Below, piece after piece: positions 1 to 64,000 of a stretch of 64,000 bases of DNA. Made by a program: the position numbers and the translations under genes. Position 1 is the first letter of the stretch. Every line of letters starts with the position of its first letter. The notes beneath the pieces were generated by a model, which worked only from the letters and a program-made list of their open reading frames with translations, made no database searches and had not been told where the DNA came from. This DNA comes from Sphingomonas swuensis (GTDB taxonomy: Bacteria; Pseudomonadota; Alphaproteobacteria; Sphingomonadales; Sphingomonadaceae), in contig NZ_BAABBQ010000001.1 in the NCBI RefSeq assembly GCF_039538045.1, forward strand, positions 890,001 through 954,000, written 5' to 3'.

Positions 1-462
1 CCCGTCGCGGTAGCCTCGCTCGTAATGGCTTTCGCGGGTCACATCGTCATAGTGACGGCCACTGTCATGGTTGTGGCTCTTGTGACTGAGCGCGATGGCG
101 CCGATCAGCGCCGCCGCGCCAACACCGACCGCGAGGGCCGCGCCGTTGTCACCGCCGCGCTGCCCGCAATCCTGCTTCGGAGCGGACACGATCTGGACAA
201 AGGCTCCATCGTCCGTCGCAGCGCGAATGCATTCCTTTGCACTTCCATTCCACCAGTAGGACAGCTTTTGGCCATTCCTGGTTGCGCCGCTGATGAAGGT
301 GAAGCCGCGCGCCTCGAGCGAGGCTTCGCCGCTGCTGGCTCGTGCGCCGACAAGATCGCGAACCGACCCGGGCGGTTCTGCGGCGTGCACCGCGGCCGGC
401 TGGAGCAAAAGAGCAATGCCCGCGCCTATTCCAGGGAAGATCGCCTTGCGCGTCGCCATCAT
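1..462 (-). CDS. Secreted hypothetical protein, 3' end outside window
   Basis: An open frame runs from ATG at 462 (a second ATG lies at 459) to the window edge with no stop, so only the N-terminal 154 residues are visible. The first 30 residues form a classical Sec signal peptide: a short basic start, a hydrophobic stretch and an alanine-rich cleavage region VHAAE. Downstream are two cysteines, a glycine/alanine hydrophobic segment and a His/Tyr/Arg-rich tail with HYERGYRDG. GGGAG lies just upstream of the start. I do not recognise a family with a known activity. An exported, membrane-associated protein of the core chromosome is an inference. Confidence 0.75.
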   Translation of the reverse strand, partial: MMATRKAIFPGIGAGIALLLQPAAVHAAEPPGSVRDLVGARASSGEASLEARGFTFISGATRNGQKLSYWWNGSAKECIRAATDDGAFVQIVSAPKQDCGQRGGDNGAALAVGVGAAALIGAIALSHKSHNHDSGRHYDDVTRESHYERGYRDG

Positions 463-601
463 CTGTCTCCCGCCATTTGCCCGCCAGAGGCGAGTCGCGC
501 GGCGTGGATGATGCCACGTCGTTTCGGCGGCGCGTCTTGGCAAATGCGGTCAAACCATTGGCATTTGACGCCATTGCAGGCCGGCGGTCCGCCCCCGTCT
601 C

Positions 602-991
602 CTAGTCACCCATGACCAGGACATCGGGCACTCGATAGGTCTCCGAACCGACGCTGATAACTTGCCAGTCCCCGTCACGCTTGCCTCGGCTGCGAAGAGC
701 CGCGGAGCCATCGGCCTGGCTGCTGCTGTGCGTCACGAACTCTCCTTTGCCGTCGAACAGCAAGGTGCGCGTGCCGCTCGGAATGGTGACTTCGATCGCG
801 ATCTGGTCGCGAGCGCGGATCGCTCCCGCCTTGCAGGTGGGGCCCGCTCCCTTGATCCCCGTGCAAGGGATGTCGGCAGTGGCGTTGTAGTTCGTCCCGG
901 CAACCTTGCTGTCGCCCTGTCCGTCTCCGTCGCCCCCCGCAAAAACGGGCTTTCTCGGCACCGAGACGAGGATAATGATTGGCGAGCTCAA
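602..991 (-). pseudogene. 3' portion of an exported hypothetical protein, probably 5'-truncated
   Basis: The frame encodes about 129 residues with two cysteines in an otherwise mature-looking sequence (GTNYNATADIPCTG). The only starts are CTG, TTG or GTG; no ATG or clear ribosome site precedes them, and the N-terminus is hydrophobic but lacks the basic residues of a signal peptide. The frame opens immediately beside the end of the foreign operon at 1004. I infer that the original 5' end was replaced when the operon arrived or was trimmed. A complete gene with a TTG start is the alternative. Confidence 0.5.
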
Positions 992-1007
992 CAGATCGGA
1001 TGATCAT
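978..1007 (-). pseudogene. First ten codons of an SbcC-like ATPase gene, truncated
   Basis: ATG at 1007 overlaps the stop of the SbcD-like gene as ATGA, the same coupling used elsewhere in this operon. The ten codons read MIIRSVELAN, which matches the usual start of SbcC/Rad50-type ATPases (a first beta strand before an F-x-x-F stretch). After them the frame dissolves into low-complexity Arg-rich sequence that belongs, in another frame, to the flanking gene. The partner ATPase was therefore probably present and lost its body at this junction. The identification rests on ten residues plus context. Confidence 0.45.
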
Positions 1008-2131
1008 GCTTCCGCTCCCGCCGTGCTGCGCATTGCCTCGACGTAGAGCCGTTCCAGGGCCGCTGCCGCTAATGAGGCGTCCGCACCGCCCGCATCGGCG
1101 CGGGCTTGTAAGATGGCCGCGGCTCCTGCGAGAGCGCCCTGCACGTCGATACGGGCGACGTCCTCCGGGGTGGGGCGGGCCACAAGGCCCGAGCCATCAA
1201 GGTCTAGATGGCGGAGCTCATGAGCAACGCGTTGCTCGAGTTCATCGATGATCCCGACACGGTCAGCCAGGCTGGCGGCGCCCGCCAGCTTGAGGTCGAG
1301 CAGCACGTCATTGAGGCGATGCTCTGACCGCAGATCCGCAAGCTCGACGTGCAGGTGGTCCAATATTGAGAGGTCCCAGCGCCGTGACAGCCACCGATAG
1401 CGCCCAGTTTCGACGCGATCGATAACCGGAGCATTCCCCTGCCGCACCTCAACAAAGACGCACGCACCGGCTTCTTCGCGGCCGAACCGGTCTGTCTCTG
1501 GCGTACCGCTGTAGGCGGTGCGGTCTCCTATGGTCAGAAAGCCGTGCCAATCACCAAGTGCGAGATAGTCCAGTCCGGCCGTTTGGGCTCGATCAGGGGG
1601 TATGAGGTTGGTGCTCTCACCCGATGCACCAAACTCAGTGATGGAGCCATGAGCCATGCCGATGCGGATGGCCCCGGCTGGCGTTTCCATGTCGACCATG
1701 GCGGCAGTAGGATCGGAAAGCGTCTTCCGGTGCTCAAGAGGAGCAGGAAGCAGCCAGGCTCCTTCTTCGATCTCGACTGCGCATGGCTCGTCGACAATCC
1801 TGACCCGGGCGGGGGCATGGCCACGCACTCGGCTCCAGAGGCCGCCAGGACGGGCGTGGTCGTGATTGCCGGGCATCAGCCACCAGGTGAGCTTCGCACG
1901 ATCCATCCGTGATAGCGCCTGGAGAACAATGCGGTCACCCGGGTCAACGTTGTCGAAGATGTCACCGGCGGCCAGCACATGGTTCGCGCCGCGGGCTTGT
2001 GCCACTTCGGCGATGCGGTCGATGACATCGAGACGCGCCTCGGACAGAGCTCCCGACACCTCTGAGGGAAAGCGTCCAAACGGCTTCCCGAGCTGCCAGT
2101 CAGCGGTGTGGATAATCTTCAGCGCGGCCAT
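1004..2131 (-). CDS. SbcD/Mre11-like metallophosphoesterase (putative DNA exonuclease)
   Basis: The 375-residue product has the calcineurin-like phosphoesterase motifs of DNA repair nucleases: HTADWQLG near residue 8 (Gln where SbcD usually has His), GDIFD at 56-60, GNHDH at 88-92, GMAHG and later LGDWHG. In this family two metal ions cut DNA ends or hairpins, normally with an SbcC/Rad50-type ATPase. Here only ten codons of that partner remain downstream. ATG at 2131 has GGAG a few bases upstream. A gap of 165 bases separates it from the DUF6527-like gene, the largest in the run, so it may have its own promoter. The Gln substitution is seen; its effect on activity is unknown. Confidence 0.88.
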   Translation of the reverse strand: MAALKIIHTADWQLGKPFGRFPSEVSGALSEARLDVIDRIAEVAQARGANHVLAAGDIFDNVDPGDRIVLQALSRMDRAKLTWWLMPGNHDHARPGGLWSRVRGHAPARVRIVDEPCAVEIEEGAWLLPAPLEHRKTLSDPTAAMVDMETPAGAIRIGMAHGSITEFGASGESTNLIPPDRAQTAGLDYLALGDWHGFLTIGDRTAYSGTPETDRFGREEAGACVFVEVRQGNAPVIDRVETGRYRWLSRRWDLSILDHLHVELADLRSEHRLNDVLLDLKLAGAASLADRVGIIDELEQRVAHELRHLDLDGSGLVARPTPEDVARIDVQGALAGAAAILQARADAGGADASLAAAALERLYVEAMRSTAGAEA

Positions 2132-2296
2132 GGGCTACTCCGGGTCAGTAGTTGATGTTGCTTGTAATCGTAAGTGGCACCGTAGCCGAGGTTAGTTGAT
2201 CGGTATCCGTCCCTTAGATGCGGCCGAGGCGCAGATCCCCGGCCACGTCGCAGCCCGGCGACTGCCTTTGGAATCCTTTATGTTAGTTCAACAAGA

Positions 2297-2821
2297 TTAA
2301 TCGGCTCGGACGAAGAACCAAGTTTGGCTCTCCTTCCAGCTGCGGGCGAGACCGTAGCCTACCAGACGATTGGCTGCGCGATTGACGTCATAAACAAGCT
2401 CATCGATCGCGTACGCGATCGCCTCGGCGGTCAGGGGTTTGGAGACGTCCATCGCCGAGAGGACAGCCTCCTCGATCGAGGGATCGTATCGCGGTTCCCG
2501 GTTCCCTAACGTGAAACGGTCGCACCAGATGAGGAAACCGCGCCACACGATGAAGTGGCTCCTGCACCCTCCGTCACGCCAGACGGACGGATACAGGGTC
2601 AGGCCCTCGCCACGGGTGTCCATGCGCCAAGCCTTGTTGGCACGGGGGTCGATGTTGACGACGAGGGTCTCGCCGCAGCCGTCGGGGCAGGCCATGACCA
2701 TCGAACGCGTGCGCCCGCGGACCACCAGCGCGGCATCGCCGGGCTTGGCGAGCTTGGCCTCCGCTTCGTCACGATACTCGGCCTCACCGACGAGGTGGAG
2801 CATCCTTGCCGGCGCCGTCAT
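2297..2821 (-). CDS. DUF6527-like metal-binding protein of the ubiquitin-like operon
   Basis: I place the start at ATG 2821, overlapping the stop of the JAB-E1 gene as ATGA and preceded by AAGGGGGAAAAGGA, giving 174 residues; a longer frame begins upstream without support. The features fit DUF6527, a family known from bacterial ubiquitin-like operons: CPDGCGE near residue 48, then a tryptophan-bounded segment, then GGCRSHFIVWRG. Cysteines and histidine suggest one zinc site. The last 60 residues look like a small helical, possibly winged-helix extension. Its role in conjugation is not established; substrate recognition or a ligase-like function is conjecture. Confidence 0.8.
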   Translation of the reverse strand: MTAPARMLHLVGEAEYRDEAEAKLAKPGDAALVVRGRTRSMVMACPDGCGETLVVNIDPRANKAWRMDTRGEGLTLYPSVWRDGGCRSHFIVWRGFLIWCDRFTLGNREPRYDPSIEEAVLSAMDVSKPLTAEAIAYAIDELVYDVNRAANRLVGYGLARSWKESQTWFFVRAD

Positions 2822-4164
2822 TCCTTTTCCCCCTTTGCAGATGCCCTGCGGACGGGAAGCGGCCAGATCGATCCCTTGGCGCGCGCGCCGGCGGTCGAGC
2901 AGACGATGCACCCCGGATGGCTGGCGACGGCCATCTCGCTCACCTGGCCGCGCAGACCGTCATAGGCGAGGTGGCGCGGACGCGTCGGCACGGGCGTGAC
3001 GGCCCCCAGCAGCATGGTGAGCGCCAGCGAGGTGACGGTCGAGTTGACGGAGATGACGGCGGGCTGGGGTTCGTGGACGCCCTGCACGTACGGATCTGCC
3101 GCCCGCTGCTCCGGCGTCTGGAGCTCGCGAAGAATGGCCTTGCCGTCCAGCGCGCCGGTGCAGGTGAGGCAGGGCAGTCCCGGCGCGATCATCTGGATGC
3201 GTCCGGTGACGTGCGTGATGACGCAGTCGGAGGCCGTGATGCTGACCCCCATGTCGATTACCGGCACGAGATACTGGTGCGCGGCTTGGTTCACGACCGC
3301 CCGACTCGCGTGCGAATCGGTGCATAGGAAAACGAAGTTGAAGGTGGGCAGGAGATCGGCGACATGGGCGTCGACGATGTCCGCCTGGAGCTCCGTGACG
3401 TGCGCCTCAGGGTTGACGGCCCGGATCATCCTGGCCGCGACTTCGACCTTGGGCGTTCCGACATCGCCGGGCACCGAACCCACCAGCCGGTTGAGGTTGG
3501 TGGTCTCGACCTCGTCTGGGTCGATGACGGTGACGTCCATCGCGCCTAGATGGGCGAGCTGCTGGCAGGCGAGCGAACCCGTACCTCCGGCGCCGATGAC
3601 GCCGTAGCGGAGGCTCTTCAGCAGACGCTGGCCGGGTTCGCCGAATGCGCGAACCTGCCGGTCCTCGCGCTGCAGATCCGCGCAGTCTGGTCCGGGGGAA
3701 TGCAGGGCGAGGTTCCGTCCGACCTCCCACACCTTGATCTCGTCGTTCGATCCGAGGCGGCGGGCGCGGCAGCCGTTGGCGCCGATGACGAGCGCGGCGT
3801 GGGGAACGGGTGCGCCGCGCCGCGCGAGGTAGGGGGCGATCTGGGCCTCGCCGTCGTCGTCGGTCGCTGAGAATATGGGATGCGTCGAGTAGCCGGGGTG
3901 GGTGTGGATGAGTATCACCGCCATACCGGTGACCCGGCTACGATTGGCGACTTCGAGCAGATACTCGGCCTTCAGCACCGCGGAGATGCGGTCGCGGCAA
4001 TCGTAGGCGCCGTCCGGCACGGGCGAGGCGTCGGCGACGATCCACGCGTCTGCACCGGGGACGTAGTGGGCATAGGCGATGGCGCAGCTTTCGACGGCGT
4101 GGGCGTCGAGAAGCGTTGCGGCGAGCTGGCCGTAGATCGGCGACGGGAACCGGATGCCGCTCAT
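2818..4164 (-). CDS. JAB peptidase-E1 (ThiF-type) fusion of a ubiquitin-like conjugation system
   Basis: This 448-residue protein joins two ubiquitin-pathway enzymes. Residues 1-150 are a JAB/JAMM metallopeptidase with Glu25, HTHP at 87-90 and S-x-x-D at 99-102, expected to trim or remove the ubiquitin-like tag. Residues 185-440 are a ThiF/E1 adenylating domain: GAGGTGS at 191-197, an NLNR arginine-finger segment near 223, and two CxxC pairs (PCLTC at 331 and GCIVC near 425) that should hold zinc. E1 would adenylate the C-terminal Gly of the modifier encoded upstream. ATG 4164 overlaps the stop of the E2-like gene. JAB-E1 fusions are a described arrangement in bacterial operons of this class. 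The catalytic cysteine cannot be assigned from the sequence alone. Confidence 0.9.
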   Translation of the reverse strand: MSGIRFPSPIYGQLAATLLDAHAVESCAIAYAHYVPGADAWIVADASPVPDGAYDCRDRISAVLKAEYLLEVANRSRVTGMAVILIHTHPGYSTHPIFSATDDDGEAQIAPYLARRGAPVPHAALVIGANGCRARRLGSNDEIKVWEVGRNLALHSPGPDCADLQREDRQVRAFGEPGQRLLKSLRYGVIGAGGTGSLACQQLAHLGAMDVTVIDPDEVETTNLNRLVGSVPGDVGTPKVEVAARMIRAVNPEAHVTELQADIVDAHVADLLPTFNFVFLCTDSHASRAVVNQAAHQYLVPVIDMGVSITASDCVITHVTGRIQMIAPGLPCLTCTGALDGKAILRELQTPEQRAADPYVQGVHEPQPAVISVNSTVTSLALTMLLGAVTPVPTRPRHLAYDGLRGQVSEMAVASHPGCIVCSTAGARAKGSIWPLPVRRASAKGEKE

Positions 4165-4543
4165 CGTACTTCCTTCATGCGGTTGATCACCACGTTCATC
4201 CACGTGGTGAGGGTGTCACGGTTGGGGTTCCAGGGCGCGGTCAGGTGCCAGGAGAACCAGAGCAACGGCTCGGTTACGCCGGGGATCGGGTTCATCCCGG
4301 TGTTCTGGGGCTGGCCTCCGCCCTGCAGGGTGAGGTCGGCATCGGTCCAGAAGCAGTCGAGAAGCGCGTAGGGATACCCCGACGGAATGATGAAGCGGAT
4401 GGCGGTCGAGGGTTTCGACCACCCCTCCGGCATTCGGACGTTCGGCTGGTGACGAGCATCACGTCGCTCGTCACCAGCCGGACGTCCGCTCCGCCGAACC
4501 GCTCCCGCAGCTGTTCCAGCTGCATGGTGACGGGCCCCAACAT
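4161..4543 (-). pseudogene. E2-like (Prok-E2_E family) gene with a frameshift
   Basis: ATG 4543 overlaps the stop of the ubiquitin-like gene as ATGA. The first frame reads MLGPVTMQLEQLRERFGG and continues to about 4446; the rest (PNVRMPEGWSKPST through GYPYALLDCFW to the stop at 4161) lies in the minus-one frame. Together they match family-E prokaryotic E2 proteins in length (about 127 residues) and in the PGYP...FW and W-x-H segments. One missing C at the foot of a perfect 15-bp palindrome would explain the shift, restoring TSPNVRM. As read, the protein would be truncated and the conjugation chain broken. An assembly error at the hairpin is a serious alternative. Confidence 0.75.
4443..4480. 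repeat. Perfect 15-bp inverted repeat inside the E2-like gene
   Basis: Arms 4443-4457 and 4466-4480 are exact reverse complements (CGGCTGGTGACGAGC) around an 8-base loop. The palindrome encodes an internal protein duplication (RLVTSD, then MLVTS) and its proximal foot is where the reading frame breaks. Such a hairpin can provoke replication slippage, sequencing error or recoding; no classical slippery heptamer precedes it. Confidence 0.85.
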
Positions 4544-5286
4544 CAGCCGAAGTTCGCCTTGGGCACCGACGAGAAGCGGCGCACGCCGTGCTTCGGATCG
4601 AGGCTGATGCTCTCGTCGTCGCCGATCGTGCGGTCGGGTTCGTCACCATGCCCTTCCAGCGCGAGGTCGTGGGTCTCGTCCCAGCCGGGCACCATCGCCT
4701 TGATTTGCGCGCCGGTGAGCTTCTTCTTCTCGGTTTCATAGCGCTGGCCGTTGACGAAGAAAAAGTACGAGGTCTTGGCCTTGGCCGTGATGAACCTCTC
4801 CACGCCCTCTGCGGTGAGATCGACCTGGGTGCCCACCTCGATCAGCTTGTCGGTGCCGCCGCGCGCTTCGAGGAAGACCGCCTTGTCGTCGTCGATCCCG
4901 GCGAGGGAGCGCAGGACGGACTCGGGGATGCTCGGCTGGCCCCAGACGATGCGGCTGTCGTCGAGCTTGAGGCGGTAGAGCGGGTCCGTGCTGAACGCGA
5001 TGAACTGGTGGGCGAGGCGATCGCGCAAAACGACTGGTTCATCGGCGCGGACGTCTTCGAAGTCGCTTTCCTGGGAGATGACGAACAGCGAGTGCCCATC
5101 GATGTCATTGATCCCTGCGGCTTTCAGGATCTGGCGGCCGAGGGGGACGGGGTCGTCGAGGATGATAGGGCTGTAGTCGACCCCGTCGAGGGCGAAGGAG
5201 ACGCGGTAGCGGCCGGGGCGCAGCGGGCGATCCTGCTGCACGGCGAGTTCGACATCGTCGATGTCGTGGCTCTCGATGATGGACAT
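4543..5286 (-). CDS. Multi-ubiquitin-like protein (three beta-grasp domains)
   Basis: The 247-residue product shows three consecutive beta-grasp units, roughly 24-100, 102-170 and 171-247. The third has the family signature SYFFFVNGQRYETEKK, then TGAQIKAM, and ends VPKANFG, matching the conserved Phe-Gly tail of bacterial multi-ubiquitin proteins. The terminal glycine is the residue an E1 would adenylate and transfer to targets. The first two units are more divergent. The gene lies 87 bases after the helicase gene and overlaps the E2-like gene, so it is translated as part of the operon. Whether it forms single tags or chains cannot be told. Confidence 0.88.
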   Translation of the reverse strand: MSIIESHDIDDVELAVQQDRPLRPGRYRVSFALDGVDYSPIILDDPVPLGRQILKAAGINDIDGHSLFVISQESDFEDVRADEPVVLRDRLAHQFIAFSTDPLYRLKLDDSRIVWGQPSIPESVLRSLAGIDDDKAVFLEARGGTDKLIEVGTQVDLTAEGVERFITAKAKTSYFFFVNGQRYETEKKKLTGAQIKAMVPGWDETHDLALEGHGDEPDRTIGDDESISLDPKHGVRRFSSVPKANFG

Positions 5287-5373
5287 AGTGTATTGTGTTC
5301 CCGTGGACCGAGGCGTGATTGCGTCGGTCTCACAGGGGCAATCCCCGCAGCGCGGCCTAACCGGTAATTCCGG

Positions 5374-8300
5374 TCAGGAATTTATTTGCAGGCTGCCGTC
5401 CACGATCGGGCCGCAGGTGAAGAAGGCCGGGCAGAAGGGGCATGTGCGTTCGGAGCGGTCGGCCTCGAACCGGCCTTCGCCGATGGCGGTGAAGGCCTTA
5501 GAGAGCTTTTCCGTCTGCTTAACCAATCCCTTGTGATCGAACGTGACCCGCGTGGTGGGATCGTCGTCACCGAGATGGATGATCTCGGCGGTGCAGCCCG
5601 GAAGGGATGCGGCGGCTGCGATCTGGAAGGCGGCGTCCGCCACATCCTCCCCCGTCTTCGAGGACCGATGCCCGGTTCTCACCATCCTGGCGATGCGCTG
5701 ACCGGAGGAGTTGGTTTTGAGATCGTCGGGGATCGCGATGAGGGCGTCGTCCCCAATGCGCGTCTCCAGTGTCATGGGGTCCGCCAGGGTGCCTCCGGCG
5801 CGCAGGTCGACGAAACGCTGGACGAGCAAGCCCGCGATCTCGCGGTGGATGGCGTATTCGTCGCCAGCGAGCGGCCCTTCCGACCAGAGCTGATCTAGCA
5901 GGGTGACGGCTTCGGATGCGGATCCGGCGGTGGGCTGCCGTCCGGCCATGTCTTCGATCACGGAGCGCACAATGTCGTGCATGCTGGTGATGGTTGTGGA
6001 TGTCCGCTTTCCGCCCACGCCCAGAACATGGGTGTAGAGGTAGCGCCGGCGACAGCGTGAATAGAGGTGGAGCTGGGAGGTAGTGATCCGGATCGGCGGG
6101 CCGATGCGGACGGGCAGCGGCTTGTCTTCGGGATCGGCGGTTCGGTCGGTGCGGGGCGTTGCGGCCCGCGTGGCGCTCACCCCGAGACGTGCGATGAAGG
6201 GCGACGGGTCGCGTCTGCGGGGCGACCCCGTCCCGGACGACGCGGTGCGTGTCGCCGAATAGAGGAGCAGCCTGTCCCTCGCCCGTGAGGCGGCGACGTA
6301 GAACAGGCATTCCTGCTCTAGGTCGTGGTCGATCGCGGCGAGCGTCATGGTGCTGCTCTCGTTCCCTTCGCCCCCGGTGATCATGCCGTCTGGAACGGGA
6401 CAGGTGGGTCGGCGGGTGGCGGAGGATGTGGGCAGGCTGTTCTTGTTGAGCCCCATGACGTGCACCACCGGGAACTCGAGTCCCTTGCTGCCGTGGATGG
6501 TCATCAGGCGGACGGCGTCGATGCCCTGCGCCGCCTGGGGCAACTGCCTAAGATCGCGCTCGTCGGCGAGCTGCACGAGAAGGCGGATGCCATCGAGCAT
6601 GCGCTGGACCGGCAGGCCGGGACCTGCGCGTTCCGCGCGGAGGAAGCCCATAAACTGCCAGATCGCCACCCCCATTGCTCGGCTGGCGACATCGTCCGCG
6701 GTGGCGATCGAGGCGGCAGTGCGCGTACGGTCGAGCAGAATACGCGCCAGGACAGGCCACGGACGCGACGAGATCCCGAAGCCATCGAGCATGGCGATTA
6801 TGTCCCGCAACGATGTGACATCCGTGGGCGATCGCTCGGGCCGCGCCCACGTCGACTGGGTCCAGGCGAGCGGTTCCGCATCGGTCTTGCCCAGGTGCTG
6901 GACTACAGCGGTGGCGCCGGAGAAGGTCATTCCGGTCGCCAGCCCGGGGAGCGTCGGCTTGCGGACCAGCCCCATCGCGCGGCGGTCGACCAGCAGCGAA
7001 AGCAGGGAGAGCAGGTCCTTTATCTCGGGCCGCTCGAACAGGTTGCCCAGGTAGAGCACCGGGATGCCGCGCCGTTCCAGCTCGCGTCCGATGCGGGTCA
7101 GCCGGTCGTTGCCCGAGCAGAGTACGGCATGGTCCCGGAACACGGTGTCCGCCGACCGGCGCTCGATCTCGTCCGCCAGCGCATCCGCCTCGTCGTCATT
7201 GTCGCCGAACGTCACGTGCTCTGGGCTGTGTCCGCTTGCGGGACGGTCGGCGCCGAGCGACGCGTCGTTCGATCCGGCGCGCATGCCCTTCCCGAACGCC
7301 GAGAAGGCATCGACGATTTCCGGCGTCGACCGGTAGTTGAGCCGGAGCCTGCCGCCGGTTGCGCCCGGGAAGTCGTCGGTCGCGAACCGCGACATGTTGT
7401 ATGACGACGCACCGCGGAACCTGTAGATCGCCTGCCGGGCGTCACCGACGGCCCAGAGGTTCCTGCCCCCGTCGGTCAGTCGCTGAAGGAGCCTGACGCT
7501 GCTGCGGTTCACGTCCTGGTATTCGTCGACGAGGACATGGGCGTACTTGCCGCGCAGCACCGCCACGGCCTCGGGATCGGTGTCGAGCAGCTTGACGGGA
7601 AACGACACAAGGTCGCCGAAGTCGACCGCGCCGGCCGCCTGCTTCAGCTCCTCGTACCGGCGGTACACTAGGCCGACCTCGATGCACCGCTGCGCCGCCA
7701 TGTGCGCGTCGGGATCCACGGCGTGGTCGAGCATAGCCTGGGCGAGTTCGGTGAAGCGCTCGTGCTCGGCGACCTCGTCCTTGGCCCGCGAAATTGCGCC
7801 GAGCATCTCCCTCAGGGGCTTGGCCGGATTCATGATCTCGCGATGGTGCGTCAGGGAGAGCGCCAGGTATTCCTTCTCCATGATCGCGATCGCCTCGCTG
7901 CGGTCCATCATGCGGGGTTCGGCGGCGAAGCCCAGCTGCTTGTGGTAGCGGCGGACGATGTCGAGGCCGAAGGCGTGGAAGGTGCCTATCCACATCGCCG
8001 ACGCCGCGTCGGGGTTTATGGAGGCGATCCGCTCGGAAAGCTCGCCCGCGGCCTTGTTCGAGAAGGTGAGCACTAGGATGCCCGTGGGATCGACGCCTTC
8101 CTCGACGAGCCCGGCGACACGGCCGACCAGTGTCTGGGTCTTACCGGTGCCGGGGCCCGCTTCGAGGAGATAGGGCGCGCCGCGATGCCGCGCTGCATCG
8201 GCCTGCTCTGAATTCAGGGGCTTCGGAGGCTTCTTGGCCGGGTCCGCAGCGGGAGGCTGGATCTCGGGCAGCAGCAGGGCGTCGAGCAGCTGCATAGCGA

Positions 8301-8808
8301 CGACGTCGAACGGCGCGCCCAGCTTGTCGGCGATCTCCGTCGCGGTCATCCCGTCGAGGTGGAGGGACCTCGCGCGAGCGCGCGGGAGGATCAGCTCGCG
8401 TCCGAAGAGGTCCATCTGGATCTCGCGTCGCTGCCGGCGGCTATAGTCGACGACACGATCCTCGCCGACGGGCGCGGCCTCGGACGACCGCGTCGGATCC
8501 ACGACCTTGGCAACGTGCTCAATGCGGTCATCGCCTAACGTTGCGTGACCGAGTTCGTGTCCGATGAGGAACGCCTTGTCGAAGTCCGAGCCTGCGTCCT
8601 CGTAGCGGATCGCCCGTCCTTTCGGATCGAACTGCGCCCGCCCGCGAGCCAGGATCTCGCTGCCCGGCTCGACGGCCTCGTTGTCGAGGCAGCGCATCGA
8701 GGCGACCGCATTGACGATTGCTATCGGCGACCATGGGTCGGCACCCTCGGACACCGCTCGGGCATGGAGCGCGGCGGCCTGCTGACGTGCGAGTTCGACC
8801 GCGTCCAC
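5374..8808 (-). CDS. ImmA/IrrE metallopeptidase-UvrD helicase-Cas4/AddB-type nuclease fusion
   Basis: The 1144-residue protein combines three modules. Residues 1-185 are ImmA/IrrE-like with HELGH at 84-88 and a downstream DLFGRELILPR segment; such domains cleave repressors or other regulators. Residues 195-900 are superfamily 1 UvrD: Walker A GPGTGKT at 218-224, then DEYQD, VGDARQAIYRFRG, LNYRST, TIHGSKGLEFP and YVAASRARDRL. The C-terminus holds a PD-(D/E)XK fold with an isolated Cys (YSRCRRRY) and C1123, C1126, C1132 (CPFCPAFFTC), the spacing of Cas4/AddB iron-sulfur nucleases. The start is GTG. It would unwind and degrade DNA; the protease module suggests control or activation by proteolysis. 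All motifs look intact. Confidence 0.9.
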   Translation of the reverse strand: MDAVELARQQAAALHARAVSEGADPWSPIAIVNAVASMRCLDNEAVEPGSEILARGRAQFDPKGRAIRYEDAGSDFDKAFLIGHELGHATLGDDRIEHVAKVVDPTRSSEAAPVGEDRVVDYSRRQRREIQMDLFGRELILPRARARSLHLDGMTATEIADKLGAPFDVVAMQLLDALLLPEIQPPAADPAKKPPKPLNSEQADAARHRGAPYLLEAGPGTGKTQTLVGRVAGLVEEGVDPTGILVLTFSNKAAGELSERIASINPDAASAMWIGTFHAFGLDIVRRYHKQLGFAAEPRMMDRSEAIAIMEKEYLALSLTHHREIMNPAKPLREMLGAISRAKDEVAEHERFTELAQAMLDHAVDPDAHMAAQRCIEVGLVYRRYEELKQAAGAVDFGDLVSFPVKLLDTDPEAVAVLRGKYAHVLVDEYQDVNRSSVRLLQRLTDGGRNLWAVGDARQAIYRFRGASSYNMSRFATDDFPGATGGRLRLNYRSTPEIVDAFSAFGKGMRAGSNDASLGADRPASGHSPEHVTFGDNDDEADALADEIERRSADTVFRDHAVLCSGNDRLTRIGRELERRGIPVLYLGNLFERPEIKDLLSLLSLLVDRRAMGLVRKPTLPGLATGMTFSGATAVVQHLGKTDAEPLAWTQSTWARPERSPTDVTSLRDIIAMLDGFGISSRPWPVLARILLDRTRTAASIATADDVASRAMGVAIWQFMGFLRAERAGPGLPVQRMLDGIRLLVQLADERDLRQLPQAAQGIDAVRLMTIHGSKGLEFPVVHVMGLNKNSLPTSSATRRPTCPVPDGMITGGEGNESSTMTLAAIDHDLEQECLFYVAASRARDRLLLYSATRTASSGTGSPRRRDPSPFIARLGVSATRAATPRTDRTADPEDKPLPVRIGPPIRITTSQLHLYSRCRRRYLYTHVLGVGGKRTSTTITSMHDIVRSVIEDMAGRQPTAGSASEAVTLLDQLWSEGPLAGDEYAIHREIAGLLVQRFVDLRAGGTLADPMTLETRIGDDALIAIPDDLKTNSSGQRIARMVRTGHRSSKTGEDVADAAFQIAAAASLPGCTAEIIHLGDDDPTTRVTFDHKGLVKQTEKLSKAFTAIGEGRFEADRSERTCPFCPAFFTCGPIVDGSLQINS

Positions 8809-8812
8809 CGAT

Positions 8813-9403
8813 TCAGTCCCGGTCTTCCAGAAGCTCGCGACGCTTGTCGTCCTTCACCCGGCACTGAACCAACAGCGCCTCGAAGGTGATCTTGGCGGTG
8901 GCTGCAGCGGGGGCCTCATCTGACTTGTAGCTCAGGTCTGTCGCCAGTCGGGGCCCGGCGGTCATGAACGCCCGCAGATCGCCGACGCTGGTCCTGACGC
9001 CTCGCGCGACGGCATCGACGATCCACGCCGGCACCGTCGCGATGTCCACCAGCCTCGTACTGAACCCCTGGATGACGCCACTGGGCACGCCCAGCGTCCG
9101 GCGGAGAGCGACGAGATCCTCGCTTGATGCAGTCTCGAAGGGATCGACGACGGCTGCACCGGCATCGGTGGGCATTGTTGCCTGGAACGCCGCCCAAGAT
9201 TCCTCGATCCAAGCCTCGTCGACGGGTGTGCTGGCGCCGTCGCCCGCCCGCCGGAGCCGCATGTCGAGCGACAGGTCGATCAGATCGTCGGCCAGATGCG
9301 GATGGGACTTCAGGTAACGTTCGAGGGTCGCGCGGTCGTGCTCCGGCTCCACCGCGAACGCCAGCAGGACGTCTTCGTCGCTCAGTTGTTTGTGGTTAAT
9401 CAT
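8813..9403 (-). CDS. Hypothetical protein paired with the sigma-like factor
   Basis: I chose ATG 9403 over a TTG twelve bases upstream; it overlaps the end of the sigma-like gene by eight bases and leaves four bases before the helicase gene. The 196-residue product is acidic and mostly helical by inspection, with an N-terminal LSDEDVLLAFAVEPEHD segment like the start of small anti-sigma or adaptor proteins, but no cysteine/histidine zinc motif. Translational coupling to a sigma-70-like protein suggests a regulatory pair; this is inference. I recognise no domain. Confidence 0.7.
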   Translation of the reverse strand: MINHKQLSDEDVLLAFAVEPEHDRATLERYLKSHPHLADDLIDLSLDMRLRRAGDGASTPVDEAWIEESWAAFQATMPTDAGAAVVDPFETASSEDLVALRRTLGVPSGVIQGFSTRLVDIATVPAWIVDAVARGVRTSVGDLRAFMTAGPRLATDLSYKSDEAPAAATAKITFEALLVQCRVKDDKRRELLEDRD

Positions 9404-10205
9404 CGCCTGATCCAATCCCGAGCGCTTGGCGTATCGTATCGAACGCCGCGTCGCGTCGATTGCGGACCGTCTTCTCGGAAGAGACCCCGATTATCTTGCG
9501 GATGGTCATCACACTCTCGTCTGAAGAGTCGATCGGCATTTCCTGAAGGATCATCTCAATCACTCTGCGTTGCTTGTCTGGTAGAGCTTGTATCGCCGCG
9601 ATCACGCGGGACCGGTAAATCGGATCCTCGGAGAGCAGTTCCTGCTTCAGGTCCAGGCTGCCCACAGCCCTCTCCACGGCCAGCGACGACTCACTGCCGT
9701 CGTCGTCGGTCTCGATGCGTTCGCTCCGGGCCGCCGACCGCGTGGCGCGCCTCATGGCCGTCTTCCGGAGCGCGGCTATGGCATCGGCGAACATCACTTC
9801 GTAGTAGTCGAGATCGGAGCCCGCCATGTTGCGATCGACGCTCACCTTCTCGTTGAATAGGTCGCGGACACGATCCCGGGCGTCGGCGGCATGCACGTTC
9901 TCCGACGTGCCTCCGCGCTCTCCCTCAACCCGCGGCAGCACGGCCGTGATTCTTCGCATCAGCTCGCGATAGAGTTCGCCGAAATAGGCCTGATCGTTGT
10001 CGGATCGCGTCGCCCGGATCAGATGGACTATGCATTCCGACTGCACATAGAGCGGCGAGCGGACATCGAGGATTTCTAAGGCGGCGATGATCTCTGATCG
10101 CGGAAGTCCGACAAGCCGTTCAAGAGCGTCTTCGACATCCTCTCGGCGCGTGTATGTCGTGCCATCCGGCTTCTGCTTCGTCAGTGGCGGTACATTTGTT
10201 CCCAA
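9396..10205 (-). CDS. Sigma-70-family-like factor heading the ubiquitin-like operon
   Basis: The 269-residue protein starts at TTG 10205, chosen because GAGGAG lies eight bases upstream and no ATG fits. The C-terminal 70 residues resemble sigma region 4: LPDKQRRVIEMILQEMP, then MTIRKIIGVSSEKTVRNR, a helix-turn-helix with a recognition helix. The centre (residues 120-165) could be a reduced region 2. The N-terminal 100 residues are unlike ECF sigma factors. As first gene of the operon it probably controls its own transcription. It could instead be a DNA-binding response protein without core-RNAP function. Confidence 0.75.
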   Translation of the reverse strand: MGTNVPPLTKQKPDGTTYTRREDVEDALERLVGLPRSEIIAALEILDVRSPLYVQSECIVHLIRATRSDNDQAYFGELYRELMRRITAVLPRVEGERGGTSENVHAADARDRVRDLFNEKVSVDRNMAGSDLDYYEVMFADAIAALRKTAMRRATRSAARSERIETDDDGSESSLAVERAVGSLDLKQELLSEDPIYRSRVIAAIQALPDKQRRVIEMILQEMPIDSSDESVMTIRKIIGVSSEKTVRNRRDAAFDTIRQALGIGSGDD

Positions 10206-10266
10206 CGCGGACTCCTCGAGCGGCGTGCCGTGATGCCGATGGTAAAGCGCTCACCTTTCTCCGTCG

Positions 10267-10446
10267 ATGGAAAGTGCAGTCCGAAAGCGGCCGTTCCGCT
10301 TTAGACCAGTTCGTGTTGTCTACCCGATCGATCTGGACTGCTGGAAGTCGCCGAGGGCCGGCATTAACGAATGGCTGAAGATGGTGGGCGGGAAGGTTGG
10401 CCCGAATGGCCGATCCTGGGTCTTCAAGGTTGTGAGACCTATGTGA
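10267..10446 (+). CDS. Small basic hypothetical protein, 59 residues
   Basis: ATG 10267 to TGA 10446 encodes a strongly basic N-terminus followed by PIDLDCWKSPRAGINEWL and GPNGRSWVFKVVRPM. The amino-acid composition is protein-like, with three tryptophans and a conserved-looking core, but no convincing ribosome site precedes the ATG. It lies divergently from the sigma-like gene, within the otherwise empty 355 bases between 10205 and 10561. It could be a real small protein or the tail of a decayed gene. Confidence 0.4.
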   Translation: MESAVRKRPFRFRPVRVVYPIDLDCWKSPRAGINEWLKMVGGKVGPNGRSWVFKVVRPM

Positions 10447-10560
10447 TCATCACTGAGGCGAAACAGCGCTCGCATCGCGGCGGCGATGTCATCACCCGAC
10501 CGGCTTTCCGATGTACCACAAGCCTTACACTTCGCCGGTCGGGTGCGTGACCGATGAAGG

Positions 10561-11010
10561 TCAATTTACATCCGTATCTTCTTCTTCGGGCTCGCTGCCT
10601 CGTCCCCAGTAGTCCGCAGGAACCCTCTGGTACGTAAATCCTTGCCTTCCGGACGCACCATGGAACGTGCCTTCAGCCATGAATTCGTCCTGGCTGCCGA
10701 TTGAGCTGCATCGGAATTCTAAGGTCGGGAACTCCTCAGCGAGGCGCTTGAAGATTTCCTCCGGAGCGCCGCCATCAGAGTCAAAGCAGAAGCTAAACTC
10801 GCCAGGCTTGTGGGGCCCGTGGGTGACACCATTCCACGTGAAGTACTCGCAACTCCACGACGATCCAGGCATCATCAACTCACCAAAATCTGCCACGGCT
10901 TTATCCGTGGGCACTTGATTGGTCCAAAGATGACAGAGCTTTATTAGACGCTCGATCTCCGATTGTGGACCGTAAACCAATACACCGTTCCAAACTTCTT
11001 CAGCACGCAT
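10561..11010 (-). CDS. Hypothetical protein, possibly Api92/DUF1281-like
   Basis: The 149-residue acidic product has an aromatic-rich core (SSWSCEYFTWNG, GEFSFCFDSDGGAPEEIFKRL) and an FPTLEFR segment. Phage- and plasmid-borne Api92-like proteins share a layout in which a tryptophan-rich strand precedes a helix scanning P-x-L-x-F; I suggest that family with low certainty. ATG 11010 follows AAAGGGTG and sits at the edge of a 10-bp inverted repeat that could be its operator. It is transcribed toward the ubiquitin-like operon but 355 bases away. Function unknown. Confidence 0.6.
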   Translation of the reverse strand: MRAEEVWNGVLVYGPQSEIERLIKLCHLWTNQVPTDKAVADFGELMMPGSSWSCEYFTWNGVTHGPHKPGEFSFCFDSDGGAPEEIFKRLAEEFPTLEFRCSSIGSQDEFMAEGTFHGASGRQGFTYQRVPADYWGRGSEPEEEDTDVN

Positions 11011-11046
11011 CGTAACACCCTTTCGTTCTCGCTCGTGGTGTTACGA
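11010..11046. promoter_or_regulatory. 10-bp inverted repeat overlapping a start codon
   Basis: TCGTAACACC at 11010-11019 and its exact complement at 11037-11046 are separated by 17 bases. The left arm begins at the start codon of the 10561-11010 gene, a typical place for an operator or a translation-blocking hairpin. No cognate regulator is obvious nearby. Confidence 0.45.
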
Positions 11047-11352
11047 ATTGTAGGATGGACGAAGAGAACCAACAAATGCGCTACAAAGTCTATGCGACTA
11101 AGCCAAACGTCAAAGAGCGTGCCTCCGCGCGGAGATAGTCGTCTTCTGCAGTTAGCTGTTCAAACGTAACATCCTTCGCAGTCTTCTGATCTGCGCCTGA
11201 TGCACTACGATGAAAGTCATGTACCGTGAGCGGGCGGGCGGCGAGGATACGAGCAGTCCGGCCTCTCTCCAGTTCCGAGTCGGATTTCCGAACTTGTCCT
11301 AGAAGGAACTTGGAGACGCCGCCGTGGTGTCTTGATACGATAGGAGAAGATC
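11047..11352. other. Intergenic region without a supported gene
   Basis: About 306 bases between two divergent genes. A minus-strand frame crosses this stretch and the start of the next gene, but it has no ribosome site and its composition does not look like protein. The region probably carries the promoter of the mobilization genes; no clear -35/-10 pair could be picked. Confidence 0.4.
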
Positions 11353-12021
11353 GTGGAGGATACGTCAAAAACGCCTCGTCAAGGCGACGAGATCGGAAGT
11401 TTGCCGCAAGCCGTGCACATTGCGTACGTGGCTGCAGCTCAAGCAAGAGCAACGGAGTTGAGCGAGGGCGGGACGGAAAGGACACCGCCTCAGGCTAGCG
11501 ATCAGCAGGTGCCCTTTCCGAGCGCGCAAACGCCATCGATCGACCTTGGTGCGGTTCAGGACCGGGGCCGCGGCGAGAATGCCGAGGCCTTTAAGCCAGG
11601 GGCGCGACCGCTGCGGTCACCGCCTGAAACAGGACGAGGCGAGCAGCTGCACAAGCTCGGACCGACGCCGGTCCGCTGTGAGGGACCAGTGGATAACGGG
11701 CCATCATCGGCGAGAAGTCAGGGCCAAACTGCTGATCATCAAACCGCCGGACCGAAGGTGATCCTGCGGCCGGACATGACCGAGGAGGAGATGGACGACG
11801 CTGCGGCACGGCTTCGGCCTCCATCTCAGGACGAGCTGGCGATACGCCTTACCACCCGTTATCGCATGACGATCACAGGCATGTTGAAGAGAAAGGTGAG
11901 CTACCAAACGATCCTCACGGTGCTCGAGCAAGGACCGGACGGATCCGACTTCAAGGAGTATTTCGGCGGCAACCACCATAAGCTCGGCCGGTACCTTCGC
12001 GAAAAGTGTCCCAAAAACTGA
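11353..12021 (+). CDS. Probable mobilization accessory protein upstream of the relaxase
   Basis: GTG 11353 follows TAGGAGAAGATC and opens a 222-residue frame. Residues 1-130 are hydrophilic, Gln/Pro/Gly-rich and probably disordered. The last 80 residues are ordered: two helices with ELAIRLTTRYRMTITGML, then SYQTILTVLEQ and a basic end, HKLGRYLREKCPKN, suited to DNA binding. Its position directly before the inverted repeat and the MobA/MobL-like relaxase suggests a relaxosome accessory role, by analogy with MobC-like proteins. No direct family match is claimed. Confidence 0.65.
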   Translation: MEDTSKTPRQGDEIGSLPQAVHIAYVAAAQARATELSEGGTERTPPQASDQQVPFPSAQTPSIDLGAVQDRGRGENAEAFKPGARPLRSPPETGRGEQLHKLGPTPVRCEGPVDNGPSSARSQGQTADHQTAGPKVILRPDMTEEEMDDAAARLRPPSQDELAIRLTTRYRMTITGMLKRKVSYQTILTVLEQGPDGSDFKEYFGGNHHKLGRYLREKCPKN

Positions 12022-12187
12022 CATTGACGCAGGTGGAGAGAGCCCGGGCGAGCCGCGAACCAAGCTGTTGCCCGGGCTGAACCGATGAAGGGCCAAGCAT
12101 GTGCCCGTTGGTGGAAAAGAGATAGTAAGTCAGATCAGAAGTGCGCGCGCAAAAGGGTAAGTAAGATCGTAGGGTAGTTGCAATAGC

Positions 12188-12221
12188 GCAAACACCTATG
12201 ACTTTCGCCATAGGTGTTTGC
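12188..12221. promoter_or_regulatory. Candidate oriT: 13-bp perfect inverted repeat
   Basis: GCAAACACCTATG at 12188-12200 pairs exactly with 12209-12221 around an 8-base loop, followed by TAAGGTAAGCC. It ends 32 bases before the relaxase start. MOB relaxases bind an inverted repeat next to their nick site, so oriT is plausible. It could instead be an operator for the relaxase gene. Confidence 0.5.
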
Positions 12222-12253
12222 TAAGGTAAGCCAATCATCCCATATCATGGTCG

Positions 12254-15200
12254 ATGAGCAGTGCTGCCCGCCTCGACACACAATCCATCATCGCGTTGGC
12301 GCAGCTGTGCGACAGCGTCAAGCACGACACCAAGATCCGTCGAGCGGAGACTGATGGACGTATTGCCCTAGCCAAGCAGCGCAACCTCGAGTGGCAGCTT
12401 GGACTCAGGAGCAGCGCAAGTGACCTGTGGGCTGGCTCTTCTCGATCTTACACAACCATCCCTCATTTCAAGCCAACCAAGAAGAACAGCCGCTCGCGCC
12501 TTGTGCGTGACGTGACGGTGCCAGCGGTCACCTACAAGCCACGGAGGTCAGCTGCTGGCCTGCGCTCGTTCCACTACTCGATCGAGCCCATTCCCAAGTC
12601 CTCCTTCTTTCGACAGCTCGCGTCCGGCACCAAGATCGGTCCGGGCGCTGGCGAGGCTCGGATCCGTTACACGACGAGAACCGAAGGCGAGCAAGCATAT
12701 CTGCTTGGCGATCGCGTCCAGTCTGATTTTTTCGGGCGCCCGCTCATCATCACCAACATCAGTCCGAGTAGGGACCCCAACGAAATCGCCGAATTCTACT
12801 CACTGGTCGAGGAGAACGAACGCGATGCCAAGCCCGACAAGGCGCTGATCGTCTTCAATCGGCATCCTGAGGTTTGGAGGCGGGTGGTCGACGACCCCGC
12901 GTGTGAGCCAGCGGTGCTGAAGGCGTACCTGGCGGTCAAGGGGCAGGGGAGCGTTGAGGTCGAGCTGGTTCGCGGTGCCGATGCCTTGCTTGAACTGATG
13001 AAGCGGCATGGCTTCGTTCCGGCAGACAAGGTCCACTCGCCAGAGCGCCAACAGGAGCTTAATGGACTGAAGCTGACCAAGGGCAGGGGCGGGCGCATTC
13101 AATGGCGCATCGTGGTCGCGCTGCCGGTCGAGTTTTCGGCTCGCCAGCGTCGCCGTGCGGCAGAGGCGATCTGCCGCCGGCTTGAGCGACGCGGAGCCAT
13201 GTATGCCGCCGTCATACACGAGCCGGTCGCGACCAATCACCAGAACAACTACCATGCCCACATCGATGTCTATGACCGGCCATGCCGCCCTCTGTTCGGC
13301 GATGCACGCGACCTCGACAACGTTGCCCCCAAATGGAAGGCCGAGATCAAACGCCAACTTGAAGCCGGAGAGCTTCAGCACCTTAAAAGACAGTGGGACT
13401 TTGCGGCGGTCCGAGAGTATCGCTCCAGTTCCGGCAATCGGACGCTCCACAAGCCATTTCGGGCGAAGAAGTCGGGCGCCTTTCGGGCCTTCTCATTCCC
13501 TAAGCGGCATAGGGCAGAAATTGCCGGCATCATCAATGCGATTGCCGTTGCTGGCGGGCACGGCAGGCTTTACAATCCCCGCACCTACGGCGAGATGAAG
13601 ATCGCCAAGGAACCGGACGAGCAACTCGGTCCCAGGCGCCACGGCCTTGAGGCAAAAGGCGCGCCGACGAATGCGGGCATGCGCAACGAAGAGCGCCATG
13701 CCGAAGCGGACCGCCATCTGATTGAAACTGCTCATCAGCAGCGGCTGAAAGAGATCACTCAGCAGCAGCGCGCCTTTGACTCGAAGTGCGATCAGCAAGG
13801 CGAGCCCAGCTCCGAGCAAAAGAAGGCTCGAGACGAGGCCCATGCTGCGCTTGCTGACCTGAAGCTGGTGGCCCGCGCCCGCTACCGGGCCGAGCTGTCG
13901 CGGCTTGAGATGCAGCGGCAGCTTTCTCGCCCACGGAACATGATCAGGGCCGCCGGCCGGGCCAAACGCCTCGGCGAGGATCCGCGCGGCGAGCTCGCTA
14001 CGCTTGGCGAAGAGGCACGCCACTATTGGCGCGACTGGCAAAAGCACAATCAACCCGCTCTTGACGAGCTCCGGGAGCTGTCGGCGTTTGCGGCCCGAGA
14101 AGGCGAGCTACAAGCTGCGTCGGAACGGCTGCAAGCTGAGGCCTTGCGGCCAGTGCTCATGACCAACGCTACGAGCGGACTGGCGGAGAGCGTTGAGGGT
14201 GCGACGTGGCGTTCGCCGGAGCCTGTGCCTCTTCCAGTCACACCGGCGTCAATCGTGGAGAGCGAAGCCCCGCTGCTGCTTGGTCGTCGGTTTAAGCGTA
14301 TCATCGAGGAGGCCCATCATCGCACTTCTGAAACTGTGGCTGAGCCAAAGCGGAACATCATGGTCCGAGGTTCCAGGCTCGACGGAAACATCAGCCAAGC
14401 AGGATCGATAAGCTCAGTCGAGCCGACGCCCCCTACCACATCAGAAATCGACCAAGCGAACGGCAAGACGGAGAACGCCATGAGGCAGACGTGGCAGCCT
14501 GCAGCGCCGATGAACTCGGATAGGAGCGACGCTGTCCCTGCTGCGAGTGGCTCGAGTGCTCCGTCAGAGCTGGCGCAAGATGACGACAAGAAGCATGCCG
14601 TTTCGAAGGTTGAGCTCGGGACTGCCTCCCAGCCTCATCCCTCCGTGTTCACCGCTCAGCCCGTGGCCGCCGGAAATGCGCCGGCGGCGCTGTCAGGCCA
14701 GCCGGCCATAAGCGGGTCCGAGCCGCCCCCGAAAGAGCCGGGGGATGCGCGAGGCGTGGGGGTGCAACCTGTGGCGGAGCAGGGCGGGGATCCATTGCCG
14801 ATAGAGTCACTTGCGCGGGACGGATTGAACAAGGAGAGCGGCACCGACGCTAGCGGAGTGCTTGGCGCGTCTTCTCCAGCGGCACGCAGGATATGGGCAG
14901 ACCCACCTCAGAGCTCGGAAACTACGCGACGCGACCTAACGCACGCAGAGATGATCGCAGCCTATCTCCGCAAGCTTGAGGCCAACGGCGTACTCCTCAG
15001 CAAGAACAAAGCCACAAGTGAAATCCACGGATCGTTTCGAGATGGTTCGGAATTAAGCCTCACGGACAAGCTGCTTTTTCGCTGGGGCGGCTTAGCTTTC
15101 GAACGCCTTGCAACCAAGCAGCTCGAGATCCGCCAGGTGCAGGACTATCTGCTAAGGCACGGTGAAGCCTTGGCACGCACGGGCAAGCAGCCCGGCCCTC

Positions 15201-15361
15201 GCTGCCAACGGCTTATGAAAAGTTGGCGAGACGAGCCGAAGTTGCAAAAGGCTCTCGCGTGGTTTGCCGCCGAGCAGGAGGAAGCCATCCGGCGGAAGGC
15301 GGCGGACCTGGCCGCGCAAAACGCCCGCGCTGTCGCGGGCCGTATCATACTTGGTCGTTGA
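12254..15361 (+). CDS. MobA/MobL-like relaxase
   Basis: The 1035-residue protein carries a relaxase core at about 270-350: RIVVALPVEFSARQRRRAA, AAVIHEP and NYHAHIDVYD, with H334 and H336 matching the metal-binding HxH of MobA/MobL enzymes. Such proteins nick oriT and stay bound to the strand during transfer. The 270-residue N-terminal part is unusual for the family and has no recognised domain. A long charged helical stretch at 490-640 follows, then a low-complexity linker, and a globular end (residues 895-1010, LTHAEMIAAYLRKLEANG). No helicase or primase motifs are visible. Coupling protein and secretion genes are absent nearby, so it would depend on a helper element. Confidence 0.82.
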   Translation: MSSAARLDTQSIIALAQLCDSVKHDTKIRRAETDGRIALAKQRNLEWQLGLRSSASDLWAGSSRSYTTIPHFKPTKKNSRSRLVRDVTVPAVTYKPRRSAAGLRSFHYSIEPIPKSSFFRQLASGTKIGPGAGEARIRYTTRTEGEQAYLLGDRVQSDFFGRPLIITNISPSRDPNEIAEFYSLVEENERDAKPDKALIVFNRHPEVWRRVVDDPACEPAVLKAYLAVKGQGSVEVELVRGADALLELMKRHGFVPADKVHSPERQQELNGLKLTKGRGGRIQWRIVVALPVEFSARQRRRAAEAICRRLERRGAMYAAVIHEPVATNHQNNYHAHIDVYDRPCRPLFGDARDLDNVAPKWKAEIKRQLEAGELQHLKRQWDFAAVREYRSSSGNRTLHKPFRAKKSGAFRAFSFPKRHRAEIAGIINAIAVAGGHGRLYNPRTYGEMKIAKEPDEQLGPRRHGLEAKGAPTNAGMRNEERHAEADRHLIETAHQQRLKEITQQQRAFDSKCDQQGEPSSEQKKARDEAHAALADLKLVARARYRAELSRLEMQRQLSRPRNMIRAAGRAKRLGEDPRGELATLGEEARHYWRDWQKHNQPALDELRELSAFAAREGELQAASERLQAEALRPVLMTNATSGLAESVEGATWRSPEPVPLPVTPASIVESEAPLLLGRRFKRIIEEAHHRTSETVAEPKRNIMVRGSRLDGNISQAGSISSVEPTPPTTSEIDQANGKTENAMRQTWQPAAPMNSDRSDAVPAASGSSAPSELAQDDDKKHAVSKVELGTASQPHPSVFTAQPVAAGNAPAALSGQPAISGSEPPPKEPGDARGVGVQPVAEQGGDPLPIESLARDGLNKESGTDASGVLGASSPAARRIWADPPQSSETTRRDLTHAEMIAAYLRKLEANGVLLSKNKATSEIHGSFRDGSELSLTDKLLFRWGGLAFERLATKQLEIRQVQDYLLRHGEALARTGKQPGPRCQRLMKSWRDEPKLQKALAWFAAEQEEAIRRKAADLAAQNARAVAGRIILGR

Positions 15362-15438
15362 AACGCACCTGCAAGCACTTCCAATCACGCCTTTCCTGAT
15401 CTAGCCTCTTCTTGCCCGTCGATGATGGGCCGAGGCGT

Positions 15439-15550
15439 GGAAACCTCGTCGATTAGAGCCGGTCACCGACCTTAGGTCGACCGGGTGGCGGGCGCGTATG
15501 TCCAGGCCATCCGGCTAAAGGCGCTCGCGCCTGTCTAATCGCAGGTTTCC
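15439..15550 (+). ncRNA. Candidate structured RNA or DNA element with a multi-arm fold
   Basis: The outer helix pairs 15439-15446 with 15543-15550 and continues as 15450-15457 with 15534-15541, 16 base pairs in all around a small internal loop. Inside are three hairpins: 15467-15479 (5 bp, 3-base loop), 15481-15489 with 15506-15514 (9 bp including one G-U) and 15519-15532 (5 bp, CUCG loop). The nesting is too regular for chance, and no frame crosses it. It matches no class I can name; a tRNA is excluded by the arm lengths. The strand is assumed from the G-U pair and the neighbouring genes. Confidence 0.5.
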
Positions 15551-15568
15551 AACATCCGGTTCCAAGGC

Positions 15569-15598
15569 CGGCATCGCCTCGCAACTCGAGGGATGCCG
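15569..15598. other. 12-bp hairpin after the multi-arm element
   Basis: CGGCATC-G-CCTCG pairs with CGAGG-GATGCCG (7 + 5 bp, one bulge) around loop CAACT. There is no T-run after it, so it is not a classical terminator. It ends 38 bases before the next gene and could be part of the same structured leader. Confidence 0.45.
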
Positions 15599-15636
15599 CC
15601 GGCTGTCCGCAGCCCGTCGGCTTAAGGGGTGCGTAG

Positions 15637-16320
15637 ATGTCGAACTGGACGATTCTTGCGAAAGGATGTGACCTTCAAGGCGGTCACGCCAGGCGTTTGC
15701 TGCTTGGCACTGTTATCGCTCTCGCCGCCTGCGTGGGCGCGACTGCTCCGAGCGCTGGCAAGGAGGGCACAAAGGGGCAAGTGACTGCACGCTATGCCGT
15801 TGCGGGCATAGCCCTAGGCTTGTCCTCTTCTCAGGTTGCCGCTGCTGCAAGCAAGGCTGGCTATCAGCTGTTGCATGAAACCAAGGGCGACGATTGGGCT
15901 GAGGCGCTCAGGAGTGCGACGGGTGCTCCATTCGAATTCGGCAGACCCAATAAGGGGATCCGCGATCAGGAGTACAGGCGGGGCGGGGAGAGGATCAGCG
16001 TCAACTACCTTCCCATGCCCGGCGGCTCCATCGCGACCCTGATCGGCTATTCGGCACCGCTGGAGGTGCTCAGTTTCGAGCAGGCAGAGGCGGAGCTCAC
16101 CAGGCGCTATGGTCGCAGGTCTTTCGGGCAGGCGGCCGGAGCCCCCTGGTCGATGTGGTGCGCGAAGCAGGCGAAGGACGCGCGAGACTGTCTCAACTAT
16201 GCTCGTATCACACTGTCGGAAAGCAACGACGGCGTTTCCATTTACACCGACGATCCTGGCCTGAAGGCTGAACAGATTCGCCTCTTCCGTCAGCACACCG
16301 GTGCGAAGGCGAGCTTCTGA
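15637..16320 (+). CDS. Predicted lipoprotein, unknown function
   Basis: ATG 15637 follows AAGGGGTG. The 227-residue product has a long N-terminus, a hydrophobic stretch and a lipobox-like LAAC near residue 32, then a mature domain beginning TARYAVAGIALGLSSSQVAAAASKAGY. This pattern, a short strand, G-L-S and a helix, is common in small periplasmic sphingomonad proteins. Two cysteines near residue 180 (MWCAKQAKDARDC) may form a disulfide. Its stop overlaps the next start as TGATG. No biochemical role is recognised. Confidence 0.7.
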   Translation: MSNWTILAKGCDLQGGHARRLLLGTVIALAACVGATAPSAGKEGTKGQVTARYAVAGIALGLSSSQVAAAASKAGYQLLHETKGDDWAEALRSATGAPFEFGRPNKGIRDQEYRRGGERISVNYLPMPGGSIATLIGYSAPLEVLSFEQAEAELTRRYGRRSFGQAAGAPWSMWCAKQAKDARDCLNYARITLSESNDGVSIYTDDPGLKAEQIRLFRQHTGAKASF

Positions 16321-16787
16321 TGCGCAGCCCGGCTCTACTCGTCGCCCTAGTTGCAGCCTCGATCACCAGTAATGCCAATTGCTCGACGGCAAGCCAGCAC
16401 GATCAACGGTGGACGTCTCCGTTCCAGGCGGGACAGCCCTCCCTCCTGCCGAACCGCTGGCGCACACTGCCGGCATCGCGATGTGACCGAAGCGACTCCT
16501 TGGCCAAATGCACCTTCACAGCGAGGGTCGACTACAATGGCGATCGTCGCTTCGACCTTGCCCGCATGGTGGAAGGTGGCGGCATCAGCGCAATCATCGT
16601 CGATCTTGCCGGAAGCATGGGGAAGCCTCTCCTTGCCGCCACCTTCAAAGGCCGGTGGAACGGAAGCTGCTACATTGCCGCCGACGCTACCGACCGCACG
16701 GCCATCGCCTTCACCTGCCCGGAAGCAAGTGCCGCATTGTTCAAGCTGCGCGGCGGCAAGCCCGCGGCGTTGTGGCTTGCCGATTGA
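16320..16787 (+). CDS. Exported hypothetical protein
   Basis: This 155-residue protein starts at the last base of the preceding stop codon, showing translational coupling. Residues 1-20 form a signal peptide (LLVALVAASITSNANC), and Cys20 could be a lipidation site. The mature part contains CTFTARVDYNGDRRFDLARM, an Asp/Asn-rich loop resembling FG-GAP or EF-like repeats (only one copy), and two further cysteines. It is the second gene of a three-gene envelope operon (15637-17265). Function not recognised. Confidence 0.7.
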   Translation: MRSPALLVALVAASITSNANCSTASQHDQRWTSPFQAGQPSLLPNRWRTLPASRCDRSDSLAKCTFTARVDYNGDRRFDLARMVEGGGISAIIVDLAGSMGKPLLAATFKGRWNGSCYIAADATDRTAIAFTCPEASAALFKLRGGKPAALWLAD

Positions 16788-16806
16788 GCGCGGGAGGACC
16801 TTCATC

Positions 16807-17265
16807 ATGGCAAGGAACCCCGATGAGCAGGTGTTCGCAGCGGCGTCAGGTCTCGGCTGCACGGCGCTGATCGCAGGACTGATCGTCTTGCCTCCGATGG
16901 TACTGCCTAGCTTCATCATCTTTCGGCTTGCGCAGCTGAGCGGGGCGACCTCGCTGCACCCGGCTTTCCAGATCGCGCTAGCTGGTGCAACCATCTTCGT
17001 GCTCTGGCGCCTCGGTGGGATGGCCATCCGCTTGGTGCCGCCTGCTGTCGCTCAGGGCGTAATCGGTTTCTACATCGGCGCCTGCTACACCTTCGCGATC
17101 TTTCAGCGAGAACTCACCACGGCCCGGTCCGAACTAGACGTACCATGGCTACTGCTCACCTTGGTGGTCTGCACGTCCATTGGATGGAAGATCGGAGGCA
17201 TGCTGGTCCTGAAAGCCTATCGCGATCAGCTCGCCCGCGCTCGGGCCTGCCGAAGGGAAGCCTGA
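16807..17265 (+). CDS. Four-helix inner-membrane protein
   Basis: I chose ATG 16807 because GGGAGGA lies 9-15 bases upstream; the frame is open far upstream without other support. The 152-residue protein has four predicted membrane spans: LGCTALIAGLIVLPPMVL, the segment around 45-65, VIGFYIGACYTFAIF and LLLTLVVCTSIGWKIG, with a basic C-terminus. It is the last gene of the envelope operon starting at 15637 and could anchor or sense for the two exported partners. No family is recognised. Confidence 0.7.
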   Translation: MARNPDEQVFAAASGLGCTALIAGLIVLPPMVLPSFIIFRLAQLSGATSLHPAFQIALAGATIFVLWRLGGMAIRLVPPAVAQGVIGFYIGACYTFAIFQRELTTARSELDVPWLLLTLVVCTSIGWKIGGMLVLKAYRDQLARARACRREA

Positions 17266-17328
17266 TACTGTCGCCTTTTTGTTCTTCGTGCTGGCAGTTG
17301 GTTGAGCGACACTGCCAGAGGCAAAGTC

Positions 17329-17436
17329 ATGAATCCGTTGGTGGAAAACGGCACGCACGACGGCTGCCGTATGCAAAACCGCCGAGTGCCGCGTCCTTGG
17401 ATGGACGAGTACAGAAAGGCGCGGGATCGACGCTGA
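17329..17436 (+). CDS. Possible 35-residue protein
   Basis: ATG 17329 is preceded by AGAGG at a good distance, and the product contains NRRVPRPWMDEYRKARDRR, a strongly basic helix with a tryptophan. An 8-bp inverted repeat (CTGGCAGT at 17291-17298, ACTGCCAG at 17311-17318) lies just before it. Support is limited to the ribosome site and composition. Confidence 0.3.
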   Translation: MNPLVENGTHDGCRMQNRRVPRPWMDEYRKARDRR

Positions 17437-17781
17437 TCGGCTAATCGTCGCGGCCAGCTAGGTCGCGCATCTTCTAGGTAGAAAGGCCTATGGGCACAGC
17501 CCTGTGGGGTCGGACGCAGATATTCGTGCCAGACGCCCGCCCGACCTCTCATGGCCTCTCGTGGATAGCGAATGCCCTTTCCCGGACGGGCGAGATCCTC
17601 GCGTTAGGCTGCTATTACATAAGGTCGTCCTTGCAGGCCCGCATGGTGGGGACATGCGGCGACAACCTTTGGGTGCAAAAGGGGAAAGCACCTTCGGGCT
17701 CCTGGAGTGAAGATTGGAAGGGAGTGGAAAAGGTCGGCAATCCGCTGACGCTCCCGCCCGTCTTCATCCAAGGAGACTGGA
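17437..17781. other. Intergenic region before the exonuclease-like genes
   Basis: 345 bases. A plus-strand frame from 17490 runs into the next gene but has no ribosome site and poor composition. The stretch should contain the promoter of the 17782 gene. No repeat of the local family is present. Confidence 0.4.
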
Positions 17782-18615
17782 ATGACCTACAGCCCACCCA
17801 GCTACAACTGGGGCCACTTCGTCGTGCTCGACCTCGAGACAATCGTGCCTGGCGCTGATCCGGAGGAAGGCTTTCCGGCATGGCCGCGCCACGAGATCGT
17901 CTGCACGTCAATGCTCTTGGCAGACCGAGAGCGCTACAATGAGTGGCACTTCGATCTGGTCACCGTGGACGGTGACAGTGAAGATGCGATCCGCACCATC
18001 GATCAGCTCATCGGCAAGCGCACCGTCGTGACCCTGGGAGGCCGGAATTTCGATGCTCCGGTCCTCGGCATGGCCGCCATGCGCTGTCAGGTGTTCGACT
18101 GCGACAACATCGCTCGGTTCTGGTCGTCGCCGCGCTTCGGTGCGGCCCATGCCGACTTGGTCGAGCTCTTCGGCAACTACGGCGCGGTGCGAGGCGGCTG
18201 CTCTATGAAGGAGCTGAGCCGGGCACTGGACGTGTCGGCCAAGGTGAACTGCGACGGCGGGGACGTCGCCACCATGATGGCCGCAGGTGAGATCGAGAAA
18301 GTTCGTCGATACTGCGAGCAGGACTGCGCAAGCACACTCCATTTGTGGGCACACTGGGCGGCGATGAGGCAGGGTGACCCGGCCTATTATGCAACCCTGC
18401 TCTATCAGTTCGACGAGTATGTCTGGGCGGCCGAGCATAATCACTTGGCAGACTTCACGCATCTGCCGCGCAGGGACGAACTTTGTCGGCGATCGGCGCA
18501 GGCGGTCGCGAAAGCCGGGGCGGAGGCCGTGGAGATACGGGAGCACCTCAACTGGGTCGATCCGCAGCGCTGCGCCCGGATCGTTGAGCCCGCCTTCGAG
18601 GATTACGACGGCTGA
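17782..18615 (+). CDS. DEDDy-type 3'-5' exonuclease (PolB-exonuclease-like)
   Basis: ATG 17782 follows AAGGAG. The 277-residue protein has the full acidic set of DEDDy exonucleases: VVLDLET (D17, E19), GGRNFDAPVL (D91), a middle HADL (D125) and YCEQD (Y177, D181). The layout matches predicted exonucleases related to the proofreading domain of family B polymerases. It would remove nucleotides from 3' ends of DNA or RNA with two metal ions. It has no polymerase domain. It is the first and most intact of three neighbouring genes of similar plan, so a shared process such as nucleic-acid turnover or defence is inferred. Confidence 0.82.
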   Translation: MTYSPPSYNWGHFVVLDLETIVPGADPEEGFPAWPRHEIVCTSMLLADRERYNEWHFDLVTVDGDSEDAIRTIDQLIGKRTVVTLGGRNFDAPVLGMAAMRCQVFDCDNIARFWSSPRFGAAHADLVELFGNYGAVRGGCSMKELSRALDVSAKVNCDGGDVATMMAAGEIEKVRRYCEQDCASTLHLWAHWAAMRQGDPAYYATLLYQFDEYVWAAEHNHLADFTHLPRRDELCRRSAQAVAKAGAEAVEIREHLNWVDPQRCARIVEPAFEDYDG

Positions 18616-18714
18616 GCCTTCCGGCTCGGACCATCAGCAACTGAAAAGCCGTCAGCATCGGCGCCGCGCTCGCGGCGGCGGCCCTGACGCGCGTCCATCA
18701 CAAAGGATATAACC

Positions 18715-19356
18715 ATGGAGTACCCTCTCGACGTCGAGCTCGCTGACGTCTTTTCCGTTCCCGTCAGCTTTGTCGTTCCGGACCTCCTCGCAGCACAGGG
18801 TTCAACGCCTGACGACCAGCCGGAGCTGTTCGTTTTTCTGACCGGGTTCGCAGTCCTGACAGTCACCTATGCGGGTGGTCAGTTCAGCTTCGGCGAGACC
18901 GTCAGGGTCAGCGAAGAGTACACCCAGTCAGTCGAGCTGCTGGAGCAGCTGGTGGCCGCCATCCCGGACGGCGCCAGACTGGCCTCGATCAACGTCCACG
19001 ACGTTGTCTCGGGGCTCGTGCGGACGCCTCGAGGCGAGCCGAACGATGCTCACTCACGGCCCTCGCTGGAAAGGCTCGTCAGGATCCTGGACCAGGTTCC
19101 AGAGGACCTCTCGCTCTACGACTGTGAGATGGGTCGCGCCGTCCTCGACAGTATCGGCGAACCCTACGGGCTTGAGCCGGCCTGGAATTGCGAAAGCCGC
19201 GAACGCAACCCCATTGCAAATGGCCGCCGCCTTTCCGCTCGGGCGCAGACGCTGTTTCTGGCAAGCGCGGGACGGCATTGCTCCAATCCCGAGACCAGAT
19301 CGGCCGCCAGCGCTGATCTTGAGGCGTGGCGGGCCACCGGGCGCTCCATCGCATGA
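18715..19356 (+). CDS. Divergent exonuclease-like paralog, probably inactive
   Basis: ATG 18715 is preceded by AAAGGA. The 213-residue product keeps a strand with D-x-E (YPLDVELADVF, D6 and E8) and a region resembling motif II (LASINVHDVV), but later catalytic acidic motifs cannot be identified, and the last 40 residues are Arg/Ala-rich. Placement between two clearer exonuclease-like genes with the same orientation and separate short leaders suggests a degenerate paralog or a structural subunit. The homology is weak by eye and could be wrong. Confidence 0.6.
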   Translation: MEYPLDVELADVFSVPVSFVVPDLLAAQGSTPDDQPELFVFLTGFAVLTVTYAGGQFSFGETVRVSEEYTQSVELLEQLVAAIPDGARLASINVHDVVSGLVRTPRGEPNDAHSRPSLERLVRILDQVPEDLSLYDCEMGRAVLDSIGEPYGLEPAWNCESRERNPIANGRRLSARAQTLFLASAGRHCSNPETRSAASADLEAWRATGRSIA

Positions 19357-19509
19357 CGCTGGATCCCTCACCCGCGGCATCGAAGTCCAAAAGATGTGAA
19401 GCGCGCTGACGGGCGCTCCTGCGAGTTAGCGGTGAGGAGGGAAAGACCTCGCCATTGCTCGAGCCAAGGCCGCATTAAGCGGTCGAGGCACAACAACGAC
19501 GACCACCTG

Positions 19510-19536
19510 ACAAAGCCCGCCGCCTGGGGGTTTTGT
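19510..19536 (+). terminator. Stem-loop with U-rich end, possible attenuator
   Basis: ACAAAGCCC at 19510-19518 pairs with 19528-19536 (9 bp with one G-U) around a 9-base loop, and the sequence continues AGTTTCT. It lies 25 bases before the start of the third exonuclease-like gene, so it would act as an intrinsic terminator after the second gene or as an attenuator for the third. Confidence 0.35.
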
Positions 19537-19560
19537 AGTTTCTACCAGAAAGTCAACAAT

Positions 19561-20340
19561 ATGACCCAGCACCACAACGACAATAGCAATCGGCCCGCGT
19601 TCTACGCGGTGCTCGATATTGAGATGCTATACCGGCTCGACGCCGTTGAATCTTACCGGAAACTGGATCCCAGTCCCTGCGAAGTTATTCGATACCCATT
19701 TCGAGCAACCTGCGCTGCGGCCCTGCTGACCTTCTCGGTGGTGGACGGCATCTTCGAATTTGGGAGCTTGCATTCTTGGGCCGGAGACGACGAGCCGGCC
19801 CTGCTTGGTGCACTATTTGATCAACTGCGCATGCTGCCCGACCACCGACTGGTGACGTGGGGCGGCCTGTCGATGGACCTCCCCGTGCTTCGGATCGGCG
19901 CCGCCCGGCACCATCTGCGGCTGCCACGCCAGCTGATCAAGGATGCCAGGAAGGGCCGTGATTGGCTGCATCTCGATCTTGCCAAGGAACACCATTGCGG
20001 AACCTACGTGCACCTGACTGAAGTCGCAGTGGCGCTTGATCTGCCGGTGAAGTTCGCTGATCGGGCATCCAGCGTGCGCAAGCTGCTGGAGACCGGCAAG
20101 CTCGAGAGGCTGAGAGACGTGCCGATAGCCGATGTTCTGACCACCTCCCTACTTCTGCAGGCACAACTGGAATCGCACGGCGAGCTCAGCTCGGCGCGAG
20201 CGGCGCAGATCATGACCCTGAGGGAGGTTGCCAGCCGCCGTCCGCATGCCCGCTATGCCGACTACCTTGGGCGCGTCGAGAAGCGACTGTCGATGGAGGT
20301 ACTGGCTGAAGCGCAGGCCTTCATCGCCTCAGCCGCGTGA
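19561..20340 (+). CDS. Exonuclease-like paralog lacking the catalytic tyrosine
   Basis: I use ATG 19561; an upstream GTG extension is basic and unlikely. The 259-residue protein aligns with the 17782 gene: AVLDIEML (D19, E21), TWGGLSMDLPVL (D106), LHLDLAKEHH (D139) and IADVLTT (D191). The residue matching Y177 of the first gene is Val or Pro here, so the DEDDy centre is incomplete. It may be inactive, use another general base, or bind nucleic acid. Third member of the tandem set, and the only one preceded by a stem-loop. Confidence 0.7.
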   Translation: MTQHHNDNSNRPAFYAVLDIEMLYRLDAVESYRKLDPSPCEVIRYPFRATCAAALLTFSVVDGIFEFGSLHSWAGDDEPALLGALFDQLRMLPDHRLVTWGGLSMDLPVLRIGAARHHLRLPRQLIKDARKGRDWLHLDLAKEHHCGTYVHLTEVAVALDLPVKFADRASSVRKLLETGKLERLRDVPIADVLTTSLLLQAQLESHGELSSARAAQIMTLREVASRRPHARYADYLGRVEKRLSMEVLAEAQAFIASAA

Positions 20341-20450
20341 ATGTCGCGGGGCGGGCGATGAGCCCGCCCCGCAGTTCGGCACGCTGCCCCATTATCATCA
20401 ACATTGCTGGTCCAAGTGCAAGGGTCAGTCTCTTCCGATAGGACGAACCA

Positions 20451-20641
20451 TGTCCATCGATCCGTCGCCGGCGGCGGCACTGCCGCATTTAAACTATGAC
20501 CTCCTGATTATCGGTCCCCTACGTCAAGCCAAGGTCTTCGTGCGGCCGTGCAGCCGCATCGAGGCCGAGAGCAAGACCTTCGAGCGTGTTCCGGGTGGCG
20601 AAAGCAGACACGCGACCACATTCCGAAGCTTTCTCGGCTGA
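20451..20641 (+). CDS. Small hypothetical protein or gene remnant
   Basis: ATG 20451 follows TAGGACGAACC and encodes 62 residues including LNYDLLIIGPLRQAKVFVRP and an Arg/Glu-rich end. It stops two bases before the recognisable serpin relic, in a different frame. It may be a genuine small gene or part of the same decaying locus. No family is recognised. Confidence 0.3.
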
Positions 20642-20642
20642 C

Positions 20643-20903
20643 GGCCTCAACCCGGCTACCGCAGCGGTGCTGGCCAACGCCGTCTAGAAGGCGGATTGGC
20701 AGGGTCCCTTCATCAAGGAAGCGCAACGGAGCATAAACAGGACCGACGGTATTCGCGAGCCGATCTACCTCATCGAGCGTGCCGGGGAGACGCAGTACGG
20801 TAAGACCCCCTAAAGGTCAGCTGCCTCACTCCCATACGGCGATGGCCCGTTGGTGATGGAGATTTTGCTACCTCGCAACGAGAAGCTGCGACTTTGTGGA
20901 TGA
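20643..20903 (+). pseudogene. Serpin relic (middle of the fold)
   Basis: Read in one frame, this stretch gives GLNPATAAVLANAV, stop, KADWQGPF, then REPIYLIERAGETQYG, a second stop, and SLPYGDGPLVMEILLPRNE. It matches in order the intact serpin at 58011-59312 (TAAVLTNAVYFKADWQTPF, KPIYLMERIGPMQYRE, VLPYGNGRFVMEVFLPRD). TAG replaces the Tyr codon and TAA cuts it again; the N-terminal part and the reactive loop are missing. It is a clear decayed paralog, 37 kb from the intact copy. Confidence 0.8.
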
Positions 20904-20952
20904 GAGAGTCCATCCTAAAATCCAGAGGACGACAGTTTCGGAGCAAGCTGAG

Positions 20953-21084
20953 ATGAAGGACCTGGACAAGATTTTGGACGTGATCGACTCGCGAGAGCGT
21001 ATGCTATCTTCATTCAGTACTATTTACAGACATGAAGACGAACGTGCCGCCCGCTTGAGCGCGCAAAAAGACGTTTTGAATTAA
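20953..21084 (+). CDS. Possible small hypothetical protein
   Basis: ATG 20953 opens a 43-residue frame of charged helical sequence (MKDLDKILDVIDSRERML) ending AQKDVLN just before an A-rich tract. CGGAG lies 12 bases upstream. The composition is protein-like, but length and isolation keep confidence low. It could be the N-terminal part of the following gene, separated by stops around the A8 run. Confidence 0.3.
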   Translation: MKDLDKILDVIDSRERMLSSFSTIYRHEDERAARLSAQKDVLN

Positions 21085-21211
21085 TTAAAAAAAACTCATC
21101 GCTGGTGATGAGTACGAACCTCATAGATGGCGCAGACCGGATGGCGAGTTCAGAGATCCGGTCACATGCGACTGGGCTGCGGTTATCGTTCAGGCGCTCG
21201 GAGTACACACC

Positions 21212-21556
21212 GTGCAGATCTTTGGCACTACGGCTGCTGCGACACAGATGAGGGATGTCATCCATCTACAGCACGAAGGTCGAATCGAAGACAGCATTCG
21301 CTGCCACGTGGTCAGGGTGGATGTGACGGGTCTCTCGCCTCAGCGCCAAGCGTCCACCGAGCCGCGCTTCGCCTATGCTTTCGTTTGCGAGACCGGTCAG
21401 AACTACGAGCACATGTCCCTAGTCGATACGCTAGAGCAGATCCACGCACTCGAAGAGGAGTTCAGAAAGGACTGCGCGTATGAATTCGAGCAGGAAGACG
21501 CCTATTGCACTTGGCTTGGGGTGGCGCTGCCGCGGCTCAAGAAGACCAGTCCGTAA
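21212..21556 (+). CDS. Hypothetical protein, 114 residues or slightly more
   Basis: The frame is open from 21091. Upstream of GTG 21212 it reads EFRDPVTCDWAAVIVQALGV, which looks like protein, so the real N-terminus may be upstream and its start lost or non-standard. The visible part contains RCHVVRVDVTGL, FAYAFVCETGQNYEHMS and a C-terminal acidic helix ending in WLGVALPRLKK. Four cysteines are scattered. No family is recognised. Confidence 0.5.
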   Translation: MQIFGTTAAATQMRDVIHLQHEGRIEDSIRCHVVRVDVTGLSPQRQASTEPRFAYAFVCETGQNYEHMSLVDTLEQIHALEEEFRKDCAYEFEQEDAYCTWLGVALPRLKKTSP

Positions 21557-21861
21557 ACGGCCGGCATCCGAGCGGCGTAAGCTCTATCTTCAAACGGACG
21601 TTATGCTTTCCCGATCGCTGTGTTGGCGACACATGGTGGTAAGCGGACCGGCTACTTTCGGGTAATATGGGGCGCATATCAGACGTTTATTCATTTCGGT
21701 TGAGGCGTCGGTTCCGCGCAAGCTCCAGACGCTCGGGTAGGTAGATCATTTAGAAGTAGTTGTTCGTTCAGCGCACGCCAGATTGCGGCTTCCGACACGC
21801 TGGGAGCATCGACACGATTTGAGCATACCTGCTTCTTCGTCGACTATAGGAGATCGGGCAG
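21557..21861. other. Intergenic region with one dispersed repeat
   Basis: 305 bases without a supported gene. Positions 21633-21662 match a second dispersed repeat also seen at 25665 and 62625. The rest should hold the promoter of the 21862 gene. Confidence 0.45.
21633..21662. repeat. Copy of dispersed repeat B
   Basis: ATGGTGGTAAGCGGACCGGC followed by TACTTTCGGGT. Near-identical text occurs at 62625-62659 and a diverged copy at 25665-25696, all intergenic. Confidence 0.6.
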
Positions 21862-22431
21862 ATGATCGATGAGCGCTCCGATGGAGAGTATCTTGATTAC
21901 GTGCTGAAGAGCCTGTCCCCAATGTGGTTGCTCAATAACATCGCGGCCAACATGACATCGGGAATTCATCTAGAGCCAAATCGGAAGCTCTGGAGCACCG
22001 TTGGACTATCTAGCACTCGGGGCGTCCTCGCGACTGAAGACAACATCACTGCCATGAACATACAGGCGGATGCGCGAAAGCGAATGCTGGAGAGCAACCT
22101 CGCGTTCCGCGCATCGCTTAAGCGCCTCAGCGCGATCGATGTGAAGCCCGTTTGGGGGCATCAGGAGGATTATAGCTATGCCTCCCGCGTCTTACTGCTG
22201 TATGTTCCAGTAGCAGCTATAGATCGCCTGCATGATCTTGCCGCCAACGATGCTGGCTTGCTTGATCCTCTCGATCGTAGGAAGGCGGTCGAACGTTATA
22301 ATCGTTGGCTGCTGCAGAACTACCACCCAGAGTGGGAGGCGTATCGTCGGCAATGGCCCAGTCTTGAAAAAAATCCCTACCTCACTGCTGTCAATGACTT
22401 CGGCCGCGAGCCAAATCCATTGCATACTTAA
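21862..22431 (+). CDS. Hypothetical protein, 189 residues
   Basis: ATG 21862 follows ATAGGAGATCGGGCAG. The product is a soluble, Trp/Tyr-rich protein with GVLATEDNITAMNIQADARK and SRVLLLYVPVAAIDRLHD, then a C-terminal helix rich in aromatic residues (RYNRWLLQNYHPEWEAYRRQW). There is no signal peptide or membrane span. It stands alone between the serpin relic and the radical SAM cassette, transcribed toward the latter. I recognise no family. Confidence 0.65.
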   Translation: MIDERSDGEYLDYVLKSLSPMWLLNNIAANMTSGIHLEPNRKLWSTVGLSSTRGVLATEDNITAMNIQADARKRMLESNLAFRASLKRLSAIDVKPVWGHQEDYSYASRVLLLYVPVAAIDRLHDLAANDAGLLDPLDRRKAVERYNRWLLQNYHPEWEAYRRQWPSLEKNPYLTAVNDFGREPNPLHT

Positions 22432-22552
22432 AAGGTGAAATCTTCTTCCGCGTTCCACGCATCTACTACATTCCGACTGAACTCTGCATTCGACTCCGCA
22501 GCGGACCGTCGCCGACGCTTTGGACGCACTGATATTGATGCTGACCGAGGCT

Positions 22553-23524
22553 TCACGCCGCTATCTCGAATTTAGCAAACTGCTGCGTGCTAGGGCAGTC
22601 AGCGCAGTCACGGGAAGGCCTTGCGCGCTGCAGTGCCCGGAGCCGCGCCGGCAATGCGTCTAGATCGGCAGGATTATGCAAGTCGTCGATTGAAAGATCG
22701 AAATGCTCGGGGGTGAAGCTGCACGGCGCTATTCGGCCATGCTCGTCGACGAAAAGGAAAGTTTCGGCCACTCGGCAGTCGTCGATCAGGAAAGGACGGC
22801 CCGCCACTGTATCGGCGATCCGTTGAAGATAGGCCGGACCGCCTACCAGCATCGTGCCGCTCAGGCCGAGCTCCGTGCGAAGCCGCACAAGCAACGCTGC
22901 GAGCATCGTCACTTCGGCGCTGGTCAACCGGTGCGTTGGGAAGAATTCGGGTCGGTCGCGGCCGCCTAATTGGTTGAAGCTGATCTCGTCGACGCCCCAA
23001 TCGCTGAGGTTCCGGCACAGCGTCTCGAACTGAGCGATGTTTTCGCGCATCAGCACGACATTTGCGCGCACCTTGAGCGATGCACCCGCCTGGTCACGTT
23101 CGGCGATCAAGGCGGGCACATTCTGGGCAAGTTTGGCGAAAGCGCCCGGCCAGCCGCGCATTGTGTCGTGAAAGTCGGCGAGCCCGTCGATGCTGATCGT
23201 GACCTCGCGATAGCGGCGGATCAACTCGGCGCGCACGCGTGGTGCGCCGAGCGTAGTGCCGTTGGTCGTAATGCTGAGTTCAATACCCAGAGCTTCTGCC
23301 CGCATGCTGAGCCCGGATAGCGGTCGCCAAAGCAGCGGCTCCCCACCAAGCCAGCTTAGCAGGACCGGCCTGCCCCTTTCTGCCTGCCATTGCCCAAGCA
23401 GATCAACGAAGCGCTCTACCTGCGTCTTATCGACCGCCAGGCGCGGGATCGGAAGGCGCTTGTCATAAGCACAAAAGGAACAAGACAAGTTGCAACGATT
23501 AGTGACACGCCAAAGAACGATCAT
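22553..23524 (-). CDS. Radical SAM enzyme with SPASM-like C-terminus
   Basis: ATG 23524 starts a 323-residue protein with CNLSCSFC at 11-18, the CxxxCxxC motif for the [4Fe-4S] cluster that cleaves S-adenosylmethionine. SWLGGEPLLW and TTNGTTLG follow as in the TIM-barrel core. The C-terminus has DDCRVAETFLF, GRIAPCSFTPEHF and CADCP, a reduced SPASM/twitch-like cluster domain used by peptide- or protein-modifying members. The motif start lies very close to the N-terminus. Two unknown genes precede it in the same direction, so one may encode its substrate or partner. No RiPP precursor was found. It is not a viperin by its motif context. Confidence 0.85.
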   Translation of the reverse strand: MIVLWRVTNRCNLSCSFCAYDKRLPIPRLAVDKTQVERFVDLLGQWQAERGRPVLLSWLGGEPLLWRPLSGLSMRAEALGIELSITTNGTTLGAPRVRAELIRRYREVTISIDGLADFHDTMRGWPGAFAKLAQNVPALIAERDQAGASLKVRANVVLMRENIAQFETLCRNLSDWGVDEISFNQLGGRDRPEFFPTHRLTSAEVTMLAALLVRLRTELGLSGTMLVGGPAYLQRIADTVAGRPFLIDDCRVAETFLFVDEHGRIAPCSFTPEHFDLSIDDLHNPADLDALPARLRALQRARPSRDCADCPSTQQFAKFEIAA

Positions 23525-23552
23525 GCTGCCAATCCCATTCGAAGACGGCGTC

Positions 23553-24134
23553 CTACAATTCCTCTACTCTGAACCACCTTTTGAGAGCCCTGAGAACAGT
23601 ATTCGGATTAGCGCGGATGTCGGTCACGCGCGATTCCTTCCCGTGGCCGAATGCGAAACTAACATCATGCTTTCTTGAAAGATTGTGTGGTCTGAACTCG
23701 ATCCTACCGCGCTTAACAGGAAGCTGTCCGATCCGCACGTCTCGATCCGTGCTTGGCTCCCGAGCGCCAGAGGCTAGCGCCTCAAGAAATCCTTGGCGGA
23801 CAACTTCGACGCGATCTTCATATCCGGAACACAGAAGAAATTCATTCACTTCGAGGGTCAAGCCATGCCGTTTGACGAAGTCGCGGACAGCAGCGAGATG
23901 TTCTTTGACCGAGCCTGCGAACCAGTCCTCTCCGGCAGCTTCCGCCCTTTGCCGGGTCAGGTCCCAGCTTCGATTGTGGACTGTCACCCGAGCCGCTGGC
24001 TGCTCGTTGGCGTTGGCTAAGAAGAATAAGTATTCGTCTCCTGGTACGTCGCGGCTTGGCCTCACGCGCACGAATCGGATCACTCCAAGATTTACTCGTC
24101 CTTCCAGCAGCTCGCCAATTCCGGCAGAAGGCAT
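23553..24134 (-). CDS. Hypothetical partner of the radical SAM enzyme
   Basis: I chose ATG 24134, with AGGAG ten bases upstream, over a TTG at 24170. The 193-residue protein begins MPSAGIGELLEGRVNLGVIR and contains DEYLFFLANANEQPAARVTVHNRSWD-type strands, a helical middle with FVKRHGLTLEVNEFLLCSG, and a basic C-terminus ending RALKRWFRVEEL. It is soluble. Twenty-eight bases separate it from the radical SAM gene, so they are co-transcribed. No family is recognised; an enzyme partner or protein substrate is possible. Confidence 0.7.
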   Translation of the reverse strand: MPSAGIGELLEGRVNLGVIRFVRVRPSRDVPGDEYLFFLANANEQPAARVTVHNRSWDLTRQRAEAAGEDWFAGSVKEHLAAVRDFVKRHGLTLEVNEFLLCSGYEDRVEVVRQGFLEALASGAREPSTDRDVRIGQLPVKRGRIEFRPHNLSRKHDVSFAFGHGKESRVTDIRANPNTVLRALKRWFRVEEL

Positions 24135-24283
24135 GACAAAATTACTCCTGTGCTTCTTGATCTGGCTCAAGGACGAAACATCTCATGGCGAGCTGCTACG
24201 TCGTCTCCGATCAGCTCTATGAAGGTAGCAAATTCGCGGCGTAAGTCACTAAGACCAAAGAGGCGGACGGAGCTACCTAACCG

Positions 24284-25432
24284 TCAGCCGATTTCGTCTA
24301 CGATCGCGGGGCGATCCGGATGTGCCATTAAGTAGGCACGGACGCGCCGACCACCGAACATCTTGGCATATGCCATGCTGATTTGGTGGAGTTCGGAACG
24401 ATCTTTCGCTGGGAGATCTGCGAGGAGTTCGGGCGTCACTTTGCCGTGACGCGCTTCGACCAGGAGCCGGATCAAGGTCTCACCATCGGCGTTCCCTGCC
24501 TCGATGCCGTGCATGCGTTGGAGGGCGTCGCGGGTAAGCCGCTGCTCACGCTGAACTTGTTCGGCAAACCCATGGCGTTTGAGGGGATTGTGCCAGACTG
24601 GCCAGCGGGCGAGCACCGCCTCCCTCTCTCGCATTTGACTAATAAGGCGGCGGGTATCGTGAATTAATTCGGCTTCACGTGCCTGCTTTGCTTCGGCCAC
24701 CAGCTCGGCCGTGCGGGCCTCGAAGTTCCCCACCACGGGGCTAAGCCGGCGCGTGGCAACCTCGCCGAAATTCAGGGCATTCACCTCCATTGGTCGTGAA
24801 ACTGGTTTCACCGTTGCGTACAGCGGCAAGCCGTGTGGTAGGCCATCGGTCATAGCGTGGCGTTCAACGGCCTGGTGAAACCGCAGCAGGATGGCAGCGG
24901 CAGCAAGGTCTTGGGTGCACTCCCGCTGCTTGCTCCACGAGACCGGCTGATTGACCTGCATCGCGTACAAGTCGTCCAACCCGAGCAAGCGTAACGGCGC
25001 AACATCCATCGTAACGAGGTCGGTGTCGGGCACGAGTGCCTGGGTCCCGAGCTCACGCTCTTGTCTTTGAATCTGAAAGTCGCTCAGGAAATCGGTGAGC
25101 GGATGCCACAGACGTGCCTGATCGGACATCGAGAAGAGGGTCTCAACCCTAAGATCTTTCACTCCGGTATCGTTGCGAAGGCCAAGGATCACCGCGCGCC
25201 AATCTCGCCCCTGATTATCGCCGTGTAGAAAGCATTTCGCCTCCTCCATCCGAGCGCCAATGGTATCCCACCCTTCGATCCTCACTTGATCAGTTGGGCG
25301 GTCGAGCGCGGCTATTACGTCTGGTGCAACCAACTTAGCTGCGACCAGGCGGATCAACTGCTCGGTACGAGCAAATTGACCGGTGCCGATCAGCATGCGG
25401 AGACGTCGTCCGAAGTGCCAAGTGCGTTTCAT
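24284..25432 (-). CDS. Hypothetical first gene of the radical SAM cassette
   Basis: The 382-residue product from ATG 25432 is soluble and mainly helical. It has a middle domain with ALVPDTDLVTMDVAPLRLLG and a coiled-coil-prone stretch (AELVAEAKQAREAELIHDTR, residues 240-275), followed by a domain with THDALQ-like helices, DLPAKDRSELHQISMAYAKM and the end MAHPDRPAIVDEIG. There is no transmembrane span and no catalytic motif I can name. The gap to the next gene is 149 bases. Together with the two downstream genes it forms an isolated minus-strand cassette. Confidence 0.7.
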   Translation of the reverse strand: MKRTWHFGRRLRMLIGTGQFARTEQLIRLVAAKLVAPDVIAALDRPTDQVRIEGWDTIGARMEEAKCFLHGDNQGRDWRAVILGLRNDTGVKDLRVETLFSMSDQARLWHPLTDFLSDFQIQRQERELGTQALVPDTDLVTMDVAPLRLLGLDDLYAMQVNQPVSWSKQRECTQDLAAAAILLRFHQAVERHAMTDGLPHGLPLYATVKPVSRPMEVNALNFGEVATRRLSPVVGNFEARTAELVAEAKQAREAELIHDTRRLISQMREREAVLARWPVWHNPLKRHGFAEQVQREQRLTRDALQRMHGIEAGNADGETLIRLLVEARHGKVTPELLADLPAKDRSELHQISMAYAKMFGGRRVRAYLMAHPDRPAIVDEIG

Positions 25433-25821
25433 CGGTGAAGCTTAGTGCTGAGGCAGTTGTGAAAGTATAAAAGGATGCACCGACGAAAATCCGCTCTCGG
25501 CTTTGCGTCATACGGTCGAGATTGCCGCCGCTTTATGCTCTCGCCGGAAGGTGGACTGACGTTAGCTGAACTAGCGGCCACTTCCTTGACCTCGACGCGA
25601 GAACCGGTTGGTCTGCTTCCGGCCACATGCGGACGCTCCGCCGGGCAACGATCCATCTGTCCGCTGGTGGTGGGAAGCGGGCTGACCGCTTTCGGGCGCA
25701 AACTGGCGGGATCCTGACATTCATTCATGCTCGACCGACCGTCGGCCTAGCGCCCTTGCCGGTCATTCCGAGCATCGGCGGTCAACCCACAAGCGGCCGT
25801 TCATTCAGCTGCCGGCTCAAA
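25433..25821. other. Intergenic region with a diverged repeat B copy
   Basis: 389 bases without a supported gene between divergent units. It contains repeat B at 25665-25696 and ends in the first clean palindromic repeat A. Confidence 0.45.
25665..25696. repeat. Diverged copy of dispersed repeat B
   Basis: GGTGGTGGGAAGCGGGCTGA continuing CCGCTTTCGGGC, aligned to the copies at 21633 and 62625. Confidence 0.45.
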
Positions 25822-25849
25822 TGTCTGCTTTCGACCCATTGCGGACATT
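25822..25849. repeat. Palindromic repeat A, copy 1
   Basis: Starts ATGTCTGC and ends GCGGACAT around TTTCGACCCATT. The family consensus is ATGTCCGC, a 12-base loop TTTCCACCCATT, then GCGGACAT. It lies just upstream of the flavodoxin-like gene. Confidence 0.8.
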
Positions 25850-25874
25850 CGAAGAATGCGCTCATCATTTGTCG

Positions 25875-26411
25875 ATGAGCGACTGCCTTCTGATAACAGG
25901 GTCTCCAAGAAAGCGCGGAAACAGCGATGCTGTCGCACAGTGCCTGCAGGCTGAACTTAAGCTAAGGCCAGAGCAAGTGGTGGATCTGAGTTCCAGCTAC
26001 ATCGAACCATTTAAGTACGACGCTGGGCTGGAGCGAGATGATTTCCATAAGATTATTGCTCGTCTGCTTCAGCACCAGAATGTGGTCTTTGTGACACCCG
26101 TTTACTGGTATGCAATGAGCGGTTTGATGAAGACCTTTTTTGACCGCCTGACAGATCTGCTCTCCAACGCAGAATCGAGAAAGCTTGGCCGTGCGCTGGC
26201 GGGCCGAAATATGTGGCTACTTGCCACCGGAACTGATGACACACTACCGGACGGTTTCGTCATACCTTTTCAAAAGACGGCGGATTACTTCGATATGCAG
26301 TGGCAGGCAGCAGCCTACGTACAGGTTCATGCCGCCGCATTACCCGCAATTGAAGACTGGTCCGACGTCCGCACCTTGGCTGCGGCGATTGTCGACTGCG
26401 GCAGTCGCTGA
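25875..26411 (+). CDS. NAD(P)H-dependent FMN reductase / flavodoxin-like protein
   Basis: I start at ATG 25875; the longer frame begins inside a repeat. The 178-residue product opens LLITGSPRKRGNSDAVAQCL, the phosphate-binding loop of flavodoxin-fold oxidoreductases, followed by a central strand FVTPVYWYAMSGLMKTFFDR typical of the iron-sulfur flavoprotein/WrbA-like group. It should bind FMN and reduce quinones or other acceptors with NAD(P)H. Length is usual for the family. The gene is monocistronic and flanked by repeat A copies. Confidence 0.82.
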   Translation: MSDCLLITGSPRKRGNSDAVAQCLQAELKLRPEQVVDLSSSYIEPFKYDAGLERDDFHKIIARLLQHQNVVFVTPVYWYAMSGLMKTFFDRLTDLLSNAESRKLGRALAGRNMWLLATGTDDTLPDGFVIPFQKTADYFDMQWQAAAYVQVHAAALPAIEDWSDVRTLAAAIVDCGSR

Positions 26412-26439
26412 ACGTCCGCTTTCCACCCACAGCAGACAT
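26412..26439. repeat. Palindromic repeat A, copy 2
   Basis: ACGTCCGCTTTCCACCC then ACAGCAGACAT, directly after the stop of the flavodoxin-like gene. Confidence 0.75.
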
Positions 26440-26592
26440 TAGCGTTGACCGTCGCTCCTCCGGAAGCAGACGCGGTCGCCGTGGCGCATGAACCGTGACG
26501 CGCTACCGTTGTGCTACACGTCCCATAGCGCCTGTTTTCTACAATCCTCGTTGTGATTGATGCGCCAAGCCACAAGCCGCCGCATCTCCTCG

Positions 26593-26688
26593 TCAGCGAA
26601 TCATATCGTGCGCCTCATCGATGGAGACGCCGAACTTCTCGCGGGTTCGCTTCACCAGTTGGATGAAGTCTCGGTTCTGGAACTCCAT
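26593..26688 (-). CDS. 31-residue protein resembling the L7/L12 C-terminal helix
   Basis: ATG 26688 follows GGTGGGGC and encodes a tiny protein with FIQLVKRTREKFGVSIDEAH. The pattern (K-x-x-R-E-x-x-G-x-x-x-x-E-A) is like the helix-turn-helix of ribosomal protein L7/L12. A much longer frame upstream runs through repeats and is not credible. Real expression is uncertain. Confidence 0.35.
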   Translation of the reverse strand: MEFQNRDFIQLVKRTREKFGVSIDEAHDMIR

Positions 26689-26728
26689 GCCCCACCATCT
26701 CCGATTGGCGGCACTAGGCGCAAGCCGG

Positions 26729-26793
26729 ATGTCCGCTTTCCACCCATTGCGGACATCCAGGGCGAAGGTCTGCGTTCGACCCATTGCGGACAT
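26729..26793. repeat. Palindromic repeat A, copy 3 plus adjacent partial copy
   Basis: 26729-26756 is a perfect consensus copy; 26767-26793 is a second with a damaged left arm (GGTCTGCGTTCGACCC). Two head-to-tail copies 10 bases apart. Confidence 0.85.
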
Positions 26794-26838
26794 TCGCGAG
26801 CGGCTTAGCTTGGAACAGGCAAGTGGGAGGGTCTTGAG

Positions 26839-27132
26839 ATGGGCAGATACCGCAGTCATCTGAGCCGATGGCACGTCATCAGGTCCGCTCTTCTCATCAC
26901 GTTCGCAACGGCGCTCTTGCTCTACAACGTTATTCATATCTGGAGCGGCCTGAGTAGTGGCGCAATCAAGGAACTGGGCCGGGGCACCGAGATGGTTCGG
27001 CTCGCTTCGGACTCGCTCTCGTTCGGCTTGAATGTCTCTTTTCGGCTGTTCTTCGCTCTGCTCTGCGGAGGAGCCGTGGTCGTCATATGGGTCAAGCTGC
27101 GCCGGGAGAGAAGCCTTGGCATGCCCGATTAA
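26839..27132 (+). CDS. Small two-helix membrane protein
   Basis: ATG 26839 follows GGGAGGGTCTTGAG. The 97-residue protein has membrane spans at about 14-36 (VIRSALLITFATALLLYNV) and 66-86 (VSFRLFFALLCGGAVVVIWV), with basic ends. The short periplasmic loop contains no cysteine. It sits between two repeat A copies and is probably a single-gene unit. Unknown function. Confidence 0.65.
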   Translation: MGRYRSHLSRWHVIRSALLITFATALLLYNVIHIWSGLSSGAIKELGRGTEMVRLASDSLSFGLNVSFRLFFALLCGGAVVVIWVKLRRERSLGMPD

Positions 27133-27135
27133 GCT

Positions 27136-27163
27136 ATGTCCGCTTTCCACCCATTGTGGACAT
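27136..27163. repeat. Palindromic repeat A, copy 4
   Basis: Consensus except TGTGGACAT in the right arm; begins four bases after the stop of the 26839 gene. Confidence 0.8.
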
Positions 27164-27185
27164 TCAGCCGGTCTGAAATGCTGGC

Positions 27186-27584
27186 ATGATGACCGACCGC
27201 GTTTGCCACTGGGGCTTATCAAATCCGGGACCGCAGCCGCTCTCCGTCTGGCTTGAGCCATGGGCTGACGAAGTAGAGGTTCCGGCCCGTTCAACGATCA
27301 CGCTGACCGTCACGGACGGTCTCCAAGATTGTGCAGTCGGTGAGGTGGAATGGTCCCCTGATCATCTGGTAGTGTGGGCAAGCGCGCCCATGATCGAGGC
27401 GCATGTTGATGGCGACCTCCAGCACACAGGGTCGGCAATCATCCCCGCTCCAAAAGACCTGACTAAAGCGATGCTCGGAGTAGCCTTCCGCGATCAGCCG
27501 TCTGCGCGGCTTGCTGGTCGGCCTTTTTCCCCATCCAAGCGCTCGTCGTGGTGGCAGCGGGCCAGGCGCGTGCTTGGTCTGTGA
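27186..27584 (+). CDS. Hypothetical protein, 132 residues
   Basis: Two adjacent ATGs at 27186 and 27189 can start it. Residues 1-90 look like a beta-sandwich: VCHWGLSNPGPQPLSVWLEP, VPARSTITLTVTDG and WSPDHLVVWASAP, with several tryptophans. The last 40 residues are basic and probably disordered. No signal peptide is seen. Function unrecognised. Confidence 0.6.
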   Translation: MMTDRVCHWGLSNPGPQPLSVWLEPWADEVEVPARSTITLTVTDGLQDCAVGEVEWSPDHLVVWASAPMIEAHVDGDLQHTGSAIIPAPKDLTKAMLGVAFRDQPSARLAGRPFSPSKRSSWWQRARRVLGL

Positions 27585-27633
27585 CCGGCGTGCGTTTATC
27601 AGGCTCAAGGCAGCAACTTTCGCTTCCTTGCCA

Positions 27634-27661
27634 ATGTCCGCTTTCCACCCATTGCGGACAT
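27634..27661. repeat. Palindromic repeat A, copy 5
   Basis: Exact consensus copy in the 477-base gene-free stretch 27585-28061, which otherwise holds only repeats and no supported gene. Confidence 0.85.
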
Positions 27662-27907
27662 TGGTGACCTTTCCCAAAGGCAATATGGAAGCTGCATGCC
27701 CCGGCAACGACGACCCCCTTCGTCCACCCCGACAGCGCCCTCGCGTTTCAGTCCGGATAAGCAAGCCGAGGCGACGAGATCGAAAGGGCGACCCCGAGGG
27801 TGGCGGGGTGCCTGTCGAGCCTTCAAGACCGAACAATCTTACCGGCGGTGCGGCGGCTCAACTTGAATTTGACGAGTAGCTGCGAGAGCATGCTCACGAA
27901 GCGGACT

Positions 27908-28018
27908 GTGACCGCTTTCCACCCGATATGCGATGCTCGCGCGGAACGTTTGGTTACGACCCATTTACGACATTTCAGCCAACCTCGGCTCGCAACCCAT
28001 TGCGGACGTAAGTCAGTT
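27908..28018. repeat. Cluster of degenerate repeat A copies
   Basis: Three damaged units: ACCGCTTTCCACCC near 27911, TACGACCCATTTACGACAT near 27954 and CAACCCATTGCGGACGTA near 28002. The left arms are mostly lost, as in an ageing array. Confidence 0.6.
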
Positions 28019-28061
28019 GACTAAGCTGAAGCCGAAAATTTTGGCAGAAGAGGGGTGGGAG

Positions 28062-28379
28062 ATGCGCTTTACGCTGCGGTGCTGCGGGTCGCTCCTCATC
28101 GTGCCTAGCGGGTGTTCAGTGGACGTGACGCCGCCTTCATCTGTCCAGGTCACAACAAGCTTTAGCGATGCGAGCAAACAGCTCTTACTTCATTGCGAAA
28201 AGACCAGCACAGGGGTGTGCCACGTCTTAATCGAGAATGCCGGCAAGGTTGAAGCGTTGCAATTGCGTGTGGGATCGAAGGTCACTGTAGGAGCTGTTAA
28301 GGCTGCTGCACGCACCTGCAGCCGCGCGCGACCGATCCACATAAAGGCTTGCAGCTGGTCGTCTGTTGGCCCTACGTGA
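28062..28379 (+). CDS. Predicted small lipoprotein
   Basis: I use ATG 28062, preceded by GGGTGGGAG; the open frame upstream crosses repeats. The 105-residue product has a signal sequence with lipobox-like PSGC near residue 18, then SVDVTPPSSVQVTTSFSDA and SKQLLLHCEKTSTGVCHVLI. The last 25 residues are cysteine- and basic-rich and may follow a frameshift. Likely lipidated and periplasmic; function unknown. Confidence 0.55.
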   Translation: MRFTLRCCGSLLIVPSGCSVDVTPPSSVQVTTSFSDASKQLLLHCEKTSTGVCHVLIENAGKVEALQLRVGSKVTVGAVKAAARTCSRARPIHIKACSWSSVGPT

Positions 28380-28593
28380 GGAGCGCCAGCCCGCTAAGCA
28401 TCCGCTTACCACCCCGAGCGGACAGTCGGCTTACGACCGTGAGCGGACATTCGAAATGGTTGCTAACCTGCCACTGCTAAGCGGGTCAAACCTGCCGTCT
28501 GTCGCAAATACGCGTTCACTGGCAAAAAAGCGGAATGAGCAGGCCTAAGCCGTTGTATAAACACAGGCTTGCCTCAACTCGGAGCGACTCAGA

Positions 28594-28926
28594 ATGGGTT
28601 ATCGGCAATCCAACTTCGATCCACTCGCTACAAAGCGCCACGTGCATCCAATTGTGCGTCCATTTGACCGTTGGCAGTGGTTTGGCGCGTTCGCCGAGAT
28701 AGTTGCGCTAACCCTCTTCGTCCTCTGGCTGGCGGGGCGTGCCAAGCTGTTGCCATCTGCCTTCAGCTTAGACAGCATGGCATTTGCTTTGTCCTTTCTA
28801 TTCGGGGGCACCTTCCTGCTACGGCGCGACCCTGAACTCGCTCCCGGCGAAATCGGTGACCGCATATGGCATCTGATCGCGACATTGCTCGGCTTCGCGC
28901 TCCTGCCACTTGCCTTTGCTCTGTAG
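28594..28926 (+). CDS. Small two- or three-helix membrane protein
   Basis: ATG 28594 follows GGAGCGACTCAGA. The 110-residue protein has hydrophobic spans FGAFAEIVALTLFVLWLAG, MAFALSFLFGG and LIATLLGFALLPLAFAL, separated by a basic loop RRDPELAPGEIGDR. It is isolated and between degenerate repeats. Unknown function. Confidence 0.65.
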   Translation: MGYRQSNFDPLATKRHVHPIVRPFDRWQWFGAFAEIVALTLFVLWLAGRAKLLPSAFSLDSMAFALSFLFGGTFLLRRDPELAPGEIGDRIWHLIATLLGFALLPLAFAL

Positions 28927-29115
28927 CAAGGCTCCGGTTCTCAGCGGCGCGAGCTTTACCGTCTGGTTTTCAACCGAAGCCGACAGCTCGCTTTCGACCC
29001 ATTAGAAGCATCGTTACTGGAGCCATCGCTCCGTCACTTATTTGATTAAGGCCCAGCACCCCAGCTCGGCATCAAGACCTGCGGACGTGTTCTCTGATGT
29101 GGAGTAAGTTTCCTC

Positions 29116-29256
29116 ATGACTGAGCGCAAGGCACCAGTAAGATTTGGCAAAATCCATGAGTGGACAAAGGAGGACTTCGGTCGTGCCAAGCCGAGAAAGG
29201 TTTCGCAACTTGTCCGTGAGCCCTCTGTCGTAAGCGCTCCTCTGAGCTCACAATAG
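29116..29256 (+). CDS. Small basic hypothetical protein, 46 residues
   Basis: ATG 29116 follows GGAGTAAGTTTCCTC. The product reads MTERKAPVRFGKIHEWTKED then GRAKPRKVSQLV, charged and compact. There is a good ribosome site and codon usage like neighbours, but no homologue I recognise. Confidence 0.45.
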   Translation: MTERKAPVRFGKIHEWTKEDFGRAKPRKVSQLVREPSVVSAPLSSQ

Positions 29257-29263
29257 ACTCAGA

Positions 29264-29467
29264 TCAAAGCTCTTGCGTAGGTGGCTTGCCGCCGGTCAAC
29301 TCGCCTAGCTTGGTGCGGCCAGTGGCGAAGCCGAGGAGCCAAGCTGACCGCAGCATTATTTGATCGTGACCAAAGGGATTGTCGGCGGCTTGCTGGTCAA
29401 GATCTAGTCCTGAATGAACACCATCATCGTGCGCCGCCGCCATGCGCATCTCATCTTGATCCATCAT
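29264..29467 (-). CDS. RMF-like small protein
   Basis: 67 residues containing DQQAADNPFGHDQIMLRSAW then LLGFATGR. The order Asn-Pro-(Tyr/Phe), about ten residues, Trp-x-x-Gly-Phe-x-x-Gly resembles ribosome modulation factor and RMF-like small proteins that dimerise ribosomes in stationary phase. Several in-frame ATGs leave the start uncertain. The match is by eye only. Confidence 0.5.
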   Translation of the reverse strand: MMDQDEMRMAAAHDDGVHSGLDLDQQAADNPFGHDQIMLRSAWLLGFATGRTKLGELTGGKPPTQEL

Positions 29468-29553
29468 CGCCAGCCAACGCCTGGGCCGATGATGCGATCC
29501 TCACTAGCCGCGCGGACGATCAACGCTTATCCATCTGCAAAGAGGGGTGAAAC

Positions 29554-29781
29554 TTGTCCGATCGCGCAGTGAACCCGAATGCCAGGACGCCCTCTTTGGA
29601 GAGGTGCCTGGAGCTTGCTGAAGCCGCAGAGAGAGAGGCCGCCAGAGCGACGCTCCCGAACCTGAGGGCAAAGCATCTTGCGAATGCGAAGAGTTGGAGA
29701 CGGCTTGCAACCATCACGAAGGCTGCTGACGAGGTCAGCGCCTCGATTGCAGATAATCTCGAGAGTTCGAAGGTTGATTGA
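29554..29781 (+). CDS. Small helical protein
   Basis: TTG 29554 is preceded by GAGGGGTGAAAC. The 75-residue product is an amphipathic helical pair, CLELAEAAEREAARATLPNL and AKHLANAKSWRRLATITKAA, a layout shared by many tiny alphaproteobacterial proteins and by the frameshifted gene at 30542. Function unknown. Confidence 0.55.
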   Translation: MSDRAVNPNARTPSLERCLELAEAAEREAARATLPNLRAKHLANAKSWRRLATITKAADEVSASIADNLESSKVD

Positions 29782-29797
29782 AGCGCTGTCCGATCAG

Positions 29798-30070
29798 CTA
29801 CTCGTCCTTTAAAGCTGGCGCATTCTGCTCAAGCATTGACCGCAAGATGGTCATGCCTGTGCCTTCGACGATGGCGCCTTCGGGTAACAACGGTCTCACG
29901 CGCCCGATCATACGATCGAGCAGCCAAAGCTCGCACTCCACACTCTGACAAAGCTCGGTGGCAATGCGCATGGCTTCAGTATCGTCGCCTGCCTCGACAA
30001 CATGCGGCGGCCCCGCAATCCGTCCGTCGGCGTCAAGCGGGTACAGGCTATATGGCTCCAGGGCGCTCAT
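29798..30070 (-). CDS. Small conserved protein, paralog of the 44096 gene
   Basis: The 90-residue product opens MSALEPYSLYPLDADGRIAG and continues with an alternating strand-helix pattern and CQSVECELWLLDRMIGRV. It is plainly paralogous to 44096-44374 (MSADEQYSLCPLASDGRI, CQSVECELWLHDRLIGRV) and distantly to 50732-50935. The family occurs as single small genes in sphingomonads, often beside sigma factors as here and at 50 kb. Function unknown. Confidence 0.7.
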   Translation of the reverse strand: MSALEPYSLYPLDADGRIAGPPHVVEAGDDTEAMRIATELCQSVECELWLLDRMIGRVRPLLPEGAIVEGTGMTILRSMLEQNAPALKDE

Positions 30071-30180
30071 AAGTGTCTTATTACAATGACTTGCGCTCGC
30101 TTCAAGAGCCTTAGAACGGCGGGTATACGACAGTGCAGGACCGGTAGTGAACGGATTAGGGATTCAAGATGAATGTCGAA

Positions 30181-30477
30181 TTAGGGTCTCTCGTCGAGTA
30201 TGGCTCGCACTCGCTGCCTCAATATTCGGCAATGGCTCCTTATCTCATCGCGGGTTGCGATCGCGAGCGCGTCATCGCCGGCCGCACTCGCTTCCTGCAC
30301 AAGAATACGGCCAGTGATCCGAATCTCCGTACTCGGTCCTGCCTCGCGGACCTGCACCGCGTACGCTCGCCGAGCTGCCTCAAGCTTGCTCTCGCAGCCC
30401 CGAGGAGAACAGCGGCCGAGCACAAGATCATACATTACATTTTTACTGAGACACCGACGCTGTTCCTCATTGCACAC
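30181..30477 (-). CDS. Possible small hypothetical protein
   Basis: 98 codons on the minus strand with protein-like composition in the second half (ARRAYAVQVREAGPSTEIR, EASAAGDDALAIATRDEIRS). The opposite strand is also open over the same stretch, so the choice of strand is a judgement from codon usage. No ribosome site is evident. Confidence 0.35.
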   Translation of the reverse strand: MCNEEQRRCLSKNVMYDLVLGRCSPRGCESKLEAARRAYAVQVREAGPSTEIRITGRILVQEASAAGDDALAIATRDEIRSHCRILRQRVRAILDERP

Positions 30478-30541
30478 GTGAAAAGTCGGGAACGTGACTG
30501 AATCGTCAGCATTCAGTGAAGGTACTCGCGTTAGGTGCCCA

Positions 30542-30707
30542 ATGTCGTCTGAAATCGAGCGCTATCGTGAGCGCGCCGAGGAATGCCGCCGCTTGGCAGC
30601 TAAAAAAGGGAGATCAGGTTGCGGCTGACCATTTACGCGCACTGGCAACTGACCTTGAAGAAGAGGCAACTGAAATGGAGCGACAGCAGCAGGCGCCTGA
30701 TCATTGA
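30542..30707 (+). pseudogene. Small helical protein gene with a frameshift at an A6 run
   Basis: ATG 30542 starts MSSEIERYRERAEECRRLAA, then the frame ends at 30628; the next frame from about 30607 continues KKGDQVAADHLRALATDLEE to a stop at 30707. Removing one A from the run at 30602-30607 joins them into a 55-residue member of the same small helical family as 29554. One inserted base, a real phase-variable tract or a sequencing error are all possible. Confidence 0.6.
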
Positions 30708-30923
30708 TCACTGCTGCGGCTCATCACCAGGCGGGCTGCATCCGAAGATCGCCGAAGCGACCTCATCAGCAGCCTCGAGGTAAGAGGCCCGCCGCTCGTG
30801 CTCATCTGCCAACGTTCTCAGAACTGGCGATAAGGCATCATCATTATGCAGGTCTGCGTCTTTCCGAAGTTGTGCCGCGCGAAGTCTAAGCTGCGCTGCC
30901 AGCTCGCATGTCTCTTCAGCCAC
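30708..30923 (-). CDS. Small helical hypothetical protein
   Basis: GTG 30923 opens 71 residues of amphipathic helix (ELAAQLRLRAAQLRKDADLH, LADEHERRASYLEAADEVA) with a Gly/Pro tail. Its stop abuts the stop of the convergent gene at 30707. Composition supports coding; the ribosome site is weak. Confidence 0.5.
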   Translation of the reverse strand: MAEETCELAAQLRLRAAQLRKDADLHNDDALSPVLRTLADEHERRASYLEAADEVASAIFGCSPPGDEPQQ

Positions 30924-30955
30924 GCGCCAATCTCTCGTTGATATGCCGCCAGCGG

Positions 30956-31090
30956 GTCGAGAAGGAGTAGCGGAAGGTTGCCTTCTCGACCCTAACCGAA
31001 AGCCACTTAGGGGAGCAGCTTGCAGCTTCCGTCCCCGTTAACAACTGCCGCCAGCAACACAACACATGTGAAAGATGGTATGGCAGCTAA
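30956..31090 (+). pseudogene. Decayed copy of the 43777-44016 gene
   Basis: The frame reads VEKE, stop, RKVAFSTLTESHLGEQLAA and ends after CERWYGS. It aligns with VEKELRKDAFSTLTESYLGG of the intact minus-strand gene near 43.9 kb; TAG replaces the Leu codon and the N-terminus is missing. It lies directly before a second decayed gene in the same order as the intact pair. Confidence 0.65.
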
Positions 31091-31110
31091 GTTTAAGGGG
31101 CGAAGGAAAC

Positions 31111-31299
31111 ATGTCAGGAACGGTGAAGCGAGCCTTCGAACTTGCACCAGAGTGCACAACAATCGACGAAATAAGGCTTCGGCTCCGCACGGAAGGCTAC
31201 CGCCAGATTAGCGAGCACCTTCAAGGCAGCGGAATTTAGAATGAGCTGCGAGCCAAGCTAAGAAGAGGCCCCAAGCAAGTTGGCGACCCGATGGATTAA
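31111..31299 (+). pseudogene. Copy of the 43607-43792 gene with an in-frame stop
   Basis: ATG 31111 with GAAGGAAAC upstream encodes MSGTVKRAFELAPECTTIDE, almost identical to the start of the intact paralog, but TAG at 31237 replaces the Gln codon. The frame then continues NELRAKLRRGPKQVG to a stop at 31299. A 42-residue truncated product is possible. Confidence 0.75.
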
Positions 31300-31663
31300 A
31301 AACACCGAGTCGCCGACGAAAGGTTGTGCAATTTCGTGCCCAAGAGCAAGGGGCATGCTTGGCGGCCATGTGCGGCACTGATATGGGGTTGAGACCGTGA
31401 CGCGGGCTTGGGGGGAGGTCGGGTGAGCGCAGTGATGCGCTCCCCGGCCTCAAGTTGCATCGCACCATCTAAGCATGTGCGGGGCGTCAATAGCGCTCTG
31501 ATCTATGGTCTCAAACCTCGTAAAAATGGTCCGCTATCCGCTTAGCGTCGAACTTCACCAGGTCGCGCCAGACCATCGCGCAAACTTCCGCAATGCATCG
31601 GGAGCGGACCGTCGGCTTTGGATAATGTCGTCCGGACCGATCCCGACACTCAGCATGCCGCAA
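31300..31663. other. Non-coding remainder of the duplicated block
   Basis: 364 bases without a supported gene. 31266-31330, with GGCGACCCGATGGATTA and a GGCGAC/GTCGCC stem, matches the complement of 43250-43290, so the duplication extends past the decayed genes. A damaged repeat A half lies near 31600. Confidence 0.45.
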
Positions 31664-32218
31664 TCAATCGCTATGTCGTGACAGCATGGTGCCCTCGACA
31701 GCCTTCGATAGGGTTACGCGCGCCCGATGAACCCAAGTTTTTATCGTGCCCAATGATCTACCGGTGCTCTTCGCCAACTCCTCATAAGTCGCCCCCTCTA
31801 AAACGATGCTGACGAGAGCCTCGCGCTGATAGGTGGGAAGCCTTTCAAGAAGCGCTGCTACCTCCAGCAACTCAACGTGTTGTTGTTGATGAGGTTGAGT
31901 GATCAGCAGCTGCTCGGCAACGCTATCATGCCAAGGCGACTGGTGTCGGGCTCGACGCCGATCCGAGAGGAAGATGTTTCGGCAAACGACGAAGAGCCAC
32001 GCTAAAAGATTGGTTCCGGGTTCAAAGCGCTCGTCAAACCGCAGCGCCCTGGCAAAAGTCTCCTGCACAAGGTCTTCGGCTTGGTCGCGATTGCCGCAGA
32101 GTTTCGAGGCGTAGCGAAACAGCAATGGGTGCAAGGTAATCATCTCGCGCTCAAGAAGCTCGACAAGAATTTGCGGTTCGCTCCGACGATCATCAGCTAT
32201 GTTTCTATCCGAAGGCAA
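31664..32218 (-). CDS. ECF-type sigma factor
   Basis: 184 residues. Region 2: LLFRYASKLCGNRDQAEDLV, ETFARALRFD and GTNLLAWLFVVCRNIF, with the DQAEDLVQ helix that contacts core RNA polymerase and a -10-recognition segment. Region 4: LLERLPTYQREALVSIVLEG, then TYEELAKSTGRSLGTIK as helix-turn-helix for the -35 element. Length and layout fit small alphaproteobacterial sigma factors of the EcfG group. The start is TTG 32218 with AGGTGG upstream; a later start is possible. No anti-sigma gene is adjacent. Confidence 0.88.
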   Translation of the reverse strand: MPSDRNIADDRRSEPQILVELLEREMITLHPLLFRYASKLCGNRDQAEDLVQETFARALRFDERFEPGTNLLAWLFVVCRNIFLSDRRRARHQSPWHDSVAEQLLITQPHQQQHVELLEVAALLERLPTYQREALVSIVLEGATYEELAKSTGRSLGTIKTWVHRARVTLSKAVEGTMLSRHSD

Positions 32219-32417
32219 GATCCACCTAGTCTGGGTTTCACAGCGACAACGAAGGCCATTGCAGAGGGTTCGCCCTCCTTTGATGAATTACGGTGATATG
32301 AACAGTCTGCAGGATAAGCGTCGTCATTTCGCACGACTGAAGTGGCAAGTCTCACCTCACCTGAACGAACCCTCGGGTGATTGTGAAAGCAGATGTTCAG
32401 GGCGGAACGCTTAGACG

Positions 32418-33305
32418 TTGTTCATGTCGAGGGTTGCCAGCATCGCCGTTGCCGCATGCCTGCTGAAGGCCTGCGTAAGTCCAGTCACTCAGATTGGCTC
32501 AAGCGAACCATCTCTGCCGAAGCCCGCGTCCCGGGCAGTTGGTACGCAAGAAGTTTCGGGTCAATGGGACGTGGTAAGCTTTGAAGGCTACACGCCAGGT
32601 AGAAAAATTGGCAGCACGCGAAGCGCGTTTGCCGACTTCAGCGAGAGGGGGGTGGGGCTCAGAATTGAGTGCAACTACTCGGGAGTGACCGGCTTTGTGC
32701 GCGATGGCCGCTTTGTTGCTGTGCCTGGCTCGCGAGCGCAGACTGCGATGGGCTGCGGAAAGGAACGAGAGGAGCGCGACATGCGCTACTTTTCGTTTTT
32801 CGATCGATCACCGGTGATTGAGCAAGTGGCAAATGGGCGTTTGCAGCTCTTGGCAGGTGAGTCGATCCTTCTGCTGGAACGTCCGGCACAGCGTCGGCTT
32901 GCTTTTATGCCATCTGCAACGACAATTCAGGGAAGATGGCGGATGGAAGAGCTGACCCGTTATGAGCGGAGCGGTGGTTTCTCGGGCATCGGTCTTTCTG
33001 ACGTCCCTGGAAGCATCGTCATAGATAGCAGTCGACTGAGCTACGACCGCTGTCCTGCTTATGACCTGACCTTTGTCTACACGCACGATGGACGCCTGAT
33101 GAACAAAGGGCAAGAAGCGCTGCCAGCCAAGCCTCAATGTGCGGCGCTCCGCTCTCCCGATTACAACGCTCCATCGTTACCTTCAGCGTTGGACATCTTG
33201 CCGCTAATTCACTCCAATCCCTGGGTTGAAGAGCTAAGTGGTGGACGCTTGCTGATTGCCAATGAAGAGTTTGGCTTAATCCTAAGTAGAAGCTTAAAAC
33301 GATAA
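32418..33305 (+). CDS. META-like lipoprotein, paralog of the 57058 gene
   Basis: The 295-residue product has a signal peptide with a cysteine at the cleavage region (LLKAC). The mature part has two related halves beginning SGQWDVVSFEGYTPGRKIG and QGRWRMEELTRYERSGGFSG; each carries a W-x-(V/M) strand typical of META/HslJ-like domains, and the first has IECNYSG. The gene at 57058-58014 has the same order (GSWDIARFERYTP, IECNYSGN, LILERPVQRRLA). This copy is intact. Expected in the outer membrane or periplasm; ligand unknown. Confidence 0.75.
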   Translation: MFMSRVASIAVAACLLKACVSPVTQIGSSEPSLPKPASRAVGTQEVSGQWDVVSFEGYTPGRKIGSTRSAFADFSERGVGLRIECNYSGVTGFVRDGRFVAVPGSRAQTAMGCGKEREERDMRYFSFFDRSPVIEQVANGRLQLLAGESILLLERPAQRRLAFMPSATTIQGRWRMEELTRYERSGGFSGIGLSDVPGSIVIDSSRLSYDRCPAYDLTFVYTHDGRLMNKGQEALPAKPQCAALRSPDYNAPSLPSALDILPLIHSNPWVEELSGGRLLIANEEFGLILSRSLKR

Positions 33306-33396
33306 GCTCCGATGCGACTTGTCACTTCCGGTGAAATCCGCAGAGTGATACTGCTGAGTTGTTTCCCATTACTTTGCACATAGCGACTGACACTAA

Positions 33397-33870
33397 ATGA
33401 ACGGCTGTCTAAGGTTTTTCGTCGGTTTTGTTGGCTTATGGCTGGCGGGAGCATTGTTCACATGGCTCCTGCCGCTTGCCGATCTGCCAAGGAACGAGGG
33501 TGAACAAGCCTATGATCGCAACGCTCGAGAGTCGCGCTCGCACCTCAACAGCAACCCTATAGCAGGTCTACTCACCCGCCTGCTGATTGTCCGGATTACG
33601 ATCTCTGATTTCAGACACGTGCCGGAGAGCTGTAGTGGAGGAACGGACGCAAACCTGACCGGTTATACAAACGTTGTCGCTACGGTCACCGACTACTCCA
33701 TATGGGCCGTGCCCTTGCAGCACTATGGAACCAGTTGCGCTGGACTTCTGATTTGGCGGGGGCGTCCTGAATACCGGTCACCAAGACGACACCTCGAGAC
33801 AAGACCGCAACGTGCTTCTCCGCCACCTCCACCTGCGCCTCCTCCACCTCCTCTAACAGAAGCAGGCTAA
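33397..33870 (+). CDS. Membrane-anchored protein with a proline-rich tail
   Basis: The 157-residue product has one N-terminal membrane span (FFVGFVGLWLAGALFTWLL), a middle domain with three cysteines, and a Pro-rich C-terminus (PPPPPAPPPPPLTEAG). Similar Pro-rich tails end the 36927 and 57058 proteins. A periplasmic domain tethered to the inner membrane is likely. No counterpart occurs in the 53-62 kb operon. Confidence 0.55.
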   Translation: MNGCLRFFVGFVGLWLAGALFTWLLPLADLPRNEGEQAYDRNARESRSHLNSNPIAGLLTRLLIVRITISDFRHVPESCSGGTDANLTGYTNVVATVTDYSIWAVPLQHYGTSCAGLLIWRGRPEYRSPRRHLETRPQRASPPPPPAPPPPPLTEAG

Positions 33871-34053
33871 TGAACTCGCGCGCTGCTGTTTTCACAGCTT
33901 TTTGCGGTCAAGCAGCCATTGTCTGGTTGTGGGTACGTCCGTCACAATCGGAGTGAACTTGCTCGGCACAATTTTACCATAAAGCAGGAATCGCCGAGCT
34001 TACCAATTGCTCTAAGGAATTACCCAAGTGCTCTCCTGCAGCGTTATGACTTT

Positions 34054-34686
34054 ATGAAGCAGACTCGATCAGCTCACGTGCGCTTAGCCGGCGCGCTGCT
34101 CCTACTCATGGGGTGCGGGGAAGACCAAATCCCAGTTAAGAACGTAGCAGTTCCGCCATCTTGGCGAACGATCGAAAATGGCGCGACGACATTCCGGTTC
34201 CCTCGCGATCTCACGCTTGGAGGATACGACGATCGCTGCGGCATGAAGGGCGGTCTGGGTAAAGATTGTGTTCTCTTTGATGAGTTGCCCGTTCTCACTT
34301 ATCGTTCGATCGGCCTGACACTAACGACGAGAGACGATTACGGAGACACTGGCCCGGATTTGTCGCAGCTTGGTTCGTCCGTCCTCATTAACGGTCTCAC
34401 GGTACACCGCGCCTCGACTGAAGGGGGCGAGCTTACCTATTCCATCACGGCAATGAGCGGTGGTCCCGACACTGCGGTCCTTCTCTGGTATAAGCCGAAC
34501 GATACGCTGCTATGGATCCGCTGCAGGTCCGCAGCCGATTGTAAGGTAGCCGAGCAGATCGCAGGTTCAGTAAAGTTCGGATCTGCTGCGGAAAGTTGTC
34601 AACAGATGGAGGCGGACTTGCTTCTTGCCGAGCAGAAGACGGGACAGCCATCGCCGCCGCTCATTCGCCAGTGTCAGCGCCGATGA
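34054..34686 (+). CDS. Lipoprotein, intact paralog of the 60793 gene
   Basis: I use ATG 34054, giving 210 residues with a lipobox-type LLMGCGED near residue 22. The mature domain contains VPPSWRTIENGATTFRFP, DCVLFDELPVLTYRS, TRDDYGDTGP, VLINGLTVHRAS and LLWIRCRSAADCKVAEQIAG. Each segment recurs in order in the frameshifted gene at 60793, so this intact copy guides the repair of that one. The fold is probably a mixed alpha-beta domain; function unknown. Confidence 0.75.
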   Translation: MKQTRSAHVRLAGALLLLMGCGEDQIPVKNVAVPPSWRTIENGATTFRFPRDLTLGGYDDRCGMKGGLGKDCVLFDELPVLTYRSIGLTLTTRDDYGDTGPDLSQLGSSVLINGLTVHRASTEGGELTYSITAMSGGPDTAVLLWYKPNDTLLWIRCRSAADCKVAEQIAGSVKFGSAAESCQQMEADLLLAEQKTGQPSPPLIRQCQRR

Positions 34687-34739
34687 CTCGAACAGCACAG
34701 CTAGTGCTAACTTGCGAGCCGTTTAGCCGAAATCATTAA
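34683..34739 (+). pseudogene. Remnant start of a 61421-like gene
   Basis: ATG overlaps the preceding stop as ATGA and reads MTRTAQLVL before an early stop. The intact operon has MTRSARVMM at the same relative place (61421), with the same overlap. Only the beginning survives. Confidence 0.5.
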
Positions 34740-34872
34740 GAGCAGACAAGCAACGCGGCCTTCGTCCAGAGCGAAGCACTATAAGGCAAGAAGTCAAGCG
34801 TTGCACTTAAGCTCTAGCCCTCACTACGTTAAAAACGGTTTTGCCGCATGCACAAGCGTGAAACTTAAAAAT

Positions 34873-35361
34873 ATGTCGATCAGCATGGTCCCTCGAGCGC
34901 TTCTTTGCCGTTCCATCCTGATTGCTTCGTTGGTAACTCTATTGGCATGCCAGGAGGACGCAAACTCTGGCAGCAGAGTTGATACGGAGGCGGATGCCGT
35001 TCGCCAGCCTAGCCCACTCGAATTCGCAACTTACCAGCAGGTTGCAGCAGTGCGCGAACGACCTGTCCCGACCTTCCACACTGCGGCCGCGGAAGGGATC
35101 CTCGCTCTTCAGGGTGGGTGCTTGGTGCTAAACTCTGGAGGCGAAAGTCTGCTCCTGGTGTTTGCCCGCCGCTCCGTACGTTTACTGAACAAGCAAAATC
35201 TTCTGATCGACAAACGCACATTCCGACTAGGCGAGGCCGTCAGAGTTGGTGGATCTTCGACAGGCGGCCCGGCAACAGGGCCAGCGGACATACCCGCTCG
35301 ATGCGCACAGTTGGTGCGCTGGTTTGTCGCTCCGGGTTCCGTGAGTAAGAAGAGCGCATAA
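34873..35361 (+). CDS. Lipoprotein, intact paralog of the 62011 gene
   Basis: From ATG 34873 the 162-residue product has a signal peptide with lipobox LLAC near residue 26. The mature domain includes FATYQQVAAVRERPVPTFHT, GGCLVLNSGGESLLLVFARR, RLGEAVRVGGSSTGGP and a C-terminal VAPGSV. The frameshifted gene at 62011 has PTFHT, GGSSSGEP and WYVAPGSV, and the 47278 protein has the same plan. A short disulfide-bearing beta domain is inferred. Function unknown. Confidence 0.7.
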   Translation: MSISMVPRALLCRSILIASLVTLLACQEDANSGSRVDTEADAVRQPSPLEFATYQQVAAVRERPVPTFHTAAAEGILALQGGCLVLNSGGESLLLVFARRSVRLLNKQNLLIDKRTFRLGEAVRVGGSSTGGPATGPADIPARCAQLVRWFVAPGSVSKKSA

Positions 35362-35433
35362 CGCGACCATTAATCAGGGAAGCCCTTGCAGCGGTTAAGG
35401 TGCTGTTCGCCCGAGCATAGGTTTAGTCAGAGG

Positions 35434-36911
35434 ATGCGTCGTCTTGTGCCTCTGCTCCTTGCTCTTGCCGCGTGCTCACCAGCCAACACGGCCGATGCTC
35501 CGTCTGCGGAAGCACAATCCAGACTCTTTGGAGAGTGGCGTGTCATCGCATTCGACGGCCGAGCTCTCAATGTAGGCCGAGGAGGCAAGCTGTCCGTTCT
35601 TACTTTCAATGAGCAGAGTTTCGGCGGTCATGTTGGTTGCAACGGCTTTGGCGGACTAGGTCTTGGCGCATGAAGGTCGCTTTTCTGGCGGCTTCGTCAC
35701 GGTCACCGCTATGGCATGCGGCGCCCCGTTTGATGAGCAAGAAAGAGGCCTTCAGAACCTCCTGGCCAGTGCACCTCGGGATCGAATGGCAAGGACGTAA
35801 ACGGGTTGCGATTGTCGGCGATAAGCAGCGCCTTGAGCTGGTGCTGACGAGCCCGTCGTCACACGATCGAGAAGTAATCCCGCCCATGCCGCTGATCGGC
35901 ACAGCATGGAGCTTTGGAGCTCTTGATGGAAAACCGATCGAAATGCCTGGCGCGCGGTCAGGCCCAACGCTTACGATTGAGGGAGACCGCTTCACACTGG
36001 AGACACCGTGCCTGGTTTCGGAAGGCATCTGGGCTCAGGCGTCTTCGAACACTGTCACGCTCAGCCCGCGACGGCGAGCACCGCGCAGCTGCAATCCTGC
36101 CTCACGCGCTCAGAGCCAACGCTGGACTGAGGCAATGGGTAGAGCGTTACGCTACGTCAACGGACCAAATGGCGAGATCTTGCTGGCTGGCAGCGGGCAC
36201 TGGATGGTTGGCGGCTTGGATCGTCGTGGAAGCAGCGAAGCCGCCGCGCTTGCTGGTCGCTATGAGCTGGAGGGGGGAGCTACGGCGGCCCAGCGCAATG
36301 GTGCAAAGCCGCCTGAACTTATTCTCACCCGTAACGCCTATTACCTTTGGGACGGATGCAACCACGCCGAGGGGCTTGCGCTCGCATACGAGCGGCAGCT
36401 GTTTCTTCATGGTAGTGGTCTCTCTACACTAGCCAACTGCATGCCCGGCAGGGATGATCCTCGCTTTAAGCGCATCAATGTCTCCGAGCCGCGAATTGGC
36501 CGCACCCTCGATGGCTTGCTCTTATCTTCAACAGCAGGTGCGATGCGCCTTCGGCGTACAGGTGAGGTACCCTCAACCTCGGACGGGGTGACAACCCGCC
36601 TTAAGCCAGGCACAAATTTCACTTTCATTGATCGAGGTGGTGGCACCTTGGTGATCCTTGCGGGCAATCGCTTCCACTTGACGCAGTCGTGCGGCGCTAC
36701 CGAGGGGCGATGGCGTGCTGCTCCCGGCGAGCGTGACGGTGGCGTGCGCTTCGGTCCGGATCGTACAACCGAGACCTGCATGCGCGATCCGGCGCCTCAT
36801 CCATTGCAGCGCATATATTCGGATAACGTCGATGTGGCTATCGGACCAATTCGGGACATTGCGTTGTTTGCCGGACGGTTCGGTTCTGCTCGTGCCCGCC
36901 TCGCGCATTAA
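35434..36911 (+). pseudogene. META-domain lipoprotein gene with two frameshifts
   Basis: Reading begins at ATG 35434 (MRRLVPLLLALAACSPANTA, a lipoprotein signal) and reaches GGHVGCNGFGG before a stop at 35671. The next frame supplies EGRFSGGFVTVTAMACGAPF to about 35795, and a third frame continues VAIVGDKQRLELVL and on to 36911. The intact 59309 gene shows the same domain order, including WDGCNHAEGL here against WDGCNHTEGV there. Two plus-one shifts are needed, so this copy is inactive unless both are sequencing errors. Confidence 0.75.
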
Positions 36912-36926
36912 GCGGCGCAGAGAACC

Positions 36927-37931
36927 GTGACCGAGTGGAGGCACCACGACCCGGCGCTGCTACTTGCCCTTTTGTCGCTCCTTGCAGCTTTCGTGTTCGC
37001 CACCTTCGCGATACTCGATAGCTACGGCACCTTTCATCGTTGGCGAGATCCTCCGCCACCTTCTCTGGAAGTAGAAGCAAATGTGCCTGGGCGTGGGCTC
37101 ATTCAGCGCTTGCCATACGGCGCCATTCTCGACGCTAACGGTCGGCTCACTATCCTTCGCGTGCCGCCGACCACGGCCAAGCCAAGCCCAAACATCGAGG
37201 GTAAGCGGCTGCTTGCCGCAACGCCACCGGGGCGCTCTCTGGATCCATCGATTGCCGGTGGGATTAAAGCCTTCTTCCGTACGCGTCCGCAGCCGCAAAA
37301 CGATGGCCTGAGGATCACTACCATGGAGTACAAATACACTCAGCTAAGGTTGGTTCTGATCGAAGGCTGTTTTCGCGCCGACACAGGCGATGGCCCCCTA
37401 GTCGTGTTTCCGCCAGATACGAGGCTTTTCATCCAAGGAGGGTTTCTGAGTGTTGGGGTGCCCGGCCGACCAGACATGCAGGCGAGGGTTGGCGAAGAGC
37501 TGTTCTGGGAAGCCTATGCTGCTCAGATTAGCGAGCCCAAGTCACTCGGGCTTATTCACTCAATTTGCGGACAGGGCGCCGTACTGCAAGTTGTGCCGAG
37601 CAGTGCTTCTACGGCCGCGGCGCGTCAGGACGCCGCAGCTGCGATCGCTTTTCAGCGTGGCAGCAAAGGAGTAAGCTGGGAAGAAGCTTTGCAAGCCGTG
37701 CAGGAATGCGATCGTCAATTTGAAGCCTCGTTTCGGCGTACCAATCTCAATGCACCAGAAATTCAAGTGAACAACGTGTGCGGGCACCCGCTCCTGAACC
37801 CTCCAGATCAGGGCAATTGCCCACCAGGCACGAAGTTTAGGCGAGGCAACTGTTACGACGATGAAGTCTTGATTGCTTCACCAAGGACGCCTGCTTCGCC
37901 GCCAGTTCCGCCGCCTGCTCCTCGGATGTGA
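36927..37931 (+). CDS. Single-pass membrane protein with periplasmic domain
   Basis: GTG 36927 lies 13 bases after the broken META gene. The 334-residue product has a membrane span at 10-30 (LLLALLSLLAAFVFATFAIL), then a domain with LVLIEGCFRADTGDGPLVVF that resembles the NGCLRLKQGDGPSRLIVW segment of the 53266 protein. Cysteines near 290-315 and a Pro-rich end (TPASPPVPPPAPRM) follow. Probably periplasmic and part of the same secreted-protein set. No catalytic motif is seen. Confidence 0.65.
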   Translation: MTEWRHHDPALLLALLSLLAAFVFATFAILDSYGTFHRWRDPPPPSLEVEANVPGRGLIQRLPYGAILDANGRLTILRVPPTTAKPSPNIEGKRLLAATPPGRSLDPSIAGGIKAFFRTRPQPQNDGLRITTMEYKYTQLRLVLIEGCFRADTGDGPLVVFPPDTRLFIQGGFLSVGVPGRPDMQARVGEELFWEAYAAQISEPKSLGLIHSICGQGAVLQVVPSSASTAAARQDAAAAIAFQRGSKGVSWEEALQAVQECDRQFEASFRRTNLNAPEIQVNNVCGHPLLNPPDQGNCPPGTKFRRGNCYDDEVLIASPRTPASPPVPPPAPRM

Positions 37932-38277
37932 ATGCGTCGTTGAGACTTCGTCAGCGTAAAAGCCATCGCTTGGCATAAGCTTCAAAGCTTCGATTTACCG
38001 GACCTGCCACCGGTGCGCATCAAAGAAAGCTACTCAGCGGCGCGTCGCTTGAGCCGCTAGCGCTGGCGAAGCTGTGCTTGGGAGAACAAAACAGGCGAGT
38101 GATCACGCTAGTGAAACAATCTACCTGCGCTCGTACGATCGTCTATCCATCAGTATCATCTTGCTGAATGGCTCGTGAAACGAAGAGATGATCGGACGTC
38201 TCTATTTAATGCTTGCGATGGAGAAGGTCCGCTCTTCCCGATCCAGAATGCATGAACTCACGAGCCGTGACATAACC
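37932..38277. other. Intergenic region between convergent genes
   Basis: 346 bases with no supported gene and no clean repeat. Nothing beyond a few short inverted repeats without T-runs was seen. Confidence 0.4.
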
Positions 38278-39774
38278 TCAGCGTTCGAATGTGAAGACGC
38301 TTCCGGCTGAGCCTTCCAGTCGAAGCTTACTGTCGACCGCACGGACTGTAAAGTCCTTGTCCCCGAACAGATACTCCAGCGACCAGTACTCCATGGTCTT
38401 AGGACATTTCGTTAGGTCCGGCTTTGCAAGGCGCAACTTCAGCACCAATCCATCCAACGTGTAACGCCCTCGTACCGATCCGAAACAATCAGCCGTAGCC
38501 GCGACCACTCCAGCATTTAGATCCAGATTTAACGGCACCGTCTTGAAGAGTTCGTAGCTGCCAATGACGCGCCAGCGCCCGTCTACTGTCGCTGGCGCAA
38601 GGACCTTTCCCGAAAGCCGAGTCAGTCGCGGGAACAGTTCGGACCGGACCGGCAACGCTGTTGCAACAGGGTCGACGGTGCCCGCCGCGACCGCCAGACG
38701 CACCCGCCGTGCAGGCTCGACCCGAAGAACTGCCGTGTTCCTCGCCAGACGCGCCTGGGCTGCTGCGTCTGCCACCACGTCGATGGCAACAAAGCTCGCC
38801 TTACCCTGCTCTTTGCTCTCCGCAACAGCGACAATAGCTGGCACGATGCCAAAGCTTGGATCGTAGTCGTCGAACGTAGCCGCAGAGAAACCTTCAACCA
38901 TCTGCTCGGCCAATGCCTTGAGCTGCTTAGGCGAGGTCGCCACACCATCGGCGAAGAGCAGCGCATCTTCGAGCAGCCGCTCGAACGCATAGTCAGATCG
39001 AAGCCGATAGTCACTGGTGACACCGCCCCGCGAAGTCACTGCGCCGTAAGGAACCGCGCCTGCAGTCTTAAGAAGGGCTCGCGCCCCTTCCAACTCAAGA
39101 GGACGCCGCAGGACGATTGTGGCCCGACCGGGCTCAGCGGAGTCGACGGGCTCCGGCAGCTTGTCGCGATTGAAGGCATCGGTGGACTGGATCAACTTGA
39201 AGGTGAAGTCGTCCAGATTGATCAGGCTGGCCAATGCGATCGGAGTTCCAGCAGTCTCCATTCCCTCGTGCCATTTCACTCGGCCGAGTAGTCGTCCGTC
39301 AGCCTCGCGGAGCACGACATATACTCGCCCAGGAGCCACGCTGAGCTGCGGCGGATCGCAGCTGCTCATGCTCTCCAGCATCGTCACCGAGCCCTCGTGC
39401 AAGCTGGCATGCGGGTAGATGCGGCCTTCCTTGTCCACCCAATGGGTCATGCCCCAATCACCTCCGGGCTTGGCTTCGCCAAGGTTTCCGAAGAGGATGA
39501 AGCGATCGGCTGACCGGCCTTTGAGCCGCTTCAGAACACGGAAGCTGAGTGCCTGGCTTGCCCCCGGGCGCGCACCCGGCGGAACCTTCACCGCACTTGC
39601 CCCCTCGGCCATGACCACATCGATGAAAGTCGCTTGCGCAGCCATGCGGGGGGCGATGAACGATGCCGAAGGGCCTTGGATCGGCTCGGGCGCAAACTCC
39701 CACTGACAGGCCAAAGCTGGATGGGCATTGAGACTACCGTAGAGACCGGCGACGCAGAGAAGACGCTTGATCAT
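38278..39774 (-). CDS. Large exported protein, paralog of the 55511 gene
   Basis: I choose ATG 39774, where a signal peptide begins (MIKRLLCVAGLYGSLNAHPA, then LAC); a longer frame lacks support. The 498-residue protein shares with the 55511 product ACQWEFAPEPIQGPSASFIA against ACQYSQVLEPVGHASAEF, AQATFIDVVMAE, LKRLKGRSADRF, CDPPQLSV and VVLREADGRLLG. The C-terminal 110 residues form a META-like domain (VDGRWRVIGSYELF) not obvious in the paralog. It is inverted relative to the neighbouring cluster genes. Predicted periplasmic or outer-membrane lipoprotein. Confidence 0.75.
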   Translation of the reverse strand: MIKRLLCVAGLYGSLNAHPALACQWEFAPEPIQGPSASFIAPRMAAQATFIDVVMAEGASAVKVPPGARPGASQALSFRVLKRLKGRSADRFILFGNLGEAKPGGDWGMTHWVDKEGRIYPHASLHEGSVTMLESMSSCDPPQLSVAPGRVYVVLREADGRLLGRVKWHEGMETAGTPIALASLINLDDFTFKLIQSTDAFNRDKLPEPVDSAEPGRATIVLRRPLELEGARALLKTAGAVPYGAVTSRGGVTSDYRLRSDYAFERLLEDALLFADGVATSPKQLKALAEQMVEGFSAATFDDYDPSFGIVPAIVAVAESKEQGKASFVAIDVVADAAAQARLARNTAVLRVEPARRVRLAVAAGTVDPVATALPVRSELFPRLTRLSGKVLAPATVDGRWRVIGSYELFKTVPLNLDLNAGVVAATADCFGSVRGRYTLDGLVLKLRLAKPDLTKCPKTMEYWSLEYLFGDKDFTVRAVDSKLRLEGSAGSVFTFER

Positions 39775-39955
39775 CCAGCTACTTAGCCTGGCATTGTATT
39801 GCGAGAACCTTAATCCATGCGAGCTCTCATATTGGCAGAAGCACATAGTCGAGACGAGTGGGCTCAGCACTCGACCAAGCGGCCACGTTTCTTGATCGAA
39901 GACACGCAGGCCCACGGCGCAGCAGCCGGCCCAGTAACCAACTCTGTATTTGCGG

Positions 39956-40504
39956 CTACGCCTCGGCCTCTACCTTCGGTTGGCGGCGCCGCGTGCCCTT
40001 TGTCCTTTCGACCTTCGGCGCGGTGGAGGATTTGGCCTGCCTTCCCTTGTTGCCTAAACCGATCTTCTTGGCCATCTCTCGCCGCGAGTCAGAGTACGCA
40101 GGAGCGACCATCGGGTAGTCGGCCTTCAGATTGTAGCGCTCGCGGTACTGCTCGGGCGTGAGGCCGTGGCGAGTAAGATGCCGGCGCAAGCTCTTGTATG
40201 GCTTGCCATCGATCAGAGAGATCAGATGATCCCTCGAAGCCAGCGACTTGCGCACCGTGACAGCCGGCTCATGTTGTGCCTCTGGCTGAGATGCTTCGGC
40301 ACGACCTGAACCATCCTCGAGAGACGTCACAGCTTCATGCATTTTCTGGAGAAAGGCTGGAACCTCTTCGGCTTGTGCTCGCGTGTTGGGGTTAGATAAC
40401 CAAGCAATCGTGAGCTCAGTGGCAAGCTCCACGGGCGTGCTGTTGAGGTCGCTCTGTTCCAATTCAATCTCCAGTGGCAGTGTATGTAGTTTTAGTTGTG
40501 CCAT
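39956..40504 (-). CDS. MucR/Ros-family transcriptional regulator
   Basis: 182 residues. The N-terminus has ELATELTIAWLSNPNTR, the helix common to MucR proteins, then a disordered linker, then the DNA-binding domain: HLISLIDGKPYKSLRRHLTR, GLTPEQYRERYNLKADYPMV and APAYSDSRREMAKKIGLG. MucR regulators silence AT-rich genes and govern envelope and polysaccharide genes. The zinc-finger cysteines of Ros are replaced, as is usual in sphingomonads. The C-terminus is strongly basic. Monocistronic. Confidence 0.88.
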   Translation of the reverse strand: MAQLKLHTLPLEIELEQSDLNSTPVELATELTIAWLSNPNTRAQAEEVPAFLQKMHEAVTSLEDGSGRAEASQPEAQHEPAVTVRKSLASRDHLISLIDGKPYKSLRRHLTRHGLTPEQYRERYNLKADYPMVAPAYSDSRREMAKKIGLGNKGRQAKSSTAPKVERTKGTRRRQPKVEAEA

Positions 40505-40550
40505 GACCTATAAGTGAACCTAGCGCAATGAGCTTAGGCCGAATCATTGC

Positions 40551-41274
40551 TCAGCGCCGAACGATCGATCTTCGATAGCCGGCCGCCTGAGCCTCCGTTT
40601 CGGTGCAGAAGATGTCCCCCGGGTGGATCTGATCATAGTGGCCCAACCCAGGCGCATGGTAGATCCACTCACCCTTACATTGCGACTACCCTTGAAGTTG
40701 CAGTTGGCCTTTGCACGACTGGCCCAATCGTTTGATGACGCTTTCGGCCGGAGCTGGCTTCGCACAATTGATCGGCGTGCAGTGGGCGCCGACGGGTAAA
40801 TCGACCTAAAGGCATGGGAGAGATTGAGATTCACTCGACCAAAGCCTGCGGCAGTTCACCATGGCGCTCCCTTTCGCCGACACAAAGTCGAAAGTATTGC
40901 GACGGAAGGCCACGGCATGGCCGGTTGCAACGATCGTGCGGTTGATATTTAACTGACCAATTGTGCACACTGCCAAGGTGCATTCGTACTGCTCCGCTCC
41001 ACGTGAGACACAGCGCACTTCTCGCCCGGTTACCAAGTCGCACAGCTTTCTGGCCGTTTCGAGCTCCGCGATGCCATGAGACCCCAGCCCGCTTGCAAGT
41101 CTGATCGAAGTCTGGTGCGTCGATGTCAAAAAGTCGGACCTCATAGGAACCAACCAACAAAGAGGCGCCATCATTCGCGCGAGCTGATCCCACCACGACT
41201 TCATGAGGTGCGGATACGTTCGCAATCAAGGCGACAAAGATCCCGAGAACAGCGATGCCTGGACTGATCAGCAT
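40551..41274 (-). pseudogene. Thermonuclease (SNase-like) gene with C-terminal sunset-type domain, several frameshifts
   Basis: Fragments in three frames line up with secreted thermonucleases: signal sequence and VGSYEVRLFDIDAPDFDQTC; next frame GSHGIAELETARKLCDLVTG, REVRCVSRGAEQYECTLAVC and IVATGHAVAFRRNTFDFVSA; another frame GELPQALVE. Then NCNFKGS and, shifted again, CKGEWIYHAPGLGHYD, IFCTETEAQAAGYRRS, which is the Cys-Lys-Gly...Tyr-His...Phe-Cys-Thr-Glu pattern of the sunset domain found at the C-terminus of some thermonucleases. At least three shifts are needed, so this is decay. Confidence 0.7.
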
Positions 41275-41389
41275 GGCTTCATTTTAGACCGCTCACTCGT
41301 AAGATACTGTCGAATCGAATAGGGAATTTCGACTTGCCAGCGGCCGCCAATGACGCGTGTAAAGCATGCCTGGCTCGGCTGTTAGGCTA

Positions 41390-41417
41390 GTGTCCGCTTT
41401 CGACCCATTGCGGACAT
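41390..41417. repeat. Palindromic repeat A, copy
   Basis: GTGTCCGCTTTCGACCC followed by ATTGCGGACAT; 26 bases before the uridine-kinase-like gene. Confidence 0.85.
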
Positions 41418-41443
41418 TAGTTCCGTGCCAATAAGCTAATTGG

Positions 41444-42082
41444 ATGATAGGCAATCAGCGAGCGACTGAACGCGTCGCCAAGCGCATCCACGAATTGGGC
41501 TTGTCGCATCCTACCCGGGTGGCGGTGGACGGCCGGACAGCATCTGGGAAAACTACTTTTGCCGACGCGCTCGCCGTCGCGATGCACCAGCGGGGACGTC
41601 TCGTAATACGAGCATTGATTGACGGCTTTCATCGACCGCGCGTGGAAAGACATCGGCGAGGTCGGCTGTCGCCTGACGGCTACTACGAGGACGCGCGTGA
41701 CCTGTACGCCATGCGCCAGCTGCTCCTCGATCCGCTCGGTGCTAGCGGCGACCTGCATTACGTGACGGCTTCATTCGACCTGGAGCGAGACAAGCCCTTG
41801 GTGTGGTCGCCGGAGCGAGCGCCGGACGATGCCGTGCTTATCGTTGACGGCACGTTTCTACAGCGGCCCGAGCTACGCGACACATGGGATTTTGTGATCT
41901 TTTTGGACGTTCGCCCGGACGAAGCTCGGAGGCGCGGAGTGGAGCGGGATGCGCCAGCTCTAGGAGGCATTGCTGCCGCTTCGGAACTCTACGACCGGCG
42001 CTACGGTCCTGCATTTGCCCGTTACGACGCAGAATGCCAGCCGATGGACTACGCCGACATCGTCATGGATAGTTTGAGCTGA
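41444..42082 (+). CDS. Uridine kinase-like P-loop protein
   Basis: The 212-residue product has RVAVDGRTASGKTTFADAL, a Walker A loop (GRTASGKTT near residues 31-39), RALIDGFHRPR, YYEDARDLYAM and VLIVDGTFLQRPEL, matching the uridine kinase/phosphoribulokinase-like family often annotated as uridylate kinase. It should phosphorylate a nucleoside or sugar-like substrate with ATP; the substrate is not known. Soluble, usual length. It lies alone between repeat A copies. Confidence 0.82.
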   Translation: MIGNQRATERVAKRIHELGLSHPTRVAVDGRTASGKTTFADALAVAMHQRGRLVIRALIDGFHRPRVERHRRGRLSPDGYYEDARDLYAMRQLLLDPLGASGDLHYVTASFDLERDKPLVWSPERAPDDAVLIVDGTFLQRPELRDTWDFVIFLDVRPDEARRRGVERDAPALGGIAAASELYDRRYGPAFARYDAECQPMDYADIVMDSLS

Positions 42083-42098
42083 GTTTAGCCACACGGCT

Positions 42099-42150
42099 AT
42101 GTCCGCTTTCCAGCCATAGCGGACATTCGGCTCTAAACCCATTGCGGACA
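42099..42150. repeat. Palindromic repeat A, one full and one half copy
   Basis: 42099-42126 has intact ATGTCCGC/GCGGACAT arms with a CAGCCATA loop variant; 42129-42150 is a right half with ACCCATTGCGGACA. Found 17 bases after the kinase-like gene. Confidence 0.8.
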
Positions 42151-42176
42151 CTGGCGTCATCGGCAACTGTGGCCTG

Positions 42177-42563
42177 ATGAGAATTGTTGCGCTTCTCGTA
42201 GGGCTAATGCTTTGTGGAGGCTGTCAGACGACCCAGAGTCCTGCGAGTCTGACCAGCACACCGGTCAAAGTGTTCGTCGGAGGAGACGACGGTCTCACCC
42301 AGCGGCTTGCCGCGGCCGTTGGAAACTCATTTGCCAGTGCGGCTAGATTTACCGCAGGTGCTCCGGACGCTGCTCTGCGAGCGACTATTCCAACCGATGA
42401 TGCTTGGCGGGAAGTTCAAGGGAGAACCCTCGTCACTTATCAGGTGCAAATTGAAAATGCAGGTAGAACCGTAGGAAGCGCTTACGATAATTGCTGGGAA
42501 GATGATCTCAAAACTTGCGGTCTGAAGGTAGTCGCGGACTTCGCCAAAGTAGCCCATCTCTAA
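42177..42563 (+). CDS. Small lipoprotein
   Basis: 128 residues with a signal sequence and lipobox (LMLCGGC, Cys16), then a mature domain VKVFVGGDDGLTQRLAAAVG and TLVTYQVQIENAGRTVGSAY with a disulfide candidate CWEDDLKTC. The layout is like small periplasmic proteins of the TolB-N/CsgG-helper type, but I would not assign it. Flanked by repeat A copies. Confidence 0.65.
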   Translation: MRIVALLVGLMLCGGCQTTQSPASLTSTPVKVFVGGDDGLTQRLAAAVGNSFASAARFTAGAPDAALRATIPTDDAWREVQGRTLVTYQVQIENAGRTVGSAYDNCWEDDLKTCGLKVVADFAKVAHL

Positions 42564-42588
42564 CGTCGGCTATTCACCCTTAGCTGAC

Positions 42589-42615
42589 GGTCCGCTTCAG
42601 ACCCAAAGCGGACAT
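42589..42615. repeat. Palindromic repeat A, diverged copy
   Basis: GGTCCGCTTCAGACCC then AAAGCGGACAT; lies 26 bases after the lipoprotein gene. Confidence 0.7.
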
Positions 42616-42686
42616 AACGCAGCTTGGTCACAAGCCGTCAGAATAGACCTCGACGAAACGGGCTTGCCACGCGAGTTAGGATCCCA

Positions 42687-42933
42687 ATCTGCGGATAGTG
42701 CAGCCCGAACGCCGTTCTCGATGGTGCGAGAGTCAACTTGCGGTCGGCGAAGTTGCGGCTGAAGTTTGGACCCTTGTGCTGAGGGCATCGGAAACTGTAG
42801 AAGAGCCTCGCGCTGAGCACCCTTCTGACGCAATGCGATTGAGATCCTCGGCCTCAACGGAATTGCTGCAAAGTCGAAGAGCGTCAGTGCGCAGCCGGTG
42901 CCGCAAGGTCGGCAATTCAGTTTCAAGAGCCTG
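42687..42933 (-). pseudogene. Relic of an ECF sigma factor with an internal deletion
   Basis: The 5' part reads QALETELPTLRHRLRTDALR then EAEDL, matching KALEGELPSLRRRLNAYAFR of the intact sigma gene at 50088. A second frame soon gives GAQREALLQF and SRTIENGVRAALS, resembling region 4 (YQREALVSI, GTIKTWVHRAR). About 80 residues of regions 2-4 are missing and the frame shifts. The region-4 match is weaker than the region-2 match. Confidence 0.45.
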
Positions 42934-43378
42934 CTTGAGTGGCTGCGATGCCGCATTGCCCGGCAAGCACTTTCTCGCCTCTCGGGGCCTCACCTTAATC
43001 TCCGCAGTCCGTTGCTGGCGCAGCCCTTATCTGCATACGGATATATTGCGCATTAACAGCCCTTTAGGTCTTCGCGTTGCCCACATCTGAGAGCATCATT
43101 GTCGTGGTATGAAGCAGAAAACGACTGGTGAGCGCATCGCTGCTCTCACCCAGTCTCCCCCCGCGTGCTCGCAGATACATATTATCAGCAAATTAAAATG
43201 GCCCAGGCTAGACCCTTGCTTATGCTCGCGCACCCGAACATCCTGCATGCGGCGACTCGGTGTTCCTAATCCATCGGGTCGCCAACCACCGTCTGAGATG
43301 CTGAGGAAGTCGCTGCAGCTAAGCTCTGGTATGCCCGCTCGGTAATTTAGCGCAGCGCCGCCATGCGTGTAGCCATTC

Positions 43379-43591
43379 TCACGCAACATCTCGCCTAGGA
43401 AAATGCAGCACGACACCGTGCTCATCTTTCACCCTCGCCGCTGCAACACTCAGTAGCTTGCGAGCGGCGGCAATCCTCTCGTCACGGTCAACAATGCACT
43501 GCACTGCCGCTATCTCTTCAGGAGAGGTCGCCGCGAACAGACGCTGAAGCAAATTCCTGGTGGGTTCTTCGCGGCTGGCTTGGTCAGACAT
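43379..43591 (-). CDS. Small hypothetical protein
   Basis: ATG 43591 follows AGGGGATCGTCGCTT. The 70-residue product is helical (NLLQRLFAATSPEEIAAVQC, DERIAAARKLLSVAAARV) and ends in a short strand. It follows two other small genes closely (stop at 43607), so the three look like one operon. Unknown function. Confidence 0.6.
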   Translation of the reverse strand: MSDQASREEPTRNLLQRLFAATSPEEIAAVQCIVDRDERIAAARKLLSVAAARVKDEHGVVLHFPRRDVA

Positions 43592-43606
43592 AAGCGACGA
43601 TCCCCT

Positions 43607-43792
43607 TCAGTCCTCTCTGAAGTCTCGAGCAGGCGTCTTTCGAAGCCTGGCTCTCAGCTCTTTCTGAATGCTGCTGCCATAAAGGTGCTCGCCGATGAGG
43701 CTGTAACCCTCGGCTCGGAGCCTAAACCGCAATTCTTCAATTGTAGTGCACTCAGGAGCGAGTTCGAAGGCTCGCTTTACTGTTCCTGACAT
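43607..43792 (-). CDS. Small protein, intact member of a duplicated pair
   Basis: ATG 43792 follows GCGGAGGACTC. The 61-residue product, MSGTVKRAFELAPECTTIEE then LRAEGYSLIGEHLYGS, ends in a basic helix. A copy with an in-frame stop is at 31111. It overlaps the end of the upstream gene by 16 bases. The charged helical design suggests a small DNA- or protein-binding factor; unproven. Confidence 0.65.
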   Translation of the reverse strand: MSGTVKRAFELAPECTTIEELRFRLRAEGYSLIGEHLYGSSIQKELRARLRKTPARDFRED

Positions 43793-44016
43793 GAGTCCTC
43801 CGCGCCAAAGCCTTTCGGCCAATACCGCCTTGCGCCGGTGTTGCATTGCTCCTCGCACGGCATAAGGAGGGCGAAGGCCGTGAGTTGCCCCCCTAAGTAG
43901 CTTTCGGTCAGGGTCGAGAAGGCGTCCTTCCGCAACTCCTTCTCGACCCGATCGCGACATATTGCCAGGACTTTGTGCATGTCCATGGAGCCGAAAGCCC
44001 TAAGGCAGATGCGCAA
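43777..44016 (-). CDS. Small protein, first gene of the duplicated pair
   Basis: ATG 44016 follows AAGGAGCAGTTGCGC. The 79-residue protein contains VLAICRDRVEKELRKDAFST then LTESYLGGQLTAFALLMPCE, with four cysteines. The decayed counterpart at 30956 preserves the central motif. First gene of a three-gene minus-strand unit. Unknown function. Confidence 0.6.
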   Translation of the reverse strand: MRICLRAFGSMDMHKVLAICRDRVEKELRKDAFSTLTESYLGGQLTAFALLMPCEEQCNTGARRYWPKGFGAEDSCQEQ

Positions 44017-44095
44017 CTGCTCCTTGGTAACGAGGTCGGCTTCAGGGCACCTTTTGGCTCTTGATGTGAGTGCAAGTCTTTGTAATCATAAACTT

Positions 44096-44374
44096 ATGAG
44101 CGCGGACGAACAGTATAGTCTTTGTCCTCTCGCTTCGGATGGTCGCATCGTGGGACCTCCGCATATGATCAAGGCACGCAGTGACGCTGAGGCGCTCAGA
44201 TTTGCGCGCAAGATTTGCCAAAGTGTGGAGTGTGAGCTGTGGCTCCACGATCGTCTTATCGGTCGCGTCACACCCAGGTTGACAAAAGGCAGCAGTCCGG
44301 AAGGGTCAGGTATGAGCATCTTGCGGACGATGCTTGAGCATCAGGTCTCTTCGATTCGAAAGCCGAGGAGATAA
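44096..44374 (+). CDS. Small conserved protein, paralog of the 29798 gene
   Basis: ATG 44096 gives 92 residues, MSADEQYSLCPLASDGRIVG, a helix ALRFARKICQSVECELWLHD and the Gly-rich end with SILRTMLEHQ. Every segment matches the 29798 gene, including the last helix. The start was chosen from that alignment; the longer frame upstream is not conserved. Confidence 0.7.
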   Translation: MSADEQYSLCPLASDGRIVGPPHMIKARSDAEALRFARKICQSVECELWLHDRLIGRVTPRLTKGSSPEGSGMSILRTMLEHQVSSIRKPRR

Positions 44375-44466
44375 AAATGCCTGCGCTCCATACAAGCATT
44401 ATCCGCACACCTTGCGCGAAGATATTAATGAGAGTTAAACAGAGCTCCTATCTGGGAGCATTGGTG

Positions 44467-44802
44467 ATGGCCTATCTCACAGAACGTCAGCAGCAAGTCA
44501 TTGTCTTGGTAGCGCGCGGCAAGCCACATAAGGTCATAGCCCGGGAACTCGGAATTTCGCCGTGCACCGTCAAAGCGCATGTGCAGGCGGCGTTCCGCAT
44601 GTTGAATGTTCACAGTCGCTACGAGGCGACTGCGATCCTCTCCCTAGAATCGTGCAAGTTGAGGGAGAATACGGCACATCGAAGAGCACACCAGGCGGAT
44701 TTGGGGCGCCACAAACCAGAGGGACTTCCGCTGATCAACGACATCGACGACCGAGGATCAGCATCAATCGGTGACACCCGAAGGGGGCGAGATGGAAGGT
44801 GA
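44467..44802 (+). CDS. LuxR-type helix-turn-helix protein
   Basis: I prefer ATG 44467, with GGAG twelve bases upstream, over the ATG at 44377. The 111-residue product begins MAYLTERQQQVIVLVARGKP, then HKVIARELGISPCTVKAHVQ and MLNVHSRYEAT, a complete LuxR/FixJ DNA-binding domain. No receiver or ligand domain is attached. The C-terminal 40 residues are charged and probably disordered, and overlap the start of the next gene. Confidence 0.75.
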   Translation: MAYLTERQQQVIVLVARGKPHKVIARELGISPCTVKAHVQAAFRMLNVHSRYEATAILSLESCKLRENTAHRRAHQADLGRHKPEGLPLINDIDDRGSASIGDTRRGRDGR

Positions 44803-45403
44803 AAAGATGGAGGCAGAATTGATCCGGCATGTCGCCGAGTCCTGCCGTCATTTTGTCAGAGAGAGCGACCGTCTTTGCAAGGACTTCGGCAAGTCGGCTG
44901 CCGAGGAGTACCTCGATCGAGTTGAGGAAGACACACGACTGCTGATTTCCTCCTCCCGCGTGAGGATGATGCTTCTACAAGTGCTGGATCAACAGCGCGA
45001 GGAGCTGCAACTTTCCCCAAGGGCTAGTAACTCTGGTACCATCCCGAGCTCAACAGTCGTAACTTGTTCGGATGCTACCGTGATCTATCCGGTGACGATC
45101 TTCAGCGGACGCGTGTATAGGGAAGCCATTGAACGATGCTGGGTAGGCGAAGAGGTCAGCATCGCCCGCGAGGTTGGCAATCCAAGGGACCCTCGAGCCG
45201 TAGCCATCATTAGCACGCGCGACGAAGTGATCGGCCGCATGCCTCGCGATCACTGGCTGGTGTGTGCAATCTACGACGAAGGCCAAGGATGCGACGCATC
45301 CCTCATCCGGATGAGATTAGACGTAGAAGACGCTATCTCGCTAGTCATCGGCGTGACGCTTCGATCGGACACTGGGGTCGTCACACGCAAGTACCGCGAG
45401 TGA
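44792..45403 (+). CDS. HIRAN-domain protein
   Basis: ATG 44792 follows AAGGGGGCGAG; a GTG at 44771 is the alternative. The 203-residue product has a helical N-terminus (FVRESDRLCKDFGKSAAEEY) and a C-terminal domain with EAIERCWVGEEVSIAREVGN, PRDPRAVAIISTRDEVIGRM and PRDHWLVCAIYDEG. This is the HIRAN fold, which in eukaryotic HLTF binds 3' DNA ends and in bacteria is often stand-alone or nuclease-linked. DNA-end or nucleic-acid binding is therefore plausible. It overlaps the LuxR-type gene by 11 bases. Confidence 0.72.
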   Translation: MEGEKMEAELIRHVAESCRHFVRESDRLCKDFGKSAAEEYLDRVEEDTRLLISSSRVRMMLLQVLDQQREELQLSPRASNSGTIPSSTVVTCSDATVIYPVTIFSGRVYREAIERCWVGEEVSIAREVGNPRDPRAVAIISTRDEVIGRMPRDHWLVCAIYDEGQGCDASLIRMRLDVEDAISLVIGVTLRSDTGVVTRKYRE

Positions 45404-46069
45404 GGCAAACGGTTGCCGACCTAAGCGGTGGCCTGGTGGAAGATAGTAGTTTGCCCCAGAGGGCGCGCCGCATCGGTGCATGGCAACATTATGACTGTGC
45501 TAAGTGACAGACCCGCAATGCCTGACGGGTTGCACTGAAGATGGCAGGACCAACTCGCAAGCATCGTAAAGCGTTCGGTGTAAGAGGCCGAGCGGGGGTG
45601 CCGAGCGCCACACTCAGCAACCGACGGGACCTGGATCCGTCACGCGCGACCGGCCCAGCCGCTGACGCCCCGCACCCGCGCAACGGGCAGAAGGAGCATG
45701 GAGCAGAAGCTAGCCTGAAGTCCATTCTGCAGTATGTGCGCCTGGGCAGCCGGTCACACTTTCCATAGGCGGCCTACATCGCCCCTTGAAGAGATTAGTC
45801 GAGATGGCCGGCGTGCATCGCCGCACGGTTTGCCCTTCCGATCAATGGCGCCTCATAAGTTTGGGACACTTCAGCAGATCCAAAGGCAGCGGAGCTGTTG
45901 GCCTCCACGTCACCTGCGGTAAGCGCAAGTTAAATCGTCCGCATGGAACAATCAGCTGAAGGTCTGCTTACGACCCATTGTGGTCATGCGAGATTATCGC
46001 AAGAGCGCACAACCTCGCAATTATCACCCTGCATGCGATCACCTTTCGGCAACACGGCTGACGGACCTC
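45404..46069. other. Gene-poor region with a degenerate repeat A
   Basis: 666 bases with no supported gene. Several short frames on both strands lack ribosome sites and credible composition. A damaged repeat A lies at 45961-45987 (GGTCTGCTTACGACCC, then TGGTCAT). Confidence 0.5.
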
Positions 46070-46097
46070 ATGTCCGCTTTCCACCCATTGCGCACAT
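46070..46097. repeat. Palindromic repeat A, near-perfect copy
   Basis: ATGTCCGCTTTCCACCC then ATTGCGCACAT; one change in the right arm. Confidence 0.85.
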
Positions 46098-46158
46098 TCG
46101 ATACCATCTATGTGCTCTCATGCCATTGCAGGTAGTCTTTTTAGGCCTAAGGTGCGGA

Positions 46159-46419
46159 ATGCACTTCGTTCGCGTTTGCCTGCTCCTAGCGGCAGAATTT
46201 CTTTCCGCATCTGCTGCAGCCCAATCAAGCGAACCTTCGCGGGGCACGGAATGGAGCGGAACGCTTAAGCTGACCTCCCCTTCAACCTGCTCGGCGGCTG
46301 GGCCGAGTAGTGAGATCGTGATTTGTGGTAAGCGTTCGGATCGCTTCCGCATTCCGAAGGAGTTTGCGAGCAGCGGCCTCCGCACCGGAAAGGTCTCGGT
46401 TGGCGTTGTCTGGGGATGA
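46159..46419 (+). CDS. Small exported protein
   Basis: From ATG 46159 the 86-residue product has a signal peptide (VRVCLLLAAEFLSASAAAQ) and a mature part ending SSEIVICGKRSDRFRIPKEF. The I-V-(I/V)-C-G-(K/R)-R motif is a common ending of short exported sphingomonad proteins. Two cysteines could pair. Unknown function; the longer upstream frame begins in a repeat. Confidence 0.6.
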   Translation: MHFVRVCLLLAAEFLSASAAAQSSEPSRGTEWSGTLKLTSPSTCSAAGPSSEIVICGKRSDRFRIPKEFASSGLRTGKVSVGVVWG

Positions 46420-46562
46420 CTTTGCTCCCTGCGGCATCTTCCAAGGCGAACGCCGATGCGGGAAGAGAGAGGCAGCGGAGTATGGCTATGGCTAGGGTCG
46501 CGATCCTATTACCGTAGCCATCAAGGTGATCGGAGCACTGACCGATCCGGACAAGTGAGCCA

Positions 46563-46590
46563 ATGTCCGCTTTCCATCCATTGCAGACGT
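46563..46590. repeat. Palindromic repeat A, diverged copy
   Basis: ATGTCCGCTTTCCATCC then ATTGCAGACGT. Confidence 0.75.
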
Positions 46591-46635
46591 CAGCGCCGGC
46601 GGCCAATCTCCCGTTTAGCGAGGTGGAGGGGCAGC

Positions 46636-46746
46636 TTGGCTGAGCGGTGTCAGACCTGTGGTCGTGAGTTGAGTGTCGAGACTGAGCCCCTCACGATTGA
46701 TTTCGCCGGCGATTGCTGGGGCTGCGCTTGGCCTGCTCGAAGCTGA
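46636..46746 (+). CDS. 36-residue zinc-ribbon-like protein
   Basis: TTG 46636 follows GGTGGAGGGGCAGC, a strong ribosome site. The product has CQTCGRE near the start and CWGC near the end, 19 residues apart, a four-cysteine zinc knuckle. Small sphingomonad genes of this type are often unannotated. Confidence comes from the ribosome site plus the paired CxxC. Confidence 0.5.
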   Translation: MAERCQTCGRELSVETEPLTIDFAGDCWGCAWPARS

Positions 46747-46967
46747 TGGATGGCCGCAATTTGCTGCGAAAGTCGCAGATGAAACGGGAAAGGCTTACGC
46801 GAGCCGGACAGGACGGCGAAGCGACCGTCTGCGTAACGTACGCTATCCACCCATGCCGGTCATATGGGCGAGCAGTTCGTCCGCACTACCAGCCTTCCAG
46901 CCACGTCATCGCCCTTCGTTTGTCGCACCGGTAAACCAGCCAGCCAAGTAGTCGGCGCGTCGCGGCT

Positions 46968-47162
46968 TCAGCGAAAAGCGTGGTCGTAGTTGTCAGAGCC
47001 GAACAGGGTGTGGGTCGAATCGAACGCGGTGATAGTAGAACAGCCCCACAAGATACTGAACATAAACGGCACCCCGACAGTGACGAACTGGGCAGCGGAA
47101 GTTGCGAGCCCAGCAACTGCCCCGATGGCGGTTGAGGCAATGGTCTTTTGCCGAGCATCCAC
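46968..47162 (-). CDS. Small membrane protein
   Basis: GTG 47162 follows GAGGGAGAGTTTTGCC. The 64-residue product has two hydrophobic stretches, TIASTAIGAVAGLATSAAQF and VTVGVPFMFSILWGCS, and a polar end. A longer frame upstream crosses repeat A copies and is not credible. Unknown function. Confidence 0.45.
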   Translation of the reverse strand: MDARQKTIASTAIGAVAGLATSAAQFVTVGVPFMFSILWGCSTITAFDSTHTLFGSDNYDHAFR

Positions 47163-47202
47163 GGCAAAACTCTCCCTCGGTCTGCTGTAGGTCACCACGA
47201 TC

Positions 47203-47253
47203 CGTCCGCTTTCCACCCATTGCAAATATTCCGCTCTCGGCCCATTGCGGGTA
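47203..47253. repeat. Palindromic repeat A, two damaged copies
   Basis: CGTCCGCTTTCCACCCATTG with a lost right arm, then CGGCCCATTGCGGGTAATGT; lies 25 bases before the 47278 gene. Confidence 0.65.
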
Positions 47254-47277
47254 ATGTCGGTAAAGGCGAAGTAGGCC

Positions 47278-47739
47278 ATGATGAAGTCTCAAGGGCTGAT
47301 CGCAGCCATTCTGATGATTGCGCTTGGCGGCTGTGTGACAGCAGCATTCCGGCCAACTGCAACAACCAGTAACCGAGCTGCGGCCTCGCTATTCTTGCGT
47401 GAAGTCGAAGTTCCCCTTCGGCCCGGCGAGCTCCCGATCCCTTACATCGGGCGTGAAGCAGAGGGCGTCTTGGCCGTAGACGAGAGCGGATGCGTTTATT
47501 CGTCAGGTGGAGCCGGGAAACTCCTTATCATCTGGCCCCCTCACACGATTTTCGACCCGAAAGACCAGACCTTCTGGTCCAAGAGTTCCGGGTTCCTCCG
47601 CTTCGGGGACCGAATTGCGCTTCATGCTAATCCCGGGGGCCCTATGAAGAGAAGCCGGATCGGAGATGTTGCTGTTCCCGAGATTTGCCGACGCATGAAC
47701 ACACTTTACGTCGCACCAAATGGTGCACGTAAGATGTGA
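47278..47739 (+). CDS. Lipoprotein of the 34873/62011 family
   Basis: 153 residues with a signal sequence and lipobox (LMIALGGC, Cys19). The mature part has IPYIGREAEGVLAVDESGCV, GGAGKLLIIWPPHTIFDPKD and LRFGDRIALHANPGG, ending LYVAPNGARKM. The plan (small Cys-containing strand, ligand-like Gly loop, RFGD/RLGE strand, Y-V-A-P end) is shared with 34873 and 62011. Stand-alone here. Periplasmic; function unknown. Confidence 0.68.
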   Translation: MMKSQGLIAAILMIALGGCVTAAFRPTATTSNRAAASLFLREVEVPLRPGELPIPYIGREAEGVLAVDESGCVYSSGGAGKLLIIWPPHTIFDPKDQTFWSKSSGFLRFGDRIALHANPGGPMKRSRIGDVAVPEICRRMNTLYVAPNGARKM

Positions 47740-47790
47740 ACAGCGAATGCCATCGTTCGCTTGTTTCAACCTTACAAGCGCCCGAGCTAA

Positions 47791-47819
47791 ATGTCCCGCT
47801 TGCTATCCATGACGGACAT
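47791..47819. repeat. Palindromic repeat A, diverged copy
   Basis: ATGTCCCGCTTGCTATCC then ATGACGGACAT. Confidence 0.6.
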
Positions 47820-47831
47820 GGGCCGAGCGTT

Positions 47832-48212
47832 CTAATCAAGGCCGCAAAGTGCGAGAGAAGCGATCTCGCTGTCGCGGAGGGGACGGCCTCTCCGGGTCGA
47901 GACGACGACTTTCCGGGATTGACCAAGGTCGTAAAGCGCTACGCCCAACTCTTTCACCCCGTTCATGCTTTTGACACCGGTACCGAGGTCATCCCACCTT
48001 TTAGCGAGGCTCATTTGCCAACCCAGGCAATCGCGGAGATCACGGAATGGCTCGCCGGTTTCAAAGACTCGCACTTCTCGAGCGAGAGCCATTGCTCTCG
48101 TGTGACTCGCGTGACCGATCCACGCAAGCAAGCCTATCAGCAGAGGGATAAGGGCCATGAACCCGAACAGGATAGCTTTGGTAACGCGATCGGCTGGTAG
48201 GCTCTCCATCAT
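47832..48212 (-). CDS. Single-pass membrane protein
   Basis: I use the paired ATGs at 48212/48209; the upstream extension lies in a repeat. The 126-residue product has one membrane span (AILFGFMALIPLLIGLLAWI), then a charged cytoplasmic or periplasmic domain with MALAREVRVFETGEPFRDLR and a basic C-terminus ending in SLALCGLD. Function unknown. Confidence 0.6.
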   Translation of the reverse strand: MMESLPADRVTKAILFGFMALIPLLIGLLAWIGHASHTRAMALAREVRVFETGEPFRDLRDCLGWQMSLAKRWDDLGTGVKSMNGVKELGVALYDLGQSRKVVVSTRRGRPLRDSEIASLALCGLD

Positions 48213-48231
48213 TCGAAGCACTACAGATTCG

Positions 48232-48260
48232 AAGCCCGCTTTCCCACCCAGAGCGGACAT
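48232..48260. repeat. Palindromic repeat A, diverged copy
   Basis: AAGCCCGCTTTCCCACCC then AGAGCGGACAT, between two minus-strand genes. Confidence 0.7.
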
Positions 48261-48265
48261 TAGGC

Positions 48266-48769
48266 TCAGCGCGATTTGGTCATTTCCACAAGCTCGGCTT
48301 TGAGGTCCGCTACCGGTAAGCCACAGCGCATCTCGAGAGCATAGTTCACCTTCTGCATGAGCGGCACGAAGCGGGCCATCGTGTCATGAGGCACAGCCAC
48401 CCCCATCCGACTGCGTGAGTTTCGAAAGAACCATCCGTCTGGCCCTTGCATGATTTCAAGAACGTCCGCGCCGCTCTCGCCGTAGAGCCAAGCATGCGCG
48501 ACGATCAGGGAATTGCGTTGTCTCGGCAGGATTTCAGTCGAGCGGTTCTCGGTGCGCCAATACTGCACGCTGCCCACACCTTCGACGCCTGATAATGCAG
48601 CATTGACGCACCGGACATCGACCGGGGCGGGCAGCGTGGCTCGGCTCTCAACCCCGTAGAACCGGTCGCACCCAACGAGGAGCAAAACAGCGAAAGTAGT
48701 GGTGAGGCGCAGCCAGATGAACGGAGCGTAGCTACCACACCCGCTCGGCGGCAAGTGCCTGCTTTCCAT
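48266..48769 (-). CDS. Predicted lipoprotein
   Basis: The frame starts within a degraded repeat A (48755-48782), so the true start is probably a few codons later. The visible signal segment LRLTTTFAVLLLVGC ends in a lipobox cysteine. The mature domain has DVRCVNAALSGVEGVGSVQY, NSLIVAHAWLYGESGADVLE and a C-terminal helix with EMRCGLPVADLKAEL. Function unknown. Confidence 0.55.
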   Translation of the reverse strand: MESRHLPPSGCGSYAPFIWLRLTTTFAVLLLVGCDRFYGVESRATLPAPVDVRCVNAALSGVEGVGSVQYWRTENRSTEILPRQRNSLIVAHAWLYGESGADVLEIMQGPDGWFFRNSRSRMGVAVPHDTMARFVPLMQKVNYALEMRCGLPVADLKAELVEMTKSR

Positions 48770-48782
48770 CCACTATCGACAT
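48755..48782. repeat. Palindromic repeat A, degraded copy
   Basis: GTGCCTGCTTTCCATCC then ACTATCGACAT, overlapping the start of the 48266-48769 frame. Confidence 0.55.
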
Positions 48783-48860
48783 ACAACGTAGCCGACGCGG
48801 CCGCCGTCAGCGCTTTATACCAAAGTCTGCAGGCGCAGCCTCAATCCGGACAGACGCGGG

Positions 48861-49448
48861 CTATTGCCCTGTTATTAAATAATGATTGTAGAAGTAGAGT
48901 TCGCGCATCAGAAAGGCTGCTTTAGCGTGCCAGGAACGATAGCGGCTTGTCGGCGTAGGCGACGGTTCGGCAGCCATCCCGAGGTCGGCTGCCATACGCA
49001 TGGCGCGCTTCATGTGCAGCGGATCGCTGACGATGAGTGCTGAATCGACATCATTGGCCTGCATTACCTTGCGAGCTTCAAAGAGATTGGCACGGGTAGT
49101 GCGCGAGAATTCCTCGGTCAGGATTGCAGCTTCTGGTAGCCCGTGTCTCAGAGCATAGCGACGAGCGACCACTGACTCCGCCACGCGGGTGCCCTCTCCG
49201 ATACCTCCCGTGAATAGCAGCTTGCGAACCTTCTTGCTCCTATAAAGGTCTAGGCCGTGCCTGATCCTCTCCTCAAACACCGGTGAGGGTTTAACTCCGT
49301 GGATCGCGGCCCCGAGCACGATCGCGACGTCGGCGGATTGAACAGCGTCTACTTTGCCTTGCTGATAAATCTGGATGGCCAGCATTGCCATCCAAAATAC
49401 CAGAAGCACGGCCGCAACCCACGCAAATTGCTTCAACAGTTGTCTCAC
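48861..49448 (-). CDS. DUF218 (YdcF/SanA/ElyC-like) protein
   Basis: The 195-residue protein has an N-terminal membrane span (FAWVAAVLLVFWMAMLAIQI) and a DUF218 domain: ADVAIVLGAAIHGVKPSPVF, ERIRHGLDLYRSKKVRKLLF, TGGIGEG, ESVVARRYALRHGLPEAAIL and SRTTRANLFEARKVMQ. DUF218 proteins act at the inner membrane in envelope and peptidoglycan-precursor metabolism and barrier integrity. Length and motif order are typical of SanA-like members. A 57-residue membrane protein gene precedes it closely in the same direction. Confidence 0.85.
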   Translation of the reverse strand: MRQLLKQFAWVAAVLLVFWMAMLAIQIYQQGKVDAVQSADVAIVLGAAIHGVKPSPVFEERIRHGLDLYRSKKVRKLLFTGGIGEGTRVAESVVARRYALRHGLPEAAILTEEFSRTTRANLFEARKVMQANDVDSALIVSDPLHMKRAMRMAADLGMAAEPSPTPTSRYRSWHAKAAFLMRELYFYNHYLITGQ

Positions 49449-49494
49449 TTCTTCATAAGCCTAGGAAATCTCTCAGCGTCTCTCCCCCTTGAAC

Positions 49495-49668
49495 TTACTG
49501 TGCCGGCTGAAAAAGCATCAGAAGGATAAGAAAAGGTGCAAAGCGCCATTCTTTAAGAGAGATGACGCTCGAGGCGTCGAGGAATACCGGAATCATCAGC
49601 AAGATGGATGACACAATCAGCAGCCACTGCTGTTTGGTGAGCGTCTCGCGTTCCATGCGGTAACCCAT
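49495..49668 (-). CDS. 57-residue two-helix membrane protein upstream of the DUF218 gene
   Basis: ATG 49668 follows GAGGAGAAAGC, the best ribosome site in this part. The product has a basic start (MGYRMERETLTKQQ), then two membrane spans, WLLIVSSILLMIPVFLD and FAPFLILLMLFQ, and ends after PAQ. The stop lies 47 bases before the DUF218 start, so the two are probably one operon. A small partner or assembly factor is conjecture. Confidence 0.6.
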   Translation of the reverse strand: MGYRMERETLTKQQWLLIVSSILLMIPVFLDASSVISLKEWRFAPFLILLMLFQPAQ

Positions 49669-50087
49669 GCTTTCTCCTCAGAGCTCCGGCAGCTGTCTCA
49701 GTTCAGATCTTCAATGGGGGAGCCTTGACAGCTTCGGTTGCGGCCGCATGGCATGGCAATGCAAGCAGGTGACGCTTCCGTTTCTCGCACCGCACCGCTG
49801 GTGCTTCCCGCCTAGGGCCTCGCAATCGCGACCCTTTGGTGCAAGCACCGCTTAAGGGTTCGGCAAAAGCCGGCGCAACCATGTTCGGAATCTGTACGGC
49901 TCCCGTGAGAAGGGCAAGGCATCCCTCATGCTTGATTTGGGCACTTTCTGCGATTCGCCAAAGCATACAATCTTGATTTGGCCGTAATTACAAGGGCTTG
50001 TGGCTGCATGCGCTTCATCTTTCAGTCAGGGAGCTGCATGTAATCGCTTGCCGCAAAGAGGGGCTTCGGACGCTGTATGGGGGTATC
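49669..50087. other. Intergenic region between divergent units
   Basis: 419 bases without a supported gene. It probably carries promoters for the DUF218 unit and the sigma factor. No clean repeat A or B copy is present. Confidence 0.4.
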
Positions 50088-50642
50088 GTGAAGGCGAAAG
50101 GCGAGGATCGATGCTCAAGCGAGCAATCGACATCGCTTGCGTTTGACAAGGCGCTCGAGGGAGAGCTGCCGAGTCTTCGGCGTCGGTTGAATGCTTATGC
50201 GTTCAGACTCTGTCGCGACGCAGACGAGGCGGAGGACTTGGTTCAGGAAGCATATGCCAGAGCCATTCGATTCCGCGACACTTTCGAGCCTGGTACGAAC
50301 CTGACTGCCTGGATGATGGTGATCCTTCGTAATGTCTTCCTCAGCCAATACCGCCAACGACGTTCGCGCCCTTACGTCCCTATCGACGAGGAGACCGTGC
50401 ATGGGATGCCAGCTGAACTCCCCTCGCAGCAGGCGGCCTTGAACGTAAGGGACGTAATAGCTCAGCTTGAACGGTTACCACCGAAACTTCGGAACGCACT
50501 CGTCAGCGTTGCTATCGACGGAGTTGCTTACAGCGAATTAGCGGAGCAGACCGGCGAACCGATCGGCACCATCAAAGCCCGAGTTTTTCGAGCGCGGGTC
50601 ATGCTGGGAGAACTAGTTAATGGTGCTCGCGGCTCCATTTAA
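50088..50642 (+). CDS. ECF-type sigma factor, second copy
   Basis: I choose GTG 50088, with GGGGGT upstream, giving 184 residues, the same length as the 31664 sigma. Region 2: RLNAYAFRLCRDADEAEDLV, EAYARAIRFRDTFEPGTNLT. Region 4: AQLERLPPKLRNALVSVAID, GVAYSELAEQTGEPIGTIKA. Both regions are complete, as in EcfG-group sigma factors of the general stress response. The paralog at 31664 shares about half of the visible core. No anti-sigma or PhyR gene is adjacent. Confidence 0.88.
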   Translation: MKAKGEDRCSSEQSTSLAFDKALEGELPSLRRRLNAYAFRLCRDADEAEDLVQEAYARAIRFRDTFEPGTNLTAWMMVILRNVFLSQYRQRRSRPYVPIDEETVHGMPAELPSQQAALNVRDVIAQLERLPPKLRNALVSVAIDGVAYSELAEQTGEPIGTIKARVFRARVMLGELVNGARGSI

Positions 50643-50731
50643 AGCGCCGTCAGCGCTTATGTGAGCATATTCCTAGAGTGGCAGACTCGGTAACCGGCGA
50701 TATATGTGCAACATGGGTCCGGGGGTGACAC

Positions 50732-50935
50732 ATGCTCGAAATAAACAAGCTATACTGCCTCGACAGTCGAGGACATATCCTCAGACCCGACCTCATCGAG
50801 GCTGAAAGCGACTTAGCTGCGATCAGAAGAGCCGAAGAGGTTATGCACCCGTTCGCATCAGAGCTTTGGCATTCCGGCCGCAAAGTTGCAGACATAAAAC
50901 TTTGGCAGGGTCGAGCAATGGACGAACCTAAGTGA
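50732..50935 (+). CDS. Small conserved protein, distant member of the 29798 family
   Basis: ATG 50732 follows CGGGGGTGACAC. The 67-residue product starts MLEINKLYCLDSRGHILRPD, then LIEAESDLAAIRRAEEVM and ASELWHSGRKVADIKLW. The order Tyr-x-Leu-Asp-x-x-Gly-x-Ile, helix, Glu-Leu-Trp-x-x-x-Arg matches the 29798 and 44096 proteins. It lies 90 bases after a sigma factor gene. Confidence 0.62.
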   Translation: MLEINKLYCLDSRGHILRPDLIEAESDLAAIRRAEEVMHPFASELWHSGRKVADIKLWQGRAMDEPK

Positions 50936-51104
50936 CCTAAGAAATCTCTGTGGTTGGCGCCGTCAGGGTGCCTCTCGTGCTTACTCTGACATAGGAGATG
51001 GGTTGTAAGCAGGCCCAAGTGCAACATTCTGTGTGCGTTGAGATCGGACGTTCAGCATACAGGAAGGAACTGGTCAGCGGTTGCACGAAATTGCCGTCAT
51101 GCAC

Positions 51105-51734
51105 TTAGTTGGCGTTGGGAAGACGCACGTCGAGATCTTCTGGCATTCGAATGCACAGTAGTTCGCAGGCACTTCGAATGATTCCAAGTTTGGTCTGATT
51201 CGAAATGTTCAGTCCCACAGACCAACCTGGAGCGATCTCGACAGCGCGAGCAAGATGGGGCTGGGCTGGATTAATCTCCTCCGGCGACTGACCAATATGG
51301 TTGATCTTGGTGCCCCTTACGGCTCTCGCGAGCTCCGGTAGGTTTTCTTCATGTCCCACGAGCATGGAGCGTAAGATCTCGACAAGCGCCACGCTTGCGT
51401 TTGGCGCTGTCCGCACGTCACCGCGGTAGGTAAAGGTGATCGTCTTTTCGCCGCTTGTTTTGGCTAGAGCGGTGTTGCTGACGGTAGCCGCAGCTTCGTC
51501 GGTCGCGGACCTAGCTGAGCGGCTGCTGACTGGGGCAGGGGAGGAGGTGCCACTTGCGCTGAATGATTGTGCCTTGAGGTTGCGCAAAAATCGGATCACC
51601 TCATCCTGCGCCGGCTTGTAACCACATAGCGCTTCGGCCTTGTCGATCAGAGCCTCGAGTAGCTGCTCGTGCACTTCGTTGGTCAGTTCGCGCCAGGCCT
51701 GCGGCAAGATGCCAGCCGCTAACTGGTATGTCAC
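51105..51734 (-). CDS. Hypothetical protein divergent from an XRE regulator
   Basis: The GTG at 51734 directly follows an in-frame stop, so 209 residues is the maximum. The N-terminus is helical (LTNEVHEQLLEALIDKAEAL), a Ser/Ala-rich linker follows, and the C-terminal domain carries KTITFTYRGDVRTAPNASVA and a compact end, LGIIRSACELLCIRMPEDL. The pairing with a divergent HTH protein 46 bases away resembles restriction or toxin loci with a controller, but no catalytic motif can be named. Confidence 0.6.
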   Translation of the reverse strand: MTYQLAAGILPQAWRELTNEVHEQLLEALIDKAEALCGYKPAQDEVIRFLRNLKAQSFSASGTSSPAPVSSRSARSATDEAAATVSNTALAKTSGEKTITFTYRGDVRTAPNASVALVEILRSMLVGHEENLPELARAVRGTKINHIGQSPEEINPAQPHLARAVEIAPGWSVGLNISNQTKLGIIRSACELLCIRMPEDLDVRLPNAN

Positions 51735-51780
51735 TCATCGTCTGTAGATCGTTCGTCGACATGCGCGTCTCTGCCGCAAG

Positions 51781-51984
51781 GTGGATGTCCAGCAACGCCT
51801 TGCCGCCAATCTGCGCCGCTTGCGTCAAGAGCGCGGCCTCAGCCAAGAGGCCTTTGCTGACGAGGCTGGCGTTTACCGTACCTATGTCAGTGATCTTGAG
51901 CGCGCCGCCCGTAACCCGACGATACGGGTAGTAGAGACGCTCGCCAGGGCGCTAGGAGTGACTGTGTCGGATCTGCTTAGCTAA
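51781..51984 (+). CDS. XRE-family helix-turn-helix regulator
   Basis: 67 residues: LAANLRRLRQERGLSQEAFA, DEAGVYRTYVSDLERAARNP, TIRVVETLARALGVTVSDLL, a complete Cro/CI-type HTH domain of the size and style of restriction-modification controller proteins. GTG 51781 is the start; there is no clear ribosome site, consistent with a leaderless message. It overlaps the end of the convergent gene by eight bases. Confidence 0.82.
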   Translation: MDVQQRLAANLRRLRQERGLSQEAFADEAGVYRTYVSDLERAARNPTIRVVETLARALGVTVSDLLS

Positions 51985-52192
51985 GGTGTAAGCTGCCTCG
52001 AGGCAGGAGAGCTCGCATTAGCCCGACGTGCTCACCAGCGAGCACAATCTCCTCTTCAAGCTTGGTGAGCACTTTGTCACAGCCGCTGTCGCTGACCCCG
52101 GCAAGCAAAGCTGCCTCAGCGCTGGCCTCTTCAAGGATGCCGGCAAGCTCACTTCCGAGCTGATTAAGGCGGTCGCGGTGGTCTAAATGCAT
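51977..52192 (-). CDS. Small hypothetical protein
   Basis: From ATG 52192, 71 residues: MHLDHRDRLNQLGSELAGIL, then a helical middle with SDSGCDKVLTKLEEEIVLAG and a basic end. Composition is coding-like. The longer frame upstream is basic and less credible. Unknown function. Confidence 0.5.
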   Translation of the reverse strand: MHLDHRDRLNQLGSELAGILEEASAEAALLAGVSDSGCDKVLTKLEEEIVLAGEHVGLMRALLPRGSLHLS

Positions 52193-52624
52193 GAGGCGCA
52201 CGAAGCGGGGAATCGAGCGAGAAGTCGAGCCGCAGCTTTGAGAGAGTGAAGGGGTACTGTCGAATTCCACATCGAGGTTCCTGCGGCCAGCCAAGTCTCA
52301 CCGCCGGGCTCTTGCCTGAAACCAGTTGGCGAAATCTTGCGTCTGATCTTAGTGGTTAACGGGCCGGCCGCTCTCGGCTTGAAATCGGCTGAAGGTGGTA
52401 CGACTCGCCGTGGCGGCAGCAATGCGCCCATCACGGACGCTCACGCGGATTATGCCGGCACCCGTGAGCGGACGTTCCTTCAGCTTAGTGAACAATACCT
52501 GGAACCGGCCTAAAGCAGACATCAGCTGCAGCCGGTAGTTGGCCGCTGCAGAAGCCACAGACGACCTTCTGTTCAAGCCGTGCGCCACCTCGGAACAGCG
52601 AAGGTGCTGACAGGTTGAACCAGC
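52193..52624. other. Intergenic region without a supported gene
   Basis: 432 bases. A minus-strand frame at 52349-52588 has mixed composition and no ribosome site, so it is not called. No repeat A copy was recognised. Confidence 0.4.
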
Positions 52625-53133
52625 ATGAAGCGCTTTGTGCTTGTGACCTCGATCGTTCTTGCTGCGGCGTTGACCAGTTGCACAGGACAGGTTGGTAGTG
52701 TTCCGACGGCTAAACCGCCACCGGTTCAGACGATGACCGTTCCCGGTCTCACACCGATCGTGCCGCTCCGCACTCGGCCGGACGGCACACCCTCCCTAAC
52801 GGTTTCGCCGCCCGCGCACTGGGTAAGCAGCTGGGAAGCCGGTGAAGACACTCGCCGTCACTATCTGCGCGGTGATGGAGTGGTCATGACGATTGAGACT
52901 TGGGCTTATCCGCCCACCTGGGAATGCCGCAGTGCCGGTTGCGGACTGTCGAGCCTCTTAGTCGATGGCGTCGCGGCCAAGTTGCTCCGTTGAAGCGGTC
53001 CCAAAGCCTGAACGTATTCATTCCGCGCCGAGGAGATCCGACCGGTCGCGGCGTCTCGGTCTGGGCGACGTGCGCCTCCAAAGAAGGTTGTCGCATGGCT
53101 GAGCAAGCCATCGCCTCTATTCGGGGCATCTGA
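52625..53133 (+). pseudogene. Lipoprotein gene with a frameshift near 52990
   Basis: ATG 52625 encodes a lipoprotein start (FVLVTSIVLAAALTSC), a Pro-rich linker and a domain with RHYLRGDGVVMTIETWAYPP, then GLSSLLVDGVAAKLLR and a stop. The adjacent frame continues SQSLNVFIPRRGDPTGRG, SVWATCASKEGCRMAEQA to 53133. The joined protein would end like the 34054 family (LLWIRCRSAADCKVAEQI). A one-base loss or addition between 52980 and 53010 explains it. Confidence 0.6.
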
Positions 53134-53265
53134 CCGCCGACAAAGCCCTTGATTTCTGAATGGCGTCTGCGTTGGTAGCGTGCCAAATCTAGGGAGAGCG
53201 TCACTCCTGATAAGTTATTGGCTTTGTTCAGTTTCGCTTAAATTGCACCAAGACAAAGCCGACCC

Positions 53266-55509
53266 ATGCTCGCTACCCTCCTCGTCGCCGCAGCAGCTGC
53301 CCAGGCCGCGCCACCGCCGAAGCTCGCGGAGAAGTGCCCGAAGCTATCGGCGGCCGAGCGGGCTGACATCGAAGCACCAGACAAGTTCGAGTTTGGATCG
53401 CAGCTCGCCTGGTATGCGCGCGAGCAATGCGTTCCAATGAGCGAAGCGCGACGGCGCATGAATCTACAGGCGATCGCCCCATCGCCCGCCTTGGTAGAGG
53501 CGATCAAGGCAAATGAGGCGGCGACCTTCGCCGGGCTGTGGATTCAACACCAGCCAACCTACGGCGTGGTCGTTGCTTTCACTCGCGACGCCGCGAAGAC
53601 ACTGGCGAAATATACGCGCGACCCACTTTACATTCCGGTCGACCGCCCGGCAGCAAGCGAGCGCGACCTCAACGAAGCGCGGCTGCGCATCGGGCGCGAA
53701 CTGGCGCGCTTCGGAGCCAAGCCCGGCGTGGCGTTTGTCGACGTCATGAAGGGCACGGTCGAGCTCGGCTATTCGGGCGACCTTTCGGCCTTCAATGCCG
53801 CCGTGGCGCGGGGCGAAGTGGCGCTCCCGTCCTACGTTCGGCTGACTGGGCCACGACCTTTGCCGGCAGCGCCGGAACTTCCGGCCGGCTGGCGTGACAC
53901 GGTGAAGGCGTTCCCGACGGTGCGCGGCCGCACCGGCAACGGCCCCGAGCCAGACATCCTGATCAGCGGGATGATGGTTTTGGAGAACGGCTGCCTTCGG
54001 CTCAAGCAGGGGGACGGGCCTAGTCGGCTGATCGTCTGGCCGGCCGAGGCGGCGCTGGAGATTAAGGACGGCAAGCCGGTCGTCATTCATCGCCTGAGCG
54101 GCGAACGTGTGCCGGTGGGGCGAATCCGCCTTGGTTTCAAGATGCGCTCGCCGGTCGACGTGACGGAAGTCGACGGACTGAGTGCGGCGTGCCCGGGCCC
54201 TTACGTCTATGCTGGCAGCTTCGGATCGATGGCCAAGTATGACGCGCAGGACCGCGAGGAGCGGATCACCTGGTTCATGCGCGAAGAGAAGATGACACGG
54301 GGGCAGGCCGAGGCTGCCGAGCGTGCTGCACAGGCTCGGGCCCCTCGCTGGACGGCACTACGCAAGAACTTGGCTGATCAGCAACCCGAAGCCTTCGTCA
54401 GCCTTTATGCCACCGTTGACGGGGCAACGCTGCAGTGGGCGGGCACGAGCGCGCAGGCACTGGCGGCCGTTCCCGCTGATCTGCGTGCACTCGTTTCCGT
54501 GCAGATCGTGCCTAAGCTGATCGCCGAACTAAACGCGGCTGCAGCGGATGTGCGCGCCCAGCTCAAACGTAATGGTCTCAAAGGCGAGGTGCAGGTGATG
54601 GAAGGTGCCGGGCGACTCTACCTGTCTGGTCCTGATCTGCCAATGCTAAGCCGGGCTGCTTTGGCGGGGTCGCTTAAGCTTCCGCCAGTCGTCCAGGTGG
54701 TCAGCAATGGAGCGTCATTTGACGGTTACCTCGACAAGTTCAACCAGTCAGCAAACGCTGCTCTCGAAGCGGCACCCGACTTTGCGGCAATCCAGGCGCT
54801 AATCCAGGACACTTGGCTGCCGGGCGTGCAGTATGCGGATCGGGTCGGGCCGCGCCGAAAGCCGGGTCCGGGCGAAGCCCGCGATGACGCTCGAATGTTG
54901 GTCGCGCTCGGCTGGACTGCCGAGGATCTGAAGCGCCATCGTGCGGCCGGCTTCGATCCGGTCGCCGCGTGGGGCCAGATCAACATGCTGGTCGGCCCGG
55001 AGATGCTGGCCGCAAGCCTGCGCGACACGGTAGTCGCCGAGTTGGTGCGCCTGGTGCCGGAGCGGCTTGGAGATGGCAGCCGGACAACGGCTGAGTTCCG
55101 GATTGTCGAGTCGCTGAAAGGCGCGGCGAAGATCGGTGAGATAGTCCGGGTGCGTCTGATCAGTGGCTATGATGCCGACGGCACCTTCCAGCAGGCCGGC
55201 GATGAGCCAATTGCTCTGCCGGGACTGCCCGGCTCGTTGAGCAACGGGTCGCGCTGGATGCTCTTCTTGTCTCCGACCTTCAACGATCATCGCGCGCGGC
55301 TGAGCGGCGGACGCTCGCGCCCCGGCGACCAGGTCAGCTTCCGCGCCTTTATTCCGGTCGACGGAGACGCCCTTGACTTGCGCTACGTCTCGGACTCGTG
55401 GCCGAGCAGCCTGGCCAAGGTGCGGGCGGCGCTGGTGCCGGTCGACCGCGCGTTCAATGCGGCCGAGGCGCAGAACCCCGGCAAGGTCGCAGCGCGGAGG
55501 CTGCCTTGA
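53266..55509 (+). CDS. Large exported protein, first gene of the secreted-protein operon
   Basis: The 747-residue product has a signal peptide ending near AQAAPPPK. The N-terminal third is helical with CPKLSAAERADIEAP and LWIQHQPTYGVVVAFTRDAA. A middle segment, MVLENGCLRLKQGDGPSRLI and VWPAEAALEIKDG, recurs in the small lipoproteins 34873 and 47278. The last third resembles the 55511 paralogs (FRIVESLKGAAKIGEIVRVR, GSRWMLFLSP). A repeated mixed alpha-beta unit is present twice. No catalytic motif is visible. Its stop is one base before the next start. Periplasmic, surface or secreted. Confidence 0.75.
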   Translation: MLATLLVAAAAAQAAPPPKLAEKCPKLSAAERADIEAPDKFEFGSQLAWYAREQCVPMSEARRRMNLQAIAPSPALVEAIKANEAATFAGLWIQHQPTYGVVVAFTRDAAKTLAKYTRDPLYIPVDRPAASERDLNEARLRIGRELARFGAKPGVAFVDVMKGTVELGYSGDLSAFNAAVARGEVALPSYVRLTGPRPLPAAPELPAGWRDTVKAFPTVRGRTGNGPEPDILISGMMVLENGCLRLKQGDGPSRLIVWPAEAALEIKDGKPVVIHRLSGERVPVGRIRLGFKMRSPVDVTEVDGLSAACPGPYVYAGSFGSMAKYDAQDREERITWFMREEKMTRGQAEAAERAAQARAPRWTALRKNLADQQPEAFVSLYATVDGATLQWAGTSAQALAAVPADLRALVSVQIVPKLIAELNAAAADVRAQLKRNGLKGEVQVMEGAGRLYLSGPDLPMLSRAALAGSLKLPPVVQVVSNGASFDGYLDKFNQSANAALEAAPDFAAIQALIQDTWLPGVQYADRVGPRRKPGPGEARDDARMLVALGWTAEDLKRHRAAGFDPVAAWGQINMLVGPEMLAASLRDTVVAELVRLVPERLGDGSRTTAEFRIVESLKGAAKIGEIVRVRLISGYDADGTFQQAGDEPIALPGLPGSLSNGSRWMLFLSPTFNDHRARLSGGRSRPGDQVSFRAFIPVDGDALDLRYVSDSWPSSLAKVRAALVPVDRAFNAAEAQNPGKVAARRLP

Positions 55510-55510
55510 C

Positions 55511-57061
55511 ATGTGGTCCCTTACCCCCAATCTTGATCACCGTCTGAGATTGCTTAGCCGATCGTGGGCAGCCCTGGGGCTGTTTGCCGCGGCTCTCCTG
55601 ATCGCCGAGCCGGCGCATGCCTGCCAGTATTCACAGGTGCTTGAGCCGGTCGGTCACGCCTCCGCTGAGTTCTTCACCAAGCGCATGGCACCCGAGGCGA
55701 CGTTCGTTGATGTGGCCGTCGCAGAGGAGATCCACCCAGCCTTCGGGGGTGCGCGGCCGCCTGCACCAACGGTCTACTCCACAACTTTTCGCGTGATCTA
55801 TCGTCTGAAGGGCCAGTCGCCCGACCGACTCTCGCTCTACGTCCATCAGCTGAAAACCGGTGACCCGATCCCGGAGCCCAAGCACTTTGTCGATGATCAG
55901 GGCCGGGTGTCGCCCTATCCTTATCCACACGAAGTCGACCCCAAGTCACCGTTCATCACGAACAGCTGCGACCCGGGTTTCCTCGGCGTCAAAGCTGGCC
56001 AGGCTTATGTCATCTTCCGGGAGGCCGATGGTCGGCTGCTTGGCGCCGTGCCGACCCACGAGGGACGCAGCGAGCGCGCCTTCCCACTAATGCCTGTGAC
56101 CTTGGATGAAAGCTTTGGCTGGCTCTACTCCGCCGTGATTGCGACTGCCGGCCAGAAGCCTGAGAGCGTTGCAAGGCAACCCTCGTCCAATTTGATGGCC
56201 GTTCGCTTCCGAACCGGCCTGAGTGCCGGCGAAGCCGAGCGTTGGACCCGAGCGGCGGCGGTCCGTCCGGTCGCGGTGAGCATTGCGAGGGGCAAGCTGA
56301 TCGAGGAAAGCCGCGGGCCGCTCGAGCAGGCGGACGCCTCGCTGATCCCCTATGCCATGCAGGCATCCGCAGCGAACCGGGGTCGCTATCTTCGTGCGCT
56401 TGCCGCCCAGTTCCTGGACGAGACCGACGAGCGGCTAGAGCTTGACCTTGCGCTGCAGCAGGAGGCCGACCTGCTTTTCCAGTCCGCCGCGGCAGAGCCG
56501 GACGGTGCTGCACCTGCTCGGGTGATCGCAATTGAGGTGACCGGAACGCCGCAGGCGCTCGCCAAGCTTGCACGCAACCCGCAAGTGGCGGGTGTGGCGG
56601 CGGGCTTTGAGGTGCGTGGAAGGACTGGTGCCGATCCTCTGGTCGGACGGGCAGCACCGGTGCGGCCGTGGACTGGATCCGACCGGCGCGAGACTGGGCC
56701 CAGCCTGCGGGCGCGGCTCCGCGCGCTGGCGGACGGCAGGCCCTTGCCCGAGCCTGTCCTGATCCCGCCAACCCCGCCGGTCGATCCGTTCTCCTTTACC
56801 GGCTGCATCCGCATCGGCGAAGCCGACGCGCTGGCGCTTGGGCACCCGCTGTTTACCCAGTTCGGCAGCTTCCGCCTCTATGCCCCGAGCACGACCGACT
56901 GCACCCGCACGGCCACCGCCCTGACCTGCCGCTTGCCCGCGCAGAGCGCCGTCCGGCTAGACGCAGGGACAAGGGTCGGCGGCTTTCGCGTCGGTCCGCG
57001 GCCAGCGGTGTTCGAGCTCAAGGAGGGTACGATCAGCTGTCGCCGCGAGGGTGCGCAGTGA
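55511..57061 (+). CDS. Exported protein, paralog of the 38278 gene
   Basis: ATG 55511 lies one base after the previous stop. The 516-residue protein has a signal peptide (LFAAALLIAEPAHAC) and a domain with ACQYSQVLEPVGHASAEFFT, EATFVDVAVAEE, IYRLKGQSPDRLSLYV, CDPGFLGVKAGQAYVIFREA and DGRLLG, then a helical part, ending in a small cysteine-containing domain (LYAPSTTDCTRTATALTC). The 38278 paralog matches through the first 230 residues. It overlaps the next gene as GTGA. Function unknown; conserved cysteines suggest a folded extracytoplasmic protein. Confidence 0.75.
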   Translation: MWSLTPNLDHRLRLLSRSWAALGLFAAALLIAEPAHACQYSQVLEPVGHASAEFFTKRMAPEATFVDVAVAEEIHPAFGGARPPAPTVYSTTFRVIYRLKGQSPDRLSLYVHQLKTGDPIPEPKHFVDDQGRVSPYPYPHEVDPKSPFITNSCDPGFLGVKAGQAYVIFREADGRLLGAVPTHEGRSERAFPLMPVTLDESFGWLYSAVIATAGQKPESVARQPSSNLMAVRFRTGLSAGEAERWTRAAAVRPVAVSIARGKLIEESRGPLEQADASLIPYAMQASAANRGRYLRALAAQFLDETDERLELDLALQQEADLLFQSAAAEPDGAAPARVIAIEVTGTPQALAKLARNPQVAGVAAGFEVRGRTGADPLVGRAAPVRPWTGSDRRETGPSLRARLRALADGRPLPEPVLIPPTPPVDPFSFTGCIRIGEADALALGHPLFTQFGSFRLYAPSTTDCTRTATALTCRLPAQSAVRLDAGTRVGGFRVGPRPAVFELKEGTISCRREGAQ

Positions 57062-58014
57062 CAAGGGATCGGCGCATGCTTGGCAGCTGGCTGATTGGGC
57101 CCATTGCTGTGCTCATGGCGACGGGTTGCTCGAGTGAGCCGCCTCCGCCCGGCAGGGCCGGAAAGCCGGTCACCTCGCTCGACGAGATCGCCGGGTCCTG
57201 GGACATCGCCCGATTTGAGCGCTACACGCCGACACGTCTGCACGGCGGAATAAGGCGCGCGTTCGTGGAAGTCGGGCAGAAGGGCCTGTCCTACAACATC
57301 GAGTGCAATTACTCGGGCAACCCTGCGCACATCGACAGCTCCGGCACGCTGCACGACGACGACGGTGAGCTCCGAACGTCCACCGCCATGCTGTGCGAAC
57401 CGCTCAAGGATCGCCGTGAGGGCGCGCTGTTCGGGTTCTTCGGCTCCAAGCCGACGGTGCGCTGGATGGAGAACGGCCGTCTCCAGATGTCCAATGGGCG
57501 CACCCAGCTCATCCTCGAACGACCCGTTCAGCGTCGGCTCGCCAACCTTGTCCCTCCGCGAGAACTGGCGGGCCGCTGGGTTCCGCAGATGGCTACTCAG
57601 CTCCACGAGGGGAACGGCTATAGCGGCAGCGGCTTTCACCAGCCCGCGCTAGTGGTCATCACTCCGCACAGTCTCGGCTATTCCGGTTGCGGTGGAGCGC
57701 GCTTCACCTTCCGCTACACGCAGGACGGCCGCATGGCCGATGTCGTTGAACAAGGTCGTGCCGAATGCGGCAGCGACTCGCCGAGCGCGACTCTGCTGAA
57801 GATCGTGCGCGACAATCCGCTCGTGGAGCGTGATGCCAGCGGTCTCGCGCTGACAGCAGGAGACCTAGTCGTGAACCTTGAGAGTGAGGCCGAGGTGCGC
57901 CGCCGAAGTGCGCCAGTCACTCCGCCGTCAGGTGGGCCGCAGGCCGAGGCCGCGCCTCCGCTTTCACCTACAACACCACCGCCTCCTCCTCCCGCTGCAA
58001 GACAGGATCGATGA
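57058..58014 (+). CDS. META-like lipoprotein with a proline-rich tail
   Basis: GTG 57058 overlaps the previous stop (ATG 57076 is the alternative). The 318-residue product has a lipobox (VLMATGC), then two META-like halves: GSWDIARFERYTPTRLHGG with NIECNYSG, and AGRWVPQMATQLHEG with SGCGGARFTFRYTQDGRMAD. It ends in PLSPTTPPPPPPAARQDR. The 32418 gene is the paralog. META/HslJ domains occur in periplasmic stress proteins. Probable outer-membrane lipoprotein of the operon. Confidence 0.78.
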   Translation: MTRDRRMLGSWLIGPIAVLMATGCSSEPPPPGRAGKPVTSLDEIAGSWDIARFERYTPTRLHGGIRRAFVEVGQKGLSYNIECNYSGNPAHIDSSGTLHDDDGELRTSTAMLCEPLKDRREGALFGFFGSKPTVRWMENGRLQMSNGRTQLILERPVQRRLANLVPPRELAGRWVPQMATQLHEGNGYSGSGFHQPALVVITPHSLGYSGCGGARFTFRYTQDGRMADVVEQGRAECGSDSPSATLLKIVRDNPLVERDASGLALTAGDLVVNLESEAEVRRRSAPVTPPSGGPQAEAAPPLSPTTPPPPPPAARQDR

Positions 58015-59312
58015 CGATGAAAGCGCTTATGGCACTCGGCTGCTGCTTGGCCTTGAGTTCCTGCGCACCCATGCAGTCCACGCAAGCCGCCGCTGATCCT
58101 CCACGCCGTGCGGCAGGAGCGGCAGAGAAGGCGATCCCTTGGGATCTAACTCAAGGCCTCGGCTATTTCGCCGCGCGGTTCTACAAGCCCCTCACAGACG
58201 AGGCGGGTCCGAACGCCAACCTGTTCATCTCGCCATTGTCGCTCTCGCAGGGACTTGGCCTGGCCTGGCTCGGGGCTCGGGGGCAAACGGCCGAGGAAAT
58301 GCGAGCCGTGCTTGGCTGGTGGGAAGGCAACCCCGCAACACTGACTTCGCGCTACAACATCTTTCTCCTGAAGACCGACGATCCCAAGGTCGAGATGCGC
58401 ATCGCCAATGCGCTCTGGCTCGCCGAGTGGCTGCCGGTCCGCTCTGAGTATCTCGCTGCCGCCCGCGACGCCTACGATGCCGCGCCGGAGACAGTGAACT
58501 TTGCCCGCGCGCCGGATGCAGCGCCCGATCGGATCAACGGCTGGGTTTCCGACTGGACCAGGGGGCGGATCCCGAAGATCGTCGTGCCCGACCAGTTCAA
58601 CGATCTCACGGCCGCGGTGCTGACCAACGCCGTCTACTTCAAGGCCGACTGGCAAACCCCCTTCGTCGATGGCGCTGAAGCGACCTTCACCACCGGCAGC
58701 GGCTCGAAGAAGCCCATCTACCTGATGGAGCGGATCGGCCCAATGCAATATCGAGAAAACAGCGAGGGCCAGGCGGTCGTGCTGCCCTATGGCAACGGTC
58801 GCTTCGTGATGGAAGTCTTCCTGCCGCGTGATGCCGCGACGCTCCGGCAGTGGGAGCAGAAGCTCCACGGCTCGACCTTCCAGCTGAGCGAGCAAGGCAG
58901 CGACGAACGGTTCGATCTGGGAGCAGCCAAGCGGCAAACTGTTCTGCTCCGGCTCCCGCGGTTCGAGGCTCGGTTCAACCAGAGCGTCAATGAGGCGCTC
59001 GCTGCCGCTGGAATGCCGTGCGCCTTCCGCAAGGATTGCGCCGACTTCTCCGGCATCGCACCCGCACCAATGAAAATTGACCGGGTGGCGCATGCGACTT
59101 TCCTGCGGGTCGACGAGCAAGGGACGGAAGCGGCTGCGGCCACGGCAGTGACGATCGTCGCAACCGGCTCCCGGATCACACCAGCCGACATTCCCCGCAT
59201 GATCGTCGACCGGCCGTTTCTCGTCACCATCCGCGACCGGGCAAGCGAGGCGTTGATCTTCTTCGGGCGGATCGCCGATCCAACCGCAGTCGCGGCGAGG
59301 ACCAACCCTTGA
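58011..59312 (+). CDS. Lipoprotein serpin (serine/cysteine protease inhibitor)
   Basis: 433 residues, ATG overlapping the previous stop. A lipobox (LALSSCAP, Cys20) is followed by the serpin fold: NLFISPLSLSQGLGLAWLGA, LTNAVYFKADWQTPF, VLPYGNGRFVMEVFLPRD, RLPRFEA and the reactive-loop hinge EQGTEAAAAT at 369-378, then DRPFLVTIRD and ALIFFGRIADP. The small-residue hinge is that of inhibitory serpins, which trap proteases by loop insertion. The P1 residue cannot be placed; SRI near 388 is possible. As a lipoprotein it would guard the envelope against host or predator proteases. A relic lies at 20643. Confidence 0.92.
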   Translation: MTMKALMALGCCLALSSCAPMQSTQAAADPPRRAAGAAEKAIPWDLTQGLGYFAARFYKPLTDEAGPNANLFISPLSLSQGLGLAWLGARGQTAEEMRAVLGWWEGNPATLTSRYNIFLLKTDDPKVEMRIANALWLAEWLPVRSEYLAAARDAYDAAPETVNFARAPDAAPDRINGWVSDWTRGRIPKIVVPDQFNDLTAAVLTNAVYFKADWQTPFVDGAEATFTTGSGSKKPIYLMERIGPMQYRENSEGQAVVLPYGNGRFVMEVFLPRDAATLRQWEQKLHGSTFQLSEQGSDERFDLGAAKRQTVLLRLPRFEARFNQSVNEALAAAGMPCAFRKDCADFSGIAPAPMKIDRVAHATFLRVDEQGTEAAAATAVTIVATGSRITPADIPRMIVDRPFLVTIRDRASEALIFFGRIADPTAVAARTNP

Positions 59313-60796
59313 AAGCGCTAGCCTTGATGACCGCTGCGGCAGGGCTGCTGGCTTGTCAGCCAGGCGAGCAGCAAGCCGGCGCCATGACCAACAAGTCGTC
59401 GGGGGCGGAGGCGGCAACTCCGCTGGGCCAGTGGCGGATCGTCGAGATTAACGGCCAACCGGCCCGAAGTGCCAATCCTCAGGCCATGCCGAGGCTGTCG
59501 ATCGGCAGCCCGAAATATGGCGACCAGTCCGGCTGCACCGAGTTCGGTGGCACGGCGCTGCTCCACGAGGAACGGCTCTATTCCAGCTGGCTGGAGGCCG
59601 ATGCGAAGGGCTGCGGTAAGCTCGACGCGCAGCAGAGCGCCCTCTTTAAGCTGCTGACGAGCGCGCCGACACTCAGGGGGACCGGGACCGGTCGCCTGAC
59701 TCTCTCGGCCGGTCCTTCGAGCATGGTCCTAGAGCGGATCGGACCGGCCCGAAAGGTGCTGCCGGACCCGGCCCCGAAGATGCAGCTGGCCGGCACCCGC
59801 TGGCAGCTGACCGGAGCGAACGGCGAGCTCATCACGACCGCAGCAAACTCTCCTGCGATACTGCAGTTCGAGGCTGAACAATGGACCTGGTCGGCGTCGT
59901 GCGGAACCTGGTCCGGAGAGTGGCAGCAAAACGGCAGCGCTCTGCGGCTGCACGGGCGCGGGCCGCCACCATCCTGCAACGGCAACGCCTTCGCCTCCGC
60001 CCTGCAAGAGATGATCGGAGGAGCACTCGCCTATGTTGTGGGTCCGAACGACCAGCTCGTCATCGCAGGCAAGGGCAACTTCATCGTTGGGCAGTTCACC
60101 CGCTTCACCGACCAGCAAGAGCATTCGCTGCTGACCGGCAAATGGCTGGTGCGCGCGATCGATGGACGAGCGCCTAACGTGTCGCCAACGCCGCCGAACA
60201 TCATCTTCAGCAAGGCCTCCTACGGTGTATGGGACGGCTGCAACCATACCGAAGGTGTCTACCTGACCTACGGTCGTCAGCTGTTGACCCGCGACTCCGG
60301 ACTAAGCACGCTGGCCAACTGCCTGCCCGAGCGAGTCAGTCCGCAGGTTCCTGCCATTGTCGGCAGCAGCCCGCAGATCGCACGGACCAAGAACGGTCTT
60401 GCGCTGATTTCCTCGCGAGGGCGGCTTGACCTCAAGCGCATCCCTGCGCGGTCCTACCCTGATGCTGCTCGCAGTGGCCTTCGCCCGGGAATGCAGATTG
60501 GGCTTGTGACCTCAGCAGGTCCAGCGCGTCTGGACCTTACGCAGCCGCGCCGGTTCAAGGTCATCCTGCCTTGTGGCGTGCTGCAAGGGCAGTGGCGCTC
60601 CGGTCAGCCCGCCCGCTTCAACCTTGACCCAGTTGAGCGGCACGCTCCCGACTGCCTTAGAACACAGGCCGATCTCGCAGACAGGATGCATGCCATGTTT
60701 CAGGGCGAGGTCCAGGCAGCGGTGGACGGCAACAACGAACATGTTCTCCTGCTCAACCGGCACGAGGTGCTCGCCGGCAGAGTGGCGGGGCGATGA
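59309..60796 (+). CDS. Tandem META/HslJ-domain lipoprotein
   Basis: TTG 59309 overlaps the serpin stop. The 495-residue protein has a lipoprotein signal (LMTAAAGLLAC) and three META-like units: LGQWRIVEINGQPARSANPQ, AGTRWQLTGANGELITTAAN and TGKWLVRAIDGRAPNVSPTP, the last with WDGCNHTEGVYLTYGR, the G-C-N signature. Such domains bind no known ligand but recur in heat- or novobiocin-stress proteins. The 35434 pseudogene is its decayed copy. It is stop-start coupled to genes on both sides. Confidence 0.82.
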   Translation: MKALALMTAAAGLLACQPGEQQAGAMTNKSSGAEAATPLGQWRIVEINGQPARSANPQAMPRLSIGSPKYGDQSGCTEFGGTALLHEERLYSSWLEADAKGCGKLDAQQSALFKLLTSAPTLRGTGTGRLTLSAGPSSMVLERIGPARKVLPDPAPKMQLAGTRWQLTGANGELITTAANSPAILQFEAEQWTWSASCGTWSGEWQQNGSALRLHGRGPPPSCNGNAFASALQEMIGGALAYVVGPNDQLVIAGKGNFIVGQFTRFTDQQEHSLLTGKWLVRAIDGRAPNVSPTPPNIIFSKASYGVWDGCNHTEGVYLTYGRQLLTRDSGLSTLANCLPERVSPQVPAIVGSSPQIARTKNGLALISSRGRLDLKRIPARSYPDAARSGLRPGMQIGLVTSAGPARLDLTQPRRFKVILPCGVLQGQWRSGQPARFNLDPVERHAPDCLRTQADLADRMHAMFQGEVQAAVDGNNEHVLLLNRHEVLAGRVAGR

Positions 60797-61424
60797 CGCG
60801 GCCGGCGCCACCTTGGGTTGTTCTCATCGCCGCACTGCTGCTCACTGGCGGCTGCGGGAGGAGCGGACACCGAGCACGACCGTCGCCGTTCCTGACTCTT
60901 GGCGTCCGGTCGAAATTGGCACCATCACCTTCCGCTTTCCCGGCAACCGAAAGATCGATGGCCACGACAATCTATGCGGCGTTGGAACCGCTCCGCCGAA
61001 CGATTGCATCCTCTTCGACGAGGGCCCGGTTCTCACGCATCGGTCCGAGACGTTCACCCTGAGGACCAGGGACGATTACGGGGATACCGGCCCGGCCTCC
61101 GCGCAGCTTAGGTCGCCCGTCCTCATCAATGGGCGCGCGGTGCACCGCTCCTCCTCGGAAGGCGGCGCAAGCACCTACGTCGTTACCGCAGACAGCGGTG
61201 GACCTGACTCGGCAGCGCTTCTCTGGCACCAGCCGACCTATGCCCTGCTGTGGATGAGCTGCGAGGCACCAGCCGATTGCCTGCTGGCCGAGCAGGTCGC
61301 AGGGGCGGTCGTGTTCAAGTCCGCTGCCGACGCATGCCGGCAGATGGAAGCGGATCGACGCCTGGCAGCGCTGAAGAGAGGAAACCCGCCTCCAGCGCCC
61401 TCGGGCCGTTGCCGCGGCCGATGA
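60793..61424 (+). pseudogene. Lipoprotein gene with a one-base frameshift near 60856
   Basis: ATG 60793 overlaps the previous stop and encodes a lipoprotein start (WVVLIAALLLTGGCG). The frame then loses register at GGG AGG: inserting one G restores CGEERTPSTTVAVPDSWRPV, after which EIGTITFRFP, DCILFDEGPVLTHRSE, TRDDYGDTGP and CLLAEQVAG follow exactly as in the intact 34054 gene. The 60793 frame alone reaches a short end. Loss of a G from a G run, in the genome or in the assembly, is the simplest explanation. Confidence 0.75.
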
Positions 61425-61885
61425 CTCGAAGCGCGCGAGTTATGATGGCATCAGCGGCGATGATGATAATTCTCTTCGGCCTGTGGTTGCGACCGCCAGG
61501 ACCTGGGAAGGTCTACCACCATGAAGACGTAGACCTCGGCGGCGCGACATCGACCGCTTTGTTGATGAAGAGGCATGATTGTCTGACTCTCTCGTTTTCA
61601 GAAGAGGATATTGGCTCCAGCGAAACCGGAGCTCACACAATCGGCAGGACTTACGCCATAGCGGTAAGCAGAAGCGTGGTTTCCGGACTTGATGAGAAAG
61701 GGACGTTCCTCATCGACGAAGCAACCGGCGAGAAAGCGCGCGCTGGGGACGCCATTGATGGAGAAATCCTGCGCATGCAGAGTTCGAGCCCGCTCAAGAT
61801 GTTTATGTCCCTTGCATGGTTGTATGACGGCCGCTGCGGAGCAGGTGTCGCTCTGATCCGCTCAATCGAGCGGGCACACGACTGA
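61421..61885 (+). CDS. Exported hypothetical protein
   Basis: ATG 61421 overlaps the previous stop as ATGA. The 154-residue product has an uncleaved anchor or signal (VMMASAAMMIILFGLWL), then KVYHHEDVDLGGATSTALLM, KRHDCLTLSFSEED and SVVSGLDEKGTFLIDEATGE, probably a small beta domain with two cysteines. Only its first codons survive in the decayed cluster at 34683. Membrane-tethered periplasmic location is likely. Confidence 0.7.
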   Translation: MTRSARVMMASAAMMIILFGLWLRPPGPGKVYHHEDVDLGGATSTALLMKRHDCLTLSFSEEDIGSSETGAHTIGRTYAIAVSRSVVSGLDEKGTFLIDEATGEKARAGDAIDGEILRMQSSSPLKMFMSLAWLYDGRCGAGVALIRSIERAHD

Positions 61886-62010
61886 GGTGACGGTAGCAGG
61901 GAGAAAGTCCGGCGGATTTCCTGCGCGTAGTCGGTCACAGAAGGGCGAGATCTGAGCCCGATTTCTTACTCATTTGATGCGTGGCGCAGGAGGCGGCTCT
62001 GAGGTCTGAA

Positions 62011-62474
62011 ATGAGGTCGCTATTGGTTTCGCTGACGCTGCTGAGCGCCTGCGCACAGGTTGATCCTCATTCCTCAGCCACGACAACCGAGACCCGGAGT
62101 CATCACGAATGGAGCAAAGCGAGGCGCTCGCTACTTACGTTGCGGCTGGGGTTCGGTCCGGTATCCCGCAGCCGACCTTTCACACGGCGAGGATGGCAGG
62201 CAAGCTGACTGTGCAAAATGGCTGTGTCGGGTTGGTCACGGGCTTGACCTTCACGACCTTGGCGTTCTCACAAGGTGAAGCGGCATGGGATAGACAGCGG
62301 CGCGCTCTTGTCGTGCGTGGTTCCACCTATGATGTTGGCACATCGTTAGAAGTGGGGGGCTCGAGTTCCGGCGAACCAGCCGTACAAGGGTTATCACCCG
62401 ACGTTCCTGAGCGCTGCCGCAGTAATCCCATCTGGTACGTAGCGCCTGGTTCCGTAGGCGCTTCGGTCCAATGA
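62011..62474 (+). pseudogene. Lipoprotein gene with a frameshift near 62120
   Basis: ATG 62011 opens a lipoprotein start (LLVSLTLLSACAQVDPHSS) that continues to HHEWSK and then runs into unrelated sequence. The adjacent frame holds EALATYVAAGVRSG, PTFHTARMAGKLTVQNGCVG, VGGSSSGEP and WYVAPGSV. The intact paralog 34873 has these parts in one frame. A one-base loss or a two-base gain between 62105 and 62125 accounts for it. Last gene of the operon. Confidence 0.7.
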
Positions 62475-62802
62475 TCTCAGGATTGTTGCCCGAGTAAATG
62501 TGCAAAAGCTTGCCGAAAGCATCGCCTCGGCACGATGTCGCCATTTTTTGATCTCACGCTCCCAAACCGGACCTTCCGCTCCCGGCCGCTGACCGACGCT
62601 CAGGGTAGCCGGACCTCGTGTCCGATGGTGGTGGCAAGCGGACCGGCAGCTTTCGGGTGAGCGATGTCGATAAGCTGCCGTTCGTTCAGGCTGGCCAAGA
62701 AGTCGGCTTAGCGCCCCTTGCGGACGTTCTTTGACGTCGCGCGAGCGCCTGAAAGCGGACCCGCGTCTACGTTGACCATGGTCCGGGACCTCATGCTCGC
62801 CT
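62475..62802. other. Intergenic region with a dispersed repeat B
   Basis: 328 bases between convergent genes. Repeat B lies at 62625-62659, and a degenerate repeat A right arm is possible near 62710 (CCTTGCGGACGTT). No gene is supported. Confidence 0.45.
62625..62659. repeat. Copy of dispersed repeat B
   Basis: ATGGTGGTGGCAAGCGGACC followed by GGCAGCTTTCGGGTG; nearly identical to 21633-21662. Confidence 0.65.
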
Positions 62803-63168
62803 TCAGTTGATCCGCACGGTCCAGATTGCGATCACGAGGGCGCCAGCACCCGTGGAGACCAACCAGGCGAAGAGGCGCAAGTTGATGCCTTTGGCTGCTG
62901 CCACTACATGAGGCTCAAGACGAGCAAGGACTGCGGCCGCACGTCGCTGAGCTGCTATGATCACCAGCACCGCTAGCAGCAGGAAGCCGGTCGCGATCGC
63001 ACGCGGTATCCAGGCTGGCTCCATGGTTGGATACAGCCCCTTGAAGCCTACGCCGATCGCCACGCAGGCGAGGCTTGTGCGCATCCAGCTATCGAAGGTC
63101 CGCTCGTTGGCAAGTATCGTACGATCTTCGGCGAGATTATCCCGGGACAAGTCGTCAGTACGAGGCAT
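62803..63168 (-). CDS. DUF202 membrane protein
   Basis: 121 residues. The start MPRTDDLSRDNLAEDRTILA continues NERTFDSWMRTSLACVAIGV, the Leu-Ala-x-Glu-Arg-Thr pattern of DUF202. Three membrane spans follow, near 33-50, 58-76 and 95-117. DUF202 proteins are small inner-membrane proteins of unknown function, some linked to transport. The gene ends 11 bases downstream of the L,D-transpeptidase gene and may be co-transcribed with it. Confidence 0.8.
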   Translation of the reverse strand: MPRTDDLSRDNLAEDRTILANERTFDSWMRTSLACVAIGVGFKGLYPTMEPAWIPRAIATGFLLLAVLVIIAAQRRAAAVLARLEPHVVAAAKGINLRLFAWLVSTGAGALVIAIWTVRIN

Positions 63169-63178
63169 GGTCCGGGTC

Positions 63179-64000
63179 CTACGTGAAGATGACCACGGTC
63201 CCGGGCTTAACCGCCCCGCCCAACTCGGCCGCGTCCCAGTTGGTCAGGCGCACGCAGCCGTGACTGGCGGTCTTGCCGATCAGCCTGGGGTCAGGAGATC
63301 CGTGTATACCGTAACCATCCTTGGTGAGGTCGATCCATGTTCCGCCGACTGGATTATTCGGACCTGCCGCGATGGTCAGGCGCTGGTCTGGGCCCCAGTC
63401 ACGCCCGGACGGGTCGAAATAGTAGGTCGGGGCCGGCGCGACGGCCCTTACTTCCATGCTGCCATCAGGGGAGGGGAAGCGATCGCTGCCGATGGTGCCG
63501 GGATAACTGGCGAGGAGCTTGCCGTTATCGCTGAAGGCGCGAACTTCGGACCTGCCCTTGTCCACTTCGATCCGAGCCACCTTACTCTCAAGTTCGTCCT
63601 TCCCCGGGCGCACGACTCTGATGGACTCGCCTACAGCGAAGTTGGCACCGAGGTTCAGCCGCTTCAGCAGAGCCTGGCTCATGTGAAACTTCTCAGCCAG
63701 CGCCTCGGCGGCCGACTCAAAGCCGAGATGATCCAGCTTCGCCTGCGCTTCCATGCCGTCAGGCACGTCGACCAGCTTGGAGACATCTTCCTCTGTCACC
63801 CTATAGTCCGTCAGCAGCGGCTCGCTGGAGGAGGCCCGAAGCCTCTTCATGACTTCTGCGTCCAGCATGCCGTCTGCGGGTAGTCCTTCGGCCGTCTCGA
63901 AGGCACGCACTGCGCGGCGCGTGTTGCTGCCTTGCCGCCCGTCGATCACGCCGGGTGAGTGATGGTGGCGGTCGAGCAGGATCTGCGCTTCCAGCACCCA
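63179..64000 (-). CDS. L,D-transpeptidase (YkuD family), N-terminus outside window
   Basis: The frame is open to the right edge; 273 codons are visible. Residues near 1-50 form a peptidoglycan-binding domain 1 (LDRHHHSPGVIDGRQGSNTR, AVRAFETAEGLPADGMLD). A linker and a YkuD domain follow: YGIHGSPDPRLIGKTASHGC and VRLTNWDAAEL, in which the His and the Cys of SHGC are the catalytic pair making 3-3 peptidoglycan cross-links. It acts in the periplasm; a signal peptide should lie beyond the edge. Confidence 0.9.
   Translation of the reverse strand, partial: WVLEAQILLDRHHHSPGVIDGRQGSNTRRAVRAFETAEGLPADGMLDAEVMKRLRASSSEPLLTDYRVTEEDVSKLVDVPDGMEAQAKLDHLGFESAAEALAEKFHMSQALLKRLNLGANFAVGESIRVVRPGKDELESKVARIEVDKGRSEVRAFSDNGKLLASYPGTIGSDRFPSPDGSMEVRAVAPAPTYYFDPSGRDWGPDQRLTIAAGPNNPVGGTWIDLTKDGYGIHGSPDPRLIGKTASHGCVRLTNWDAAELGGAVKPGTVVIFT

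Follow-up and report, generated by a model that had tools for sequence, protein, structure and literature searches.

A three-gene block in Sphingomonas swuensis, made up of a sigma-like factor, a conserved but unnamed protein (ORF2) and a fusion of an M78/ImmA protease with a UvrD helicase and a PDDEXK-like domain, may be a transferable, DNA-sensing control module that switches on a neighbouring ubiquitin-like cassette, a reading to which we give a probability of about one half. The block belongs to an array of eight genes, all on the minus strand, that fill positions 1004 to 10205 of the stretch of DNA analysed (64,000 nucleotides, here called the window). An earlier note, made from the letters alone, had described these eight co-directional genes and joined them by ATGA overlaps. 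The overlaps are present within the ubiquitin-like part, where start and stop codons meet as TGATG and then twice as ATGA (the JAB-E1 start on the E2 stop being ATGA), and the sigma-like gene and ORF2 share a few bases. They do not extend to the gaps of 87 bp between helicase and modifier and 165 bp between the DUF6527 gene and SbcD.

The block was followed through 45 ORF2 loci other than the window (numbered with an L below), with the viral contigs L098 and L099 left out. A ubiquitin-like E1 cassette stands beside it in 43 of these 45 loci. Helicase and E1 are both found in 42 and are closely adjacent there, on the same strand in 41 and divergent in Robbsia, where block and cassette are adjacent all the same. 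These loci range from Proteobacteria to one cyanobacterium, plus two MAGs, and the co-occurrence is far above chance. The proposal that the ubiquitin-like and nuclease blocks belong together, which a lack of co-occurrence outside this genome was to refute, thus came through the neighbourhood survey. As exceptions, no cassette accompanies the block in L025, and L035 is without the helicase. Of the two viral contigs, L099 holds a piece of ORF2 with no helicase within the 12 kb examined, and the end of L098 falls inside ORF2, behind the sigma-like gene.

The cassette of the window begins with a modifier (4543..5286) of three repeats, matched by Multi_ubiq over three stretches (1.3e-34) and ending in ANFG, a terminus present in 12 of 12 relatives examined, which agrees with the multi-ubiquitin-like protein ending in Phe-Gly described before. 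Its solved relatives are 9cd2, 8u38, 9d5b and 9d59, at 6.1e-18 (9cd2) to 3.1e-14. One solved multi-ubiquitin relative was labelled 'Ubl-BilA' by its depositors. The JAB-E1 fusion (2818..4164) and the DUF6527 protein (2297..2821) were also recognised correctly. The former matches ThiF at 6.3e-45 and Prok-JAB at 4.8e-5, just under the cut-off of that profile, and its nearest solved structure is Citrobacter BubCD (9ea4, 5.3e-31, residues 48-390); the latter matches DUF6527 at 3.1e-18, and its predicted zinc residues C42, C46, C83 and H86 are invariant in alignments of 35 and 61 rows. The SbcD/Mre11-like phosphoesterase (1004..2131) was confirmed with Pfam Metallophos (1.2e-6) and NCBIfam sbcd (3.8e-14). 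SbcD is an optional accessory, with matches at E<1e-50 in 11 of the 45 loci outside the window. SbcC-like partners are present in L025 and L073, and none lies beside SbcD in the window, where the downstream genes are unrelated by eye.

The E2-like protein named by the earlier note is there in part. The gene (4161..4543) matches Prok-E2_E at 3.8e-8 through its C-terminal piece only and is broken by a frameshift that puts its N-part and C-part in different frames. Programmed frameshifting is disfavoured: in every one of the 12 relatives examined, E2 lies in a single frame with no sign of a shift. As the gene is frameshifted in this genome, the copy in the window may be decaying, and it is a serious possibility, somewhat short of an even chance, that it is a remnant whose cassette can no longer conjugate. 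Split genes occur elsewhere too, in the E1 of L006 and the helicases of L009, L010, L011, L021 and L074, but the other seven reading frames of the window are open, and the frameshift could still be a base-calling error.

The fusion (5374..8808, 1144 aa) matches UvrD-helicase (4.3e-63), Peptidase_M78 (2.1e-10) and PDDEXK_1 (5.8e-8), so that the domains of the predicted ImmA-UvrD-nuclease fusion were found. The nuclease function is another matter. In the M78/ImmA peptidase domain (residues 60-174, 8287..8631), the zinc site H84, E85, H88 and E129, an HExxH motif (HELGH, residues 84-88) with a third-ligand Glu, is kept in 41 of 41 aligned proteins, as are the Walker A and DE residues of the helicase. 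The PDDEXK-like C-terminal domain (residues 908-1132, 5413..6087), which has four conserved Cys, lacks the motif-II acid. Column 1041 holds Arg in 39 of 41 proteins, His once and Glu once (L083), column 1042 is acidic in 0 of 41, and the fusions of L100 and L101 are likewise without the acid. The RecB/AddB-type arrangement (motif-II acid plus Lys, DxK) is not found in the window fusion, whereas a control, the stand-alone UvrD-PDDEXK protein of L069, reads VVDWKS at this stretch, where it is unaligned in the 44-row realignment. With the motif-II acid missing, a nuclease role of the fusion appears doubtful. An invariant protease site together with a lost motif-II acid suggests that the fusion acts on the cassette as a controlling, DNA-sensing protease and is not a nuclease tagged by it.

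Loci that lack the block point the same way. Multi_ubiq occurs in 12 of 385 genomes of the source's class, and an M78 domain lies within 5 kb in 11 of the 12 loci (3 helicase fusions and 8 stand-alone proteases) against an expectation of about 0.005 per 10 kb. A stand-alone M78 protease thus accompanies eight of the nine block-less Multi_ubiq loci. In the four block-less loci inspected for it (L064, L071, L102 and L103), a Pfam HTH domain goes with the protease every time. Among BilD loci of the same class (E<1e-100, n=4), two have the block and two have M78 plus HTH instead. An M78 protease common to block-bearing and block-less loci, whether Multi_ubiq or Bil, suggests that the helicase-protease controls the cassette and not the reverse. 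The earlier proposal that conjugation tags or switches the nucleases is therefore not supported: the motif-II acid is absent, SbcD is found in a minority of loci, and the shared feature is the M78 protease.

A related explanation is that the helicase protein is a Gabija-like effector which attacks phage DNA, with the cassette conjugating to it or to a partner in order to arm or disarm it. The helicase core does match GajB (1.7e-63) and DRT RTasHel (5e-67) in PADLOC, SbcD recurs beside it, and in type II CBASS there is precedent for conjugation of a neighbouring cyclase, as given in the available parts of PMC10449767 and PMC10097602. The PADLOC matches cover only the core, about residues 197-611, and the M78 and pseudo-nuclease domains are additional to what Gabija has. 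A stand-alone Gabija system was rejected, no GajA being among the PADLOC matches listed for the other window proteins. Since the motif-II columns are non-acidic in 40 of 41 (column 1041) and 41 of 41 (column 1042) proteins, L100 and L101 being alike, and since the stand-alone proteases of the block-less loci would be left unexplained, we consider this effector role unlikely. The helicase was matched in 24 phage records, but no match reached 80% query coverage.

We take the CapP protease to be a member of the M78 family. According to the available part of PMC13373217, CapP is activated by ssDNA and cleaves the repressor CapH, and CapW or CapH+CapP is present in 219 of 544 Bub operons. The block resembles CapH+CapP in that an M78/ImmA protease, with its zinc site intact in the window, adjoins ubiquitin-like cassettes. 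It differs in that the protease forms part of one protein with UvrD and a PDDEXK-like domain and has a sigma-like factor and ORF2 as partners, with no adjacent Xre-type HTH repressor (no HTH family match in the window ORF2). As to DNA sensing, protease substrate, direction of control and tagged targets, we infer the following scheme. The helicase and pseudo-nuclease parts would engage abnormal or single-stranded DNA, such as phage DNA or broken forks, and this would switch on the ImmA-type protease domain. The activated protease would then remove a partner, most likely ORF2 in the role of an anti-sigma factor or repressor, leaving the sigma-like factor free to step up expression of the cassette next door. 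With its E1, its E2 or E2-like domain, its modifier and its JAB deconjugase, that cassette would be the effector that tags target proteins, with DUF6527, often present, as a putative zinc-binding accessory. Cassettes differ between lineages, Bil included, behind what would be one and the same switch. Against this control module stand the use of a helicase as heavy machinery where the small CapP suffices, the lack of a shared operator in 12 aligned upstream regions, and the loci L025 and L035. A loose GCTTGG-like stretch is seen in many of the 12 upstream rows and is absent from the window; nothing was built on it.

The identity of the sigma-like factor (9396..10205, 269 aa) holds for the family and is weak for the window protein alone, which matches Sigma70_r4_2 of Pfam at E 0.017 and NCBIfam PRK12513 at 2.6e-5, far under the cut-off. 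At E<=0.05, Sigma70_r4_2 recognises 28 of the 36 proteins in the family (best 2.7e-8) and Sigma70_r4 recognises 19 of 36; in L032, L077 and L083 no match to the gene was seen at 1e-9. Given the family matches, control of expression by this gene, as first suggested, is plausible. ORF2 (8813..9415) is about 195 aa long with 146 homologues found, and its start is more likely the ATG at 9403, judging by a near-invariant Met in the alignments. The window protein matched no Pfam or PADLOC family, and weak matches to an Xre-like HTH were obtained for 2 of 57 family members (best 0.0034). As profile searches recognised no DNA-binding or anti-sigma domain in ORF2, its role as the protease substrate is a guess. 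A known antitoxin was also considered for ORF2 and rejected after family profile searches.

Behind the block are found Multi_ubiq+E2+JAB-E1+DUF6527 (as in the window), Multi_ubiq+DUF6791-E1, a Multi_ubiq-E2 fusion (type IV) and Bil (type III). Related helicases stand beside different cassettes: L017 (E2_A-E1-JAB) falls inside type I (100/100), and L073 (Bil), L031 (DUF6791-E1) and L025 (no cassette) form one 100/100 clade. Cassette labels change 11 times on the helicases, the least possible being 7 and the shuffled mean 23.6. Judged from these relationships, the cassette is exchangeable behind the same block. Whether block-linked cassettes conjugate appears uncertain, because type-I modifiers have a terminal Gly but type-II modifiers end in Ser, type-IV cassettes have the modifier fused to an E2 domain, and no modifier was seen in L033 and L035. 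The type-IV architecture is that of alphaproteobacterial fusions of multi-ubiquitin to an inactive E2-like domain (PMC11354881), an account whose available part mentions helicases 0 times.

Bil (BilABCD) is an ISG15-like antiphage system. In nine loci (L032, L073, L080-L084, L100 and L101), ORF2 and the helicase fusion lie directly upstream of a four-gene Bil-type cassette, with the sigma-like gene recognised in most of them. PADLOC Bil models, run on three of the four genes of L084 and on the E1 of L033, gave BilA 4.9e-57, BilB 3e-60 and BilD 6.5e-175 for L084. As the block precedes Bil cassettes, the link to antiphage defence drawn by the earlier note is strengthened. The window cassette is not itself Bil, no Bil model being among the PADLOC matches listed for the window proteins. 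With its Multi_ubiq modifier, E2 and JAB-E1 nearest to BubCD it resembles Bub, yet an intact E2 gene, as expected of Bub, is replaced by the frameshifted one.

We also consider it unlikely that the operon answers DNA damage or stress instead of serving immunity, the helicase-protease sensing breaks and the tags remodelling repair proteins. In its favour, an antiphage role of Bub operons is stated not to have been demonstrated in the available part of PMC13373217, and SbcD-SbcC accessories occur. RmuC adjoins a second copy in the window's genome. Such a role fits poorly with mobility (58 of 70 ORF2 plasmid records are conjugative or mobilizable), with a patchy spread to 3 of 100 relatives, the window's genome included, and with the finding that Bil, too, stands behind this block. 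A search with ORF2 alignment A1 gave at least 3 of 385 genomes of the source's class, an undercount, as the divergent ORF2 proteins in L100 and L101 escaped it. Near-DNA matches were absent for window positions 2300-4700 in the plasmids searched and for the helicase gene in the E. coli genomes searched. That two unrelated defence systems co-travel by chance in defence islands is very improbable: both are plasmid-borne and mobile, as that reading would have it, but they are closely adjacent in the 42 loci, exchange cassettes at the same position and stay adjacent in Robbsia even where divergent.

The statement that no characterised system matches still applies to the whole gene set in the sources searched; its ubiquitin-like part has near relatives among solved Bub proteins (9ea4 and 9cd2). 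The block was found described nowhere in the openly licensed PMC papers searched, where the available part of PMC1779556 has 0 occurrences of UvrD, helicase and sigma factor, and it could figure in Gong 2025, Ye 2026 or the main Bil papers. In its widest form, to which we grant slightly less than even odds, our proposal is that bacteria share a horizontally moving switch, a helicase-protease with a disabled nuclease domain, which detects DNA that is foreign or damaged and then clears for use one or another of several ubiquitin-like tagging weapons (Bub-like, DUF6791-E1 and Bil) that can replace each other. If true, such a switch would represent a novel type of immune controller, linking the unwinding of DNA to proteolysis and to protein tagging. 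The model predicts that Multi_ubiq operons with the block are immune systems, and ORF2, DUF6527 and the sigma-like factor become defined genes to study. The block may also serve as an anchor to find further tagging systems, and its place before several cassettes, including antiphage Bil, would give a single testable entry into what tells the ubiquitin-like systems of bacteria that it is time to act.

The eight genes that the earlier note placed at 1004-10205 of the window are present, all on the minus strand, and are transcribed in the order sigma-like factor, ORF2 (an unnamed protein of ~195 aa), M78/ImmA-UvrD-PDDEXK-like helicase fusion, Multi_ubiq modifier, Prok-E2_E, JAB-E1, DUF6527, and SbcD-like protein. 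We refer to the first three as the block and to the ubiquitin-like genes beside it as the cassette. The genome is a single contig of 2.79 Mb, of which the window is G000:C1:890001-954000. The Prok-E2_E gene (4161-4543) carries a frameshift, and because it is in one frame in all 12 relatives examined (loci L006, L012-L016, and L018-L023), the window's copy is either damaged or misread. The cassette proteins are close to solved Bub proteins; PDB 8u38, a solved multi-ubiquitin relative of the window modifier (4543-5286), was deposited as 'Ubl-BilA', a label that leaves the Bub/Bil naming of these modifiers unsettled. The SbcD gene follows DUF6527 after a gap of 165 bp, and no SbcC was found adjoining it in the window. 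SbcD homologues also precede the block or lie divergently beside it in L016, L074, and L081, and L006 and L074 have DUF3320 proteins as neighbours. Elsewhere in the window, two PolB-type 3'-5' exonuclease-like proteins are near each other (17782-18615 and 19396-20340), and a 1035-aa protein (12254-15361) had no match in Pfam.

The proposal that the ubiquitin-like genes and the helicase genes belong together is borne out beyond this genome, as a ubiquitin-like E1 adjoins the block in 43 of 45 ORF2-bearing loci. These loci came from four sources: a GTDB contig scan (L012-L032, everything that scan returned; E1 in 20/21), genome searches with ORF2 (L033-L035, L061, and L062; 5/5), helicase matches on plasmids (L073-L085; 12/13), and Multi_ubiq matches (L006-L011; 6/6), the last being biased towards the link. 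The 13 loci from helicase matches were picked by eye for matches absent among the Multi_ubiq matches listed (best 40) and are thus biased against it; 19 of the 88 plasmid records with the helicase at E<=1e-100 were opened. Four further loci stand outside the 45, namely two viral contigs (L098 and L099, the latter with a piece of ORF2 and no helicase within the 12 kb examined) and two found later via BilD (L100 and L101). Of the two loci without E1, L025 has SbcD and SbcC after the block, and L078 has an IS66-type insertion and other genes followed by a Multi_ubiq fragment at the stretch end. The helicase is present in 44/45 loci (absent in L035), and the sigma-like gene is matched at 1e-9 in 42/45 (unmatched in L032, L077, and L083). 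Where helicase and E1 occur together (42 loci), they share a strand in 41 and are divergent in Robbsia (L077); a 1.1 kb gap between them makes an operon unsure in L017. ORF2 itself belongs to no Pfam or PADLOC family, and the protein collection contains 146 homologues of it.

Several cassettes, typed by means of profiles derived from the loci themselves and checked with Pfam or PADLOC on representatives only, are found behind the block. Type I, the window's own, has Multi_ubiq, Prok-E2_E, JAB-E1, and DUF6527 (L006, L012-L016, and L018-L023); L085 resembles it, with DUF6527 not found and a modifier end that is not Gly. Type II has Multi_ubiq, a DUF6791-E1, and mostly DUF6527 (L007-L011, L024, L027, L031, L034, and L061; Pfam on L007, L008, and L010). 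Type III is Bil (L032, L073, and L080-L084); PADLOC, run on three of the four L084 genes, gave BilA at 4.9e-57, BilB at 3e-60, and BilD at 6.5e-175. Type IV has Multi_ubiq fused to Prok-E2_E, then JAB-E1 and mostly DUF6527 (L026, L028-L030, L062, L074-L077, and L079; Pfam on L075). The Multi_ubiq-E2 fusions of L068 (about 384 aa) and L077 (about 361 aa) are atypical in length. Type V is a single Prok-E2_A + ThiF + JAB protein (L017). L033 and L035 have JAB and E1 with no modifier seen. L033 is a second, divergent block copy in the window's own genome (G000:C1 about 2766600-2773530, in the stretch 2760000-2779500), where JAB, a BilD-like E1 (5.6e-14), and RmuC follow the block, with no recognisable modifier.

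A phylogeny of 40 helicases requires 11 changes of the eight cassette labels, against a minimum of 7 and a shuffled mean of 23.6, so cassettes are clustered, yet also swapped. Type V L017 falls within type I (100/100), and one 100/100 clade unites a Bil locus (L073), a type II locus (L031), and a locus with no cassette (L025). A C-terminal Gly is confined to type I modifiers and to the majority of the seven that are BilA-like; type II modifiers end in Ser and type IV modifiers are fused to the E2 domain, which counts against a simple tagging story.

Within the helicase protein, 41/41 aligned sequences keep the M78 residues H84, E85, H88, and E129 as well as those of Walker A and DE, and all 40 that reach the C-terminal end keep four Cys of the Fe-S-staple type. 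The PDDEXK motif-II column holds Arg in 39/41, His once, and Glu once, and the following column is never acidic; the fusions of L100 and L101 likewise have no motif-II acid. In the control L069, a stand-alone UvrD-PDDEXK protein, VVDWKS is found at the corresponding position; in a 44-row realignment, L069 was not aligned there. Since the motif-II acid is missing, the domain is probably a DNA-binding pseudo-nuclease. RecC reads DNA by means of an inactive nuclease-like domain.

Surveys in the reverse direction covered 385 genomes of the class. Multi_ubiq is present in 12, and all 12 loci were opened; the block is present in 3, and a stand-alone M78 protease lies within about 2 kb in 8 of the 9 others. 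The exception, L067 (G370:C19:59000-78000), has Multi_ubiq-DUF6791-E1-DUF6527 without an M78 neighbour; an Xre-antitoxin/RES-toxin-like pair stands where the controller would be. With 36 M78 matches over the roughly 46 Mb of these 12 genomes, the chance expectation is about 0.5% per random 10 kb (rough Poisson estimate), versus 11/12 loci. BilD is matched at E<=1e-3 in 84/385 genomes, nearly all weak and general ThiF kin, and four loci pass 1e-100. Two (L100 and L101) have ORF2 and the helicase fusion directly upstream of the Bil genes, and two (L102 and L103) have M78 with an HTH domain instead. Matches between 1e-100 and 1e-30 fall at three places, one of them in G425 and the others in G173; no block was found in the two loci opened from these, L104 and L105 (a 3.1 kb contig). 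Multi_ubiq and Bil loci thus have one pair of alternatives in common, the helicase block and a simple M78 accompanied by HTH. An alignment-based ORF2 query (A1) finds 3/385 genomes, an undercount, as ORF2 of L100 and L101 is more divergent than A1 detects.

ORF2 is present in 3/100 relatives, the window's genome included, and in 70 plasmid records, 45 from Acinetobacter and 58 conjugative or mobilizable. A Klebsiella plasmid copy (L007 12809-19380) adjoins Tn7-like transposition genes, which suggests that it is cargo of such an element. Block hosts include Alpha-, Beta-, and Gammaproteobacteria, Leptolyngbya, a planctomycete MAG, and a Methanoregulaceae MAG (MAG binning errors possible). Among the matches listed, PADLOC recognises only the helicase core of the block, and no description of the block was found in the openly licensed PMC literature searched.

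In the known CapH+CapP controller, ssDNA activates the CapP protease, which cuts the repressor CapH and raises expression of immune operons (PMC13373217). That paper counts, among 544 Bub operons, 219 with CapW or CapH+CapP and 59 with CapK+CapS; it lists Bil among known antiphage pathways and describes Bub operons as not shown to protect against phage (PMC13373217). By analogy, the block could be a larger version of the CapH+CapP logic. From its parts, their conservation, and the exchange of cassettes, which are observed, we infer a scheme in which the helicase part of the fusion would sense DNA, the protease domain would remove ORF2 as its presumed substrate, and the sigma-like factor would then drive the cassette. 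The block may belong with the controllers of ubiquitin-like immune operons as a new form, with some chance that it makes up a class of its own. As it also sits on antiphage Bil, an antiphage function for the window's putative defence cassette becomes likelier.
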